This document shows, one piece after another, positions 1 through 33,674 of a stretch of DNA of 33,674 nt (position 1 is the stretch's first letter; each line of letters opens with the position of its first letter). The position numbers were made by a program, and so were the translations under genes. Source of the DNA: a virus. The DNA is taken from the IMG/VR virus record IMGVR_UViG_3300006802_000283, positions 1 through 33,674 of that record, one strand, 5' to 3'. The notes below the pieces were generated by a model, which had not been told where the DNA came from, made no database searches, and worked only from the letters and a program-made list of their open reading frames with translations.

Positions 1-1536
1 CGAGGTTGCGTCTTTACCCAGCCAAAGTGTTTGGCCTGCAAATTGGTGCGAGCCTTCAAAAACACCATCATTACTCATGCCGTGAATGCCGGTGTTAGAC
101 GGAAAGTTTGAAGTGTTGTGAATGCTTGGGTATCTCGCAAACCCCGCAGCATCCCTAAGTCTTGTCGGTGCTGTGCTCGCAAGCGTTAGCTGTGTAAGCC
201 CTGCACTTGGGGTATCTGCTGTTACTGCATTGCTAGCTGCTAAAATGCGGCTGCTGGTTCCTTCATCTTCTCCAGTTAAATATGTTCCTTGCGAATCCGT
301 CCAAGAGCTGAAACCGTCAAACGTCAAATAACCTGATCGAACAATAACATCGTTATAAGGTGTAGTGATCGCTTGCTGAACCGGAATCCCGCGAGAGTAT
401 GGTACAGCCTCGGCTGACTGAGCTGCGTCCGGTAAAAATTTGTACTGATTGATTGTGTTCCATTCGCAAACATTCGCCGAGTTTGATGTCTCCATGATGC
501 CGAGCGTTGAGGCTTCAATGTCTATGTCGGTTACAACAATGCGTTTGCAAGAGTGTAGCCATAGCGGAATGTGAACATCTGTTAATGCTCCACCACCGAC
601 GATCTCAATATGATTAAGCAATACGTTGTTGATTGTTTTTGTTACTGTGTCATCGCCCTGAAACTTAATGCCGTATGTATTAGTCGATGTTAGAGAGATA
701 TTGACATTAGCGATCTCTGAATCGCCATAGTTATATGGAAACACAGTCACATTGTCGTTGTCCCAAAGCATTGCGTGACCGTCAACAATAAAATTAACGT
801 TTTTAACATAGCCCTGAGTCATACGGTTAAATCTAAGGATTACATTCGGCGTCGATGTGTTGCCGCCAGTGAATTTAATGTCCTCAATTGTCGCTTGTGG
901 GCAATCTTCAAACCGTATTAAATTACCAGTCATTGATGTGCCTGCATCAATCAAGCACTCTTTGAGTGAGTGGATTGGTAAGCGTACAACTTCCCAAGTC
1001 ACCGTACCGTCAGAAAAAGTATTGCCAACTGTAACGTTGGATGACCATGTGGGTTCTGTGCTTGCGTGTGATGTGCCAGCCGTTACACAGCGGTAATGCA
1101 CGATAAACGGGAACGCCCCATATGAATTGGAAGGGATAACATAATCGCCAACTGTGTAGGCTGTTGCTGTTGCCCATTGCTCACCAGACTTAAAGTGAAT
1201 GCCGCCGCCGGTCGCTGTGCAGCTCAGAGTTGTCGAACCAATACCCGCGCCTTCAATCGCTATATCATCGTAAACCTGGATTAATGTTGATACTGTAAAC
1301 GTGCCTGGGCCTAATCGAATCTTGACGCTTCGATTCGCGGTTGTAGTGATTGCGTTTACTTGAGCAATAGCCCAAGCAAGAGTTCCGGTTGTTGATGAAT
1401 CACCGTGATCTGACAGACTTGTGTCGGTAATCCAAATCTCAGGTGTTGCTGAGATAGTCTCGCCGGTTACGCCGTTTGTAATAGAGCCGCCGCCACTCCC
1501 TGTGGACGTAGCGTCCGTGTTGACTGTAACGCTCAT
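1..1536 (-). CDS. beta-helix tail fibre or tailspike protein, 3' end outside window
   Basis: An open frame of 512 codons starts at the ATG at 1536 and reaches the left edge without a stop, so the C-terminus is missing. The start overlaps the stop of the upstream gene (TAATG). The N-terminal 30 residues are Ser/Thr/Gly-rich; around residues 65-105 the pattern GTFTV...YDDIAIEGAGIGSTT is typical of pectate-lyase-like right-handed beta-helix proteins, and short hydrophobic strands with Asn/Asp turns follow to the edge. There are no membrane segments. Its place at the end of the head operon suits a receptor-binding or capsule-degrading tail component. No catalytic residues can be assigned, so an enzyme activity is not claimed. 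Confidence 0.75.
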   Translation of the reverse strand, partial: MSVTVNTDATSTGSGGGSITNGVTGETISATPEIWITDTSLSDHGDSSTTGTLAWAIAQVNAITTTANRSVKIRLGPGTFTVSTLIQVYDDIAIEGAGIGSTTLSCTATGGGIHFKSGEQWATATAYTVGDYVIPSNSYGAFPFIVHYRCVTAGTSHASTEPTWSSNVTVGNTFSDGTVTWEVVRLPIHSLKECLIDAGTSMTGNLIRFEDCPQATIEDIKFTGGNTSTPNVILRFNRMTQGYVKNVNFIVDGHAMLWDNDNVTVFPYNYGDSEIANVNISLTSTNTYGIKFQGDDTVTKTINNVLLNHIEIVGGGALTDVHIPLWLHSCKRIVVTDIDIEASTLGIMETSNSANVCEWNTINQYKFLPDAAQSAEAVPYSRGIPVQQAITTPYNDVIVRSGYLTFDGFSSWTDSQGTYLTGEDEGTSSRILAASNAVTADTPSAGLTQLTLASTAPTRLRDAAGFARYPSIHNTSNFPSNTGIHGMSNDGVFEGSHQFAGQTLWLGKDATS

Positions 1537-1868
1537 TAGTGATTACTCTTCAACGTTACCGCAGCACTAGTGCCGCTGATAGCAGTAACACGACCACGAA
1601 CATACGGCCACGGCGCTTCAGAACCAAAGCCATCCGAGTCCAGCGCCCCCGATAGTGTGATCGTACCTAGCGTAACCCAGGTAGTAGCATCACTATCAAT
1701 CGACCCTTCCACAACCACGGTAGCCGTGGGGGTAGTGGTATTGGACAGCGTTGCTTGGAACACGCGGCTCTTACCTTTTAAGTGCAAGGCCGACCCTGTC
1801 GCGGTAGTTGTAACCGCGTTTAGCAGCACATTAACAGCGTCACCGCCAATACGTACCATAGATGACAT
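1536..1868 (-). CDS. small virion-associated beta-sandwich-like protein
   Basis: This 110-residue protein lies between structural genes. It is rich in Thr, Ser, Val and Ala and has the repeated pattern 'VEGSIDSDATTWVTLGTITLSG', usual for small head or tail accessory proteins predicted as beta-sandwiches. The start ATG follows an AGGGAGAA ribosome binding site, and the stop overlaps the start of the beta-helix tail gene, implying coupled translation. No enzymatic motif or signal peptide is seen. A decoration or neck role is possible; position and composition are the only evidence. Confidence 0.6.
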   Translation of the reverse strand: MSSMVRIGGDAVNVLLNAVTTTATGSALHLKGKSRVFQATLSNTTTPTATVVVEGSIDSDATTWVTLGTITLSGALDSDGFGSEAPWPYVRGRVTAISGTSAAVTLKSNH

Positions 1869-1870
1869 GT

Positions 1871-2194
1871 TTATTCTCCCTTACATTTAGATAAGTACTT
1901 AATCATCCGACTAAGTACTTTCCTAGAATCCTTTGCTAATCCTAACGCAGTGTTACAGTGATGACACAGCAGCCCGCGAATCACATTCTTATCATGACAG
2001 TGATCAACGTGAAGTTTACCTTTCGGCTTCGTTAAACAAATCGCGCAAGCTCCGCGCTGTTTCTTTAATAAAGCATTGTAGTGCTGTGTATCTATACCGT
2101 ACCTCGTCATTAGGTTTTTATCCCGAGTACATTCGGAACATAGGTGCTTCGTGTTGAGCTTACGACGTTTACCGCAATCCCAACACGAAGCCAT
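1871..2194 (-). CDS. endonuclease VII-like HNH endonuclease
   Basis: The 107-residue protein carries the recombination endonuclease VII signature: a YGID...YNALLKKQRGACAIC segment (about 32-53), then VDHCHD (68-73) and RGLLCHHCNTALGLAKD (78-94). The two CxxC pairs around the His-rich centre form the zinc-bound HNH fold. An additional N-terminal CWDC...CSEC zinc-finger-like segment precedes it. Family members cut branched or specific DNA. Placed singly between two virion protein genes, with no packaging partner next to it, it looks like a free-standing homing-type endonuclease; a junction-resolving role in packaging is the alternative. Confidence 0.85.
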   Translation of the reverse strand: MASCWDCGKRRKLNTKHLCSECTRDKNLMTRYGIDTQHYNALLKKQRGACAICLTKPKGKLHVDHCHDKNVIRGLLCHHCNTALGLAKDSRKVLSRMIKYLSKCKGE

Positions 2195-2210
2195 TAGATA
2201 CCTACCTCAA

Positions 2211-3143
2211 TTAGGTAGATACCGTGGTCGGTACTAACGCACCAGACTCATCAACTGCGTTACAAACATAGTTCTCGATACTGAGTAGCGAACCTGGATC
2301 AACTGCTGTTTCAGGAGCAGTCGCAAACAAAGTACCCATAGCGTTATTGGCCATGATACCTGTACATGCAACGTTAAGGTCAACGAGGTTACCCGCAGTA
2401 GTATCCGAGTTATAAAGGACGTTGTCCTTTATTAGTAGGTTAGTACTGGCAGCACCTTCACCGATAATCACGCCGTCAGTGAAGTCTCCATAAAAGTAAT
2501 TACCTTCGATAGTGGTATTACCCGCCGTGTCTAACCGAATCGCTTCAGCGCAACCTGCGGTATCTTCAGCGATAAACTTACAGTTGGAGATAGTAGTACC
2601 TGCAACCGCGTCAACATCGACCATAGTAACGAAGTCATCACCTGTCGCGTTGTAGGTAAACTCAAGGCTATCTAAAGTAACGCCAGCCGCATCTACATTG
2701 ACGCCTACAACAACCGCGGAGACATCGGCAGTCAACGTTAAGTTGTGAAGAAGGACATTAGCTGCATCGATCTCAACTGAACCGGCTGTCGCTGTGAAGT
2801 TAAGATCTGGACGATCAGTGCCCCGGCCTAAACCGATTACAGCAATGCCAGCTACATCCAAAACTAAGGATGTGGCAGCCGAGATAGTCTCCGAATGACC
2901 GGGCATGACCATGATGATGTCGCCTCGGTTGGCAACGCATTGGCTAACTGCATAGTCGATCGTAGCGAAAGGTCGAAGGTATGTACCCCCGGCTGGTGCA
3001 GGAGCATCCGCGCCGCCTACGCCAAGGTCAGGTAAAACAGATGTGCTGTTTACCCAAAAAACTTTACCGGGATGAGATACCGCTAACGGTACGCCCCGGA
3101 TAATTAAATTACTAATCCCATTAGGGTATTGTGAATAAGACAT
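2211..3143 (-). CDS. right-handed beta-helix virion protein
   Basis: The 310-residue protein begins with a region (about 20-60) that positions a FATIDYAVSQC motif and continues with repeated short strands of the kind 'VTLDSLEFTYN', 'TTISNCKFIAED', 'TTIEGNYFYGD', one turn every 20-25 residues: a parallel beta-helix. The start has a strong AGGAGAG site. It is downstream of the major capsid protein but separated from it by a terminator, so it may be expressed at another level. A capsid fibre, decoration or tail protein is likely; no catalytic residues can be named. Confidence 0.7.
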   Translation of the reverse strand: MSYSQYPNGISNLIIRGVPLAVSHPGKVFWVNSTSVLPDLGVGGADAPAPAGGTYLRPFATIDYAVSQCVANRGDIIMVMPGHSETISAATSLVLDVAGIAVIGLGRGTDRPDLNFTATAGSVEIDAANVLLHNLTLTADVSAVVVGVNVDAAGVTLDSLEFTYNATGDDFVTMVDVDAVAGTTISNCKFIAEDTAGCAEAIRLDTAGNTTIEGNYFYGDFTDGVIIGEGAASTNLLIKDNVLYNSDTTAGNLVDLNVACTGIMANNAMGTLFATAPETAVDPGSLLSIENYVCNAVDESGALVPTTVST

Positions 3144-3194
3144 TTATCTCTCCTATGAAACCGCGATGCGGTCATATTGAAAAACTTCATAGTT

Positions 3195-3226
3195 CAAAAA
3201 AGGTGCGCCCCAATAAGAGCGCACCT
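3195..3226 (-). terminator. intrinsic terminator after the major capsid gene
   Basis: On the minus strand AGGTGCGC, an 10-base loop and GCGCACCT are followed directly by a run of T. The stem begins 8 bases past the capsid stop codon. It should reduce read-through into the downstream beta-helix and tail genes. Confidence 0.85.
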
Positions 3227-3233
3227 AATCAGC

Positions 3234-4145
3234 TTACGCTGGCGATGAACCGTATAAAGCACGAGGATCACCAGCAGTAACAGAGTAGCGCTCTGTACAT
3301 TTGGCTTTCGCGTTTTCAGTGTCAAAGTCATTGTCTTGAGTGAACTCAAGCGCACGACGTTGGAACAACTTCAAACCACCTCGTTTAATATCAGTTCGGA
3401 TGAACCAGTTGTTAGTATCAGTCAAATAGTGGTTGACTTTAATTCCTTCAGGGAACACGTTCATGTCCCGAAGAGCATTAGCGTCGTTATTTGCTGTACC
3501 TGATTGCTGAACAGACTTCAAGATCCGATGCGCTTCGAACTGTTGGTTGATCGGAATGATCAAGCAACGTGGACGTAGCTGAATCTTAAGACCTGCATCA
3601 TCTTCCGCTTGGCCGATTTGAATGATCAAATCTTCCATAGACGCTTCAGACAACGCAGCGGCAGTCGATAGTTCATTAGAGAACGTACCGCCAGTTGTGT
3701 TCGGATGGTCATTCGCTAACAACTCTTTACCATCACCAAAAGTATAGGAGCTGTTGAAAGCTCGGTTATACATATTAGCAACAACGTTTTCTTTGGTTTG
3801 GTGCATTGACTCAGAAAGCAAGGATGCGCCTTTCAAGGATACTTCCATGTAAAGACCGTCTTCCATGTTCTCACGAGTAACAATGTAACCAAGACCGTAG
3901 ACAACGTGAACCGCACGAGTAGTGTAGCCTTGTTGGTTGTCAGTGTACGACACGCTGCTACCTTCAGATTTAACCGGGGCTAAACCAAAAGTAGTACTTT
4001 GAACTGTTTCTTCATAGTTCTTACGTGAAGTTGCTTTATCAACAAGTTGAGTCCACTCAGGTGCGTATCGACCGTAGGTCTGACCGAACCATTCATAGAC
4101 ACCAGGCCACAGCGCCTTAGGATGCGAACCAGTAGTATTAACCAT
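3234..4145 (-). CDS. major capsid protein, Mu gpT-like
   Basis: The 303-residue product matches the Mu gpT-type major head subunit family, which has the HK97 fold. Recognisable landmarks in order are HPKALWPGVYEWFG (8-21), FGLAPVKSEG (about 53-62), VVYGLGYIVTRENMED (81-96), MHQTKENVVANMYNRAF (114-130), LLANDHPNTTGGTFSN (142-157), the RPRCLIIP segment near 190 and NVFPEGIKVNHYLTD near 230. Length is normal for the family. It assembles the icosahedral shell on the scaffold encoded upstream. It starts 4 bp after the upstream stop and is followed by a strong terminator. Confidence 0.95.
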   Translation of the reverse strand: MVNTTGSHPKALWPGVYEWFGQTYGRYAPEWTQLVDKATSRKNYEETVQSTTFGLAPVKSEGSSVSYTDNQQGYTTRAVHVVYGLGYIVTRENMEDGLYMEVSLKGASLLSESMHQTKENVVANMYNRAFNSSYTFGDGKELLANDHPNTTGGTFSNELSTAAALSEASMEDLIIQIGQAEDDAGLKIQLRPRCLIIPINQQFEAHRILKSVQQSGTANNDANALRDMNVFPEGIKVNHYLTDTNNWFIRTDIKRGGLKLFQRRALEFTQDNDFDTENAKAKCTERYSVTAGDPRALYGSSPA

Positions 4146-4148
4146 AAT

Positions 4149-4727
4149 CTATACCCCCGTCGCAGAGCGATTCTGATGAGCATTAAGTAAAACTTCGTAC
4201 TCACAGTTAGCAGCAAAGGCTTCGTTGTCTTCACGTTGATGAACGCGAAGCAAACGTAGCATTAGAGTTGCAGTAGTTGCAGGTGTGGTAGTACCACCCG
4301 AATCAATCTCATAACCTGAGCGACCCGTGGTTGTGTCCCCCGCGCCAGCAATACAATCAACGTTAAGACCGATTTGAGCAGCGGTCATAGTAGCAGCACC
4401 GTCATCTTGGATGGTAAAAATAACATCCGGGTCGTCGCATACCCACACATATTGTGCAGTACTAGCTGGACTGTACTTCAGATCCAAGTTAGTACGGGTA
4501 GGCTCAAAGCCCACGATAACGCCAATAGGGATGCCCGAAGCACCGGCTGCTTGCACTTCAGGTACGCCATCCGTGTGAGCAGTGCCGGTGTAAGTCACCG
4601 GATCACCAATAAACAGATCCGTAGCATACGCAGAATCGATATGATACAGCGACGCGGCTCCGTTGTATGGGTTACCATTAAGATGACGAATAGGTGTTAA
4701 ACCGCGAGGTTTATCAGCATTAGCCAT
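4149..4727 (-). CDS. head decoration/stabilisation-like structural protein
   Basis: This 192-residue protein begins MANADKPRGLTPIRHLNG, an N-terminus common to structural proteins encoded just upstream of gpT-like capsid genes. It is Gly/Ala/Thr-rich, without long helices, and has beta-type segments such as 'GIPIGVIVGFEPTRTNLDL' and 'QYVWVCDDPDVIFTIQDD'. The order scaffold, this gene, major capsid is usual for capsid stabilising or decoration proteins. The exact role is inferred from location. Confidence 0.7.
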   Translation of the reverse strand: MANADKPRGLTPIRHLNGNPYNGAASLYHIDSAYATDLFIGDPVTYTGTAHTDGVPEVQAAGASGIPIGVIVGFEPTRTNLDLKYSPASTAQYVWVCDDPDVIFTIQDDGAATMTAAQIGLNVDCIAGAGDTTTGRSGYEIDSGGTTTPATTATLMLRLLRVHQREDNEAFAANCEYEVLLNAHQNRSATGV

Positions 4728-4774
4728 AATTTAGTTCTCCAATTAAAGTTAATCGCGAGAACGAACAATCCGTG

Positions 4775-5257
4775 TTACTTAGGCTCTTCAATGAATTCAT
4801 TTTGCCTTTCGACTTTAGAATTTATATCGCCGTAAGCCTCTGGATCGTCGTCATTGCGACGTTTAGGTTTACGAATAAAACTTTCCTGTTTGGCGATCTG
4901 TGCTTCCGCAGCGGCCATGTCATCTGCATGATAGTCTGCGCGTTGGCGCATTAAATACAGATACTTGTCGCTACCGCCTTTAGCGGGACGTACTACCGCA
5001 TCACTTAAAGAGTAACTACCTTTACCATCTTCACCGGCTTTGACCCGTTTGTCTGGATCGATAACAATATCGTAATCCCGTGATCGAAAATCTTCGATTT
5101 GGTCTTCGTGTGTCCAATAGTAAAAGTAACCAGGCTCTTTAACTCGATCAGGCACAGATAGGTTATATCGTGCGCGACCAGATGCCGGTTTAGGTTGACG
5201 TCTTTCCTCTTTGAGGCTCTCTCGGGATGCCCGTGTTGGGCGTGTATTCTTACTCAT
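4775..5257 (-). CDS. conserved phage head-operon protein, unknown function
   Basis: The 160-residue protein is highly charged. A basic N-terminus (TRPTRASRESLKEERR) is followed by a compact part around residues 30-110 containing 'VKEPGYFYYWTHEDQIEDF' and a helical acidic/basic C-terminus. It lies between scaffold and decoration genes, 2 bp from the scaffold stop. It probably takes part in head assembly. No enzyme motif is seen. Confidence 0.65.
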   Translation of the reverse strand: MSKNTRPTRASRESLKEERRQPKPASGRARYNLSVPDRVKEPGYFYYWTHEDQIEDFRSRDYDIVIDPDKRVKAGEDGKGSYSLSDAVVRPAKGGSDKYLYLMRQRADYHADDMAAAEAQIAKQESFIRKPKRRNDDDPEAYGDINSKVERQNEFIEEPK

Positions 5258-5259
5258 AG

Positions 5260-6252
5260 CTATTCACCTTGGTTGTAGTACTGTTCAGCATATTGATCTA
5301 AAGTGTATTCAACACCGGGGAATTCATCCTCCATGTTGGCCTTAATCACTTTATATGCCTGCATTGCTTCAGGTGGTAGAGAAGCTGTTTTTGGTTTACT
5401 GTTATCGTCCGACGCGCTAGCAGCACGTTTCGAACGGCTAATGTTCCGGGCTTTCTCTTTACGAGGATTCCGTTTTACCGGCTGATCATCTTCCATCTGA
5501 TCATCTCCTTCGTCAGAGTCGTCCCGCTGATCATCAAATAAATCCGGGCGAGATACGCGCATCTGCCGGTCTAGTTCCGCAAGTAGCTCCGGGGAGTCCG
5601 GTTGATACTTACTTGGGTTTGATTTCATAAGCTTCTCAGCTTTAAATACCGCGACGGCTGTGGCTTCTTCATCCTGATCAAACCACGGGTTTTCTTCTAA
5701 CCACGCATCAGTATTTGGTGTGTCTGAAGTGGGGAGGTCTTCGATCTGTTCCGGCTCAGGAGCATTTTCTCGCAACGCTTTTTGCTGCTTCTCAATGTCC
5801 AAAACGACCTGAATCTCGCCTTCTTCCATAGCTTCTAGCCGCTGTCGCTCTAATGCTTCAATGCGGCTTTCGATATCCGCCTTCGAAGTCTTTTGTTGGT
5901 TCTCTAGAGTTTTCTGTAACGCTTTATGGATCGCCCGGTTTTCTTTGGTGATCGCATCAAGCTTCTTCTCTAAAGTAGTATTCTTTTCCTTAAGTTCACG
6001 ATCAATACGCTTACCACGAGCAACAAAATGCTCTGCGCTTACCCACCGTTTCGGATCACCTTTCCATTCTTCTTTAGGACGCCAGCCAGCTTCTCGGGCT
6101 TCCAGCTCCACAGAGTCAATGTCATCCGCATCCTCCGTTTGTTCTCCAGGATCGTTATCCTCTACGTCCTCAGTTTCCTCTTCTTCAGAAACCTCATCGG
6201 GTAAATCTGCCAGCGCATCGGCCAACACTTGTTTCTCTAAATCTTCATGCAT
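5260..6252 (-). CDS. capsid scaffolding protein
   Basis: The product is about 330 residues from the ATG at 6252, chosen because GGAGAG lies just upstream and the start overlaps the co-chaperonin gene by 8 bp; a longer in-frame start at 6285 lacks this. The N-terminus is very acidic (runs of E and D to residue 45), followed by GWRPKEEWKGDPKRWVSAEHFV, then a coiled coil of about 90 residues (roughly 70-160) rich in K, E and L, a second acidic region and a basic patch (NPRKEKARNISRSKRA) before the C-terminus. This is the usual make-up of phage scaffolds, which nucleate the shell and then leave it. Confidence 0.85.
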   Translation of the reverse strand: MHEDLEKQVLADALADLPDEVSEEEETEDVEDNDPGEQTEDADDIDSVELEAREAGWRPKEEWKGDPKRWVSAEHFVARGKRIDRELKEKNTTLEKKLDAITKENRAIHKALQKTLENQQKTSKADIESRIEALERQRLEAMEEGEIQVVLDIEKQQKALRENAPEPEQIEDLPTSDTPNTDAWLEENPWFDQDEEATAVAVFKAEKLMKSNPSKYQPDSPELLAELDRQMRVSRPDLFDDQRDDSDEGDDQMEDDQPVKRNPRKEKARNISRSKRAASASDDNSKPKTASLPPEAMQAYKVIKANMEDEFPGVEYTLDQYAEQYYNQGE

Positions 6253-6625
6253 GTCTGCTCTCCACAATACCGACGATCTGATCATCGTTCATCATCCGGT
6301 ATAATTCGCCATTCGTTTTGAAGTGAAACCCGACGTACTTATCAATTAAGACAGTGTCGCCGATCTTTGGTTTTAGACCTTTCCAGTCTGCAAAACTGTC
6401 ATCATCAACAGCAACTAAAATAGCGTGCTGCTGTGCGCGTTGATGAGTCTCTTTGACTGTTTCAGGAATCGCAATCATCGACCCCTTAAATTGGTCATCC
6501 GTATCTTCAATGCTTAATGGCCGGACCGCTACGCGGCCCCAGACAGGTCGGATACCACATTTGTCTATCCACTCCTGTATCTCATCTAACGGTGCAATGT
6601 CCACCGACTTAGCTGCTTCACTCAT
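6245..6625 (-). CDS. GroES-like (Cpn10) co-chaperonin
   Basis: The 126-residue protein has the Cpn10 framework: IRPVWGRVAVRPL (25-37) corresponds to the first strand of GroES, MIAIPETVKETHQRAQQHAILVAV covers the mobile-loop region, and PKIGDTVLIDKYVGFHF plus 'GELYRMMNDDQIVGIVE' match the conserved end. An N-terminal extension of about 24 residues precedes it. Like T4 gp31, such proteins adapt host GroEL for folding the phage capsid protein; the gene sits directly upstream of the scaffold and three genes from the capsid gene, which supports that job. It overlaps its neighbours (TAATG upstream, 8 bp downstream). Confidence 0.85.
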   Translation of the reverse strand: MSEAAKSVDIAPLDEIQEWIDKCGIRPVWGRVAVRPLSIEDTDDQFKGSMIAIPETVKETHQRAQQHAILVAVDDDSFADWKGLKPKIGDTVLIDKYVGFHFKTNGELYRMMNDDQIVGIVESRHA

Positions 6626-6864
6626 TATTCGTCCTCATAAAGATCGCTATACTCTAAAGTTAACAAGTCGTCTATCACTTCGAACACTTTGATATTCAAC
6701 TGTTGCTCTTCCTCAGATACAACCGCTCCGCTCATCATCGCTTCGACATATTGCTGTTGAATATCTTCACGACGTTCACGTAGATAGTTGTGTAGGAACT
6801 CTTCTGTGGGCAGACTCTCCTTCCATTGAAGGAACTCCGCCTTGCTCAGTTTGATCTTGGGCAT
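6625..6864 (-). CDS. small acidic protein, unknown function
   Basis: This 79-residue, mostly helical and acidic protein (LSKAEFLQWKESLPTEEFLHNYL at the N-terminus) is coded in another frame across the last 89 bp of the portal gene and continues to the GroES-like gene, with which it shares TAATG. No family is recognised. The position between portal and co-chaperonin and the tight coupling argue that it is real. Confidence 0.6.
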   Translation of the reverse strand: MPKIKLSKAEFLQWKESLPTEEFLHNYLRERREDIQQQYVEAMMSGAVVSEEEQQLNIKVFEVIDDLLTLEYSDLYEDE

Positions 6865-8836
6865 CTATCGACTCTTTTTTCGCTTTAATGTTATCACGCT
6901 GTTTACCTAAGGAAGTGAGTAACGCTTTCTGCTTCTCAATCATGACACGATCGTCCACGGCTTCCGCCTCGTTGAGATCTTTCAGCGCTTTGGCTTCCAA
7001 CGCCGCAACCTGGGCGTCGATTAGGTCTAATTCAAATGGGAGTTTCGCTTGGCGATACTCAGCTTCGGCTTGAACTTTCATCATAGCCGCTTGCTCTTTT
7101 AATGGAGGCTCAGGTGGTTGAGGTGCATTCTCAGACCCAGGAGGCGGAAGTACCTCATCAATAGCTGGGATCTTCAAGGCTTCAAGATAGCGCCGTTCAA
7201 CCGCGTGGATATTATACCCTGGGACCGCAGCAGCTCGATTAGCTACCGCTTCCGCTTTAAGTACCGCGAGTTGATCCGATGCTACGTTAGGATCAGCAGC
7301 AGGCTTAACATCAGAGGGATCACCTTGGTAATCAGTATAATATACTTGTTCATCCTGACCATCCACTACCTGAAAGTACTCAACCGAGTCCAGATACCTA
7401 GCGTTTAATTCGTATATACGAGAAAACTCTTTCCGAGCACAACGCCAGATACGCTTATATACGCCAGAAAATACTTTCTGACCTTGCTCTAGTGATGCCA
7501 TTGACGTGGTTGCAGGCGTGTTTTGTCCGGGGGTCTTGCCGACCATCATGTCGGTAACACCCGATATACGCTCTGCGTAGTCAATCAATAGCGATAATAA
7601 GTTAAATAGTGTCGAAGAGGGATCGCGTACAGGTAGCATGAACACGTTCTTACGAACATCATCGCCTGTTGCATTAATCGTTTTAAACTCACCTGGCTTA
7701 AATACGTAGTCACCCTTCTTCAACCGGGCTCCCTTACCGATAAACCCAGACGGTAAGTTAGCTAGCTTCCCGGCATCCAATAACAAATTGATGTTAGTGT
7801 TTATCGCCTCATTAACAGGAGCAATAAGATGACCAAAGCCAAGTTCATAAAAGCTTCCATCAGGTGCAGGAATAAATTTGTACTTAGTGTAATAGTGCTC
7901 TGGGAATATCTTAGCAATCTCTTTACTATTGCGACGGCTGTAGATGATACTGTCTTCATCAAACCGGGGGATAATCCGAACAACCTTCTGCGACATCTTC
8001 TCAAATGTAACCACATACGGTTCTTCATACCCATCGCCATCAAGGTCTATGTAACAGTGTTGTTCCAGAAAAACAAAGTGTTCAATCCCGGTGTCCCCAG
8101 AGGTGGGGGCAGTACTGCCTTCACGTTCATGCGCGTACTCATTATGAGTAGCACCGAATACTGGCTGAGAAAAATCCTGTTTACGGTAGAAACCTTGTCG
8201 GGTAAGTTCCGTCACTTCACGTTTAGAATACTCGCCAAGTACTTCGGTGATACACTCTGCATCCTCAAGTGATGAGGCATAATAGTTAACAACTAAATTC
8301 TCGGGAGAAACATACCGAGAGCACAAATGCTGCTTCTCGTAATCAAAGTACGTCTTCTTAAACCCACAACCTAAGATAGGTAACGCCAGTAGAAGAGTAT
8401 CCATGTCCTCTTCCCAGCCTTCATCCTCTTCAGTCAACTGGTAGTTCATGTGAGCAGAAATACGATCAGCTCGTTTTTTCTTCTCCCCGTCTTCATCCGG
8501 GCCTATCGAGCGACACTTTACAATGTCCGCTCCAGGAATAATCGAGGGGTACGCACGGGCGTTGAACTGGATCGCGGCGATAGTGACCACGGGGAACTTA
8601 ACGTTAGCTGCACCTTCAAACGGATAGTTTTTCTTCTTGGTTACTTGCATCGCGAGGTCAAACCCGCGCTCCATCATTTGCTCCCAACCGGCTCGACTAG
8701 TTTTATCAGCCTCATACCGATTAGCGCACTCCATGCCGAGTACGTCCAACTGATCGTCGGTTAGTTCATCGGCGATGTTCTCCGATTCAAGAATCTTAGC
8801 CAGCGATAGTTTTATCTTCTGTGGGTCTTTATCCAT
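6776..8836 (-). CDS. portal protein
   Basis: The product is about 686 residues from the ATG at 8836, which shares TAATG with the terminase stop; a GTG 21 bases upstream is a weaker choice. The N-terminal segment AGWEQMMERGFDLAMQV...YPFEGAANVKFPVVTIAAIQFNARAYPSI is diagnostic for the large portal proteins of this phage group. The middle holds the stem and crown core ('GHLIAPVNEAINTNINLLLDAG', 'ERISGVTDMMVGKTPGQNTPATT'), and the last 150 residues are helical, charged and rich in Ala, Glu and Lys (a barrel-like tail). The dodecameric portal forms the packaging vertex and binds TerL, encoded immediately upstream. Confidence 0.92.
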   Translation of the reverse strand: MDKDPQKIKLSLAKILESENIADELTDDQLDVLGMECANRYEADKTSRAGWEQMMERGFDLAMQVTKKKNYPFEGAANVKFPVVTIAAIQFNARAYPSIIPGADIVKCRSIGPDEDGEKKKRADRISAHMNYQLTEEDEGWEEDMDTLLLALPILGCGFKKTYFDYEKQHLCSRYVSPENLVVNYYASSLEDAECITEVLGEYSKREVTELTRQGFYRKQDFSQPVFGATHNEYAHEREGSTAPTSGDTGIEHFVFLEQHCYIDLDGDGYEEPYVVTFEKMSQKVVRIIPRFDEDSIIYSRRNSKEIAKIFPEHYYTKYKFIPAPDGSFYELGFGHLIAPVNEAINTNINLLLDAGKLANLPSGFIGKGARLKKGDYVFKPGEFKTINATGDDVRKNVFMLPVRDPSSTLFNLLSLLIDYAERISGVTDMMVGKTPGQNTPATTSMASLEQGQKVFSGVYKRIWRCARKEFSRIYELNARYLDSVEYFQVVDGQDEQVYYTDYQGDPSDVKPAADPNVASDQLAVLKAEAVANRAAAVPGYNIHAVERRYLEALKIPAIDEVLPPPGSENAPQPPEPPLKEQAAMMKVQAEAEYRQAKLPFELDLIDAQVAALEAKALKDLNEAEAVDDRVMIEKQKALLTSLGKQRDNIKAKKESIDAQDQTEQGGVPSMEGESAHRRVPTQLST

Positions 8837-10317
8837 TAGTAACCAGTGCTTTCGCACATCCCTTGATAGCTAAGTCCGCTTTCTTGATACTCATCGTAGT
8901 ATTCTTCCTGCTCCATCTCGTGAACCGTTTCGGCTTCATAGTACTTATCAACCGTTAGTCCTATATAGGCAAAAGCGTCAAAATAGTCGTCGTGTTTCCC
9001 GCGTGGCCCAGAGGGGGTCATGGTCATTAACTCGGTTTTCATGTCAATGTACCAATCGGCATGTTCGTTGAATCGTACACCGCCCGCTCGCATGGTTTTC
9101 TGTATCGAGCGTCCGCGTGTAGTTTTCGACTTGGTAGGCGTTATCTTCCTGATATTTAAAAAAGTTCCTTCCCGGATCATGGCACGATTTAACGATGGAC
9201 CAATCGCTTTGTCAATTTTCTCTGTCTCGAAGGTAAATATCTCCGGGTCATACCGCTTCTGTACCGAGATTAGTTCGTTAATTATCTCATCGGCATCCCA
9301 CCGGCCACGTCGCGTATCCACGATATGGATAACCCCGTTCTCATCCATGCCAGCAACCACGATTACCGTATAGTCGGCTTTTTCTTTCTCCGAAATCGCG
9401 AAATCAGCCGCTGCGAAATACTTTTTATGAGAGCTATAATCCTCGGTATCCATCGGGATAAAGTCTTGCTCACGGAAGAAAGTTGCGCCTTCAGGTATAG
9501 GATTATTAAGGTATTCTTGAGCATAGCCTTCTATGTTTCCGTCTTCTTCATACCCAAGCCGAATCTCCCGAAGTCGAGCTTCGTCGTATTTCTCCGGCCA
9601 AAGCAGATCAGTGAAATCTTTGTTGTGTGCAGCAAACCGTAAGGAAGACCAAGCTCTGTTGTTGAGTAACCTGTTAAGCATTGAATCCAAGTGCAAGATC
9701 GTACCAACTATTCGATACGTACAGGTATCTGATCCGCAGGGTAATAGCGCGTTGTTAAACCAATTACGAAACTTCTCTCGGCGCTCAGGGTTCATACAAA
9801 TCTCGTCATTTTCTAAGTCATCGCCAATAACTAGATTAGGACGTTTGTTACGCCAGTTAAGACCCCGAACTTTTTGTTCCGAGCCTTTGGCCATTAGCCG
9901 AAACTGATGACCGTCCTTGGTTCGGACGATAACGTCCGTCTCCGTATCCTTATTAAACTTCTCAATACCGAACTCTGTCCGTATGAGTTCGTTTTCCATC
10001 AATTCCACTTTGATGTTATTAAGAAACTGCGTTGCCTGACCCTCCGTATCCGATACGATGAGCACGTAATCCTTGATACGAAACAGCACGTTAGCAAGTG
10101 TGTAGGCTAGTGTGATAGCAGTTGACTTGGCGGAGCCACGAGGAGCTGCCATAGCAACTAACCGATTTTCCGAACAACATAATTCCCACATTTTGTTATG
10201 AAATGGGGGAGTTGCTTTGGGGCTATCATAGCGCGATAAGAGAAATAGCTGCACAAACGACCATATGGCGTCTGCACTTAGCTTAATCTCAGTGGATGCT
10301 GTGCTGTCTTCCGTCAT
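8836..10317 (-). CDS. terL: terminase large subunit
   Basis: The 493-residue packaging motor has an ATPase half with Walker A APRGSAKST (58-66) and Walker B LVIGDDLEND (162-171), in which the usual D-E pair reads D-D-L-E. The nuclease half has the RNase H-like acidic residues in AAADFAISE (D305), FTFETEK (E364) and GKHDDYFDAF (D443, D444, D448). The length is standard. It cuts concatemeric DNA and drives it into the prohead through the portal encoded next. The gene overlaps the preceding small gene by 29 bp and ends in TAATG with the portal. Confidence 0.97.
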   Translation of the reverse strand: MTEDSTASTEIKLSADAIWSFVQLFLLSRYDSPKATPPFHNKMWELCCSENRLVAMAAPRGSAKSTAITLAYTLANVLFRIKDYVLIVSDTEGQATQFLNNIKVELMENELIRTEFGIEKFNKDTETDVIVRTKDGHQFRLMAKGSEQKVRGLNWRNKRPNLVIGDDLENDEICMNPERREKFRNWFNNALLPCGSDTCTYRIVGTILHLDSMLNRLLNNRAWSSLRFAAHNKDFTDLLWPEKYDEARLREIRLGYEEDGNIEGYAQEYLNNPIPEGATFFREQDFIPMDTEDYSSHKKYFAAADFAISEKEKADYTVIVVAGMDENGVIHIVDTRRGRWDADEIINELISVQKRYDPEIFTFETEKIDKAIGPSLNRAMIREGTFLNIRKITPTKSKTTRGRSIQKTMRAGGVRFNEHADWYIDMKTELMTMTPSGPRGKHDDYFDAFAYIGLTVDKYYEAETVHEMEQEEYYDEYQESGLSYQGMCESTGY

Positions 10318-10648
10318 CTAAAACCTGGATTACTTTTTTATAGGTAACTTTGTACAGTGCGATAGCTGTGTCGAGAGACTCAACCGTGTCGTATAGCATG
10401 ACCTCTTCGCTATCATGCGTGGTTCCTTCCTCGGTATGCGCTTGAAACGCGACTGACAGGTAATCGGGATTTGACCGGGGGAGAACACGGAAATATAGAG
10501 TGGTCGTTTCCGGGTCCAGATCCGCGCCAAAGTTAAGGGAGACTTCCTTGTCATACTCTTCTTCCATGCGATTTAGAAAAGCTTCATATACCTCGCCCCA
10601 GGTAAAGTTATTTTGGCCGACGTATTTGTCGAAATCGAATTTAGCCAC
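10289..10648 (-). CDS. conserved hypothetical protein upstream of terL
   Basis: The 119-residue protein is acidic, with mixed helix and strand: NFTWGEVYEAFLNRMEEEYDKEVSLNFGA, then 'TTTLYFRVLPRSNPDYLSVAFQAH' and a helical end. No motif is recognised. It overlaps terL by 29 bp and the upstream 69-residue gene by 8 bp, so it is part of the packaging transcript. A packaging or head accessory role is only an inference. Confidence 0.6.
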   Translation of the reverse strand: MAKFDFDKYVGQNNFTWGEVYEAFLNRMEEEYDKEVSLNFGADLDPETTTLYFRVLPRSNPDYLSVAFQAHTEEGTTHDSEEVMLYDTVESLDTAIALYKVTYKKVIQVLDDGRQHSIH

Positions 10649-10850
10649 GGCTAGACTCCTTTTTCATTGATTTGTAAATGTCGCGTTTACATCCGGGGGC
10701 ATACACTGTTGTGTAATGCGTGTCCCACAGAGGATCGCCGTTTTGATCTCGACCAATTTCAACTTGGTGAGGGTGGTGCATCGGCACATCTTCCATCTTG
10801 GCGATGTTTTCTGCCTGACGTCGTAGTTTTTTGGCGTGTTTGCCGTTCAT
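10641..10850 (-). CDS. small basic protein, unknown function
   Basis: The 69-residue protein has a basic N-terminal helix (NGKHAKKLRRQAENIAKM) followed by a His-rich stretch and YTTVYAPGCKRDIYKSMKK at the end. AGGT lies 8 bases before the ATG. It is the first gene after the 322-base gap that follows TerS and is coupled to the next gene by an 8-bp overlap. No family is recognised. Confidence 0.6.
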   Translation of the reverse strand: MNGKHAKKLRRQAENIAKMEDVPMHHPHQVEIGRDQNGDPLWDTHYTTVYAPGCKRDIYKSMKKESSRG

Positions 10851-10962
10851 AAGTAGATACCTGTATAAAAAGTGTACAATTAACGCCCTTTAATTTTGTG
10901 CTATCGTCGGAAACAGGGACTAGATCAAAAAGAAGGGAGCTGATTTGCCCCCCTATCCCCCT

Positions 10963-10980
10963 TAAGTTACTGATTCTAAA
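10963..10980 (+). repeat. TAAGTTAYTGATTCTAAA repeat, copy 1
   Basis: Matches the copy at 16678-16695 at 17 of 18 positions. Both lie in the two long intergenic blocks of the minus-strand operons. A shorter relative (GTTGATTCTAAA) is at 16627-16638. Confidence 0.7.
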
Positions 10981-11086
10981 CGGCTTTTTAGCTATGCCAT
11001 GCCGCCGATTACTACGCTAGCCGCAAACTGTATAAATAAGGTATACGCTTTGCTATTCGCGCCCTGTTTGGGGAACACCCCCCTTA

Positions 11087-11157
11087 TAAATCAGTGCCTT
11101 ACAATTTAACATAATATACATTATGCGTAATAGAATAAGGTAGATAAATCAGTGGCT
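11087..11157 (-). repeat. pair of TAAG(G/C)CACTGATTTAT direct repeats
   Basis: Two minus-strand copies about 57 bases apart, TGTAAGGCACTGATTTATA and TGTAAGCCACTGATTTATC, differ at two positions and share TAAGNNACTGATT with the 18-base repeat at 10963. The palindrome CATAAT-N4-ATTATG lies between them. They start shortly after the TerS stop codon. Confidence 0.65.
11110..11125. promoter_or_regulatory. CATAAT-N4-ATTATG palindrome
   Basis: A perfect 6-base inverted repeat with a 4-base centre in the TerS-downstream gap. This size fits a dimeric protein binding site. No binding protein can be assigned. Confidence 0.4.
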
Positions 11158-11172
11158 TACAGTGCTGGTATT

Positions 11173-11754
11173 TTAGTCGTTTTCGGGTTTATCGTCTATT
11201 CGGACAGATTCGCCGTTTATGGCCTGTTTTTCTATGTTTTCGCGAAAATTGAGCAGTTTATTCATTACCTGAGCTAGTTGATCAGTATTGCCGGTGATTT
11301 TATTAGGTAAATTGTGTTCGATGCGTAGTTTATCGTATGTGATCCCGGCGACGGTGGCTAAGTCCTTGCCAGACATACGTTTCCTAACCGCGCTACCATC
11401 TTTCAATATCTGTTCGTCGCCGTTTTCGATGCGGTCTAGTAGTTCAGCTTGTGACTTTTCTATAATTTTGTAACTACGCGCTGTGTATTCCGCCGATTTT
11501 TCGGCTCGAAGCACTCCTAACTGGGAATCCCACCATGGTGCGTTACGCTTCCAATAATCAATAGTGTTCTCAGGGACACCAGTTTTACGAGACGTGCCCT
11601 TGACCGATCCATCAATAAAATAAGTAGTAATTACGTCAATCTTAGTGTCCAGGCTGTACGCATTCCCGCGTGGCCACTCGAGCATATCCTTATATATAGC
11701 GGCTCGCTGTGCCTCCATATCGTCTATTTCTGCGATTGCTGTATTTTTGTCCAT
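11173..11754 (-). CDS. terS: terminase small subunit
   Basis: The 193-residue protein has an N-terminal helix-turn-helix at about 44-72 (IDGSVKGTSRKTGVPENTIDYWKRN) resembling the DNA-binding part of small terminases, then a helical central part (75-110) for ring assembly and a flexible acidic C-terminus. It is the first gene of the leftward packaging operon, starting opposite the early rightward operon. TerS recognises phage DNA and stimulates TerL. The long gap between it and the other packaging genes is unusual. Confidence 0.85.
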   Translation of the reverse strand: MDKNTAIAEIDDMEAQRAAIYKDMLEWPRGNAYSLDTKIDVITTYFIDGSVKGTSRKTGVPENTIDYWKRNAPWWDSQLGVLRAEKSAEYTARSYKIIEKSQAELLDRIENGDEQILKDGSAVRKRMSGKDLATVAGITYDKLRIEHNLPNKITGNTDQLAQVMNKLLNFRENIEKQAINGESVRIDDKPEND

Positions 11755-11811
11755 AATTCGACGCTCTCTAACGCTCTATAAGCCGTTTTTTAAACTCGAC
11801 CCATGCCTTGG

Positions 11812-11835
11812 TATACCCCAAAAAACGGGGGTATA
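11812..11835. promoter_or_regulatory. TATACCCC hairpin in the TerS leader
   Basis: TATACCCC and GGGGTATA form an 8-base perfect inverted repeat with an 8-base A/C-rich loop, lying in the 5' leader of terS. It could be an operator or an RNA hairpin influencing TerS expression. Confidence 0.4.
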
Positions 11836-11856
11836 TAAATTTTATTTGGGTGGTAT

Positions 11857-11939
11857 AAAAACATTCATTGCAATATTTTACTTGACACGCCGATAAAAGC
11901 AACAATATGGCTTGTAAATCGGTTGGGAACCTGTATACT
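11857..11939. promoter_or_regulatory. divergent promoter/operator region, terS versus early operon
   Basis: Rightward: TTGTAA (11912-11917), 16 bases, TATACT (11934-11939), giving a start near 11946 before the membrane-protein gene. Leftward: TTGCTT, 16 bases, TAAAAT (about 11900 to 11873). The element AAAACATTCATTGCAATAT (11857-11875) is repeated at 17 of 19 positions at 19036-19054 in the Cro/repressor promoter region, and GCTTGTAA (11910-11917) is also found there. Shared control by the phage repressor and Cro-like proteins is inferred. Confidence 0.65.
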
Positions 11940-11989
11940 TGAATCATCAAGCGTTACTTGTAAAACATTAAATAAATGAGGTGTATAAA

Positions 11990-12205
11990 ATGATTAACTT
12001 AATTAAAACATTCGCAATCGAGTATTTAAAAGCCGCATTTTTTATCGGCCTACCGCTACTAGTGCTAAGCACCTGGATAGCCTACGGCACCTTAGCACCG
12101 TACATGCCAGAGTTGACCGTTTTAAATGCAGCTAAAACGCTAGCAATCTGGATCAGCGCGGCGTGCGTACTACCCGCGCTAATCGGCGCATCGATCGAGT
12201 ACTAA
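11990..12205 (+). CDS. two-helix membrane protein
   Basis: This 71-residue product has two hydrophobic segments, AAFFIGLPLLVLSTWIAYGTL (about 15-35) and TLAIWISAACVLPALIGASI near the end. The ATG at 11990 was chosen because GAGGTG lies 8 bases before it; the in-frame GTG at 11981 is part of that ribosome binding site. It is the first gene of the early rightward operon. No family is recognised; it would sit in the inner membrane. Confidence 0.7.
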   Translation: MINLIKTFAIEYLKAAFFIGLPLLVLSTWIAYGTLAPYMPELTVLNAAKTLAIWISAACVLPALIGASIEY

Positions 12206-12258
12206 ACAACACGGCCAAGGAAGGCCGTTACTACCAACCAACTAAGTGAGGTAACGAA

Positions 12259-12465
12259 ATGGAAATCATTTTAAACAAGAGCAATATTGAGGCCGGATAT
12301 TTAAAACGCATGAACAACGGGGGATTCTTGGCCGGTAGGAATAAACATCACGCTACCTACTTTACCACAGCACAAGACTGCTATGACCATTATCGACTAG
12401 TTTACGATATAACAAACGATCATTTTGCTTTTAACATCTGCTACCACGTCGAGGATTTTATCTAA
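12259..12465 (+). CDS. small hypothetical early protein
   Basis: The 68-residue protein has a clear GTGAGGT ribosome binding site. It contains basic and aromatic residues (KRMNNGGFLAGRNKHHATYFTT) and no membrane segment. No family is recognised. It lies between the membrane-protein gene and the DUF932 gene. Confidence 0.6.
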   Translation: MEIILNKSNIEAGYLKRMNNGGFLAGRNKHHATYFTTAQDCYDHYRLVYDITNDHFAFNICYHVEDFI

Positions 12466-12474
12466 CGCAACGTC

Positions 12475-12519
12475 TAGCGCTTTGGTAACTCAGAGCGCTA
12501 CGCGATGCAATAACGCATC
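12475..12519 (+). promoter_or_regulatory. two hairpins in the DUF932 leader
   Basis: TAGCGCT-N12-AGCGCTA (12475-12500) and GATGC-N6-GCATC (12504-12519) precede the ribosome binding site of the DUF932 gene. There is no T-run, so they are not ordinary terminators. RNA processing or stabilising roles are possible. Confidence 0.45.
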
Positions 12520-12548
12520 ACTCAACAAGATTAAACGAGGTGTATATC

Positions 12549-13370
12549 ATGACTGTACTAAATTGGATCAGACCAAACAAGCCTTTAACACGCGACGACC
12601 TGCGAACCTATATCCCGAGTGCATTTGCTCGCGACGCTATCGATGTAACTAATCGTTACGTGTCAATCCCTACGATTGACGTACTAGACAACCTAGCCGC
12701 TGGACATTGGTTACCAGTTGCAGCGAAGCAACAAAACAGCAAAAAACATCAACACGCATTGCACACGATACGATTGCGACATCAAGATGACATCATTAAA
12801 AGCGCGTCGGACATTCACGTAGGTGAAACAATCAATGAAATTTGGCTAACAAACTCACATAACGGCCGATCGAGTTATCAACTACACGCCGGATTATTCC
12901 GCAAAGTATGCGCCAATGGTTTGATCGTCGGCGAGTCTACATTGTCAAGTGTTAAAGTGCGACACGTGTCTAGCGCACGCGATGATGTTTACACGCATCT
13001 AACGCGACTGGCGCAACAACTACCGCGAGCACTTGACGTCGTTAATCAATTGCAATCGGTGCGGTGGACGCATGCCCAGATTAATGACTTTGTCCAACAC
13101 GCGCTTAGTTTGCGGTTTGATTGCGATGTTTATCAGTTTGATACTAATGACGTTATTCGACCGCGACGTTATAACGATAATGACGCAACGGCTTGGGGTA
13201 TCTTTAACCGTGTCCAAGAAACGTTAATCCGTGGTCGAGTGTCAGGTACTAAACTTGACCGTGAAACAAACGAACGCGAACGGGTACATATGCGACCGTT
13301 GAACGCAATCACGGAAACAACTCGCGTGAATACTCAATTGTGGGATCTGGCGTTAGAACACGCAAGTTAA
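12549..13370 (+). CDS. DUF932 family protein
   Basis: The 273-residue product matches the DUF932 phage/plasmid family: ASDIHVGETINEIWLTNSHNG in the first half, the signature FRKVCANGLIVGESTLSSVKVRHV (about 122-145), and a C-terminal AWGIFNRVQETLIRGRV followed by RPLNAITETTRVNTQLWDLA. The start at 12549 uses ACGAGGTG upstream. Members are common in phage early regions and plasmids; the biochemical role is not established. Its position as the largest early gene suggests a host-takeover or DNA-related function. Confidence 0.85.
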   Translation: MTVLNWIRPNKPLTRDDLRTYIPSAFARDAIDVTNRYVSIPTIDVLDNLAAGHWLPVAAKQQNSKKHQHALHTIRLRHQDDIIKSASDIHVGETINEIWLTNSHNGRSSYQLHAGLFRKVCANGLIVGESTLSSVKVRHVSSARDDVYTHLTRLAQQLPRALDVVNQLQSVRWTHAQINDFVQHALSLRFDCDVYQFDTNDVIRPRRYNDNDATAWGIFNRVQETLIRGRVSGTKLDRETNERERVHMRPLNAITETTRVNTQLWDLALEHAS

Positions 13371-13376
13371 TAACTT

Positions 13377-13409
13377 AATACACACTTAATTACCTATTAG
13401 GTGTGTATT
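13377..13409 (+). promoter_or_regulatory. hairpin between DUF932 and next gene
   Basis: AATACACAC and GTGTGTATT form a perfect 9-base stem with a 15-base loop. No T-run follows. It may protect or process the polycistronic message. Confidence 0.5.
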
Positions 13410-13445
13410 GCGGTGTTAACTTAAATAAAACGAGGTATTAATAAA

Positions 13446-13985
13446 ATGAAGACTAAATATTATGATCTCTACAATGATCCAGGGCATGCATGGCTAAAAG
13501 TACCACGGAAAGAAGTATCGCGAGCCATGCACCTATTAACTAGCTGCAGTTATGAACGTGGCGATTATGTGTACCTTGAGGAAGATTGCGACCTGATCAC
13601 GTTTATAAACTTAAAACTTAATGAGGGTGTCGAAGTGCTATGCCGCGAGCATATCAGCTCAAAACGTTCAAAGATCCGAAGGTATGACACCTTGCGCGCT
13701 CGTGTGTCTTACCAAATAACCCGGTACACCTATGTGCCTTCTATGGTTGGCGACTACTGGGAATCAACCAACGACGAATCGAGCGTAACTGTACAAAAAT
13801 CGGAAACTTGGGGACATTGGCATGCTTACTGTCTGACTCTCTCCGACACACATACTAATTTTATTTATCAATTGGATAAATGTTGTGAAGGTCAAGTAGT
13901 CTGCACTTGGTATTACATTAACGGAATGTATAAAGACACATACGATGATGCATTAAAGTTAACCGTGAGAGGTGTAAAACAATGA
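13446..13985 (+). CDS. early phage protein with conserved N-terminal domain
   Basis: The first 75 residues (YYDLYNDPGHAWLKVPRKEV...SYERGDYVYLEEDCDLITF) match a widespread small phage/plasmid domain of unknown function. The remaining 100 residues have Trp/Tyr-rich segments (ETWGHWHAYCLTLSDTHTNF) not recognised. ACGAGGT precedes the start. The stop overlaps the next start (ATGA). It may be a fusion of a known small domain and an unknown one. Confidence 0.7.
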   Translation: MKTKYYDLYNDPGHAWLKVPRKEVSRAMHLLTSCSYERGDYVYLEEDCDLITFINLKLNEGVEVLCREHISSKRSKIRRYDTLRARVSYQITRYTYVPSMVGDYWESTNDESSVTVQKSETWGHWHAYCLTLSDTHTNFIYQLDKCCEGQVVCTWYYINGMYKDTYDDALKLTVRGVKQ

Positions 13986-14554
13986 CAAAACCGATATTAG
14001 CAATATCGCCAGGTAATAAAAAGCTTGGACGAATCCCAAATATAAGCACAATACCTGTTAAAGATTGCGGAAATTGTAGCGCATGCATGCATGATTGCTA
14101 TGCTTTAAAAGCTTGGCGAATGTATCCCAATGTGCGCGACGCTTGGAAGAAAAACAGCAAAGCGTTTCATTTTGATTCGTTCCATGCCTTTAATTATGTG
14201 CATGAGTATCTAGTCAAGAAAAAACCCGCTTTTTTTCGTATTCACCAAGCTGGTGATTTTCTTGACCAAAACAATTTAAACGCTTGGTGCAATATAGCGC
14301 GCGGGCATCCGGGAACTAAATTCTTGGCATTTACTAAAATGCATGATTTAGACTTCGGCGACGTGCCAGATAATTTGGCAATCGTGCTAAGTGTTTTTCC
14401 TGCAATGGATTTACCTTTGCAAGGTATGCCGATTGCATTTTTACAGGACGGGACCGAGGCACGCATACCACAAAATACGTTTGTGTGTCCTGGGCAATGC
14501 AAAGATTGTAAACATTGTTGGGACAAAAAAAGCGTTGTTTTTAACAAACACTAA
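13982..14554 (+). CDS. GP88-like cysteine-rich protein
   Basis: The 190-residue protein starts with ILAISPGNKKLGRIPNIST, followed by CGNCSACMHDCYALKAW (28-44), and has a C-terminal CPGQCKDCKHCW. This agrees with the phage 'gene product 88' family, whose members have an N-terminal SxGNxKLG motif and metal-binding cysteines. The middle (FRIHQAGDFLDQNNLNAWCNIA) resembles the family core. Biochemical function is unknown; a metal or Fe-S cluster is suggested by the cysteines but not shown. It is translationally coupled to the preceding gene. Confidence 0.75.
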   Translation: MTKPILAISPGNKKLGRIPNISTIPVKDCGNCSACMHDCYALKAWRMYPNVRDAWKKNSKAFHFDSFHAFNYVHEYLVKKKPAFFRIHQAGDFLDQNNLNAWCNIARGHPGTKFLAFTKMHDLDFGDVPDNLAIVLSVFPAMDLPLQGMPIAFLQDGTEARIPQNTFVCPGQCKDCKHCWDKKSVVFNKH

Positions 14555-14564
14555 TCGGTGACTT

Positions 14565-14654
14565 ATGAAACTTATACAACTATTTTTAATCGGGTTAACT
14601 GCGCTAGTTGCTTGTTTAGCGATTAGCGCGGTTGTCATTGCAATACTAAATTAA
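14565..14654 (+). CDS. 29-residue single-helix membrane peptide
   Basis: ATG at 14565 with GGTG upstream encodes MKLIQLFLIGLTALVACLAI followed by a short hydrophobic end, one membrane helix. It lies between two clear genes in an operon with several other tiny membrane proteins. No family is recognised. Confidence 0.5.
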   Translation: MKLIQLFLIGLTALVACLAISAVVIAILN

Positions 14655-14667
14655 ACAAGGTGACAAC

Positions 14668-14949
14668 ATGACTAAACCACAAGACACGCATTACACATAC
14701 TTATCAACCGTACCCAGCACGCACGCGCAAAGCGTGATTGCTTTTATTGACCATGAGCAACGCCAGATTGGTTTTATTTATAATTTTCTCGGTAGTTGGT
14801 ACGCCGCGACAGATCCAAACCGTTTAGTTGATACCACGCTGAACGTTTCAACGGGTTGCCAATACCGCCAGGATGCAGCCGACTTGTTGCGCGATAACTT
14901 TTACAAGATCGACGCATTAACTAAAAAATACCAACACTATTTTAAATGA
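14668..14949 (+). CDS. small hypothetical early protein
   Basis: The 93-residue soluble protein has an AAGGTG ribosome binding site and a central SVIAFIDHEQRQIGFIYNF strand-rich region followed by a helical end. No family is recognised. Confidence 0.65.
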   Translation: MTKPQDTHYTYLSTVPSTHAQSVIAFIDHEQRQIGFIYNFLGSWYAATDPNRLVDTTLNVSTGCQYRQDAADLLRDNFYKIDALTKKYQHYFK

Positions 14950-14960
14950 GGTGAGCAACT

Positions 14961-15077
14961 ATGGAAAACTTAAAAAATACTTTAACCGGGTTAGGCATTG
15001 GCTTACTTGCTGGCGTACTAACTAGCGGTCTGCTGATGATCTTCCTATCCATTATTGATCGAATTTATTTTATGTAA
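14961..15077 (+). CDS. 38-residue membrane peptide
   Basis: ATG at 14961 follows ATGAGGTGAGC. The product MENLKNTLTGLGIGLLAGVL continues as a hydrophobic helix and ends DRIYFM. It is one predicted membrane segment. The good ribosome binding site and close spacing to the next gene argue for a real gene. Confidence 0.55.
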   Translation: MENLKNTLTGLGIGLLAGVLTSGLLMIFLSIIDRIYFM

Positions 15078-15086
15078 GGGGGTATC

Positions 15087-15272
15087 ATGTACACTATTAA
15101 ATCGCAAGATTTACACCAAGGGCAAACGATTATCGAGAGAACTAGCACTGGCGTGGAACACTTATTCACCATAGAAAGCCTACACACTACCAAGTGCGGT
15201 GTGTGGGTAAGGTGTAACACCGATACCAATTCAAAATTTTTTGAATACGATGAACGGGTGAACGTTTTATAG
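15087..15272 (+). CDS. last gene of the early operon, hypothetical
   Basis: The 61-residue protein has an AAGGGGG ribosome binding site and predicted beta strands (GVEHLFTIESLHTTKCGVWVRCN), perhaps a small barrel. An intrinsic terminator starts 42 bases after the stop. No family is recognised. Confidence 0.65.
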   Translation: MYTIKSQDLHQGQTIIERTSTGVEHLFTIESLHTTKCGVWVRCNTDTNSKFFEYDERVNVL

Positions 15273-15314
15273 AAAGTTATTTGACGCCGTAACCGTTTAA
15301 ACCTAGCCAAATTT

Positions 15315-15353
15315 AACCGGGTTGACTACTTTTACATGGTCACCCGGTTTTTT
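15315..15353 (+). terminator. intrinsic terminator of the early operon
   Basis: AACCGGGT(T)GAC pairs with GTCACCCGGTT around a 12-base loop and is followed by TTTTTT. It closes the rightward transcript and faces the leftward terminator at 15494-15571. Confidence 0.9.
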
Positions 15354-15493
15354 ATTGGCTAAATTATGATCTATTTATTTTCTTTATACCCTATCAATTT
15401 TTTCAATTCTGAACAAAAAACCAACACGATCGAGAAAAAAAAATAGTAAACAGGGCAAAGCGCAAATTTTCGTTGGAAATCAAAAAAGTGTTA
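15354..15493. other. non-coding spacer between convergent operons
   Basis: A/T-rich with several A-runs. The 15273-15588 gap as a whole holds the two facing terminators and nothing else that looks coding. Confidence 0.6.
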
Positions 15494-15571
15494 AAAAAGG
15501 ATGCCTGCCAGCGAAGTGAGGTGTACCTGAAAGTTCCAGGATTTTGAGGGGGGTGGGGTCGGCAGACATCC
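15494..15571 (-). terminator. intrinsic terminator with long structured loop
   Basis: On the minus strand GGATGTCTGCC (15571-15561) pairs with GGCAGGCATCC (15509-15499), one mismatch, and TTTTTT follows at once. The 51-base loop contains a smaller CCTG-N7-CAGG hairpin. It ends the transcript of the secreted-protein gene at 15589. The long loop could also mark a structured RNA ending in a terminator. Confidence 0.7.
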
Positions 15572-15588
15572 AAAGCCCATACTACCAC

Positions 15589-15888
15589 TTAAACACATTT
15601 TTGGGTTCTAACCTGACAAATTAATTTACCGGGTCCACAAACCGACTTAGGGTCACGGAAAAACTCAGCAATCAACGGCGCTACCCATCTTGGAATAGCG
15701 GGGAAGTGTACCTTCTCCCCTCGAAGCATGCCCTCAAACATGAAAACATTACCTGCAATCGATCCGAACACTTTTACTTTTTTATCACAAAAAACCCGAA
15801 ACGTTAAACTATCAGGTGGAGGACCGATATCGTCAAACGCACCCACATTAAAGCAAACCAGTAACAGTATTACAAGCAGAGTTTTCAT
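15589..15888 (-). CDS. secreted small cysteine-containing protein, moron-like
   Basis: This 99-residue protein has a signal peptide: MKTLLVILLLVCFNVGA, likely cleaved before FDD. The mature part is about 80 residues with four Cys (CDKK, CGPG, ICQ, KCV), so disulfides are possible, and a central FPAIPRWVAPLIAEFF segment. It has its own near-consensus promoter (TTGACA/TATACT) and terminator, unlike its neighbours. That independence is typical of 'moron' genes expressed from a prophage to alter the host. No family is recognised; periplasmic location is inferred. Confidence 0.7.
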   Translation of the reverse strand: MKTLLVILLLVCFNVGAFDDIGPPPDSLTFRVFCDKKVKVFGSIAGNVFMFEGMLRGEKVHFPAIPRWVAPLIAEFFRDPKSVCGPGKLICQVRTQKCV

Positions 15889-15950
15889 AGACTTTCCTTA
15901 CATGGGTATCAATCCTTTCAATTGACGCTTTTTTTGACAATAGTTAACTC

Positions 15951-15978
15951 AGTATAGTTGAGTGCTTTACTATGTCAA
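15951..15978 (-). promoter_or_regulatory. near-consensus sigma70 promoter of the secreted-protein gene
   Basis: On the minus strand TTGACA (15978-15973), 16 bases, TATACT (15956-15951); the start would be near 15944, 55 bases before the ATG. It lies at the 3' end of the Q-like gene. ACTCA-N7-TGAGT (15947-15963) covers the -10 box and could be an operator. Confidence 0.75.
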
Positions 15979-16461
15979 ATAGAGCTCCGGTCTGTTAGTC
16001 CCAGGCAACCCTTTATATTGTGTGAGTATTTCATACAACCGAATCATAGCCGTCGTCTTGTGGGTGTGAAACGTTCGCTTGGCCATGCCGCACGCCCTGT
16101 GCAGAATTTCCCCTTTCAATTTACCTCGGGCCACCGGTATCCGACATCCGTCAACCTGTACACTTTCTGTACCGTCAATATGGTGCCATGCGTATTCAAT
16201 AAAAAAGATCTTATACGCACGATCGTCCAACATATCCAAAGCCGCATTCGTCGTGCTGTTAAATTGATCACGAGCATACGGACCATAGGCATCTGGTCTG
16301 CGAAACCCGCCAGTAGATACTTTGGTACAGTATTCGATCATATCGCAAATCGGATTCCGTCCGGGATACCCAGAATTGTAAGATTTAGCCAGCCAAGCTC
16401 CCCAATTTTCGAGTCGCATTTCCACATACTTTCTATCCGATTTACTCAATTTATCCGCCAT
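15970..16461 (-). CDS. Q-like antitermination protein
   Basis: The product is about 163 residues from the ATG at 16461, which has AGAGGA 8 bases upstream; the longer in-frame start at 16515 lacks a site. The N-terminal VEMRLENWGAWLAKSYNSGYPGRNP and the C-terminal helix-turn-helix-like stretch GEILHRACGMAKRTFHTHKTTAMIRLYEIL resemble phage antitermination Q proteins, which load on RNA polymerase near the late promoter and suppress terminators. It is in the replication operon, as usual for late regulators. The match is by pattern, not strong identity; a sigma region 4-like regulator is the alternative. Confidence 0.6.
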   Translation of the reverse strand: MADKLSKSDRKYVEMRLENWGAWLAKSYNSGYPGRNPICDMIEYCTKVSTGGFRRPDAYGPYARDQFNSTTNAALDMLDDRAYKIFFIEYAWHHIDGTESVQVDGCRIPVARGKLKGEILHRACGMAKRTFHTHKTTAMIRLYEILTQYKGLPGTNRPELYLT

Positions 16462-16503
16462 AAAACGTCCTCTTTTGACCTGAAAAAACGACACCATTAA
16501 AAG

Positions 16504-16532
16504 TTGACAAACCATGCAATATTAAATATGCT
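16504..16532 (+). promoter_or_regulatory. sigma70-like promoter into the hairpin block
   Basis: TTGACA (16504-16509), 17 bases, TATGCT (16527-16532), so transcription would start near 16539 at the first hairpin and run opposite to the operon. The -10 box lies in the left arm of a 12-base inverted repeat. It may drive an antisense or primer RNA. Confidence 0.55.
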
Positions 16533-16606
16533 GTGCTAGCTGCACGTGCAGCGCGACGCCTTGAAGCGATCGCATCGCACGCTGCAGCGCTTACCAGCAT
16601 ATTTAA
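16522..16606. repeat. 12-base inverted repeat enclosing nested hairpins
   Basis: TTAAATATGCTG (16522-16533) and CAGCATATTTAA (16595-16606) are perfect complements 61 bases apart. Inside are GCTGCACGTGCAGC (16539-16552) and GCGATCGCATCGC (16566-16578), plus two copies of TGCAGCGC. The outer stem with inner hairpins would form a cruciform or branched RNA. Together with the iterons at 16704-16735 it is a candidate origin or RNA gene. Confidence 0.7.
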
Positions 16607-16677
16607 GTTTCGCCCATGCCCAAGCAGTTGATTCTAAACACTTTTTCACTTTTCTGTACATTTTATATACAGCTCTC

Positions 16678-16695
16678 TAAGTTATTGATTCTAAA
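16678..16695 (+). repeat. TAAGTTAYTGATTCTAAA repeat, copy 2
   Basis: TAAGTTATTGATTCTAAA here matches 10963-10980 with one change; GTTGATTCTAAA at 16627-16638 is a partial third copy. All are in intergenic blocks. Confidence 0.7.
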
Positions 16696-16703
16696 AGAAA
16701 ACG

Positions 16704-16735
16704 AACTTGGGCGAACTTGGGCACTTAACTTGGGC
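16704..16735 (+). repeat. three AACTTGGGC iterons
   Basis: AACTTGGGC occurs at 16704-16712, 16714-16722 and 16727-16735, and an inverted GCCCAAG at 16618-16624. They lie just past the stop of the primase-helicase gene. Iterons beside a replication gene, an AT-rich stretch (16639-16670) and an inverted repeat form a plausible replication origin. Confidence 0.7.
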
Positions 16736-16738
16736 ACT

Positions 16739-18772
16739 CTATTCTACTTCAGATAAGTACTGTTTTCGGCCCTCTTTTCGCAATTCCAGTGAAAACCGTT
16801 CATTTATCATAATTTTCACTATCCTTCGGATTTCTCTACTAGAACAGTTCAAAGGTTCCACGCCCCCAAAGCGGTCCTCGAATTCACGTTGGGTATACCT
16901 GCGACCGGCAATCTCCTCTTGTCTAATTAGCGCAAGAACCTGATCCTCCATCTGGGTTAATCGCTCTTCAGGATCGTCAGCGATTACCCGTGTCATATCT
17001 GCCCGATGTAGTACGCCGTCGTCCCCTTTTTCTAACCAGACAGGAGCGTCGGACATTCCGTAATTATTCTTTGTCACGGTCAGCCTTACATAGCGTCTGC
17101 ACTCATCTACCGACACCCCGTAAATAGGAGCCTCCAAAGGGCTCATCAGCCGTAAATTAGCGATCCACCTGACGCCCCCTGGTAAAGCACTGCTCCCCCG
17201 GCCATCGTGCTGATCGTCGAACAGGTTATTATTACCATGCTTACTACTATGATGGATAAGAAGTATGCCAACCCCGGTCACATTCACGATATAGCGCAAC
17301 GCTTCGACGAAAACAGTTGTATGTTCCACGCTATTTTCGTCGCCACCGCGAAAAGAGGCCACCGGATCTAAGATTATCAGCTTAAGGTCTTGTATTTGTT
17401 GGATAATCTCGATTAACTTCTTCACGTTTTTAGTTCTGACACACTTCCCATGGTCTAAAGTAGTTAAAAGGCAAGGCGCGTCCCTTTGGATAAAATTACC
17501 GATCAGCAGATTCTCGGCCAGCATTTGGGTATCAACCTCGGGTTCGTCTTCTACGCAGGTGGCATCTAAGCTGCGTACAACCGCTTTTAAGCGCCTATGC
17601 TGCTCCTCTCTCTCATCCTCGGCACTAATGATTAAAACCTTGCCTGGGGACGTAGGCTCCCACATACCGGCCACCGTTAGGCCAGTTGCGATCCCGATCC
17701 CGATCTGTTCTTGGAAGATAGACTTCCCGACGCCGGGAGCCCCCTGAATCATGGAGACAGCCGCCATCGGTATATTTTTGTGGAATACCCACTCTCTATC
17801 TGGTGGCGTATCCTCAAGCCAGTGTGAAATTCTGTAGGGAGCTAACAGATCTTCTTGGTCTTGTGGTTCCTCTTCTACTTCATCCCAATCTAGAGTATTT
17901 GTTTCGACGTAATGCCTGAGATCGGATAGCCCCCGGTCTTTACAGTGTTCGTGCTGGCATACGTAAGCCCCGAATTCGTATTGCGTGTCACCGAAGGTGT
18001 ACCCCGGTTGAAAATACATTGAACCGTTATCTGCATTATGGGAGTGCTCGTGCACCCAGGGGCAGGTGATTTCGATCGCGCCCAACTTGTGAGGGTGCTC
18101 GTATTTGAAAAGATTTAGCTCTATTAAGGCATCTACTATCGGATCGTGTTTGGGTAGTGTTAGCGGTTTCAGTTCGTGTTCGGTTGACACTAAGTCTGGA
18201 TGAGCGTCGATACCGAAGGCGTCAATTAATGCATCAAGATCCCACTCGTTGCTGGGGTTCCAGGTGATGAGCTTATGCCTATGGTTGTTATTTTGCTTTT
18301 TGGTGTTGACGCCTTCTGGGAGGCGTGCGTATCTGTTGCAGCCCTCCATTCCCGCATCCGAGTAGCCCTTATTGCCTAACTCTCTCATGAAGTATTCCAG
18401 GAGAGGCTTATCACGTGTGGGGTGTCTTAGTATGTAGCCCCACTGCTGATTATTCGGCGAGGTTTCTAATACATAAGAGGGTTTGACCGGGGGTCTGTTG
18501 ACCTTGTGACCTATATCATCGAGGACTATGACATAGCATGCATCGAATAGGGACTTTGTCCGGGCGACGTGGCCGTTTTCTTGTTTGAACGTTGAGATGG
18601 CGAAGAAGGTGTTTTTGGACAGAGCGTTTTTGAGTTGCGTCTGTCCCCCGTTGCGGTATTCACCCCCGCCCCAGTTGCGGTGATTATGCGGGTCGGCGGT
18701 GAAGCCTAGCACCCAGGCCCGTTCCCAGTCTTGCTTGAAGACTGACTTGAGGAATTGTTTGTTCGTTATCAT
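16739..18772 (-). CDS. primase-helicase (RepA-like hexameric helicase)
   Basis: The product is about 677 residues from the ATG at 18772, which overlaps the Cro-like stop (ATGA). Residues 1-190 resemble small archaeo-eukaryotic-type or RepB-like primase domains (VIVLDDIGHK near 82-90; CNRYARLPEGVNTKK near 145-159). A zinc-ribbon-like region (about 236-280: CPWVHEHSH ... CQHEHCKDRG) follows, as in primases. The second half is a RecA-like RepA-type ATPase with Walker A GAPGVGKS (344-351), Walker B LKLIILDP (463-470) and LLIHHSSKHG; the C-terminus looks like a winged helix. It would prime and unwind phage DNA, with the candidate origin directly downstream. Confidence 0.85.
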   Translation of the reverse strand: MITNKQFLKSVFKQDWERAWVLGFTADPHNHRNWGGGEYRNGGQTQLKNALSKNTFFAISTFKQENGHVARTKSLFDACYVIVLDDIGHKVNRPPVKPSYVLETSPNNQQWGYILRHPTRDKPLLEYFMRELGNKGYSDAGMEGCNRYARLPEGVNTKKQNNNHRHKLITWNPSNEWDLDALIDAFGIDAHPDLVSTEHELKPLTLPKHDPIVDALIELNLFKYEHPHKLGAIEITCPWVHEHSHNADNGSMYFQPGYTFGDTQYEFGAYVCQHEHCKDRGLSDLRHYVETNTLDWDEVEEEPQDQEDLLAPYRISHWLEDTPPDREWVFHKNIPMAAVSMIQGAPGVGKSIFQEQIGIGIATGLTVAGMWEPTSPGKVLIISAEDEREEQHRRLKAVVRSLDATCVEDEPEVDTQMLAENLLIGNFIQRDAPCLLTTLDHGKCVRTKNVKKLIEIIQQIQDLKLIILDPVASFRGGDENSVEHTTVFVEALRYIVNVTGVGILLIHHSSKHGNNNLFDDQHDGRGSSALPGGVRWIANLRLMSPLEAPIYGVSVDECRRYVRLTVTKNNYGMSDAPVWLEKGDDGVLHRADMTRVIADDPEERLTQMEDQVLALIRQEEIAGRRYTQREFEDRFGGVEPLNCSSREIRRIVKIMINERFSLELRKEGRKQYLSEVE

Positions 18773-19014
18773 ACGTATGCCGCCAGATCTTTTAAGAGTT
18801 TTACATCTATATTTGTGATTGATTGCATGGGAACCTCGTGGATGAGATCGCGGCGCTTGAGTAAGTTCATGACGTTGAGCAGTGAGCTGAACGGCACCGC
18901 ACCCGCAGCGCACCACTGCTGGACTGCTTGCGGGGAGACACCCACCTCTCGGGCGACCTCGGACAAGGAGTTGAAGTGTTGATCGAAAACGTCACGTAAC
19001 GTAGGGGTAGTCAT
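18769..19014 (-). CDS. Cro-like (YdaS-type) DNA-binding protein
   Basis: The 81-residue protein has a helix-turn-helix SLSEVAREVGVSPQAVQQWCAAGAVP (about 16-41), as in YdaS/Cro-like regulators. It starts divergently from the repressor and is the first gene of the leftward replication operon, with the helicase coupled by ATGA. It should bind the operators at 19036-19079 and hold down the repressor promoter. Confidence 0.85.
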   Translation of the reverse strand: MTTPTLRDVFDQHFNSLSEVAREVGVSPQAVQQWCAAGAVPFSSLLNVMNLLKRRDLIHEVPMQSITNIDVKLLKDLAAYV

Positions 19015-19035
19015 TGGTTTTCCTTATGGGTTATT

Positions 19036-19086
19036 AAAACATTCGTTACAATATAGCTTGTAATTCTCTTACAAGCAATCTATGCT
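19036..19086. promoter_or_regulatory. divergent promoters and operators, Cro-like versus repressor
   Basis: Rightward: TTGTAA (19058-19063), 17 bases, TATGCT (19081-19086). Leftward: TTGCTT (19078-19073), 17 bases, TATATT (19055-19050). The perfect palindrome GCTTGTAA-N5-TTACAAGC (19056-19076) covers both -35 regions, and a further TTACAA half-site is at 19046-19051. The 19-base element at 19036-19054 is shared with 11857-11875. Confidence 0.8.
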
Positions 19087-19140
19087 ATTTGGGAGTTATG
19101 TTTAACTACAGCTTTTAACAACCAATGAGGTGTCTATTTC

Positions 19141-19494
19141 ATGGCAAATAAAATCAAGTACTGGCGCAATCAACGGGATATGGATGTAGCAACCCTTTCC
19201 AAGAAGTCCAAGGTTCCTCGATCCACTATATATAAGTATGAGGCCGATGCGCGAATGCATCCGCCGGAGACTGTGTTGATTTGTCTCGCCGATGCGTTGG
19301 GCGTCACCAGTAAGCAGCTCATTAGCGGTTGCACCGGACGAGCTAAGGCCGAGGATACAACTACGTGTAGCGCAAAGCAGCGGTTAAATGCAATAGAGCA
19401 GACTCTGCTTGATGCGATGCTCGATGCGCCGACGGACACCCCGCAACCGATCCGCGAGATGTTCAAGAAGATGCACAAGGATCTACGCGGGTGA
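19141..19494 (+). CDS. XRE-family repressor, short
   Basis: The 117-residue protein has an XRE helix-turn-helix in its first 65 residues (DVATLSKKSKVPRSTIYKYEADARMHPPETVLICLADALGV). The remainder is short and helical, without the LexA/CI-type Ser-Lys peptidase domain, so induction by RecA cleavage is not expected. TGAGGTG lies upstream. It faces the Cro-like gene and is the likely lysogeny or early repressor. Confidence 0.85.
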   Translation: MANKIKYWRNQRDMDVATLSKKSKVPRSTIYKYEADARMHPPETVLICLADALGVTSKQLISGCTGRAKAEDTTTCSAKQRLNAIEQTLLDAMLDAPTDTPQPIREMFKKMHKDLRG

Positions 19495-19658
19495 TAGCAA
19501 CTCTTCGCAGATGGTTGATGTACGCGTTTGCCTACTTCGCGACGTTCGTTGTAGGCATCGCAGCGGTTGTGTTCTTTGCAGGCGCGGCGATGGTGCTGCT
19601 TTTTATTCTCATGTGTTACATCGCAGTTGAAACCCTTAAGGGCAACAGAGATTGGTGA
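19491..19658 (+). CDS. 55-residue membrane protein coupled to the repressor
   Basis: GTG at 19491 overlaps the repressor stop (GTGA). After a basic start (IATLRRWLMYAFAY) come two hydrophobic segments around TFVVGIAAVVFFAGAAMVLLF and a short polar end. If co-transcribed with the repressor it would be made in lysogens, for example as a superinfection-exclusion protein; that is inference from position only. Confidence 0.6.
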   Translation: MIATLRRWLMYAFAYFATFVVGIAAVVFFAGAAMVLLFILMCYIAVETLKGNRDW

Positions 19659-19661
19659 ATT

Positions 19662-19814
19662 ATGCATGATCCAAAACTAGCGAATTTTACGAACACCGAG
19701 CTTGTATCGTATATCCTCGGAAGCGACATACTAAGCGGTGATGACCTTAAAACCTACATCATTGCGCTACTGGTATCGCGACTTGAGACAGCCATTGGCT
19801 CTGGGGACGAGTAG
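19662..19814 (+). CDS. 50-residue hypothetical protein
   Basis: ATG at 19662 starts four bases after the previous stop. The product (MHDPKLANFTNTELVSYILG...) is acidic and helical. Its stop shares TAGTG with the first glycine-repeat gene, placing it in the same coupled series. Confidence 0.5.
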   Translation: MHDPKLANFTNTELVSYILGSDILSGDDLKTYIIALLVSRLETAIGSGDE

Positions 19815-20014
19815 TGCGGGTATTGAAAAACGCTCGCTCGGCATCCTCAATTGACTCGAGTTACGGTCGGGGCGAGGGCTGGGGCCGGGGTAGCGGCGCT
19901 GGCAATGCCCGGGGTAAGGGCTGGGGCGAGGGCTGGGGTAGTGGTCGCGGCAAGAGTGCTGGATGGGGCTGGGGGGACGGTTGGGGATATGGATCTCGCT
20001 GGAGTGGCGAATGA
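19814..20014 (+). CDS. glycine-repeat microprotein 1
   Basis: A GTG start at 19814 shares TAGTG with the upstream gene and gives a 66-residue protein with leader MRVLKNAR, akin to the MKILKHKY leader of the next members. From residue 17 on, Gly is at nearly every second position (GRGEGWGRGSGAGNARGKG...), with Trp, Arg, Ser and Asp between. The stop overlaps the next start (ATGA). Function unknown. Confidence 0.7.
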   Translation: MRVLKNARSASSIDSSYGRGEGWGRGSGAGNARGKGWGEGWGSGRGKSAGWGWGDGWGYGSRWSGE

Positions 20015-20151
20015 AGATTTTGAAACATAAATATTTTTATATTTACCCCAGCTCTGGCGATGGCTGGGGTAATGGCAGTGGCGCGGGTAGGGGAGTTTCT
20101 GGCGGCAATGGCATGGGTTGGGGATACGGATATGGCAAGGGCGGCGGATGA
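20011..20151 (+). CDS. glycine-repeat microprotein 2
   Basis: The 46-residue product starts MKILKHKYFYIYPSSGDGWG and continues with X-Gly dipeptides to the end. The first 24 bases of the gene are identical to those of microproteins 3 and 5. The start and stop both lie in ATGA overlaps with neighbours. There is no separate ribosome binding site, so reinitiation after the upstream stop is likely. Confidence 0.75.
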   Translation: MKILKHKYFYIYPSSGDGWGNGSGAGRGVSGGNGMGWGYGYGKGGG

Positions 20152-20399
20152 AGATTTTGAAACATAAATATCCCTATCCCGGATCGGGCGATGGCAGAGG
20201 TAACGGCAGGGGCAACGGCAGGGGTAATGGCTGTGGCTGGAGCAATGGCAGTGGCGCGGGTAGGGGAGTTTCTGGCGGCGATGGCAGGGGTTGGATCGAT
20301 GGCAAGGGCTATGGCCTGTATGGGGGTGGCGGTAGCGACCAGGGGCATGGTAGCAGCAGCATCAGTAGCGGAGTAGCGCTACTGAGGATGGAACCATGA
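20148..20399 (+). CDS. glycine-repeat microprotein 3
   Basis: The longest member, 83 residues, starts MKILKHKYPYPGSGDGRGNG. A stretch of about 45 bases in its middle is almost identical to microprotein 2, showing duplication. The C-terminus loses the repeat (SSISSGVALLRMEP), as if a frameshift or new sequence had been added. Coupled by ATGA on both sides. Confidence 0.75.
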   Translation: MKILKHKYPYPGSGDGRGNGRGNGRGNGCGWSNGSGAGRGVSGGDGRGWIDGKGYGLYGGGGSDQGHGSSSISSGVALLRMEP

Positions 20400-20509
20400 A
20401 AATTTTGAAACCTAAAAATCGTTATGACCTGAGCGTTGGCTATGGCAGGGGCTATGGCTGGGGCATTGGCACTGGCAGGGGCGCGGGGTACGAGTGGGGC
20501 AGCGGATGA
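20396..20509 (+). CDS. glycine-repeat microprotein 4
   Basis: The 37-residue product starts MKILKPKNRYDLSVGYGRGYG and ends YEWGSG. It has the same leader with two changes and the same ATGA coupling. Confidence 0.75.
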   Translation: MKILKPKNRYDLSVGYGRGYGWGIGTGRGAGYEWGSG

Positions 20510-20628
20510 AGATTTTGAAACATAAATATGCTCTCTCCTCCTGGAGAAATGGCGGCGGGAATATTTGGGGAGAGGGCAGAGGCGGGGGCGCGCACTTCTG
20601 TGGCTCTGGGCAAGGGCAATGGTACTAG
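20506..20628 (+). CDS. glycine-repeat microprotein 5
   Basis: The 40-residue product starts MKILKHKYALSSWRNGGGN, with G-rich, less regular repeats, one Cys and the end GQGQWY. It is the last of the first cluster; a gap of about 70 bases and a normal ribosome binding site (TGAGGT) precede the next gene. Confidence 0.7.
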   Translation: MKILKHKYALSSWRNGGGNIWGEGRGGGAHFCGSGQGQWY

Positions 20629-20701
20629 CAAAGGCGTGGGCGAGGGCACAAGACTTATGAGTCTCGTCCATTTTTACATTAACTACTGAGGTAACAACAC
20701 T

Positions 20702-21082
20702 ATGAAGAAGACAATTATTGGTAATCAGACTGATCAACAAGTAATTGATGTTGACAACTGGGGTGAGCAAGGCGACTTACGTATCGTTCGCTGTAAGCGA
20801 ATCCCAGATAAGTTTCAAACGCAAACCGACGATGTGATTGTCGCTCATTCTGAAACCGGGCATCACCACGTCGTTGATCTAAACGAAGTGGATGTGTTTC
20901 ATCACCCGGAAAATGAGCGTAAAAAATACATTCGTTTGAAAGGAGAATCAGCTAACGTGATTCACATGCGAGATCATCGAACGCACAAAACACAACGTGT
21001 TGTGGGGAAACCTGGCGATGTCTTTAAGTTGATTCGCCAAGTTGATTTTTGGAAAGAACAACAGCGTATCCGGGCCGACTAA
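20702..21082 (+). CDS. conserved phage protein with HSETGHHHVV motif
   Basis: The 126-residue protein has a central AHSETGHHHVVDLNEVDVFHHP (about 48-69) and flanking strand-rich segments, perhaps a small barrel. I recall similar His-triad segments upstream of DUF6745-type genes, but function is unknown. Metal binding by the His cluster is possible. The stop shares TAATG with the next start. Confidence 0.7.
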   Translation: MKKTIIGNQTDQQVIDVDNWGEQGDLRIVRCKRIPDKFQTQTDDVIVAHSETGHHHVVDLNEVDVFHHPENERKKYIRLKGESANVIHMRDHRTHKTQRVVGKPGDVFKLIRQVDFWKEQQRIRAD

Positions 21083-21819
21083 TGGGATTGGCTTATCACA
21101 TCTTGGGATCGCTAAGAATGCGGCAAGACGACGATACAGCATTTGTGATGCGGGAAGTTAATCGTCTTGCCGATGAGTTTGGACTACGGGCTATCATCTG
21201 TGACGGCCCTACGGAGGTAATCGAGAAAACGGGATTAGCTGTACAAGCGTATGACTATGCTGCTGAATGCTTAGAGTGTTTGCAATCTTTGAGACAGCAT
21301 TGTCACCGGATATTTATCTATGATGATGTGATTCTCGTGCAGATGCTCCCCACAAGGGTACTAGTTGCACAGGGGGTAGGCTTGCACTCAACAAGCGAAC
21401 CTGCGCTTGAGTATGCAGATGGCACTAAAGAATATTATGTGCGGGGGGAACAGGCACCCGCAGAGTTCTATGTGCCGGGGTACTTGAATGCCGAAATGAT
21501 TCTCGAACATATGCGCGACAACATCGATACGCAATCGATCGCGATCGAGATCTACGGCTGGCCCAACATACTTTCAGAGTTAGAAGCAGAAGTGATCGAT
21601 GAAGACGAACCGCACATCGGTACTTTGTACGAAGCATCGTTGGGCGATGAACCTTTTCGACTTTTGAAATGCGTATGCGGTACGGGCGCGGAAGTAGTAC
21701 TACCCGTGCTTATGTCACACACCACGGCCTTGGAAGCAAACAGAGCCACGTTTGCGGATGAAGATGATGAGGCTGATGGCAGCATTGAATTTTTAACACA
21801 TTTGGAGGCAAGAACATGA
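21082..21819 (+). CDS. DUF6745-like protein
   Basis: The product is about 245 residues from the ATG at 21082 (TAATG coupling). The part from about residue 100 on (GVGLHSTSEPALEYADGTKEYYVRGEQAPAEF ... AEMILEHMRDNIDTQSIAIEIYGWP ... GTLYEASLGDEPFRLLKCV) follows the DUF6745 pattern. No catalytic function is established for the family. The stop overlaps the DUF6948-like gene by 4 bp. Confidence 0.65.
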   Translation: MGLAYHILGSLRMRQDDDTAFVMREVNRLADEFGLRAIICDGPTEVIEKTGLAVQAYDYAAECLECLQSLRQHCHRIFIYDDVILVQMLPTRVLVAQGVGLHSTSEPALEYADGTKEYYVRGEQAPAEFYVPGYLNAEMILEHMRDNIDTQSIAIEIYGWPNILSELEAEVIDEDEPHIGTLYEASLGDEPFRLLKCVCGTGAEVVLPVLMSHTTALEANRATFADEDDEADGSIEFLTHLEART

Positions 21820-22193
21820 ATAACCTAATCAATTTGATCAATGAAACTTTTATCGGTAAACGAGTAGTCATCCGGTCCAACTCCGCAGGAGTGTTCGTAG
21901 GCACGTTAGTAGCTAGAGACGGGCAGACAGTACTCTTAAAAAACTCTCGACGCATTTGGGGTTGGGAAGGGGCGGCATCGCTCTCGGAGCTAAGTCAACT
22001 CGGCGTTAAAGCGGATCGGAAATCGGCTTGTAAATTTCCAATCCCGATGGCCGAGCAGGTGGTTGAAGAAGTAATCGAGATTATTCCGGCAACTAAGGAA
22101 GCGCTGAATAGCCTCGACTCTACACCGATTTGGGGATTCGTAAACACCGATTACACGATCACTGAAGATGGTACTGCGGTTGCTAATAGTTAA
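21816..22193 (+). CDS. DUF6948-like protein
   Basis: The 125-residue protein begins with IGKRVVIRSNSAGVFVGTLVARDGQTVLLKNSRRIWGWEGAASLSELSQLGV, the characteristic DUF6948 pattern, then a helical C-terminal part with EVIEIIPATKEALNSL. It looks like a small beta-barrel. It is coupled by ATGA to the DUF6745-like gene. Function unknown. Confidence 0.75.
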   Translation: MNNLINLINETFIGKRVVIRSNSAGVFVGTLVARDGQTVLLKNSRRIWGWEGAASLSELSQLGVKADRKSACKFPIPMAEQVVEEVIEIIPATKEALNSLDSTPIWGFVNTDYTITEDGTAVANS

Positions 22194-22317
22194 GGCCAAA
22201 TACCCTCGGGGGGATCTCCCCCCGAGAGCAGACGGTGAAAGGCGTGTGTGGACAAGCCATATCGTTCGCCGGGGCAACGGCTGGGGCGGAATAGTATCAA
22301 CGGAGATTGACTTATGA
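22168..22317 (+). CDS. degenerate glycine-repeat microgene
   Basis: ATG at 22168 (or TTG at 22180) opens a 49-residue frame overlapping the end of the DUF6948-like gene. It contains VKAKYPRGD, close to the LKHKYPYPGSGD start of microprotein 3, and a short RRGNGWGG remnant. Its stop overlaps the next start in ATGA, exactly as in the intact clusters. A GC-rich hairpin (22205-22226) lies within it. Coding status is uncertain. Confidence 0.4.
   Translation: MVLRLLIVKAKYPRGDLPPRADGERRVWTSHIVRRGNGWGGIVSTEIDL
22205..22226 (+). promoter_or_regulatory. GC-rich hairpin CTCGGGGGG-N4-CCCCCCGAG
   Basis: A perfect 9-base stem with a 4-base loop, just after the DUF6948-like stop codon. No T-run follows, so it is not an ordinary terminator; it may limit reinitiation or protect the message. 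Confidence 0.6.
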
Positions 22318-22538
22318 AACGCAATGACATTTACGTAGTAAACAAATCAAACGGTGAGTATTGCTGCATGGTTAAACTGGATACATTGCTTTGCGAATTT
22401 GATGACGGAGTTGAGGTTTGGGAGGTCACAGATTTTGTTGACCACCATGCACAGACTTGTCATGCGCGTGATGAAGTGATGCCTACACCGATGATTGAAA
22501 TGAAAAGTATTGACCCACGATTTTGTATAAGAGTTTAA
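22314..22538 (+). CDS. small hypothetical protein
   Basis: The 74-residue protein (RNDIYVVNKSNGEYCCMVKL) has mixed strands, four Cys and a His pair (VDHHAQTCHA). The start is in an ATGA overlap with the degenerate microgene. A terminator follows the stop. No family is recognised. Confidence 0.6.
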   Translation: MKRNDIYVVNKSNGEYCCMVKLDTLLCEFDDGVEVWEVTDFVDHHAQTCHARDEVMPTPMIEMKSIDPRFCIRV

Positions 22539-22542
22539 ACGT

Positions 22543-22593
22543 CTGGCCGCAATCCTTTGAACCACCACACATCCGTTCGCGGCCAGTTTTTTT
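22543..22593 (+). terminator. intrinsic terminator
   Basis: CTGGCCGC and GCGGCCAG form an 8-base stem with a 28-base loop, followed by TTTTTTT. The next gene's AAGGAG site comes directly after. Confidence 0.8.
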
Positions 22594-22605
22594 AAGGAGA
22601 TTGAA

Positions 22606-22836
22606 ATGAAGAAGATTTTTAAAAAAAGAACCACTAGGTATGTTTCCGGTGTTCAGTTTAGCTTAGAAGAGCTAATCAAAGAATGCGGAATAGTCACGAT
22701 TTGTGACTCTGAAGTTTTTGAGGAAGCTGACACGGTAACTTTCAAACACAAAGGCAAAGAGCTAAACGCAGCAGAGATATTGATAACGGTGGATTTTGAT
22801 CCTGACGACTGGGTGGAAGAAGATTACTATGCTTAA
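22606..22836 (+). CDS. small acidic hypothetical protein
   Basis: The 76-residue protein has a basic start (MKKIFKKRTTR), a central helix (FSLEELIKECGIVTI) and an acidic end (FDPDDWVEEDYYA). AAGGAG lies upstream. No family is recognised. Confidence 0.6.
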   Translation: MKKIFKKRTTRYVSGVQFSLEELIKECGIVTICDSEVFEEADTVTFKHKGKELNAAEILITVDFDPDDWVEEDYYA

Positions 22837-22867
22837 ACTTTTGATTTTTGTTTTGTTGGTGGGGTGA
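22829..22867 (+). CDS. possible 12-residue hydrophobic peptide
   Basis: The frame MLKLLIFVLLVG overlaps the preceding stop and ends 3 bases before the next ATG. It may be only a coupling frame; too short to be sure. Confidence 0.25.
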   Translation: MLKLLIFVLLVG

Positions 22868-22870
22868 TTG

Positions 22871-23056
22871 ATGTACGAAACATACAACGAGGACACAGCA
22901 AGTCTTGTTGACCAAATAGCTTGGTCATTATGTCAGATCATTGATGATGATGCGCCGATGCGTTGGACTAGACATAGATATTACGCTGAGAGTATTACAA
23001 GGAACAAAGATTTGATGGGAAAATTGAGCCGGTATGCGGAAAATCATGACAAGTGA
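22871..23056 (+). CDS. small hypothetical protein
   Basis: The 61-residue acidic, helical protein (LVDQIAWSLCQIIDDDAPMRW in the middle) starts at ATG 22871, with GGTGGGG upstream; the TTG three bases earlier is less likely. No family is recognised. Confidence 0.6.
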   Translation: MYETYNEDTASLVDQIAWSLCQIIDDDAPMRWTRHRYYAESITRNKDLMGKLSRYAENHDK

Positions 23057-23065
23057 GGCGATTGA

Positions 23066-23194
23066 ATGAGCGTCAATCAATTAATAGCAATTATTTTAAT
23101 ATGCGTTTCCCTGGTGAGCTTTGCGTTTATTGTCGGCACTGCATTAGAAGAAAAGTCTAAAGTCGATCAATCATTGTGTTTTCGGTCGCGTTAA
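23066..23194 (+). CDS. 42-residue membrane protein
   Basis: ATG at 23066 after GTGAGGCG. One membrane helix (LIAIILICVSLVSFAFIVGT) is followed by a polar tail (LEEKSKVDQSLCFRSR). It precedes the DHH gene. Confidence 0.55.
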   Translation: MSVNQLIAIILICVSLVSFAFIVGTALEEKSKVDQSLCFRSR

Positions 23195-23196
23195 AA

Positions 23197-23217
23197 ACTG
23201 ACACAAAGAGGATAGAT
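23197..23217 (+). repeat. left copy of 21-bp repeat bracketing the DHH gene
   Basis: Contains CTGACACAAAGAGGATAGAT with the AGAGGA ribosome binding site of the DHH gene. An identical 21-bp copy is at 24082-24102, which provides the site for the next gene. Confidence 0.85.
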
Positions 23218-23219
23218 AA

Positions 23220-24086
23220 ATGAAACCATTATGTATATATCATGGTAATTGCGCTGATGGGTTTAGTGCAGCCTGGGCTGTTTGGAAAAAGCACGGTAAT
23301 AATTTTGACTATTACCCCGGCGTATATCAACAAGAGCCGCCAGAAGTCTCAGGAAGGGAGGTTTATTTAGTTGATTTCAGTTACAAAAGACCAGTGCTTG
23401 AGGAAATGGCTAGAGCAGCTAAGTGTATTACAGTCCTCGATCATCACAAATCCGCTCAAGAAGATTTGGCGTCGTATATTGACAATGCAAAAATGCGTAT
23501 GACACTAGACGAATTGCAAGGAATTTGCGGGCTCGAAGCGTCACTGCCAATACGTGCTAGATTTGACATGGATAAATCAGGCGCAGTTCTCGCCTGGGAG
23601 TATTTTCATCCTGGTACACACGTACCAAAATTATTATTGCATGTTCAAGATCGTGATTTGTGGCGGTTCGAACTGCCTATGACTAGAGAGATTCAAGCCT
23701 CGGTGTTTTCGTATGAGTACACGTTTGAAAATTGGGATATGTTGGCCAACTCGTTTGATAGCTTTGGGCATTCAAATCTTGCCAAGGAAGGCGCTGCAAT
23801 AGAGAGAAAGCATTTCAAAGATATTAAGGAGTTTTCAAAAAATGCTTACCGCGAAGTAATAGGTGGTTATGATGTTCCGGTAGTTAATTGTCCATACCAA
23901 TGGTCTAGTGATATGGCTGGAATGCTATCGGAAAACGAACCATTCGCCGCATGTTGGTGGAAAACACCTGGCGGAAAAACGTATTCTTTAAGAAGCAGGG
24001 AGGGCGGCATTGATGTGTCTGAAATAGCGAAAAAATATGGTGGCGGCGGTCATAAACATGCCGCGGGATTCTCGGTAAGTGACTGA
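23220..24086 (+). CDS. DHH/DHHA1 family phosphoesterase
   Basis: The 288-residue protein shows the DHH motifs in order: HGNCADG (8-14), LVDFSY (50-55), LDHHKSA (73-79), an acidic motif near 150 (QDRDLW), and the C-terminal DHHA1 signature GGGGHKHAAGF (274-284). Such Mn-dependent enzymes cut short oligonucleotides or linear/cyclic dinucleotides. Roles could be recycling nanoRNA or removing defence signalling nucleotides; the sequence does not choose. The gene is bracketed by a 21-bp exact direct repeat, a sign of recent acquisition. Confidence 0.9.
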   Translation: MKPLCIYHGNCADGFSAAWAVWKKHGNNFDYYPGVYQQEPPEVSGREVYLVDFSYKRPVLEEMARAAKCITVLDHHKSAQEDLASYIDNAKMRMTLDELQGICGLEASLPIRARFDMDKSGAVLAWEYFHPGTHVPKLLLHVQDRDLWRFELPMTREIQASVFSYEYTFENWDMLANSFDSFGHSNLAKEGAAIERKHFKDIKEFSKNAYREVIGGYDVPVVNCPYQWSSDMAGMLSENEPFAACWWKTPGGKTYSLRSREGGIDVSEIAKKYGGGGHKHAAGFSVSD

Positions 24087-24102
24087 CACAAAGAGGATAG
24101 AT
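24082..24102 (+). repeat. right copy of 21-bp repeat bracketing the DHH gene
   Basis: Identical to 23197-23217; overlaps the DHH stop codon and supplies the ribosome binding site of the gene at 24105. Confidence 0.85.
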
Positions 24103-24104
24103 TG

Positions 24105-24254
24105 ATGAGTGACAACTGGCTTTTGAAGCAAATACGCGACGCACAAAAGCGTAGGAAACTAATACCCAAAGACCGAAAGCCTTATGCGTGCTTCACAGGT
24201 GGCGATAACCGCATTTATGTTAAATACACAAGCGGGATATTAGACAATGAATAA
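24105..24254 (+). CDS. 49-residue basic hypothetical protein
   Basis: The product (MSDNWLLKQIRDAQKRRKLI...) is basic and polar. AGAGGA from the repeat lies upstream. The stop is within the next gene (8-bp overlap). No family is recognised. Confidence 0.5.
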   Translation: MSDNWLLKQIRDAQKRRKLIPKDRKPYACFTGGDNRIYVKYTSGILDNE

Positions 24255-24396
24255 GGCTATTGTTTTCCTACTTTCCCTTGCCGCCACAAATATTATGGTG
24301 GCGGGATGGGTAGCCTACCCATCCATAAATCTTGGCGTGGCGTTGTTTGTGTTCGGTCTAGCATTGGATTTGATGATTAGGAGGAACAATGACTGA
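24247..24396 (+). CDS. 49-residue two-helix membrane protein
   Basis: Two hydrophobic segments (IVFLLSLAATNIMVAGWVAY; LGVALFVFGLALDLMI) and a basic end (RRNND). It overlaps both neighbours by 8 bp. The middle of the gene contains a perfect GGATGGGTAG/CTACCCATCC inverted repeat. Confidence 0.5.
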   Translation: MNKAIVFLLSLAATNIMVAGWVAYPSINLGVALFVFGLALDLMIRRNND

Positions 24397-24561
24397 CAAA
24401 GAGGCGTGCGTTTGGGTGTATGATTGCAATTACTCAACGTATGATACGTCTTGCAATAATGCAATAATGCAATAATATTTCCAGATGGGTCACCAAGTGA
24501 TAACGATTATGTTTATTGCCCTTTTTGTAGCAAGCTTATCGAGGTGAAAGATGACTTATAA
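24389..24561 (+). pseudogene. zinc-ribbon gene frameshifted by a GCAATAAT tandem repeat
   Basis: Starting at ATG 24389, the frame MTDKEACVWVYDCNYSTYDT stops at 24475 inside three tandem copies of GCAATAAT (24453-24476). With two copies the frame would continue through IIFPDGSPSDNDYVYCPFCSKLIEVKDDL to a stop at 24561, a typical small phage zinc-ribbon protein (YCPFC). So the present copy number breaks the gene, by slippage. Phase variation or simple decay are both possible. Confidence 0.7.
24453..24476 (+). repeat. GCAATAAT x3 tandem repeat
   Basis: Three perfect 8-bp units within a coding region. Eight is not a multiple of three, so each gain or loss shifts the frame. Confidence 0.9.
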
Positions 24562-24739
24562 AGAATGTGCGCAGTGCGGTAACAAAAACCCTTTAGTGAC
24601 AACTTTTACGTCATTGGAAGGGCGTCGGCCCGATCAAAGGCCTGCGCGAGAAACGGTCACGGTAGATTGTAATAAGTGTGGGCATATAGAAGTTTACCGA
24701 TATGAATACGGCAAGCTGATCGAGGTGAAAGATGATTAA
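24551..24739 (+). CDS. small zinc-ribbon protein
   Basis: The 62-residue protein has CAQCGNK (6-12) and CNKCGHIE (40-47), a four-Cys zinc ribbon. It ends GKLIEVKDD, matching the end of the broken gene before it. The two 25-base segments for these ends (24530-24554, 24711-24735) are identical but for one base and bracket the gene. Possibly a DNA- or RNA-binding accessory. Confidence 0.65.
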   Translation: MTYKECAQCGNKNPLVTTFTSLEGRRPDQRPARETVTVDCNKCGHIEVYRYEYGKLIEVKDD

Positions 24740-24887
24740 AGAATCTGTCAAGCATATGCTGTATTGTGATGATATGATTCCTCCTTGGTATAAGATGCCG
24801 TCGTGGTGGGCTATGTTCTATCACAACTCCAAAGTGCTAGATGAGATGGTAGCGGAAAACCAAAAGATGGGGCTATATGATGACTAA
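24732..24887 (+). CDS. 51-residue hypothetical protein
   Basis: ATG at 24732 lies in the duplicated GAGGTGAAAGATGA segment, which gives it a ribosome binding site. The product has a Trp-rich middle (PPWYKMPSWWAMFYHNSKVL) and an acidic helix. No family is recognised. Confidence 0.5.
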   Translation: MIKESVKHMLYCDDMIPPWYKMPSWWAMFYHNSKVLDEMVAENQKMGLYDD

Positions 24888-25038
24888 AGGGTTTAAAACA
24901 AACAAGCCTTTGCCCGATGGGTTTTAGAAGAATAGCCTATTGAGTGCGGATATAGAGATAATGAAAGTGATAGTGATTATTCAAAAAGGGGAAGTGTTTA
25001 ACACGATGTTTGTGAATAAGGCTAAAGAGTTTAAATAG
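24880..25038 (+). pseudogene. decayed small gene(s)
   Basis: ATG at 24880 gives MTKGFKTNKPLPDGF then TAG. Another frame of the same stretch reads PIECGYRDNESDSDYSKRG to a stop near 25000, and a third gives a 25-residue frame from 24961. None is convincing alone; the pattern suggests remnants of one frameshifted protein. Confidence 0.3.
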
Positions 25039-25062
25039 ACAATTGTTAAAGAGGTGAAGTTT

Positions 25063-25338
25063 ATGAGCGTAACACGTAACGATATTGTACAAGCTAAAGA
25101 GCAATCCATAGCGTTGTTTGACGAACTACTGGCACAGTTCGGTGATAGTCAACCAATCACTACGGTAGAGGTCACGTATGAAGATGCGATGATCCTCGCC
25201 CGGACATTAACAGACTCCAACCGTAGGGCTGATCTACTTAAGCTACTGGAGAGCTGCGGTGCTAAATCCATGTCATCGTTAGATTCCAGCAAGTACGAAC
25301 GTTTCGTTCAGCAAGGTCGGAAGCTACTCAATGACTAG
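25063..25338 (+). CDS. hypothetical helical protein
   Basis: The product of about 91 residues from ATG 25063 (GAGGTGA upstream; the GTG at 25054 is in that site) is helical and acidic (IVQAKEQSIALFDELLAQFGD...). It overlaps the DUF2800 gene by 8 bp and so belongs to the recombination/replication group. No family is recognised. Confidence 0.65.
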   Translation: MSVTRNDIVQAKEQSIALFDELLAQFGDSQPITTVEVTYEDAMILARTLTDSNRRADLLKLLESCGAKSMSSLDSSKYERFVQQGRKLLND

Positions 25339-26473
25339 CGCCGGGGAGCACTCCGATCCCGCAATATCGGCGTCATCCAGGTGGTTTAGGTGTCCTGCGT
25401 CGGTACAGTTGTGTAGAGGCTTAGATGATCCAGGTAATCCCGCAGCAGCCGAAGGCACCTGCGCTCACGAGTTAGCCTACGAGGTGTTGACTACCGGGCG
25501 CGGCATTAAAACGTACATCGGTCACTATTTTAACGGGATTAAAGTAGACGAGGAAATGGCTGAATACGTTTTAATGTACGTTGAGATGGTTCAGTCGTAT
25601 GTTGAGATGGGGTTTGAGTTGTATGCAGAACACCGTGTTTACCTAGATCCTGTCTGCCCCGGCCTATTCGGCACGGCAGATGCTATCTTAATTAACATCA
25701 AAACACGTGAGCTGGTTATTATCGATTTGAAGTATGGTCGAGTATTGGTACACGCGGAGAACAACGAGCAGCTACTTTTGTATATCATCGGTGCGTTAAA
25801 CGAGTTTGGTTTGTTATTTGAACCATTGACGTTTACCGCTGTGATCTGTCAACCTCGTCAGCATCATTTTCCGCAAGCCACCTACGATGCGTCGGACATA
25901 AGTGCGTTTGCGATCACAGCTAATGAAGCATTTAAGGAGATCAACGATCCTAACCCAAAGTTTGTCGCCGGAGAGGTACAATGTAAGTACTGTTTAGCCA
26001 AGAAGCATGGCGTATGTCCTGAGCTTAACCGGCAGAAAAATATCGCAGTCTATGGAGCCGACAACACTCCTGCGCTGCGTGATGTGAATGCACTAACTCA
26101 TGATGAGCTGGCAGAAATCTATCCTTCTATGGATCTGGTTATCTCTTTCTGTCAGTCTGTTAAAGAGAAGGTGATGGAAGACGCGGCGCGTGGGCATCCG
26201 CCCCCCGGATATGTCTACAAACCAACGGGAGGACGGAAGGGGAACCGGGTGTTCACCGACGTGAAAAAAGTAGCGACGTTATTAAAAGGTTGGGGCTATG
26301 CGACTGATGCAGTTGCTAAGGCTTCTCTTTTAAGCGTTGCTCAAATAGAGAAGGTCATTTCTGACGAGCATTTTAAGAAACTGGAAGGCTATATCGATCA
26401 ACCCGAAGGTAAACCTCGACTTGTTAAAGATGACCGTGGCGATGAGACATTAGATGACTCTGACTTTGACTAA
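25331..26473 (+). CDS. DUF2800 PD-(D/E)XK nuclease-like protein
   Basis: The 380-residue protein matches the DUF2800 family, related to Cas4/RecB-type nucleases: SASSRWFRCPASVQL near the start, AEGTCAHELAYEVL (40-53), GTADAI (114-119) and ELVIIDLKYGRV (127-138) holding the D...DxK active-site residues, QLLLYIIGA, and a C-terminal cysteine group (CKYC, C before PELNR) for a possible Fe-S cluster. It probably resects DNA ends for recombination, with the ssDNA-binding protein encoded next. Confidence 0.9.
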   Translation: MTSAGEHSDPAISASSRWFRCPASVQLCRGLDDPGNPAAAEGTCAHELAYEVLTTGRGIKTYIGHYFNGIKVDEEMAEYVLMYVEMVQSYVEMGFELYAEHRVYLDPVCPGLFGTADAILINIKTRELVIIDLKYGRVLVHAENNEQLLLYIIGALNEFGLLFEPLTFTAVICQPRQHHFPQATYDASDISAFAITANEAFKEINDPNPKFVAGEVQCKYCLAKKHGVCPELNRQKNIAVYGADNTPALRDVNALTHDELAEIYPSMDLVISFCQSVKEKVMEDAARGHPPPGYVYKPTGGRKGNRVFTDVKKVATLLKGWGYATDAVAKASLLSVAQIEKVISDEHFKKLEGYIDQPEGKPRLVKDDRGDETLDDSDFD

Positions 26474-26485
26474 AGGAAAACACTT

Positions 26486-27058
26486 ATGAAAGTAAAATTA
26501 CGTGGTATTAGAATATCGTTTGCAAAATCACTATTTGTACCGAGGGAAGATGCTAAGGGAAAACTGAAATACAGCGTATGTGCGCTGCTGGACCCGAAAA
26601 CTAAAGAGGGCAAGGAATCGATTGCTAGGCTTGAAGATGCGTTGGATGCTGTGGCTAAGGAGAAATGGGGGGCTAAGGTGCCGCCCACGGCACGTAAGCT
26701 ACGAATCCATGATGGGGATGAGAAGCTGAACGATAGTGGCGATGTTCTTGAGGGGTTTGCCGGGATGAAATACTTCAATGCTTACAACGAGAAGAAGCCA
26801 GATCTTAGGGACGGACACTTGAAAGTTGAAGGAGATCAATCGTCATGCAGCATTAAATCCGGGGACTACGGTACGTTGTTTGTGAATCTGTGGGCGATGG
26901 ACGATGCCAACTACGGTAAGAAGATTAATTTTTCACTACTTGGGTTTCAGAAGCTTCGCAATGGCGAGTCACTTGGTGGATCTGATCCTACTATTTCTGA
27001 GGATGAGTGGGATGAACCGGAGGAGTCCGATGATGAGAACGATCCGCTATTGAACTAA
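26486..27058 (+). CDS. DUF2815 single-stranded DNA-binding protein
   Basis: The 190-residue protein fits DUF2815 (gp2.5-like OB fold): VKLRGIRISFAKSLFVPREDAKGKLKYSVCALLDP at the start, GFAGMKYFNAYNEKKPDLRD in the middle, GDYGTLFVNLWAMDDANYGKKINFSLLGFQKLR, and an acidic C-terminal tail (EDEWDEPEESDDENDP) as in ssDNA-binding proteins that recruit partners. AAGGAAAA lies upstream. Confidence 0.88.
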   Translation: MKVKLRGIRISFAKSLFVPREDAKGKLKYSVCALLDPKTKEGKESIARLEDALDAVAKEKWGAKVPPTARKLRIHDGDEKLNDSGDVLEGFAGMKYFNAYNEKKPDLRDGHLKVEGDQSSCSIKSGDYGTLFVNLWAMDDANYGKKINFSLLGFQKLRNGESLGGSDPTISEDEWDEPEESDDENDPLLN

Positions 27059-27073
27059 TTTACACCCAACGTT

Positions 27074-27109
27074 GGGGCGGGTTCCTACTCCTCGATCCGC
27101 CCCCTTTTT
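27074..27109 (+). terminator. intrinsic terminator after the ssDNA-binding gene
   Basis: GGGGCGG and CCGCCCC form a stem around a 16-base loop, followed by CTTTTT. It may lower expression of the downstream polymerase genes relative to the SSB. Confidence 0.8.
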
Positions 27110-27120
27110 AAAGGAGTCCT

Positions 27121-27558
27121 ATGATGACGAAAGCGCTTGATAAACAAGTTGGTGGTAAGCATTATCAGAAGTTTGCGATCCAACCTTTAGAGTTCATTTC
27201 CAAAAACGATCTGTCGTTCTCGGTGGGAAACGTTGTGAAGTACGTTTGCCGACATAAGTTTAAAAACGGAGCGGAAGACATCCAAAAAGCAATTCATTAC
27301 TGCTTGGTGATCCTTGAATTTGAGTACGGTATTGTGCAAGAAGGCGAGAACCCTGATTTGATTGCAGAGAAAGAGGCATCCGCCGCCCTTCGCGTATCGC
27401 TACGTGATGCCCACGACAAGCTGGCTACGCTGCAACAGGAGTATGAGACAGCACAGCATAACATTAATCAGTTGTTGCTCGAGAACGCACAGTTACTAGA
27501 TGAGCAGCCGGTAGACTACCCGCCCATTGGGACTTCAAATGAAGATTATAAAAGCTAA
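27121..27558 (+). CDS. DUF3310 protein with C-terminal coiled coil
   Basis: The first 75 residues (KQVGGKHYQKFAIQPLEFI ... LSFSVGNVVKYVCRHKFKNGAEDIQKAIHYCLVIL) match DUF3310, a small phage domain often called nucleotide-kinase-like but of unproven activity. Residues 80-130 form a coiled coil (LRDAHDKLATLQQEYETAQHN). AAGGAG lies upstream. The last 20 bases overlap the first gene of the second glycine-repeat cluster. Confidence 0.85.
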   Translation: MMTKALDKQVGGKHYQKFAIQPLEFISKNDLSFSVGNVVKYVCRHKFKNGAEDIQKAIHYCLVILEFEYGIVQEGENPDLIAEKEASAALRVSLRDAHDKLATLQQEYETAQHNINQLLLENAQLLDEQPVDYPPIGTSNEDYKS

Positions 27559-27706
27559 CTGGGTAGCGGCCCGTGGATATGGCTGGGGCCGTGGCTATGG
27601 CTATGGCTGGGGCCATGGCAATGGCAAGGGCTATGGCGATGGTTGGGGGTATGGCTATGGCAGCGGCACGGGCAGTGGCTGGTGGAGCTGGAGGAACTTT
27701 GAATGA
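27539..27706 (+). CDS. glycine-repeat microprotein 6
   Basis: The 55-residue product starts MKIIKANWVAARGYGWGRG and then has 18 consecutive X-Gly dipeptides (X = R, Y, W, H, N, K, D, S, T), ending with WWSWRNFE. It starts inside the DUF3310 gene in another frame, and the stop overlaps the next start (ATGA). Confidence 0.75.
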   Translation: MKIIKANWVAARGYGWGRGYGYGWGHGNGKGYGDGWGYGYGSGTGSGWWSWRNFE

Positions 27707-27819
27707 AGATTATATACTTTAAGTATCCAATATCGCAGAGAAGCGAGACGCATATGGGCGCAGGTACAGGTAGTGGCTGGGCAGGGGCTGGGGGGATGAT
27801 GACATATGAAGATTATTAA
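27703..27819 (+). CDS. glycine-repeat microprotein 7, reduced
   Basis: The 38-residue product starts MKIIYFKYPISQRSETHMGA, has a short GTGSGWAGAGG part and ends MMTYEDY. It has the leader but few repeats. Overlaps of 4 and 14 bp with neighbours. Confidence 0.65.
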   Translation: MKIIYFKYPISQRSETHMGAGTGSGWAGAGGMMTYEDY

Positions 27820-27913
27820 AGCTAACTGGGTATGGGGCGACGGCAATGGCTATGGCCGGGGCACCAATAGAGGAGACGGGTATGTGGGTATCCTCTGGGA
27901 GGTAAGGCAATGA
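27806..27913 (+). CDS. glycine-repeat microprotein 8
   Basis: The 35-residue product starts MKIIKANWVWGDGNGYGRG and ends ILWEVRQ. Its first 27 bases differ at one position from microprotein 6. The stop overlaps the exonuclease start (ATGA); GGGAGGT in its last codons serves as the ribosome binding site for that gene. Confidence 0.7.
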   Translation: MKIIKANWVWGDGNGYGRGTNRGDGYVGILWEVRQ

Positions 27914-28497
27914 TTATCTGGATTGACACTGAAACGTTTAATACCCGTGAAAACGACATAAAGGCGGTGGGCACAGTTAAATACGCTCAGACATGCGAAC
28001 TGTTATTGGTGACATTAGCCGTCGATCACGACAAGCCCATCGTAGTTGATTACACATCGGGGGAAACGCTTCAAATAGACCAACATGGCATGAGAGTAAA
28101 CACTCAGAAGTCCATGTTCTGGGAGTTGAGCGACGTTTCGTTTATGTGTGTCGCGCAAAACGCTATGTTTGATCGACACGTGCTGGGGGCAAAGGGCATC
28201 GTACCCCACGATGTGGTGTGGCAAGACAACATGGCGCGATGTTTAACCATGGGCCTTCCGGCTAGCCTTGCGGGGCAATGTGAAGCACTGGGCATCGCAG
28301 AAGATCAAGCGAAGCTGTCTGAAGGTAAGAAATTGATTAACCGATTTTGTAAGCCTGCCCCGGATAATCATAAGGCGGAGCGCTACACGAAAGAGACACA
28401 CCCCGATGAGTGGGCTAGATTTATTGAGTACGCAAAGCAGGATATTGTTGCTATGCGTGAGGTTTGGAAAAAAACACCAGGGTGGAATTACCGATGA
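27910..28497 (+). CDS. 3'-5' exonuclease (DnaQ/PolA proofreading domain)
   Basis: The 195-residue protein is a DEDDy-type exonuclease: IDTET (5-9), AQNAMFD (82-88, N84 and D88) and EYAKQDIVAM (Y174, D178). It corresponds to the proofreading domain of family A DNA polymerases, here separate from the polymerase part, which is encoded two genes on. It probably acts with it at the fork. Confidence 0.9.
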   Translation: MIIWIDTETFNTRENDIKAVGTVKYAQTCELLLVTLAVDHDKPIVVDYTSGETLQIDQHGMRVNTQKSMFWELSDVSFMCVAQNAMFDRHVLGAKGIVPHDVVWQDNMARCLTMGLPASLAGQCEALGIAEDQAKLSEGKKLINRFCKPAPDNHKAERYTKETHPDEWARFIEYAKQDIVAMREVWKKTPGWNYR

Positions 28498-28682
28498 AAG
28501 ACATAACGAGTTTAGAAGAGCTGTTTGAGAGTTTGGAAGACATTAACTACGCAAGTAAGATAGCTGACGTGGCTAAATCTCTTGATGATGAATTAGCGGC
28601 TAGAGACATACGAGATCCCTTAAAGCACGACATTGTGGTTGCCGTGACCAGCGGATTTAAAGTCAGCTATACAATGCGCTAA
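28494..28682 (+). CDS. small helical protein between exonuclease and polymerase
   Basis: The 62-residue product from ATG 28494 (ATGA overlap) is acidic and helical (ITSLEELFESLEDINYASKIADVAKSLDDEL). It might act as a linker or adaptor between the two polymerase pieces, or be an unrelated insertion. No family is recognised. Confidence 0.6.
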   Translation: MKDITSLEELFESLEDINYASKIADVAKSLDDELAARDIRDPLKHDIVVAVTSGFKVSYTMR

Positions 28683-28686
28683 TACG

Positions 28687-30111
28687 ATGGCGCATAGTGA
28701 ACTAGACATATGGCATCTCGATCAAACGATCAACGATCGAGGTTTCCCTGTTGATGTCCCGTTGGCCGAGGCGATTGAACGAGAAGCCCAACGCACGTCC
28801 AAGCGATTAAAGCAGAAGATGTTTGACCTCACCGATGGTGAGGTGACATCAGGTAGACAGGTAGCAAAGTTGCAGAAGATATTGCAGGACAAGCATGGCT
28901 ATCGAATAAAGAATCTGCAAAAAGCGACTGTCGAATCGGCATTAGCAGACGAGAGAACACCGCCTGTTGTGCGTGAGATTCTTCTAACAAGACAATCACT
29001 GTCTCTCTCATCGGTTGATAAAGTCAGGGCACTTCTTAATTCGCAGATGAACGGTCGGGTATATGGCGGGATGTTTTACTATGGAGCGCATACAGGCCGT
29101 TGGACCGCGAGGTTGTTCCAAACGCAGAATCTAAAGCGACCGCCAAGCGATTTCAAAGGTGACGCTATCGATCAGGCAGTTGATGCATTCATGACAGATA
29201 GCGCAGACCTTTTCTATGATGATCCGCTCACGGTGGCCAGTTGGTTAATTAGGTCATTAATTAAATGCGAATCACCTAATCATTTACTTATGTGTGATTA
29301 CGCAAACATCGAAGGACGTGCATTAGCGTGGTTGGCCGGTGAGGATTGGGTAGTCACAGCGTTTCGTGAATACGACGAAGGTAAAGGGGATGATCTTTAC
29401 AAACTAACATACGCACGTGCTTTCGGTATCCCAGTCGCACACGTAACAGATGATCAACGTCAAATTGGAAAGGTTATGACGCTGGCCCTTGGGTACAATG
29501 GGGGCGCAGGAGCCTTTCAACGTATGGCTGTTAATTTCGGTATCGACATTGACGATGATCTAGCAAAACGACTTGTTAAGAGTTGGCGCGAGAGTAACCC
29601 CAAGATTAAAGCACTGTGGAAAACCGTAGAGAAAGCATGTATATCGGCTGTTAAGAACAAACGTACCCAGATTATCTGTGATGGCAAGTTGACAATTGGC
29701 TATAAAAACAACTATTTACTAATACGGTTGCCCTCTGGTCGTCTTTTAAGCTACGCTAATCCAGAGGTCTACCCAACTGTTTTCGAATGGAACGGTGATC
29801 TTATCAATACCGAGGCTTTGCGTTATCAAGGTGTCGCAGGTCCAGCACGGCAGTGGTTGTGGGTAGATACGTACGGCGGGTCGCTAGTTGAAAACATTGT
29901 GCAAGCGCTCTGCCGTGATTTATTAGCGTATGCGTTGTTGGCCTGCGAACGAGATAATTTAAATCCGGTGTTCCATGTGCATGATGAAATTGTATGTGAA
30001 ACGACAAGGCATTTAGAGGAACTAGAGGCGTGTATGCTGGCGAAGCCTGGGTGGGCAGACGAACTACCTATAGCAGTAGAAGGCAGCACAGGTATACGGT
30101 TTAAAAAATAA
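28687..30111 (+). CDS. DNA polymerase I family polymerase domain
   Basis: The 474-residue protein has the family A polymerase motifs: YYGAHTGRWTARLFQTQNL (131-149), motif A MCDYANIEGRALAWLAG (202-218, D204), motif B DQRQIGKVMTLALGYNGG (256-273; R258, K262, Y270) and motif C HVHDEI (430-435). At the '762' position, eight residues after the motif B Arg, there is Leu (L266) rather than Phe or Tyr. There is no exonuclease domain in this polypeptide. It replicates the phage genome with the separate exonuclease and primase-helicase. Confidence 0.95.
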   Translation: MAHSELDIWHLDQTINDRGFPVDVPLAEAIEREAQRTSKRLKQKMFDLTDGEVTSGRQVAKLQKILQDKHGYRIKNLQKATVESALADERTPPVVREILLTRQSLSLSSVDKVRALLNSQMNGRVYGGMFYYGAHTGRWTARLFQTQNLKRPPSDFKGDAIDQAVDAFMTDSADLFYDDPLTVASWLIRSLIKCESPNHLLMCDYANIEGRALAWLAGEDWVVTAFREYDEGKGDDLYKLTYARAFGIPVAHVTDDQRQIGKVMTLALGYNGGAGAFQRMAVNFGIDIDDDLAKRLVKSWRESNPKIKALWKTVEKACISAVKNKRTQIICDGKLTIGYKNNYLLIRLPSGRLLSYANPEVYPTVFEWNGDLINTEALRYQGVAGPARQWLWVDTYGGSLVENIVQALCRDLLAYALLACERDNLNPVFHVHDEIVCETTRHLEELEACMLAKPGWADELPIAVEGSTGIRFKK

Positions 30112-30121
30112 GGAGAGACGT

Positions 30122-30421
30122 TTGCGGGAGTCGAAGATCGAACGTAAGCTTACGGAACAAGTCGAAGAGATTGGCGGCGAGTGCTGGAAATTTATCTCGC
30201 CAGCGCGTAGCGGTGTCCCCGATAGAATAGTGATGATGCCCATGCAGCGAATCTGGTTTGTTGAAACCAAGGCACCTAAGGGGGAGCTTAGTGCTCTTCA
30301 AAAATTTATCCGGGGGGTACTTCAGCGCCTCGGGTTTCACTACCGTGTGATCGGTACGATGGAGGATGTAGATGCGTTTATTGATGCCATTAGCTCGCCT
30401 GAGCCGAGCCACATACCTTAA
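30122..30421 (+). CDS. VRR-NUC domain nuclease
   Basis: The 99-residue protein starts at TTG 30122 with GGAGAG upstream. SPARSGVPDRIVMMP (26-40, D34) and IWFVETKAPKGELSALQK (44-61; E48, K50) form the PD-ExK site of stand-alone VRR-NUC nucleases, which cut structured DNA such as junctions. They are usually found next to SNF2-like helicases, as here. Confidence 0.88.
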   Translation: MRESKIERKLTEQVEEIGGECWKFISPARSGVPDRIVMMPMQRIWFVETKAPKGELSALQKFIRGVLQRLGFHYRVIGTMEDVDAFIDAISSPEPSHIP

Positions 30422-30671
30422 TGCACAACGCACCGCAGAGCACGTATGCTCGTGGGGGCAGAAGTTCTTAGTCCGAGTGTATTACAATCACTCAAAGCAG
30501 ACGTTCATCGCCACAGAAGTGGACTCCGCAAAGGATCGGTTCTTAGAACGCATGATAGTGACCGGTAATAAAAACGCATACCGCTACTCTCTCGTCGGGA
30601 CGTACAGCGACACCGCCAGCTATCAAGACATTATCGACGACATGATCCACGAGGTTAATCTTGCGGAGTAA
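30372..30671 (+). CDS. hypothetical protein between nuclease and helicase
   Basis: The 99-residue protein has GGAGGA 5 bases before its ATG, inside the VRR-NUC gene (50-bp overlap in another frame). The core (SWGQKFLVRVYYNHSKQTFIATEVDS) is strand-rich, with a helical end. No family is recognised. Confidence 0.6.
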   Translation: MRLLMPLARLSRATYLNAQRTAEHVCSWGQKFLVRVYYNHSKQTFIATEVDSAKDRFLERMIVTGNKNAYRYSLVGTYSDTASYQDIIDDMIHEVNLAE

Positions 30672-32037
30672 ATACATTGAGATCGCAGATGAGTACCAAA
30701 AGCATGCGGAAATGTTTGTTGCTATCACACGGCGCTGCCACCTTTGGATGGAGATGGGATTAGGTAAGACCGTTGTTGTATTACGCGCAATTTATTTATG
30801 GAAAGAGTTAGAGCACATTAACCGGGTGTTGGTCGTGGCAACCGATCAGGGTTTTAAAACGACATGGCCTAATGAGATTGAGAAGTGGGATTTTACGGAA
30901 GATTTTACCTACACTGTTTTAACGGGTACACCAAAGCAACGTGTTCGTTTGTTAGAAGAAGACACAACTATCCATCTTATAAGTTACACAACGTTTATAT
31001 GGTTGTTAAAACATTATAAAAATAAGTGGCCGTACGATGTAGTAATCTGCGATGAGGCGAGTCATATAAAGAATCAGAGGAGCGAGCGTTTCAAATACGC
31101 ACGTAAGATAATCAAGCATACAAAATACTGGGTTAACATGACCGGTACTCCTGCAACCAACGGACTAATGAATTTATGGGCACCTACCTATTTGTTGGAT
31201 CGAGGGGAAAGGTTATGTACGAGCCATGGCAGATTCCAAACCAAATTTTGTAAGCCGTTGTATCGGATCACTCCCCACCATTTTAAGTGGGGGCCAACTC
31301 CCGCAGGTGCGGTTGCGATACGAGAGGCCGTTGATGATATTAGCTACTCGGTACTGGAGAAGGACCATATCGAATTGCCGCCGATCATCGATAAGGAAAT
31401 TTACGTAGATCTACCCGATGACGTACTTGAAATCTACGAGCAGTTACATACCGAGATGGTAATCAAGATTGGACATACGAAAATTGCGGCGTTGAACGGG
31501 GCGCAAGTGTCGATGAAGTGTAGACAGCTTGCAAACGGTGCGCTATACCTTGATAAGAAGTGTACCGAATCGGCAGTTATACATGATGCCAAACTCGATG
31601 CTTTAGAGAGGATCGTTGACGACGCAAACGGCTCCCCTGTCTTGGTGGCCTATCAGTTTAGAACCGATGTGACCCGGATAAAAGAACGGTTCCCAGATGC
31701 AGTCTTGGCGAAAGAGGTCGATGGGGATTTAGAGACGCAGTGGAGTGAGGGTAAGATTCCGATGCTGTTACTTTCTGCATCAGGGGTATCAAGTCTTAAC
31801 CTGCAATTTGGTGGGCATACGGGCGTGTTCTTTGGCGCTACTTATGATCTAGATGCTTGGGCTCAGTTCCGCAAACGATTATCTCGGCGAGGGCAGACCA
31901 GTACTGTGCTGATTTATGCGCTGTTAACTCGGGGGACTATCGAGCCTGCAATATGGGAATGTATGCTAAAGAAAAAGCCTATCCAAGATATGCTACTTGA
32001 AGAGGTGAAAAAATATGAATCTCGAACACTTCCTTAA
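30661..32037 (+). CDS. SNF2-like DNA helicase/translocase
   Basis: The 458-residue superfamily 2 protein starts at TTG 30661. Motifs are HLWMEMGLGKTVV (28-39), DVVICDEASHIKN (126-138), MTGTPATNG, the C-terminal helicase lobe PVLVAYQFRTDV, and a divergent motif VI (AQFRKRLSRRGQ). This compact phage form is commonly paired with VRR-NUC and likely remodels or migrates branched DNA in replication and recombination. Confidence 0.93.
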   Translation: MRSKYIEIADEYQKHAEMFVAITRRCHLWMEMGLGKTVVVLRAIYLWKELEHINRVLVVATDQGFKTTWPNEIEKWDFTEDFTYTVLTGTPKQRVRLLEEDTTIHLISYTTFIWLLKHYKNKWPYDVVICDEASHIKNQRSERFKYARKIIKHTKYWVNMTGTPATNGLMNLWAPTYLLDRGERLCTSHGRFQTKFCKPLYRITPHHFKWGPTPAGAVAIREAVDDISYSVLEKDHIELPPIIDKEIYVDLPDDVLEIYEQLHTEMVIKIGHTKIAALNGAQVSMKCRQLANGALYLDKKCTESAVIHDAKLDALERIVDDANGSPVLVAYQFRTDVTRIKERFPDAVLAKEVDGDLETQWSEGKIPMLLLSASGVSSLNLQFGGHTGVFFGATYDLDAWAQFRKRLSRRGQTSTVLIYALLTRGTIEPAIWECMLKKKPIQDMLLEEVKKYESRTLP

Positions 32038-32224
32038 TCACTGGTATAAGCAGGCACAGTTAGTTCCGCCAAGAGGTATGAAGTCCTCAGAGTTTCGGGC
32101 GTTAGTGCGGCATCTAATCATGGCTCAGATTGAATACTACGACGTGCATTATACGAAACACGTAGTGGATACGCTTGAAGATGAGTTCCAAAAAATCTGG
32201 CAACAAATAACGGGAGTGGCATAG
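32015..32224 (+). CDS. small hypothetical protein
   Basis: The 69-residue helical protein (LNHWYKQAQLVPPRGMKSSEF) has GAGGTG 9 bases before its ATG within the helicase gene. It shares TAGTG with the next gene. No family is recognised. Confidence 0.6.
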   Translation: MNLEHFLNHWYKQAQLVPPRGMKSSEFRALVRHLIMAQIEYYDVHYTKHVVDTLEDEFQKIWQQITGVA

Positions 32225-32451
32225 TGATCACGACTGAAAAAATTTTAGACTCATTAAAAAATCAGCCACATGAATGGTGCATTCGGGGCATACGACTGCT
32301 CCCGCGCTTATGCAATGACAGCCGGGGGTATGAGATACAGGAGCCTTTTAATGTGTTTAAACTTCTGGTGTTTAATCACTCGATTACTTTACGAGAGCAG
32401 ATAAGTTTGTGGTGGGCAGTACGACGATGGAGGAAACTATGTACACAATAG
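32224..32451 (+). CDS. small basic hypothetical protein
   Basis: GTG start at 32224 (TAGTG overlap), 75 residues, with a basic Trp-rich end (LWWAVRRWRKLCTQ). It overlaps the next gene by 13 bp. No family is recognised. Confidence 0.55.
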   Translation: MITTEKILDSLKNQPHEWCIRGIRLLPRLCNDSRGYEIQEPFNVFKLLVFNHSITLREQISLWWAVRRWRKLCTQ

Positions 32452-32633
32452 AACATGCCCCGGATGTAGATTCCTGGGAAGCAACGTTTACCGATCGCCA
32501 TCAGTTTGGTAGGAAAACAAAGGTGATTTTCTATCCTTATAAACAATATACCTATGAACAGGTTAAACGTATTGTACGGATGGAAAAGATGAGGTTGGAC
32601 CCAGCGGAAATTGAAAGAGAGGTAGGATTATGA
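32439..32633 (+). CDS. small hypothetical protein
   Basis: The product of about 64 residues from ATG 32439 (GGAGGA upstream) ends MRLDPAEIEREVGL. The segment coding for the last residues is duplicated 100 bp downstream. No family is recognised. Confidence 0.6.
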   Translation: MYTIEHAPDVDSWEATFTDRHQFGRKTKVIFYPYKQYTYEQVKRIVRMEKMRLDPAEIEREVGL

Positions 32634-32731
32634 CAGTTAACGAGTTGATTTTGGTTGTCCTAGTTGGTGTAGGTTTAATTTTATGGACTATCGCGGAGAA
32701 CACATGAAAATTGAAAGAGAGGTAGGATTAT
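32608..32731 (+). repeat. 24-bp direct repeats bracketing a membrane-peptide gene
   Basis: The two identical copies are at 32608-32631 and 32708-32731, exactly 100 bp apart. Each includes AGAGAGGTAGGATTAT and therefore a ribosome binding site. The first gives the end of the upstream protein; the second precedes the ATG at 32733. Confidence 0.85.
32630..32707 (+). CDS. 25-residue membrane peptide
   Basis: ATG at 32630 uses GAGAGGTAGG of the first repeat copy. The product MTVNELILVVLVGVGLILW... is one hydrophobic helix. It occupies the 100-bp unit between repeats. Confidence 0.5.
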   Translation: MTVNELILVVLVGVGLILWTIAENT

Positions 32732-32732
32732 A

Positions 32733-33044
32733 ATGTTTTGGAACCGAAAAGAGAAAAAGACTATTGAGCGAACCTTGATGGTTGAAGCAGTTAAAAAGGA
32801 ATTAGAGAGTTTTAGGGATGAGATTGAAAAAGAAATATACAGGCAGATAAAAGAAGTAGACCCGAAAGCAATAGCCAAGGAGTGGCTGGATGACATTGTT
32901 TATGATGAGTTATCTTTTAGAGATGAGTACGGAAGGTCAGCTAGGGACGCGGTTATTGAGTTAGCCGAGGGACTTTATAAAGAGCATGAGTCGGAATTAC
33001 TAGACAGGCTGGTAGAGTCTCTTACCCGGAAGCAGATAGGCTAA
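32733..33044 (+). CDS. coiled-coil hypothetical protein
   Basis: The 103-residue, highly charged helical protein (AVKKELESFRDEIEKEIYRQIKEVD) uses the second repeat copy as ribosome binding site. It is the last rightward gene and ends overlapping, tail to tail, the stop of the leftward Ntn hydrolase gene. No family is recognised. Confidence 0.65.
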   Translation: MFWNRKEKKTIERTLMVEAVKKELESFRDEIEKEIYRQIKEVDPKAIAKEWLDDIVYDELSFRDEYGRSARDAVIELAEGLYKEHESELLDRLVESLTRKQIG

Positions 33045-33448
33045 AGATTCATAACCGTCATACCGAGCCCGGTGAACAAGTCATGCTGGGTAGCTTCCCG
33101 CAAAGCTTCAATAGGGGTTGCTCCCTGACTCATGGCATACAACGCTATAGTGCTACCAGTGCCCACAGCATAATAGGGCTGGTCGATCTGTAAAAAAGCA
33201 AGCTTCCTATCCACGGTGAATATGCCGTTGTGAGATAAGATTAAAGCTTCAAAGTTGTCCGTCAGTTCGAGCCCCCCATGATCACCGTAGGCATTTACAA
33301 ACTTGACACCTTCATACGGGTCACCGCAGAAACCTATCACATCGCCATTACGTTTATGCACTTTCGTAACGCGAACCATCTCACCGCCTTCAGTTGAACA
33401 AAGGCGATCGCCAACCATGTATTTACGGTTACAGATGATGGTCGTCAT
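33041..33448 (-). CDS. HslV/proteasome-like Ntn hydrolase
   Basis: The 135-residue protein begins MTTIICNRKYMVGD, so removal of Met would expose a catalytic N-terminal Thr as in HslV. DVIGFCGDPYEGVKFVNAY, HNGIFTVD and especially YYAVGTGSTIALYAMSQGATPIEALREATQHDLFTG match phage-encoded proteasome-beta-like proteins. It is a minimal, single-domain form. The overlap with the lipoprotein gene (ATGA) places it in the lysis/late unit; its substrate is unknown. Confidence 0.75.
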   Translation of the reverse strand: MTTIICNRKYMVGDRLCSTEGGEMVRVTKVHKRNGDVIGFCGDPYEGVKFVNAYGDHGGLELTDNFEALILSHNGIFTVDRKLAFLQIDQPYYAVGTGSTIALYAMSQGATPIEALREATQHDLFTGLGMTVMNL

Positions 33449-33674
33449 TTACCTTGCTCGTACCAACGTTCCCAAGATTTGATAGCTTCATAGCACCGGG
33501 TATGGTTACCTCGATCCTGGAGTATGATCTCTGTGTCTATCTTTGATCCCAGATTCTTTTTCAAATCCAGCATGGAAGGTTTTTCACAACTAACGGCAGG
33601 GGGAGTGCGCTTAATCTGCGGTTTTACCGGCCTCGTTATACAGCCGCCTAAAAGCATCAGGGAAACGCTTACAA
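33445..33674 (-). CDS. spanin-like lipoprotein (Rz1-like), 5' end outside window
   Basis: The frame is open to the right edge. The visible start VSVSLMLLGG-C is the end of a lipoprotein signal peptide, with Cys as the acylated residue. A Pro-rich segment (TRPVKPQIKRTPPAVSCEKP) and a C-terminal TRCYEAIKSWERWYEQ follow, resembling outer-membrane Rz1-type spanins. About 60 mature residues fit. The inner-membrane partner, endolysin and holin would lie to the right. Confidence 0.65.
   Translation of the reverse strand, partial: VSVSLMLLGGCITRPVKPQIKRTPPAVSCEKPSMLDLKKNLGSKIDTEIILQDRGNHTRCYEAIKSWERWYEQGK

Follow-up and report, generated by a model that had tools for sequence, protein, structure and literature searches.

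The locus described here raises the question of what a run of very small overlapping genes, in which nearly every second residue is glycine, encodes in a phage genome and which genetic partner accompanies it. The window, the whole stretch of DNA analyzed, corresponds to a 33,674-base virus record in IMG/VR. As reported in a preliminary description, five consecutive small open reading frames (ORFs) of 66, 46, 83, 37, and 40 codons occupy positions 19814 to 20628, with TAGTG as the overlap at the start of member 1 and ATGA, at an offset of −4, at the four other junctions (Table 1). The first 24 bases are identical in members 2, 3, and 5, as stated there. The nearly identical stretch of about 45 bases noticed inside members 2 and 3 measures as a shared block with 82% identity over 88 nt, and the leader with an in-frame X-Gly tract, ascribed to all five members, is clear in members 1 to 4 and weak in member 5. 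A second set of three microgenes, absent from that description, lies at 27539 to 27913 with overlaps like those of the first; its strong X-Gly tract is confined to member 6, the repeat being weak in members 7 and 8.

Table 1. Microgene clusters and the DUF6948 region of the window
Feature	Position	Strand	Remarks
50-aa ORF	19662..19814	+	No family match; stop overlaps the GTG start of microgene 1 (TAGTG)
X-Gly microgene 1	19814..20014	+	GTG start, leader MRVLKNAR, 66 codons
X-Gly microgene 2	20011..20151	+	Leader MKILKHKY, 46 codons, ATGA overlap
X-Gly microgene 3	20148..20399	+	Leader MKILKHKY, 83 codons, ATGA overlap
X-Gly microgene 4	20396..20509	+	Leader MKILKPKN, 37 codons, ATGA overlap
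X-Gly microgene 5	20506..20628	+	Leader MKILKHKY, 40 codons, ATGA overlap, weak repeat
DUF6948 gene, predicted Sm/LSm fold	21816..22193	+	PF22253 profile match, E 4.2e-24
Repeat-less ORF in usual X-Gly slot	22168..22317	+	Leader-like IVKAKYP, also GNGWGG
X-Gly microgene 6	27539..27706	+	Leader MKIIKANW, 55 codons; start within end of DUF3310 gene
Microgene 7	27703..27819	+	Leader MKIIYFKY, 38 codons, weak repeat
Microgene 8	27806..27913	+	Leader MKIIKANW, 35 codons, short repeat; stop overlaps next gene (ATGA)

None of the five ORFs of the first cluster contains an internal stop in its own frame, versus one to seven stops in the other two frames. Glycine fills 14 of the 15 alternate positions in the best 30-residue stretch, whereas 200 dinucleotide-preserving shuffles average 7.2 and never exceed 10. 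The residues at the X position are diverse in the window (R 14, Y 13, W 12, S 10, D 7, N 7, A 6, and others; n = 90), and its arrays do not show the alphabet of about three residues described below. Pfam matches of the tracts (TrAA12, keratin-associated) are weak, lie below the cutoff, and are regarded as compositional.

The window contains one DUF6948 gene, located on the strand common to both microgene arrays; the first array is 1.2 kb upstream of it and the second 5.3 kb downstream. Positions 21816 to 22190 score 84.9 bits with PF22253 against a cutoff of 27. DUF6948 is a domain of unknown function, and the literature search found no paper naming it. The window protein used as a single query has no close relative. 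Directly behind the gene, where other phages carry the repeat ORF, the window holds a repeat-less ORF, possibly the remnant of an X-Gly gene. A strong G/C palindrome (CTCGGGGGGATCTCCCCCCGAG, positions 22203 to 22230) is situated close behind the DUF6948 stop, within this ORF. Between array 1 and DUF6948 lie a His-rich 126-aa ORF without a family match (20702 to 21082) and the gene for a DUF6745 protein (21091 to 21819). The window also encodes DUF2800, an Enc34-type ssDNA-binding protein, DNA polymerase A, and an SNF2 helicase; PADLOC returns only generic HTH matches, for the ORF at 19141. X-Gly microgenes occur in none of 75 loci with relatives of the window DNA polymerase. With its wide X alphabet, eight copies, and arrays that do not touch DUF6948, the window is an atypical form of the module outlined in the following.

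By their sequence, the microgenes are a variant of a two-gene module that is widespread in phages, consisting of a small protein with a predicted Sm/LSm fold and a coupled dipeptide-repeat protein. In the latter, Gly or Ser occupies every second position and the remaining positions draw on a small set of residues. A DNA pattern for relatives, ATGAAR followed by seven GGYNNN units, recovers four of the eight window microgenes and matches at least 120 IMG/VR stretches. Clustering of the array neighbors reveals small proteins encoded directly upstream, with DUF6948 relatives in 15 loci and three other small protein families in 13 further loci. Because the DNA pattern might itself have produced this linkage, the search was reversed and IMG/VR was scanned with the small protein alone, which yielded at least 600 stretches. 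Among the best 80 of these loci, 78 show an X-Gly ORF at or overlapping the DUF6948 stop; this set, like that of the second family below, favors closer relatives of the query and includes some near-duplicates and many fragmentary contigs. The X-Gly start is found −35 to +5 bases from the stop, most commonly at −13 or −4. When loci are picked by the DNA repeat pattern instead, an Sm-like gene lies within 1.5 kb of the array in 29 of 40, the window included. Fusion of an X-Gly tract and DUF6948 in a single ORF was not found. PHROG 18306, which matches both genes, was considered as a common link and dropped owing to its weak X-Gly match (E 0.54, compared to 3e-4 for DUF6948).

The pair also occurs in genomes of GTDB, where an X-Gly ORF is coupled to DUF6948 in 45 of 51 loci on bacterial or archaeal contigs with motif and stop. 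These contigs are labeled Neisseria, Sphingomonas, Bacteroidetes, Clostridia, a cyanobacterium, and archaeal MAGs, and the matches may be prophages, phage contigs, or mis-binned sequences. Two contigs of cultured Neisseria strains, L424 (Neisseria gonorrhoeae DSM 9188) and L425 (Neisseria sicca), carry the pair (MSYLDQPLKHGYGNG...), presumably as prophage. Isolated phages with the pair are Pectobacterium phages Sabo and Koroua, Iodobacter phage PhiPLPE, Vibrio phage IKEMa6-1, and Chlorobiaceae phage CV-1-33. The repeat protein of Sabo and Koroua begins with MSKLIKPEKYG and continues with Gly-S/Y/D repeats. Genes for ERF, YqaJ, and RecT are found near the module in a minority of loci, and the neighboring genes suggest that it may be expressed alongside replication and recombination genes. 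In L108, L137, and L163, the contig with the Gly-type array also carries an ATPase gene of the AAA type and another conserved gene, and no Sm-like gene was recognized within the fetched stretch; L108 and L137 have MKYPK leaders.

Arrays upstream of DUF6948 are found outside the window in L156 and in L092, which has four tracts just upstream of the gene. Tandem copies that keep both leader and ATGA overlap occur in L092 (MKEKHNM), L108 (MKYPKG), L131 (MKASVLAG), L137, L173 (MKEMEDLND), and L282 (MNAAILRSGW), indicating that duplicating microgenes are a recurrent behavior of the module; the eight copies of the window are the highest number among the loci examined. The proposal of a self-duplicating microgene family is partly borne out by this recurrence of leader-keeping copies in other phages; that the family stands alone is not supported. 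Scanned in IMG/VR, MKILKHKY gives four matches, all one unrelated sequence without X-Gly, and MKIIKANW gives none, so that the former appears private to the window phage within the data scanned. The conserved elements are the dipeptide repeat and its Sm-fold genetic partner.

The second Sm-like family is followed by Ser-X repeats. It comprises 360 relatives in IMG/VR, and among the best 80 loci, examined by the protein alone, 65 have a coupled Ser-X repeat ORF at the stop, 29 of them via ATGA. Loci L235 to L239, L252, L253, L257, L263, and L264 lack a downstream Ser-X tract and form a useful contrast set for function. AlphaFold2 models reach a pLDDT of 89.7 for the window DUF6948 protein (53 sequences) and of 91.2 for the second family (36 sequences). 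In Foldseek comparisons with the PDB, the first fifty matches of each family are nearly all Sm/LSm chains with a probability of 1.00 and target-normalized TM values of up to 0.76 and 0.81, respectively, at modest best E-values of 1.5e-3 and 1.4e-4. A profile comparison between the two families is weakly positive and confined to the first strands, and a PDB sequence search with the phage Sm-like proteins gives no detectable match. By prediction, both families adopt a small barrel with the Sm/LSm fold.

The existence of the module and the translation of its repeats carry an estimated probability of about 0.95, and the product of the repeat gene is, on the evidence of its sequence, very probably a protein. 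The preliminary description had held the frames to be coding, naming frame-disrupting indels as common as in-frame ones and absence from related phages as observations that would speak against it; besides the openness of the frames, 52 of 56 indels between close relatives keep the frame, and the arrangement is present in many phages. The repeat frame is fixed relative to the coupled, overlapping start. Glycine is encoded by GGC, GGT, GGA, or GGG depending on the locus, nearly uniformly within most loci, and serine by TCG, TCT, TCA, or AGC; these differences between loci argue for conservation of the protein rather than of the RNA. In L216, L399, L408, L416, and L431, the X-Gly tract forms the N terminus of a conserved folded domain. 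This fused C-terminal domain of ∼150 aa, without a Pfam match, contains the motif WH..LTGSC..G and is encoded directly behind DUF6948 on gut-type contigs. In phage CV-1-33 (L210, 5277 to 5522, gene_25), the deposited annotation follows a wrong frame (MAMAMALA...), and the coupled X-Gly frame begins with MDGINYGYGDG; the tract of L430 (MW202478, 1505 to 2077) is likewise annotated in the wrong frame (MAMAMALA...).

The arrays could also be read as the source of a guide RNA. VIPR vrRNA arrays are phage-borne tandem YNNGG repeats with a period of 5 and a GGY/NN pattern (PMC13142463), and one is seen in SUSP1. By analogy, the array RNA itself would be the product, with the GG every six bases as a scaffold, the variable bases as a target code, and the ORFs as incidental. 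Both systems combine fixed G-rich positions with variable ones in short tandem repeats, and both have an adjoining gene for a small RNA-binding-type protein. GG recurs every six bases in Gly-type and Ser-type arrays alike, and synonymous sites are nearly invariant within a locus; for the Ser type, the NGG codon bias may follow from Trp being encoded by TGG only, if units differ by single bases. This explanation is nevertheless very unlikely in view of the fixed frame with its overlapping starts, the in-frame indels, and the fusions to folded domains. The module differs further from VIPR by its period of 6, its translation, and fixed codons that vary between loci, GGA- or GGG-dominated arrays (e.g., L308, L354, and L375) replacing a constant GGY and serine being TCN or AGC by locus. 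Its recurrent partner has a predicted Sm fold instead of a RAMP fold, and Pfam, PHROG, and PADLOC profile searches gave no suggestive match for a RAMP-fold (Vipr) gene. The window contains no period-5 YNNGG array, the Rfam search gave no match, and no conserved structured 3′ tail of the VIPR type was recognized in the arrays. The idea of one hexamer read in three frames, which would have pointed to an RNA product, was discarded, as the A[TP] frames of L115, L123, and L138 are an artifact of the required ATGAAR; these loci have an X-Gly frame with its own start, and L107 falls outside that explanation.

A code could instead reside in the protein. Here, one side chain every two residues, on an extended strand held by the Sm ring, would read or mimic one nucleotide. 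The repeat protein would then be a fast-evolving, sequence-specific nucleic acid recognition element with a three-letter amino acid alphabet, its string arising as units duplicate and single bases change. A limited test, in which X letters were matched with bases across about 3.9 Mb of DNA, bears on this proposal and on the guide RNA and gave support to neither, spacing 1 performing no better than shuffled strings and spacing 3 being saturated and not informative. Such a code is a long shot.

Within a locus, the repeat unit has six bases and nearly all variation falls in the X codon. In the Gly type it affects the first two bases, with about 1 bit each, and in the Ser type the first base, with about 1.5 bits; the third bases of both codons show a median variation of zero. 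The X alphabet consists of precisely D/S/Y in 60 of the 114 Gly-type arrays and of precisely G/R/W in 40 of the 60 Ser-type arrays; the narrow alphabet is thus usual, not universal. The order of X is near random with some internal duplication (LZ complexity 0.90 to 0.92 of shuffles) and differs even among phages with DUF6948 genes >90% identical. By sequence, the repeat gene can form tandem duplicates that retain the leader, and it evolves rapidly as whole units are gained or lost, the frame being kept. Nearly neutral expansion, with replication slippage generating stop-free repeats of little or no function behind the Sm-like gene, would account for the 43 of 56 indels that are multiples of six. 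It would also explain the detectable internal duplications, with complexity below that of shuffles in 24 to 29% of arrays, and the pair L266 and L268, whose flanks are identical and which differ by the loss of a 20-unit block. It is an improbable explanation of the whole, as the repeat stands behind 78 and 65 of the best 80 Sm-like genes of the two families, the same three-residue alphabets recur, and the start overlap is conserved. The concentration of variation at positions 1 and 2 of the X codon, synonymous sites having a median of zero, is, moreover, the reverse of neutral decay. Since synonymous sites are near invariant within a locus, a purely protein-level model needs rapid unit turnover, and the combination with near-maximal X variation would result from such turnover together with selection for X diversity. 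An estimate of dS and dN for the leaders (0.78 versus 0.35) is not relied on, being circular, as the leaders were picked by their amino acid pattern.

For the joint action of the two proteins, an RNP assembly of an LSm ring with a multivalent low-complexity partner is proposed tentatively, at somewhat less than even odds. In this model, the Sm-like protein would form an RNA-binding ring on which the short leader of the repeat protein may dock. The repeat tract would provide a multivalent chain, and ring and chain together could give rise to an RNP assembly or a condensate in the course of infection. Eukaryotic Sm/LSm proteins often have RG-rich or other low-complexity tails; the repeat protein, made in step with the ring, would resemble these tails as a separate, fast-evolving chain. 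RNA binding or self-assembly of the repeat proteins, already suggested in the preliminary description, remains a plausible possibility. Gly-type chains are acidic, with Tyr, and Ser-type chains basic, with Arg and Trp, and a single mechanism may therefore not fit both. The window, with its detached arrays and a repeat-less ORF in the slot behind DUF6948, also speaks against this model.

An anti-host function would assign different roles to the same proteins. The small bacterial protein Rof/YaeO, which has an Sm-like fold, blocks the RNA site of Rho and thereby inhibits it (PMC11018626). The phage Sm-like protein might target a host machine such as Rho, in a Rof/YaeO-like manner, or Hfq, and the repeat protein might serve as a decoy, a nucleic acid mimic (Asp/Tyr), or a binder (Arg/Trp), with its variation allowing escape from the host. 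Conflict would predict the observed variation of repeat order among phages with >90% identical DUF6948 genes, and early recombination genes are found in the gene neighborhood. Both parts of this proposal are judged unlikely: the analogy holds at the level of the fold only, the top structural matches are Sm/LSm ring proteins with Rof absent from the first fifty, and Rof has no repeat partner of this kind. PADLOC gives no match for the Sm-like proteins, and the presence of the module on contigs of many phyla argues against one narrow host target. The RNP assembly is retained as the preferred reading.

The combination of an Sm fold with dipeptide repeats is apparently very common in phages and undescribed, no paper on the module or its pieces having been found in a literature search that was thin in subscription journals. 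In IMG/VR, at least 584 DUF6948 relatives stand behind a single peptide pattern. The gene pair has seemingly been overlooked because the repeat gene resembles low-complexity noise and is either omitted or given a wrong frame in annotations. It connects the Sm fold with low-complexity dipeptide repeats in prokaryotic viruses and provides short, naturally occurring multivalent proteins whose alphabet comprises about three residues. It also raises the puzzle of a highly variable X order at near-constant synonymous sites within a locus. The pair is present in isolated Pectobacterium, Iodobacter, and Vibrio phages and is thus testable now.

Compared with known families, the window protein is a member of DUF6948, whose relatives directly precede X-Gly ORFs, and differs from these by its distance from the arrays. 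The predicted fold relates the phage proteins to the Sm/LSm proteins, namely, eukaryotic LSm1 to LSm8, archaeal SmAP, and bacterial Hfq, a likeness seen in the predicted fold only and not in detectable sequence matches; the low-complexity part is, in contrast, a separate chain in the phages. The repeat proteins themselves are reminiscent of sticker-and-spacer proteins (FUS-type [G/S]Y[G/S], RG/RGG, and SR domains) in combining Gly or Ser with Tyr, Asp, Arg, or Trp but are distinguished by strict alternation, an alphabet of about three residues, very short chains, and their place in a phage operon.

Follow-up and report, generated by a model that had tools for sequence, protein, structure and literature searches.

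What holds together a run of small phage genes, among them glycine-rich repeat genes and two domains of unknown function, is the question raised by positions 19,814 to 22,317 of the window, the whole 33,674-nucleotide stretch of IMG/VR record IMGVR_UViG_3300006802_000283 analysed here. The initial annotation regarded the glycine-repeat genes, a protein with the motif HSETGHHH (hereafter HET), a DUF6745-like protein and a DUF6948-like protein as one functional module. The best explanation at present is a single early phage operon built from two portable modules, DUF6948 with glycine microgenes and HET with DUF6745.

Layout of the locus

The gene order proposed from the sequence is borne out: five (XG)n microgenes, HET, DUF6745, DUF6948, a weak microgene remnant and, one gene further on, a terminator occupy the positions listed in Table 1. 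Direct reading gives a TAATG overlap between HET and DUF6745 at 21082 and an ATGA overlap between DUF6745 and DUF6948. The five microgenes overlap stop-to-start, and the start of microgene 1 shares one base with the stop of the preceding gene (TAGTG). The terminator has a stem of 8 bp (22543-22550/22579-22586), after which the run of T follows. The 136-nt stretch that holds the hairpin behind DUF6948 has a weak fold z-score (-1.9).

Table 1. Features of the operon, with positions in the window
Feature	Position	Strand	Remarks
Glycine microgene 1	19814..20014	+	GTG start; leader MRVLKNAR; open frame; net charge +5
Glycine microgene 2	20011..20151	+	Leader MKILKHKY; ATGA overlap with microgene 1; leader DNA repeated
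Glycine microgene 3	20148..20399	+	Leader MKILKHKYPYP; longest, 83 aa; ATGA overlap
Glycine microgene 4	20396..20509	+	Leader MKILKPKN, diverged; ATGA overlap
Glycine microgene 5	20506..20628	+	Leader MKILKHKY; ATGA overlap; array shortened by frame change
HET (HSETGHHH), 126 aa	20702..21082	+	Mostly beta in model; invariant histidines clustered; last residue always Asp
DUF6745, 245 aa	21082..21819	+	Ends EART; PF20530 E 2.5e-9, 37.2 bits (cut-off 27)
DUF6948, 125 aa	21816..22193	+	Predicted Sm-like fold; PF22253 E 4.2e-24, 84.9 bits (cut-off 27)
Weak glycine-microgene remnant	22168..22317	+	Frame with leader-like VKAKYP and one RGNGWGG stretch
GC-rich RNA hairpin, 9 bp	22205..22226	+	Directly 3' of DUF6948 stop; direct reading
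Terminator-like hairpin, T7	22543..22593	+	One gene past DUF6948; MFE -15.9 kcal/mol, z-score -3.2

The leader DNA GCGGATGAAGATTTTGAAACATAAATAT, which encodes MKILKHKY, is nearly unchanged at three microgene starts and diverged at a fourth. As a search handle in IMG/VR this leader returned four matches, all of the same unrelated DNA. Microgenes 2 and 3 have an 88-nt segment in common (82% identical), and the array-like reading of microgene 5 runs on in another frame to ~20689. The arrays of the window are basic, with charges of +4 to +5, and the X residues of microgene 1 include R, W, E, S, K and D. These five intact genes, each a leader followed by a (GX)n array, lie on the same strand and in the same operon as DUF6948; they stand upstream of HET and do not adjoin DUF6948. 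The usual place of a glycine microgene, directly downstream of DUF6948, is taken in the window by the weak remnant, which contains a 19-nt array piece (22268-22286) with 89% identity to the reference copy.

DUF6948 and its predicted fold

All 57 aligned DUF6948 proteins match PF22253, and 46 of them match phrog_18306, a model of 242 positions of which DUF6948 forms the C-terminal part; both families are listed as having unknown function. The AF2 model of the window protein (pLDDT 79, pTM 0.71) shows the beta-barrel and N-terminal helix of the Sm/LSm fold, in a model and not in a solved structure. In a Foldseek search with this model, the top 50 PDB matches were nearly all Sm or LSm proteins (E from 4.8e-4, probability 1.00), with TM scores of up to 0.76 when normalised to the target and only ~0.45 when normalised to the query. 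At the level of sequence profiles, no match to the Sm/LSm families Pfam LSM14 and SM-ATX rose above the family cut-off: the window protein scored 19.8 bits against LSM14 (curated cut-off 30), and SM-ATX was weakly matched by 8 of the 57 relatives (best E 0.0015). The DUF6948 profile found only LSm6 in the PDB, with E 1.7-1.9. A direct relationship to Hfq (PF17209) was rejected, as hhalign against the Hfq alignment gave a probability of 0.1%. From the model, DUF6948 is predicted to be a small Sm-like beta-barrel protein; that it binds RNA, most likely as a ring, is inferred.

Pairing of DUF6948 with glycine microgenes

Database scans revealed that a (GX)n microgene with a conserved leader directly adjoins DUF6948 in 68 of 71 distinct loci. 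The three exceptions are a slice of the window itself, a locus with a shorter array and one cut near the end of its contig. The microgene start lies at an offset of -17 nt from the DUF6948 stop in 43 of 67 cases, and an ATGA overlap is found in 8. The 43 phage loci that served as controls, chosen by a DHH phosphoesterase gene and 572 kb in total, had no array and none of the other parts. The arrays of the window are therefore not a matter of chance, and the proposed check by gene neighbourhood comes out in favour of enrichment of DUF6948 beside glycine microgenes. The reverse test, which started from array DNA alone, agrees with this: 55 of the 66 arrays with room upstream follow either DUF6948 (51) or a second, unnamed family (4). 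Tandem microgenes with a common leader also occur in two other loci (L152 and L287). Near-obligate in phages, the pairing is apparently undescribed; with the phrases used, a literature search turned up neither DUF6745 or DUF6948 nor Hfq/Sm-like proteins of phages.

A GX microgene accompanies the second family in 63 of its 66 loci. Its comparison with DUF6948 by hhalign gave E 0.068 over a stretch resembling an Sm motif, and one member matches PF22253 at 0.024; these sequence similarities are no more than suggestive of a relationship between the two families.

The IMG/VR relatives of DUF6948 were obtained with phage relatives as queries, since the window protein used as query retrieved none through its own patterns. 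A primase-helicase query for sister phages gave one poor match. DUF6948 was not found in 398 Pseudomonadota genomes, but no positive control matched either, so that this result only suggests rarity.

Variability of the arrays

The microgenes lie in the early/replication region and encode products of ~30-130 aa. Prophage loci whose DUF6948 genes differ at 0-4 of 390 nt carry arrays of many architectures, and all arrays differ among seven Pectobacterium/Dickeya phages. Units are gained and lost in steps of 6 nt. Within arrays, the wobble positions of the Gly and X codons are nearly constant (0.29/0.28 bits), whereas codon positions 1 and 2 of X are variable (1.16/1.03 bits). An acidic array is the typical form (61 of 67; median charge -6), in contrast to the basic arrays of the window, and a single tail role may not fit all of them.

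HET and DUF6745

HET adjoins DUF6745 in 78 of 80 viral loci, and 92 distinct pairs were collected; this pairing, too, is near-obligate. In the window the two genes are adjacent and co-directional with HET first, an order found in 10 of the 92 pairs. The HET alignment has the invariant residues H49 S E T G H H H56, H95 and D126, and HET is perhaps a metal-binding partner. It belongs to no Pfam, PHROG, NCBIfam or PADLOC family. Its AF2 model (pLDDT 82) found no match in the PDB (best E 0.31) and a single phage relative in BFVD. Comparisons of HET with DUF6745 and with DUF6948 were both negative.

The DUF6745 profile retrieved nothing significant from the PDB. Its relatives end in RT and, in 59 of 92 cases, have a detectable N-terminal array of tetrapeptides with one variable position. 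The window protein exceeds the curated Pfam cut-off, yet lacks the array that most of its phage relatives carry. Candidate GX microgenes in HET loci proved to be mostly other reading frames of these tetrapeptide arrays, with L005 as the exception.

Two modules in one operon

If the glycine peptides, HET, DUF6745 and DUF6948 acted together as one unit, the strict coupling in the window would be readily understood, and two more loci hold both kinds of module at close range. In L005, a second-family gene with its GX microgene follows DUF6745-HET at a distance of ~3 kb, all within ~5.5 kb; in L284, a second-family gene, a GX microgene and a DUF6745 relative lie within ~2 kb, preceded by a weak HET-like gene. 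The modules meet only in these two loci and the window. DUF6948 is absent from all 20 whole virus records with HET/DUF6745, HET and DUF6745 are absent from all DUF6948 loci other than the window, HET or DUF6745 is present in only 2 of the 66 second-family loci, and neither HET nor DUF6745 occurs in 80 array-anchored loci. Because each pair recurs without the other, the locus represents two modules in one operon rather than one general system, and joint action of all four parts is very unlikely, being largely refuted as a general arrangement. Recurrence of these families in each other's company, as the initial annotation expected, holds for the two pairs and mostly fails for the whole set; likewise, the genes initially read as a single module form a tight chain in the window, where two separate modules meet, and not a general four-part unit. 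Such modules are joined now and then.

Proposed mechanism and alternatives

We propose, with a probability of roughly 0.45, that the first module supplies a phage Sm-like RNA-binding protein with a separate hypervariable glycine tail and that the second is the HET-DUF6745 pair, both in one early operon. DUF6948 would form a small Sm-like ring that binds RNA. The microgenes would encode a short leader followed by a disordered glycine array, which would serve as its separate, translationally coupled tail; by analogy with the C-terminal tail of Acinetobacter Hfq, this tail may act on DUF6948 and shape the binding, release or clustering of RNA. Rapid gain, loss and shuffling of the 6-nt units would give each phage a tail of its own. 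The second module would consist of tightly coupled HET and DUF6745, the latter usually with its own four-residue repeat array, which is missing here. A broader version is doubtful: that phages carry a widespread "split" RNA-binding system, in which an Sm-like protein receives its disordered tail in trans from hypervariable overlapping microgenes in which an active process varies a single codon of the fixed repeat, with the DUF6745 tetrapeptide arrays as a second use of the same principle.

The first module might instead act on DNA, as an Sm-like oligonucleotide binder whose glycine tail aids recombination or the handling of single strands, like the tail of SSB. Genes for SSB (10 of 62 loci) and for RecT/ERF-like, YqaJ-like and Gp157-like proteins, named from sequences and annotated phage records, do lie loosely near DUF6948; none of them exceeds 10 of 62 loci, however, and structurally DUF6948 is best matched by Sm proteins that bind RNA, which makes a role on DNA unlikely. 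Rapid turnover between near-identical phages, with variation concentrated at amino-acid-changing positions, would also be expected if the glycine peptides served as decoys or as baits for interaction in conflicts of a phage with its host or with other phages, such as toxin-antitoxin or counter-defence, under the control of DUF6948. This is quite unlikely, given that PADLOC matched none of HET, DUF6745 and DUF6948 of the window, that no defence genes are among the recurrent neighbours, and that X residues are polar and few in kind (S, Y, D and N make up 89%), a better fit to a biophysical role than to recognition.

Expansion and contraction in 6-nt steps is what selfish simple repeats kept by slippage would show, but repeats devoid of protein function are highly improbable in view of the near-obligate association with two gene families in particular, the conserved leaders, start-codon overlaps and open frames, and the constancy of wobble positions beside variable X codons. 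Conserved leaders recur before variable cores, and a protein encoded downstream has invariant histidines, as though the microgenes made the precursors of a modified natural product and HET and DUF6745 were the enzymes modifying it. Nearly all loci have microgenes without HET or DUF6745, though, and no protein tested matched a known family of modifying enzymes, so that this interpretation is extremely improbable.

Significance and comparison with known systems

The pairings give concrete context to two domains of unknown function and to unclassified tiny genes that are often unannotated in phage records. Now that DUF6948 has a predicted fold and a partner that is almost always present, its role becomes testable in cultured phages such as Iodobacter PhiPLPE, Pectobacterium Pappous and their relatives. 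Because near-identical phages differ strongly in their arrays, these constitute a natural experiment on the evolution of low-complexity glycine peptides. If the proposed mechanism is true, the ways in which phages take over host RNA would include an Sm-like RNA-binding protein that the phage itself supplies, with a tail that can be exchanged.

The polyglycine-II adhesins of phage tail fibres (S16 gp38 type) are also glycine-rich, fast-changing phage proteins. They pair with a fibre, whereas the glycine microgenes described here pair with a predicted Sm-like protein in the early region. The beta-barrel and N-terminal helix predicted for DUF6948 are those of archaeal and eukaryotic Sm/LSm proteins (1I5L, 1I8F; LSM14, 6F9W) and of the Sm-like 3BY7, from which it differs in that a long insertion separates strands 3 and 4 and that sequence similarity stays below the family cut-offs. 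DUF6948 with its glycine peptide can be likened to Acinetobacter baumannii Hfq, which has no sequence match to DUF6948 and combines an Sm-type core with a long disordered tail of glycine repeats (GGFGGQ); there, the repeats affect RNA binding and autoregulation, and their number matters (PMC11617691). The tail of that host chaperone is uniform and part of the same protein, whereas the putative tail of DUF6948 is encoded by a separate, overlapping, phage-borne gene with a hypervariable two-residue repeat.

Organization of the Window Locus

The initial annotation described repeat genes, three genes coupled by TAATG and ATGA, a repeat remnant and a terminator one gene later. In the 33,674-base virus record, the glycine microgenes, the coupled trio, the remnant and the terminator (z -3.2, one gene beyond DUF6948 and the remnant) were all found with the expected coordinates and overlaps, and this observation is therefore confirmed. 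The least certain part is the remnant, a weak repeat 3' of DUF6948. Consecutive microgenes share an ATGA overlap. Three of their starts carry near-identical leader DNA (encoding MKILKHKY), and a fourth carries a diverged copy. DUF6745 (E 2.5e-9) and DUF6948 (E 4.2e-24) match their families; the HSETGHHH protein (HET, 126 aa) matches no family in Pfam, PHROGs, NCBIfam or PADLOC. The window arrays are unusual in position, basic where those elsewhere are typically acidic, and more worn than others (wobble 1.5-1.6 bits). Upstream, two divergent genes look like a switch region, their spacer being the likely control region. A GC-rich hairpin directly past the DUF6948 stop might be an autoregulatory RNA site.

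Features of the window and of the comparison loci (L-numbers)
Feature	Position	Strand	Description
Divergent gene	window 18769-19014	-	Cro-like by eye; upstream of operon
Spacer	window 19015-19140		between divergent genes
Divergent gene, helix-turn-helix regulator	window 19141-19494	+	upstream of operon
Five glycine microgenes	window 19814-20628	+	short leader, then every second residue glycine
HET, DUF6745, DUF6948 (in this order)	window, after microgenes	+	TAATG and ATGA overlaps
Hairpin	window 22205-22226		9 bp, CTCGGGGGG-ATCT-CCCCCCGAG, without T-run
Microgene adjoining gp84, Iodobacter phage PhiPLPE	L090:1161-1406		unannotated in GenBank record
Array behind DUF6948 fused to further conserved domain	L087:5303-5821; L091:2156-2833; L264:3270-4028		FAHGxTLRxA...WHHxLTGSC
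DUF6948 + hypervariable glycine microgene, Neisseria gonorrhoeae	L154-L174, L263		unannotated in record table
Second-family protein	L005:9417-9740; 66 distinct loci in L265-L344		consensus RAVVVVDRGWIFAGDVTRENGRIxLxRAVWVFRW
DUF6745 12-nt tandem arrays, examples	L024:3961-5088; L053:4418-5983		one hypervariable codon

Pairing of DUF6948 with Glycine Microgenes

Each of the eight relatives first found in phage records (L087-L094) has an array adjoining DUF6948; that of L088 is degenerate and that of L087 short. A profile of five such relatives found 512 in IMG/VR, of which 80 were kept, a sample skewed to closer relatives of the query. At a fixed detection threshold of 7 or more in-phase glycines out of 8 per 16-residue window, a same-strand (GX)n array lies within 400 nt of DUF6948 in 68 of 71 distinct loci, versus none in 43 control phage loci (572 kb), which bears out the proposed co-occurrence for this pair. 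The other three are a slice of the window, the short-array locus and one cut near a contig end. In 43/67 the start of the microgene lies within DUF6948, 17 nt from its end, and the leader usually resembles MSKLNKP. L152 and L287 likewise have tandem microgenes that share a leader; the pairing and the tandem arrangement thus recur, and the window, with its five microgenes, represents an extreme case of this recurring arrangement. The domain fused in three loci, carried by gut phages and a Monoglobus plasmid, had no Pfam match in the two proteins tested.

A search by array only (26-base pattern, 80 arrays returned, all of one flavour, Y-D-S-Y) gave DUF6948 as the upstream partner of 51 of the 66 arrays with room, and a second family as that of four. 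This family came to light through L005, has no usable match in Pfam or PHROG, and is possibly a distant DUF6948 relative. In 63 of its 66 distinct loci a GX microgene follows, mostly overlapping by one base, and MFKPIG is an example of the leaders.

Across a group of 21 prophage loci, DUF6948 lies within 0-4 of 390 nt of a reference, and the arrays, made of 6-nt units, show many architectures. This type of DUF6948 plus array also occurs in N. gonorrhoeae records, at three places in one of chromosome size; PLSDB enters L263 (NZ_CP119142.1, 2.17 Mb) as a plasmid, and its size is that of a chromosome. Seven Pectobacterium/Dickeya phages share a conserved leader, and their arrays all differ (proteins of 53-89 aa). 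Variation is concentrated in bases 1-2 of the X codon (1.16 and 1.03 bits), with the wobble bases of both array codons near-constant (0.29 and 0.28 bits); S, Y, D and N account for 89% of the X residues. Selection on glycine only, with neutral drift, would free the glycine wobble base; this pattern therefore suggests either that X diversity is selected with fixed codon choice or that whole units are shuffled.

The HET and DUF6745 Pair

The proposed joint recurrence of these families holds for HET and DUF6745: with a profile grown from the window DUF6745, a relative adjoins HET in 78 of the 80 loci kept from an IMG/VR scan with HET (at most 80 per scan). Among 92 distinct viral and genome pairs, DUF6745 comes first in 82 and HET, as in the window, in 10; the commonest spacing is an ATGA overlap. 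No further neighbour recurs beyond a few loci, an antisense artefact excepted. HET has invariant H49-S-E-T-G-H-H-H56, H95 and a final Asp in the alignment; the histidine cluster suggests a metal site. Its predicted model (pLDDT 82) is mostly beta and matches no fold in the PDB.

DUF6745 proteins end in RT with almost no exceptions. A four-residue repeat array (AATx, DQVx, SQLx, DSVx and others) with one hypervariable residue, mostly R, G, D, Y, W or S, is present in 59/92 and absent from the window protein. The hypervariable codon carries 1.47 and 0.91 bits at bases 1-2, most other positions about 0.3-0.5; the array follows the same one-variable-position principle as the glycine microgenes. 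Off-frame readings of these 12-nt arrays can mimic GX repeats.

As a general four-part unit, the proposed module does not stand. DUF6948 was not found in any of 20 whole records holding HET/DUF6745, nor HET and DUF6745 at any DUF6948 locus other than the window or in the 80 array-anchored loci. L005 holds both kinds of module within ~5.5 kb. In L284, a stretch of ~2 kb carries a DUF6745 relative (E 2.5e-16) together with a GX microgene and a gene of the second family, and is preceded by a HET-like gene (weak match, E 0.0018, one-sequence test). This co-occurrence is more than nothing, and a common accessory-gene region may be its simple cause; the two pairs are mostly not one system.

Predicted Function of DUF6948

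Nearly all of the top 50 PDB matches to the DUF6948 model (pLDDT 79) are Sm/LSm proteins (probability 1.00), and two further Sm families, LSM14 and Ataxin-2 SM, match weakly in sequence. Comparison with Hfq sequences gave no match, so the assignment is to an Sm-like fold by prediction, and identification as an Hfq was rejected. Sm proteins commonly form RNA-binding rings and often have disordered glycine-rich tails. The most economical mechanism, by analogy, is that the microgene would supply a disordered tail in trans to the Sm-like DUF6948. Coupling, near-obligate pairing and array turnover are observed; RNA binding, contact between peptide and protein, and function are inferred. A role of the pair in recombination is a serious rival, given that genes for SSB, RecT/ERF-like proteins and exonucleases are loosely associated with DUF6948. 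The proposed tail in trans would have a counterpart in Acinetobacter baumannii Hfq, where normal interaction with RNA and autoregulation depend on the glycine repeats (PMC11617691). Although DUF6948 does not match Hfq in sequence, both would combine a glycine-repeat tail with an Sm-type protein.

Follow-up and report, generated by a model that had tools for sequence, protein, structure and literature searches.

X-Gly microgenes in the window

The window, which is the whole 33,674 nt stretch of viral DNA that we analysed, includes two clusters of short open reading frames (ORFs) characterised by glycine alternating with another residue (X-Gly). Cluster 2 consists of three such microgenes between a DUF3310 gene and the gene for a proofreading exonuclease, and cluster 1 consists of five. 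The window also encodes a DUF6948 protein (Table 1). A DUF6745 gene (21049–21819) is directly upstream of the DUF6948 gene and overlaps it.

Table 1. Coordinates of the features described in the text
Feature	Position	Strand	Remarks
Cluster 1 copy 1	19814–20014	+	66 aa; GTG start; diverged leader VRVLKNAR
Cluster 1 copy 2	20011–20151	+	46 aa; leader MKILKHKY
Cluster 1 copy 3	20148–20399	+	83 aa; leader MKILKHKY; duplicated stretch in common with copy 2
Cluster 1 copy 4	20396–20509	+	37 aa; leader MKILKPKN
Cluster 1 copy 5	20506–20628	+	40 aa; leader MKILKHKY
DUF6948 gene (PF22253)	21816–22193	+	Between both clusters; E 4e-24, 84.9 bits (cut-off 27)
Possible decayed X-Gly microgene	22168–22317	+	49 aa; KAKYPRG and RGNGWGG; weak
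DUF3310 gene (PF11753)	27121–27558	+	Stop inside ORF1 leader
X-Gly microgene ORF1	27539–27706	+	55 aa; leader MKIIKANW; 18 X-Gly units
X-Gly microgene ORF2	27703–27819	+	38 aa; leader MKIIYFKY; ATGA overlap with ORF1; GGAGG before ATG
X-Gly microgene ORF3	27806–27913	+	35 aa; leader MKIIKANW; 5 X-Gly units; ATGA overlap with exonuclease gene
GGAGGT Shine-Dalgarno site	27898–27903	+	6 nt before exonuclease ATG; read from sequence
Proofreading exonuclease gene	27910–28497	+	Separate gene here; fused to polymerase in relatives L003–L005

The X-Gly run of ORF1 (27572–27679) comprises exactly 18 units. In 500 dinucleotide shuffles of the region the longest run was at most 6 units, and in 20 shuffles of the whole window it was 3–4. 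We assigned to the class those ORFs made up mainly of alternating X-Gly. This describes ORF1 (18 units) and ORF3 (5 units), and ORF2, with only a short Gly-rich stretch, is marginal. ORF1 and ORF3 have MKIIKANW leaders that are identical at all but 1 of 24 bases; as a control, the leader pattern was reversed, and it then had no matches. A preliminary description of this DNA had reported three frames of 55, 38 and 35 residues with MKI leaders, 18 consecutive X-Gly dipeptides in one of them, and a leader subtype distinct from that of cluster 1; our analysis confirms the coordinates and the exact count, which exceeds that in all shuffles, and supports the separate subtype. The ATGA linkage described for the cluster is present at two of the four joints, ORF1/ORF2 and ORF3/exonuclease (27910), but the other two are longer overlaps: 20 nt between DUF3310 and ORF1, with the DUF3310 stop codon (27556–27558) in the ORF1 leader, and 14 nt between ORF2 and ORF3, with the ORF2 stop codon (TAA) in the ORF3 leader. 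Searches of the microgenes against Pfam, PHROG and NCBIfam yielded composition matches only, or none, and a scan of the collection for an MKI leader followed by X-Gly yielded only false positives. As far as the collection shows, the MKI leader appears to be peculiar to this phage.

It had also been proposed that the microgenes control expression of the exonuclease through translation. Consistent with such a relay, ATGA is found at half of the junctions, and an unbroken chain of overlapping ORFs runs from DUF3310 to the exonuclease. However, the relay is not needed for the exonuclease, because this gene has a strong Shine-Dalgarno site of its own and the RNA around its start is no more structured than shuffled sequence (z +1.1). 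Strong independent initiation is what the preliminary description had itself set against coupling. Furthermore, the genes that follow X-Gly arrays vary between phages, and related replication loci lack arrays. In ~80 related phage loci, found via the exonuclease, polymerase or DUF2800 genes and mostly 28–42% identical, we detected no comparable X-Gly microgenes near those genes; hence, cluster 2 is accessory to the replication genes. The same three genes were used to seek a close relative of this phage; the best identity was 42%, and none was identified. We consider translational control of the exonuclease by the microgenes to be improbable, and the claimed link is not supported. In three relatives of the exonuclease (L003–L005), exonuclease and polymerase form one gene, with an SSB-like gene slightly upstream. 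In the window (27910–30111) the two are split, and a 72-aa ORF without a family match (28464–28682) lies between them.

In cluster 1, a stretch near 20066–20105 is repeated near 20240–20280, a sign of recent tandem duplication within the cluster. The ORF at 22168–22317 overlaps the end of the DUF6948 gene, just after which microgenes are usually found, and it is joined to the next gene by ATGA. With five copies in cluster 1, three in cluster 2 and this possible remnant, the earlier count of eight copies plus a remnant is a fair one.

Pairing of X-Gly microgenes with DUF6948

An initial scan of viral sequences for ATGAA followed by GG with a period of 6 identified >120 viral stretches. Many of these are simple repeats, and dozens encode (X-Gly)n, with tandem arrays of X-Gly genes that have their own leaders in six records (L014, L015, L034, L076, L096 and L121). 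In two of these, L034 and L096, the tandem genes have a common leader, MKYPKG, and a common tail, AYPY..VTR, and a similar 351-aa gene adjoins both. One small protein recurs among the neighbours of (X-Gly)n genes: the Pfam family DUF6948. The preliminary description had overlooked this, the main association of the microgenes.

The pairing was counted using a degenerate DNA motif for DUF6948 that has no X-Gly gene content, in viral contigs and in bacterial and archaeal genomes. Because the motif demands a His, and an Arg with a CGN codon, the matches represent one part of the family; the contigs scanned are fragments. Each distinct DUF6948 gene followed by 150 nt or more of sequence was considered, and X-Gly runs of at least 5 units within 400 nt downstream on the same strand were scored. 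Among the matches listed, such a run is found downstream of DUF6948 in 93% of the distinct viral loci (78 of 84) and in 17 of 18 loci from bacterial genomes; it is also present in all six phage records found by protein search. The background is 0.3–1%: X-Gly follows 8 of 2572 ORF ends in control loci and 16 of 1629 other ORF ends in the same loci. The 86 control loci examined for DUF6948 itself (1.37 Mb) do not contain it. For the six viral misses among the matches listed, the array is upstream in three and at +553 in one. In 94 of 124 loci among the matches listed, the stop codon of DUF6948 is overlapped by a candidate start codon (ATG, GTG or TTG), and the X-Gly start is usually within the last 1–17 nt of DUF6948. 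Some phage records with X-Gly genes, which may be incomplete, have no DUF6948 match (e.g. L014, L034, L096 and L107). We regard it as near certain that DUF6948 and the X-Gly microgene form a real module. Against this background the copy number in the window is unusual, because two or more separate X-Gly ORFs downstream of DUF6948 are rare (5 of 103 loci among the matches listed).

Genes near the DUF6948/X-Gly pair encode exonuclease VIII/RecE, Erf, RecT, SSB, helicases and YqaJ nucleases. In Pectobacterium phage Ymer, for example, the X-Gly gene is overlapped by DUF6948, with exonuclease VIII, Erf and SSB genes upstream. It is easy to overlook the pairing, because the repeat gene is unannotated, as in Iodobacter phage PhiPLPE, or the annotation is given to another frame of the repeat, as in Chlorobiaceae phage CV-1-33. 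In the literature searched, mostly outside subscription papers, neither DUF6948 nor phage microgenes of the X-Gly type are described. None of the libraries searched includes the X-Gly family or mentions the pairing; the fold of the partner is already known.

Several loci have unusual arrangements. On the minus strand of L049, in the ORF at 6104–6721 of that strand, DUF6948 extends, without a change of frame, into a tail rich in Gly and Asp, which hints at a natural fusion of both partners. PHROG 18306 may be another X-Gly/DUF6948 fusion (matches at 57–111 and 154–233, the first of which is non-significant). In L329 (4303–4821), L075 (4542–5168, minus strand) and L098 (3278–4066, minus strand), an X-Gly stretch is fused to a common C-terminal globular domain with the pattern VY.ID......A.G.IL..DLT.....FAHG.TL and no Pfam match. 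Finally, DUF6948 and an X-Gly array occur together on a contig assigned by binning to a Thermoplasmata archaeon (L332), for which a binning error or an archaeal virus is possible.

Predicted fold of DUF6948 and composition of the X-Gly peptides

A monomer model of DUF6948 (AF2, alignment of 87 sequences) has a pLDDT of 92 and a pTM of 0.80, as compared with a pLDDT of 53 for a single-sequence model. The model has an N-terminal helix and a small bent beta barrel, as in the Sm/LSm fold. Indeed, almost all of the PDB matches listed by Foldseek and VIA-align are Sm/LSm proteins, the best among those listed being Archaeoglobus Sm1 (1i4k; Z 9.2, 2.0 Å over 70 residues); the structure of Archaeoglobus Sm1 with poly-U (1i5l) has a Z of 9.0. 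The best viral fold matches are three viral entries named DUF6948. Seven residues are invariant in the DUF6948 alignment (R20, G25, V26, G29, R46, G63 and E88). Weak sequence hints, to LSM14 (sub-threshold in Pfam) and PHF1, are to the same small-barrel type, and a Pfam scan returned only DUF6948 and the sub-threshold LSM14 match, with no Hfq profile match. It is likely that DUF6948 has an Sm/LSm fold. A common fold is no proof of a common function. Pfam PF22253 is a name without a function, to which we add the Sm-fold match and the X-Gly partner.

Repeat tails are known for other proteins with this fold. The eukaryotic proteins SmD1 and SmD3 have C-terminal Gly-Arg dipeptide repeats. These resemble the phage module in combining an Sm fold with a dipeptide repeat that has Gly at every second position, but they are in cis and Arg-rich, whereas the phage repeat is in trans and mostly Ser/Tyr/Asp, and there is no sign of common descent of the repeats. 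In Acinetobacter Hfq, Gly-rich repeats (GGFGGQ) and an acidic tip affect RNA binding and autoregulation (PMC11617691), and in E. coli Hfq the acidic tail acts as a nucleic-acid mimic (PMC5606850). The likeness to Hfq lies in an Sm fold, predicted for DUF6948, together with a Gly-rich repeat and/or an acidic disordered segment. In contrast to Hfq, the phage repeat is almost always a separate overlapping gene with a period of 2 residues, and DUF6948 has no Hfq sequence match.

In 123 linked arrays (3304 units, those within one array not being independent), X is Ser in ~34%, Tyr in ~29%, Asp in ~24.5% and Asn in 4% of units. The proportions are the same for arrays with GGC, GGG or GGT glycine codons and for X codons ending in C or T, GGA arrays being too few to judge, and Ala is avoided at X in each main codon regime. 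Because X composition agrees across codon regimes, selection acts on the peptide; the argument rests on this agreement and not on p-values, which the dependence between units makes unreliable. Avoidance of the restriction palindrome GGCGCC was rejected as an explanation for the lack of Ala, since the same avoidance is seen for codons that give GGCGCT. Of the linked arrays, 93% have a net negative charge (median −6). Array length can differ where the DUF6948 domain DNA is identical (50 units in L261 and 33 in L296), for which an error in repeat assembly is possible.

The microgenes of the window lack several of these typical traits: they do not start at the DUF6948 stop codon, X is not mainly Ser/Tyr/Asp, and they are not net acidic. 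The clusters are 1.2 kb upstream and 5.3 kb downstream of DUF6948, X is mainly W, Y, R, N, D, S and K, and seven of the eight microgenes are basic (+2 to +5), the other having a net charge of 0. What places them in the class is the X-Gly pattern, together with a DUF6948 gene elsewhere in their genome. Since they are not adjacent to DUF6948 and are basic, unlike the acidic canonical microgenes, they could form a branch with a different function, or be low-complexity genes that arose by convergence.

Possible functions of the X-Gly peptides

What is the function of a dipeptide-repeat peptide that is encoded next to an Sm-like protein? The best explanation of the data as a whole, to which we give an even chance of being correct, is that the X-Gly product would be a disordered, low-complexity partner of Sm-like DUF6948, separately encoded and translationally coupled to it. 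We propose that the peptide may tune or condense nucleic-acid binding by DUF6948, in the way that the cis-encoded Gly-rich and acidic tails of Hfq do, and that it would act in early replication and recombination operons. By analogy with those tails, a tail mechanism in trans is the best of several readings, and its chance of being correct is close to even, if anything slightly lower. The three cluster 2 ORFs would then be translated members of a phage class of (X-Gly)n microgenes. In this phage, amplification would have produced eight copies of the microgene, which would have moved into two clusters, one on either side of DUF6948, and the position of cluster 2 between DUF3310 and the exonuclease would be a neutral or co-regulated location and not a translational switch.

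Alternatively, X-Gly peptides could be independent effectors that clog proteases, bind host proteins or pair with DUF6948 in the manner of a toxin and its antitoxin. The restricted S/Y/D/G composition, the difference in array length at identical DUF6948 domain DNA, the arrays without a DUF6948 match and the fusions of X-Gly to another globular domain are all consistent with this. However, the almost invariable pairing with a single Sm-fold family, and the overlap of stop and start codons, argue for a common complex or common regulation, and there is no toxin- or protease-specific feature among our data. Hence, we consider independent effectors to be rather unlikely, while giving them an appreciable chance.

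A second alternative is that the function resides in the nucleic acid: the period-6 G-rich DNA or RNA could be an element for recombination, packaging, pausing or termination, with the frames as by-products. The repeats are indeed strikingly uniform in their period of 6, the median array using a single Gly codon and a single third base at X, and stops interrupt the other two sense frames in few arrays only. Nonetheless, the S/Y/D composition and the avoidance of Ala persist under different synonymous codons, including the non-palindromic GGC-GCT; most arrays encode Ser as TCN, some as AGY; and the start codons overlap the DUF6948 stop. Furthermore, ~25 stops would be expected at X from base composition, which is a weak test since the arrays were pre-selected as open. 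We regard a nucleic-acid function as quite improbable. Neutral expansion of a repeat at a permissive site, with the frame kept only against polarity, would fit the tandem duplication within cluster 1, the low complexity and the differences in length between near-identical loci, but the fixed site beside DUF6948 in very diverse phages and the restricted X residues make it very unlikely.

The scan that identified (X-Gly)n genes also revealed a second dipeptide-repeat module, (X-Ser)n microgenes, many of which have the leader MNxAxxxAG[FYW]. A common family of ~110 aa (alignment A4), which has no Pfam match, precedes (X-Ser)n in 11 of 18 loci (L044, L045, L060, L062, L077, L078, L086, L089, L090, L106 and L128), and a further five records hold it (L019, L105, L108, L116 and L126), giving 16 of 18. 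DUF6948 was not found in 15 (X-Ser)n records, in a search that had no positive control of its own and whose query matched six records elsewhere. Compared with the DUF6948 profile, the A4 family has a weak match (probability 18%, E 0.0013) over the first barrel strands. Each kind of dipeptide-repeat microgene follows a recurrent family, which is a different one in each case.

We tentatively suggest, with somewhat less than even confidence, that these modules represent a general phage system of two genes, one for a small Sm-like protein and the other, translationally coupled to it, for a pure dipeptide-repeat peptide: (S/Y/D)-Gly with DUF6948, and (W/R/G)-Ser with the second small family. Such a system would be a prokaryotic in-trans counterpart of the repeat tails of Sm proteins, and would have escaped annotation because gene callers leave out the repeat gene or put it in the wrong frame. 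With our analysis, the glycine-repeat microgenes, until now a curiosity, become part of a testable partnership at ~100 loci from diverse phages and prophages. DUF6948 acquires a predicted fold and a partner, and a class of phage genes overlooked by annotation comes to light. If DUF6948 binds RNA or single-stranded DNA, the pair may represent a minimal system of an Sm protein and a disordered partner, in which core and tail can vary independently.
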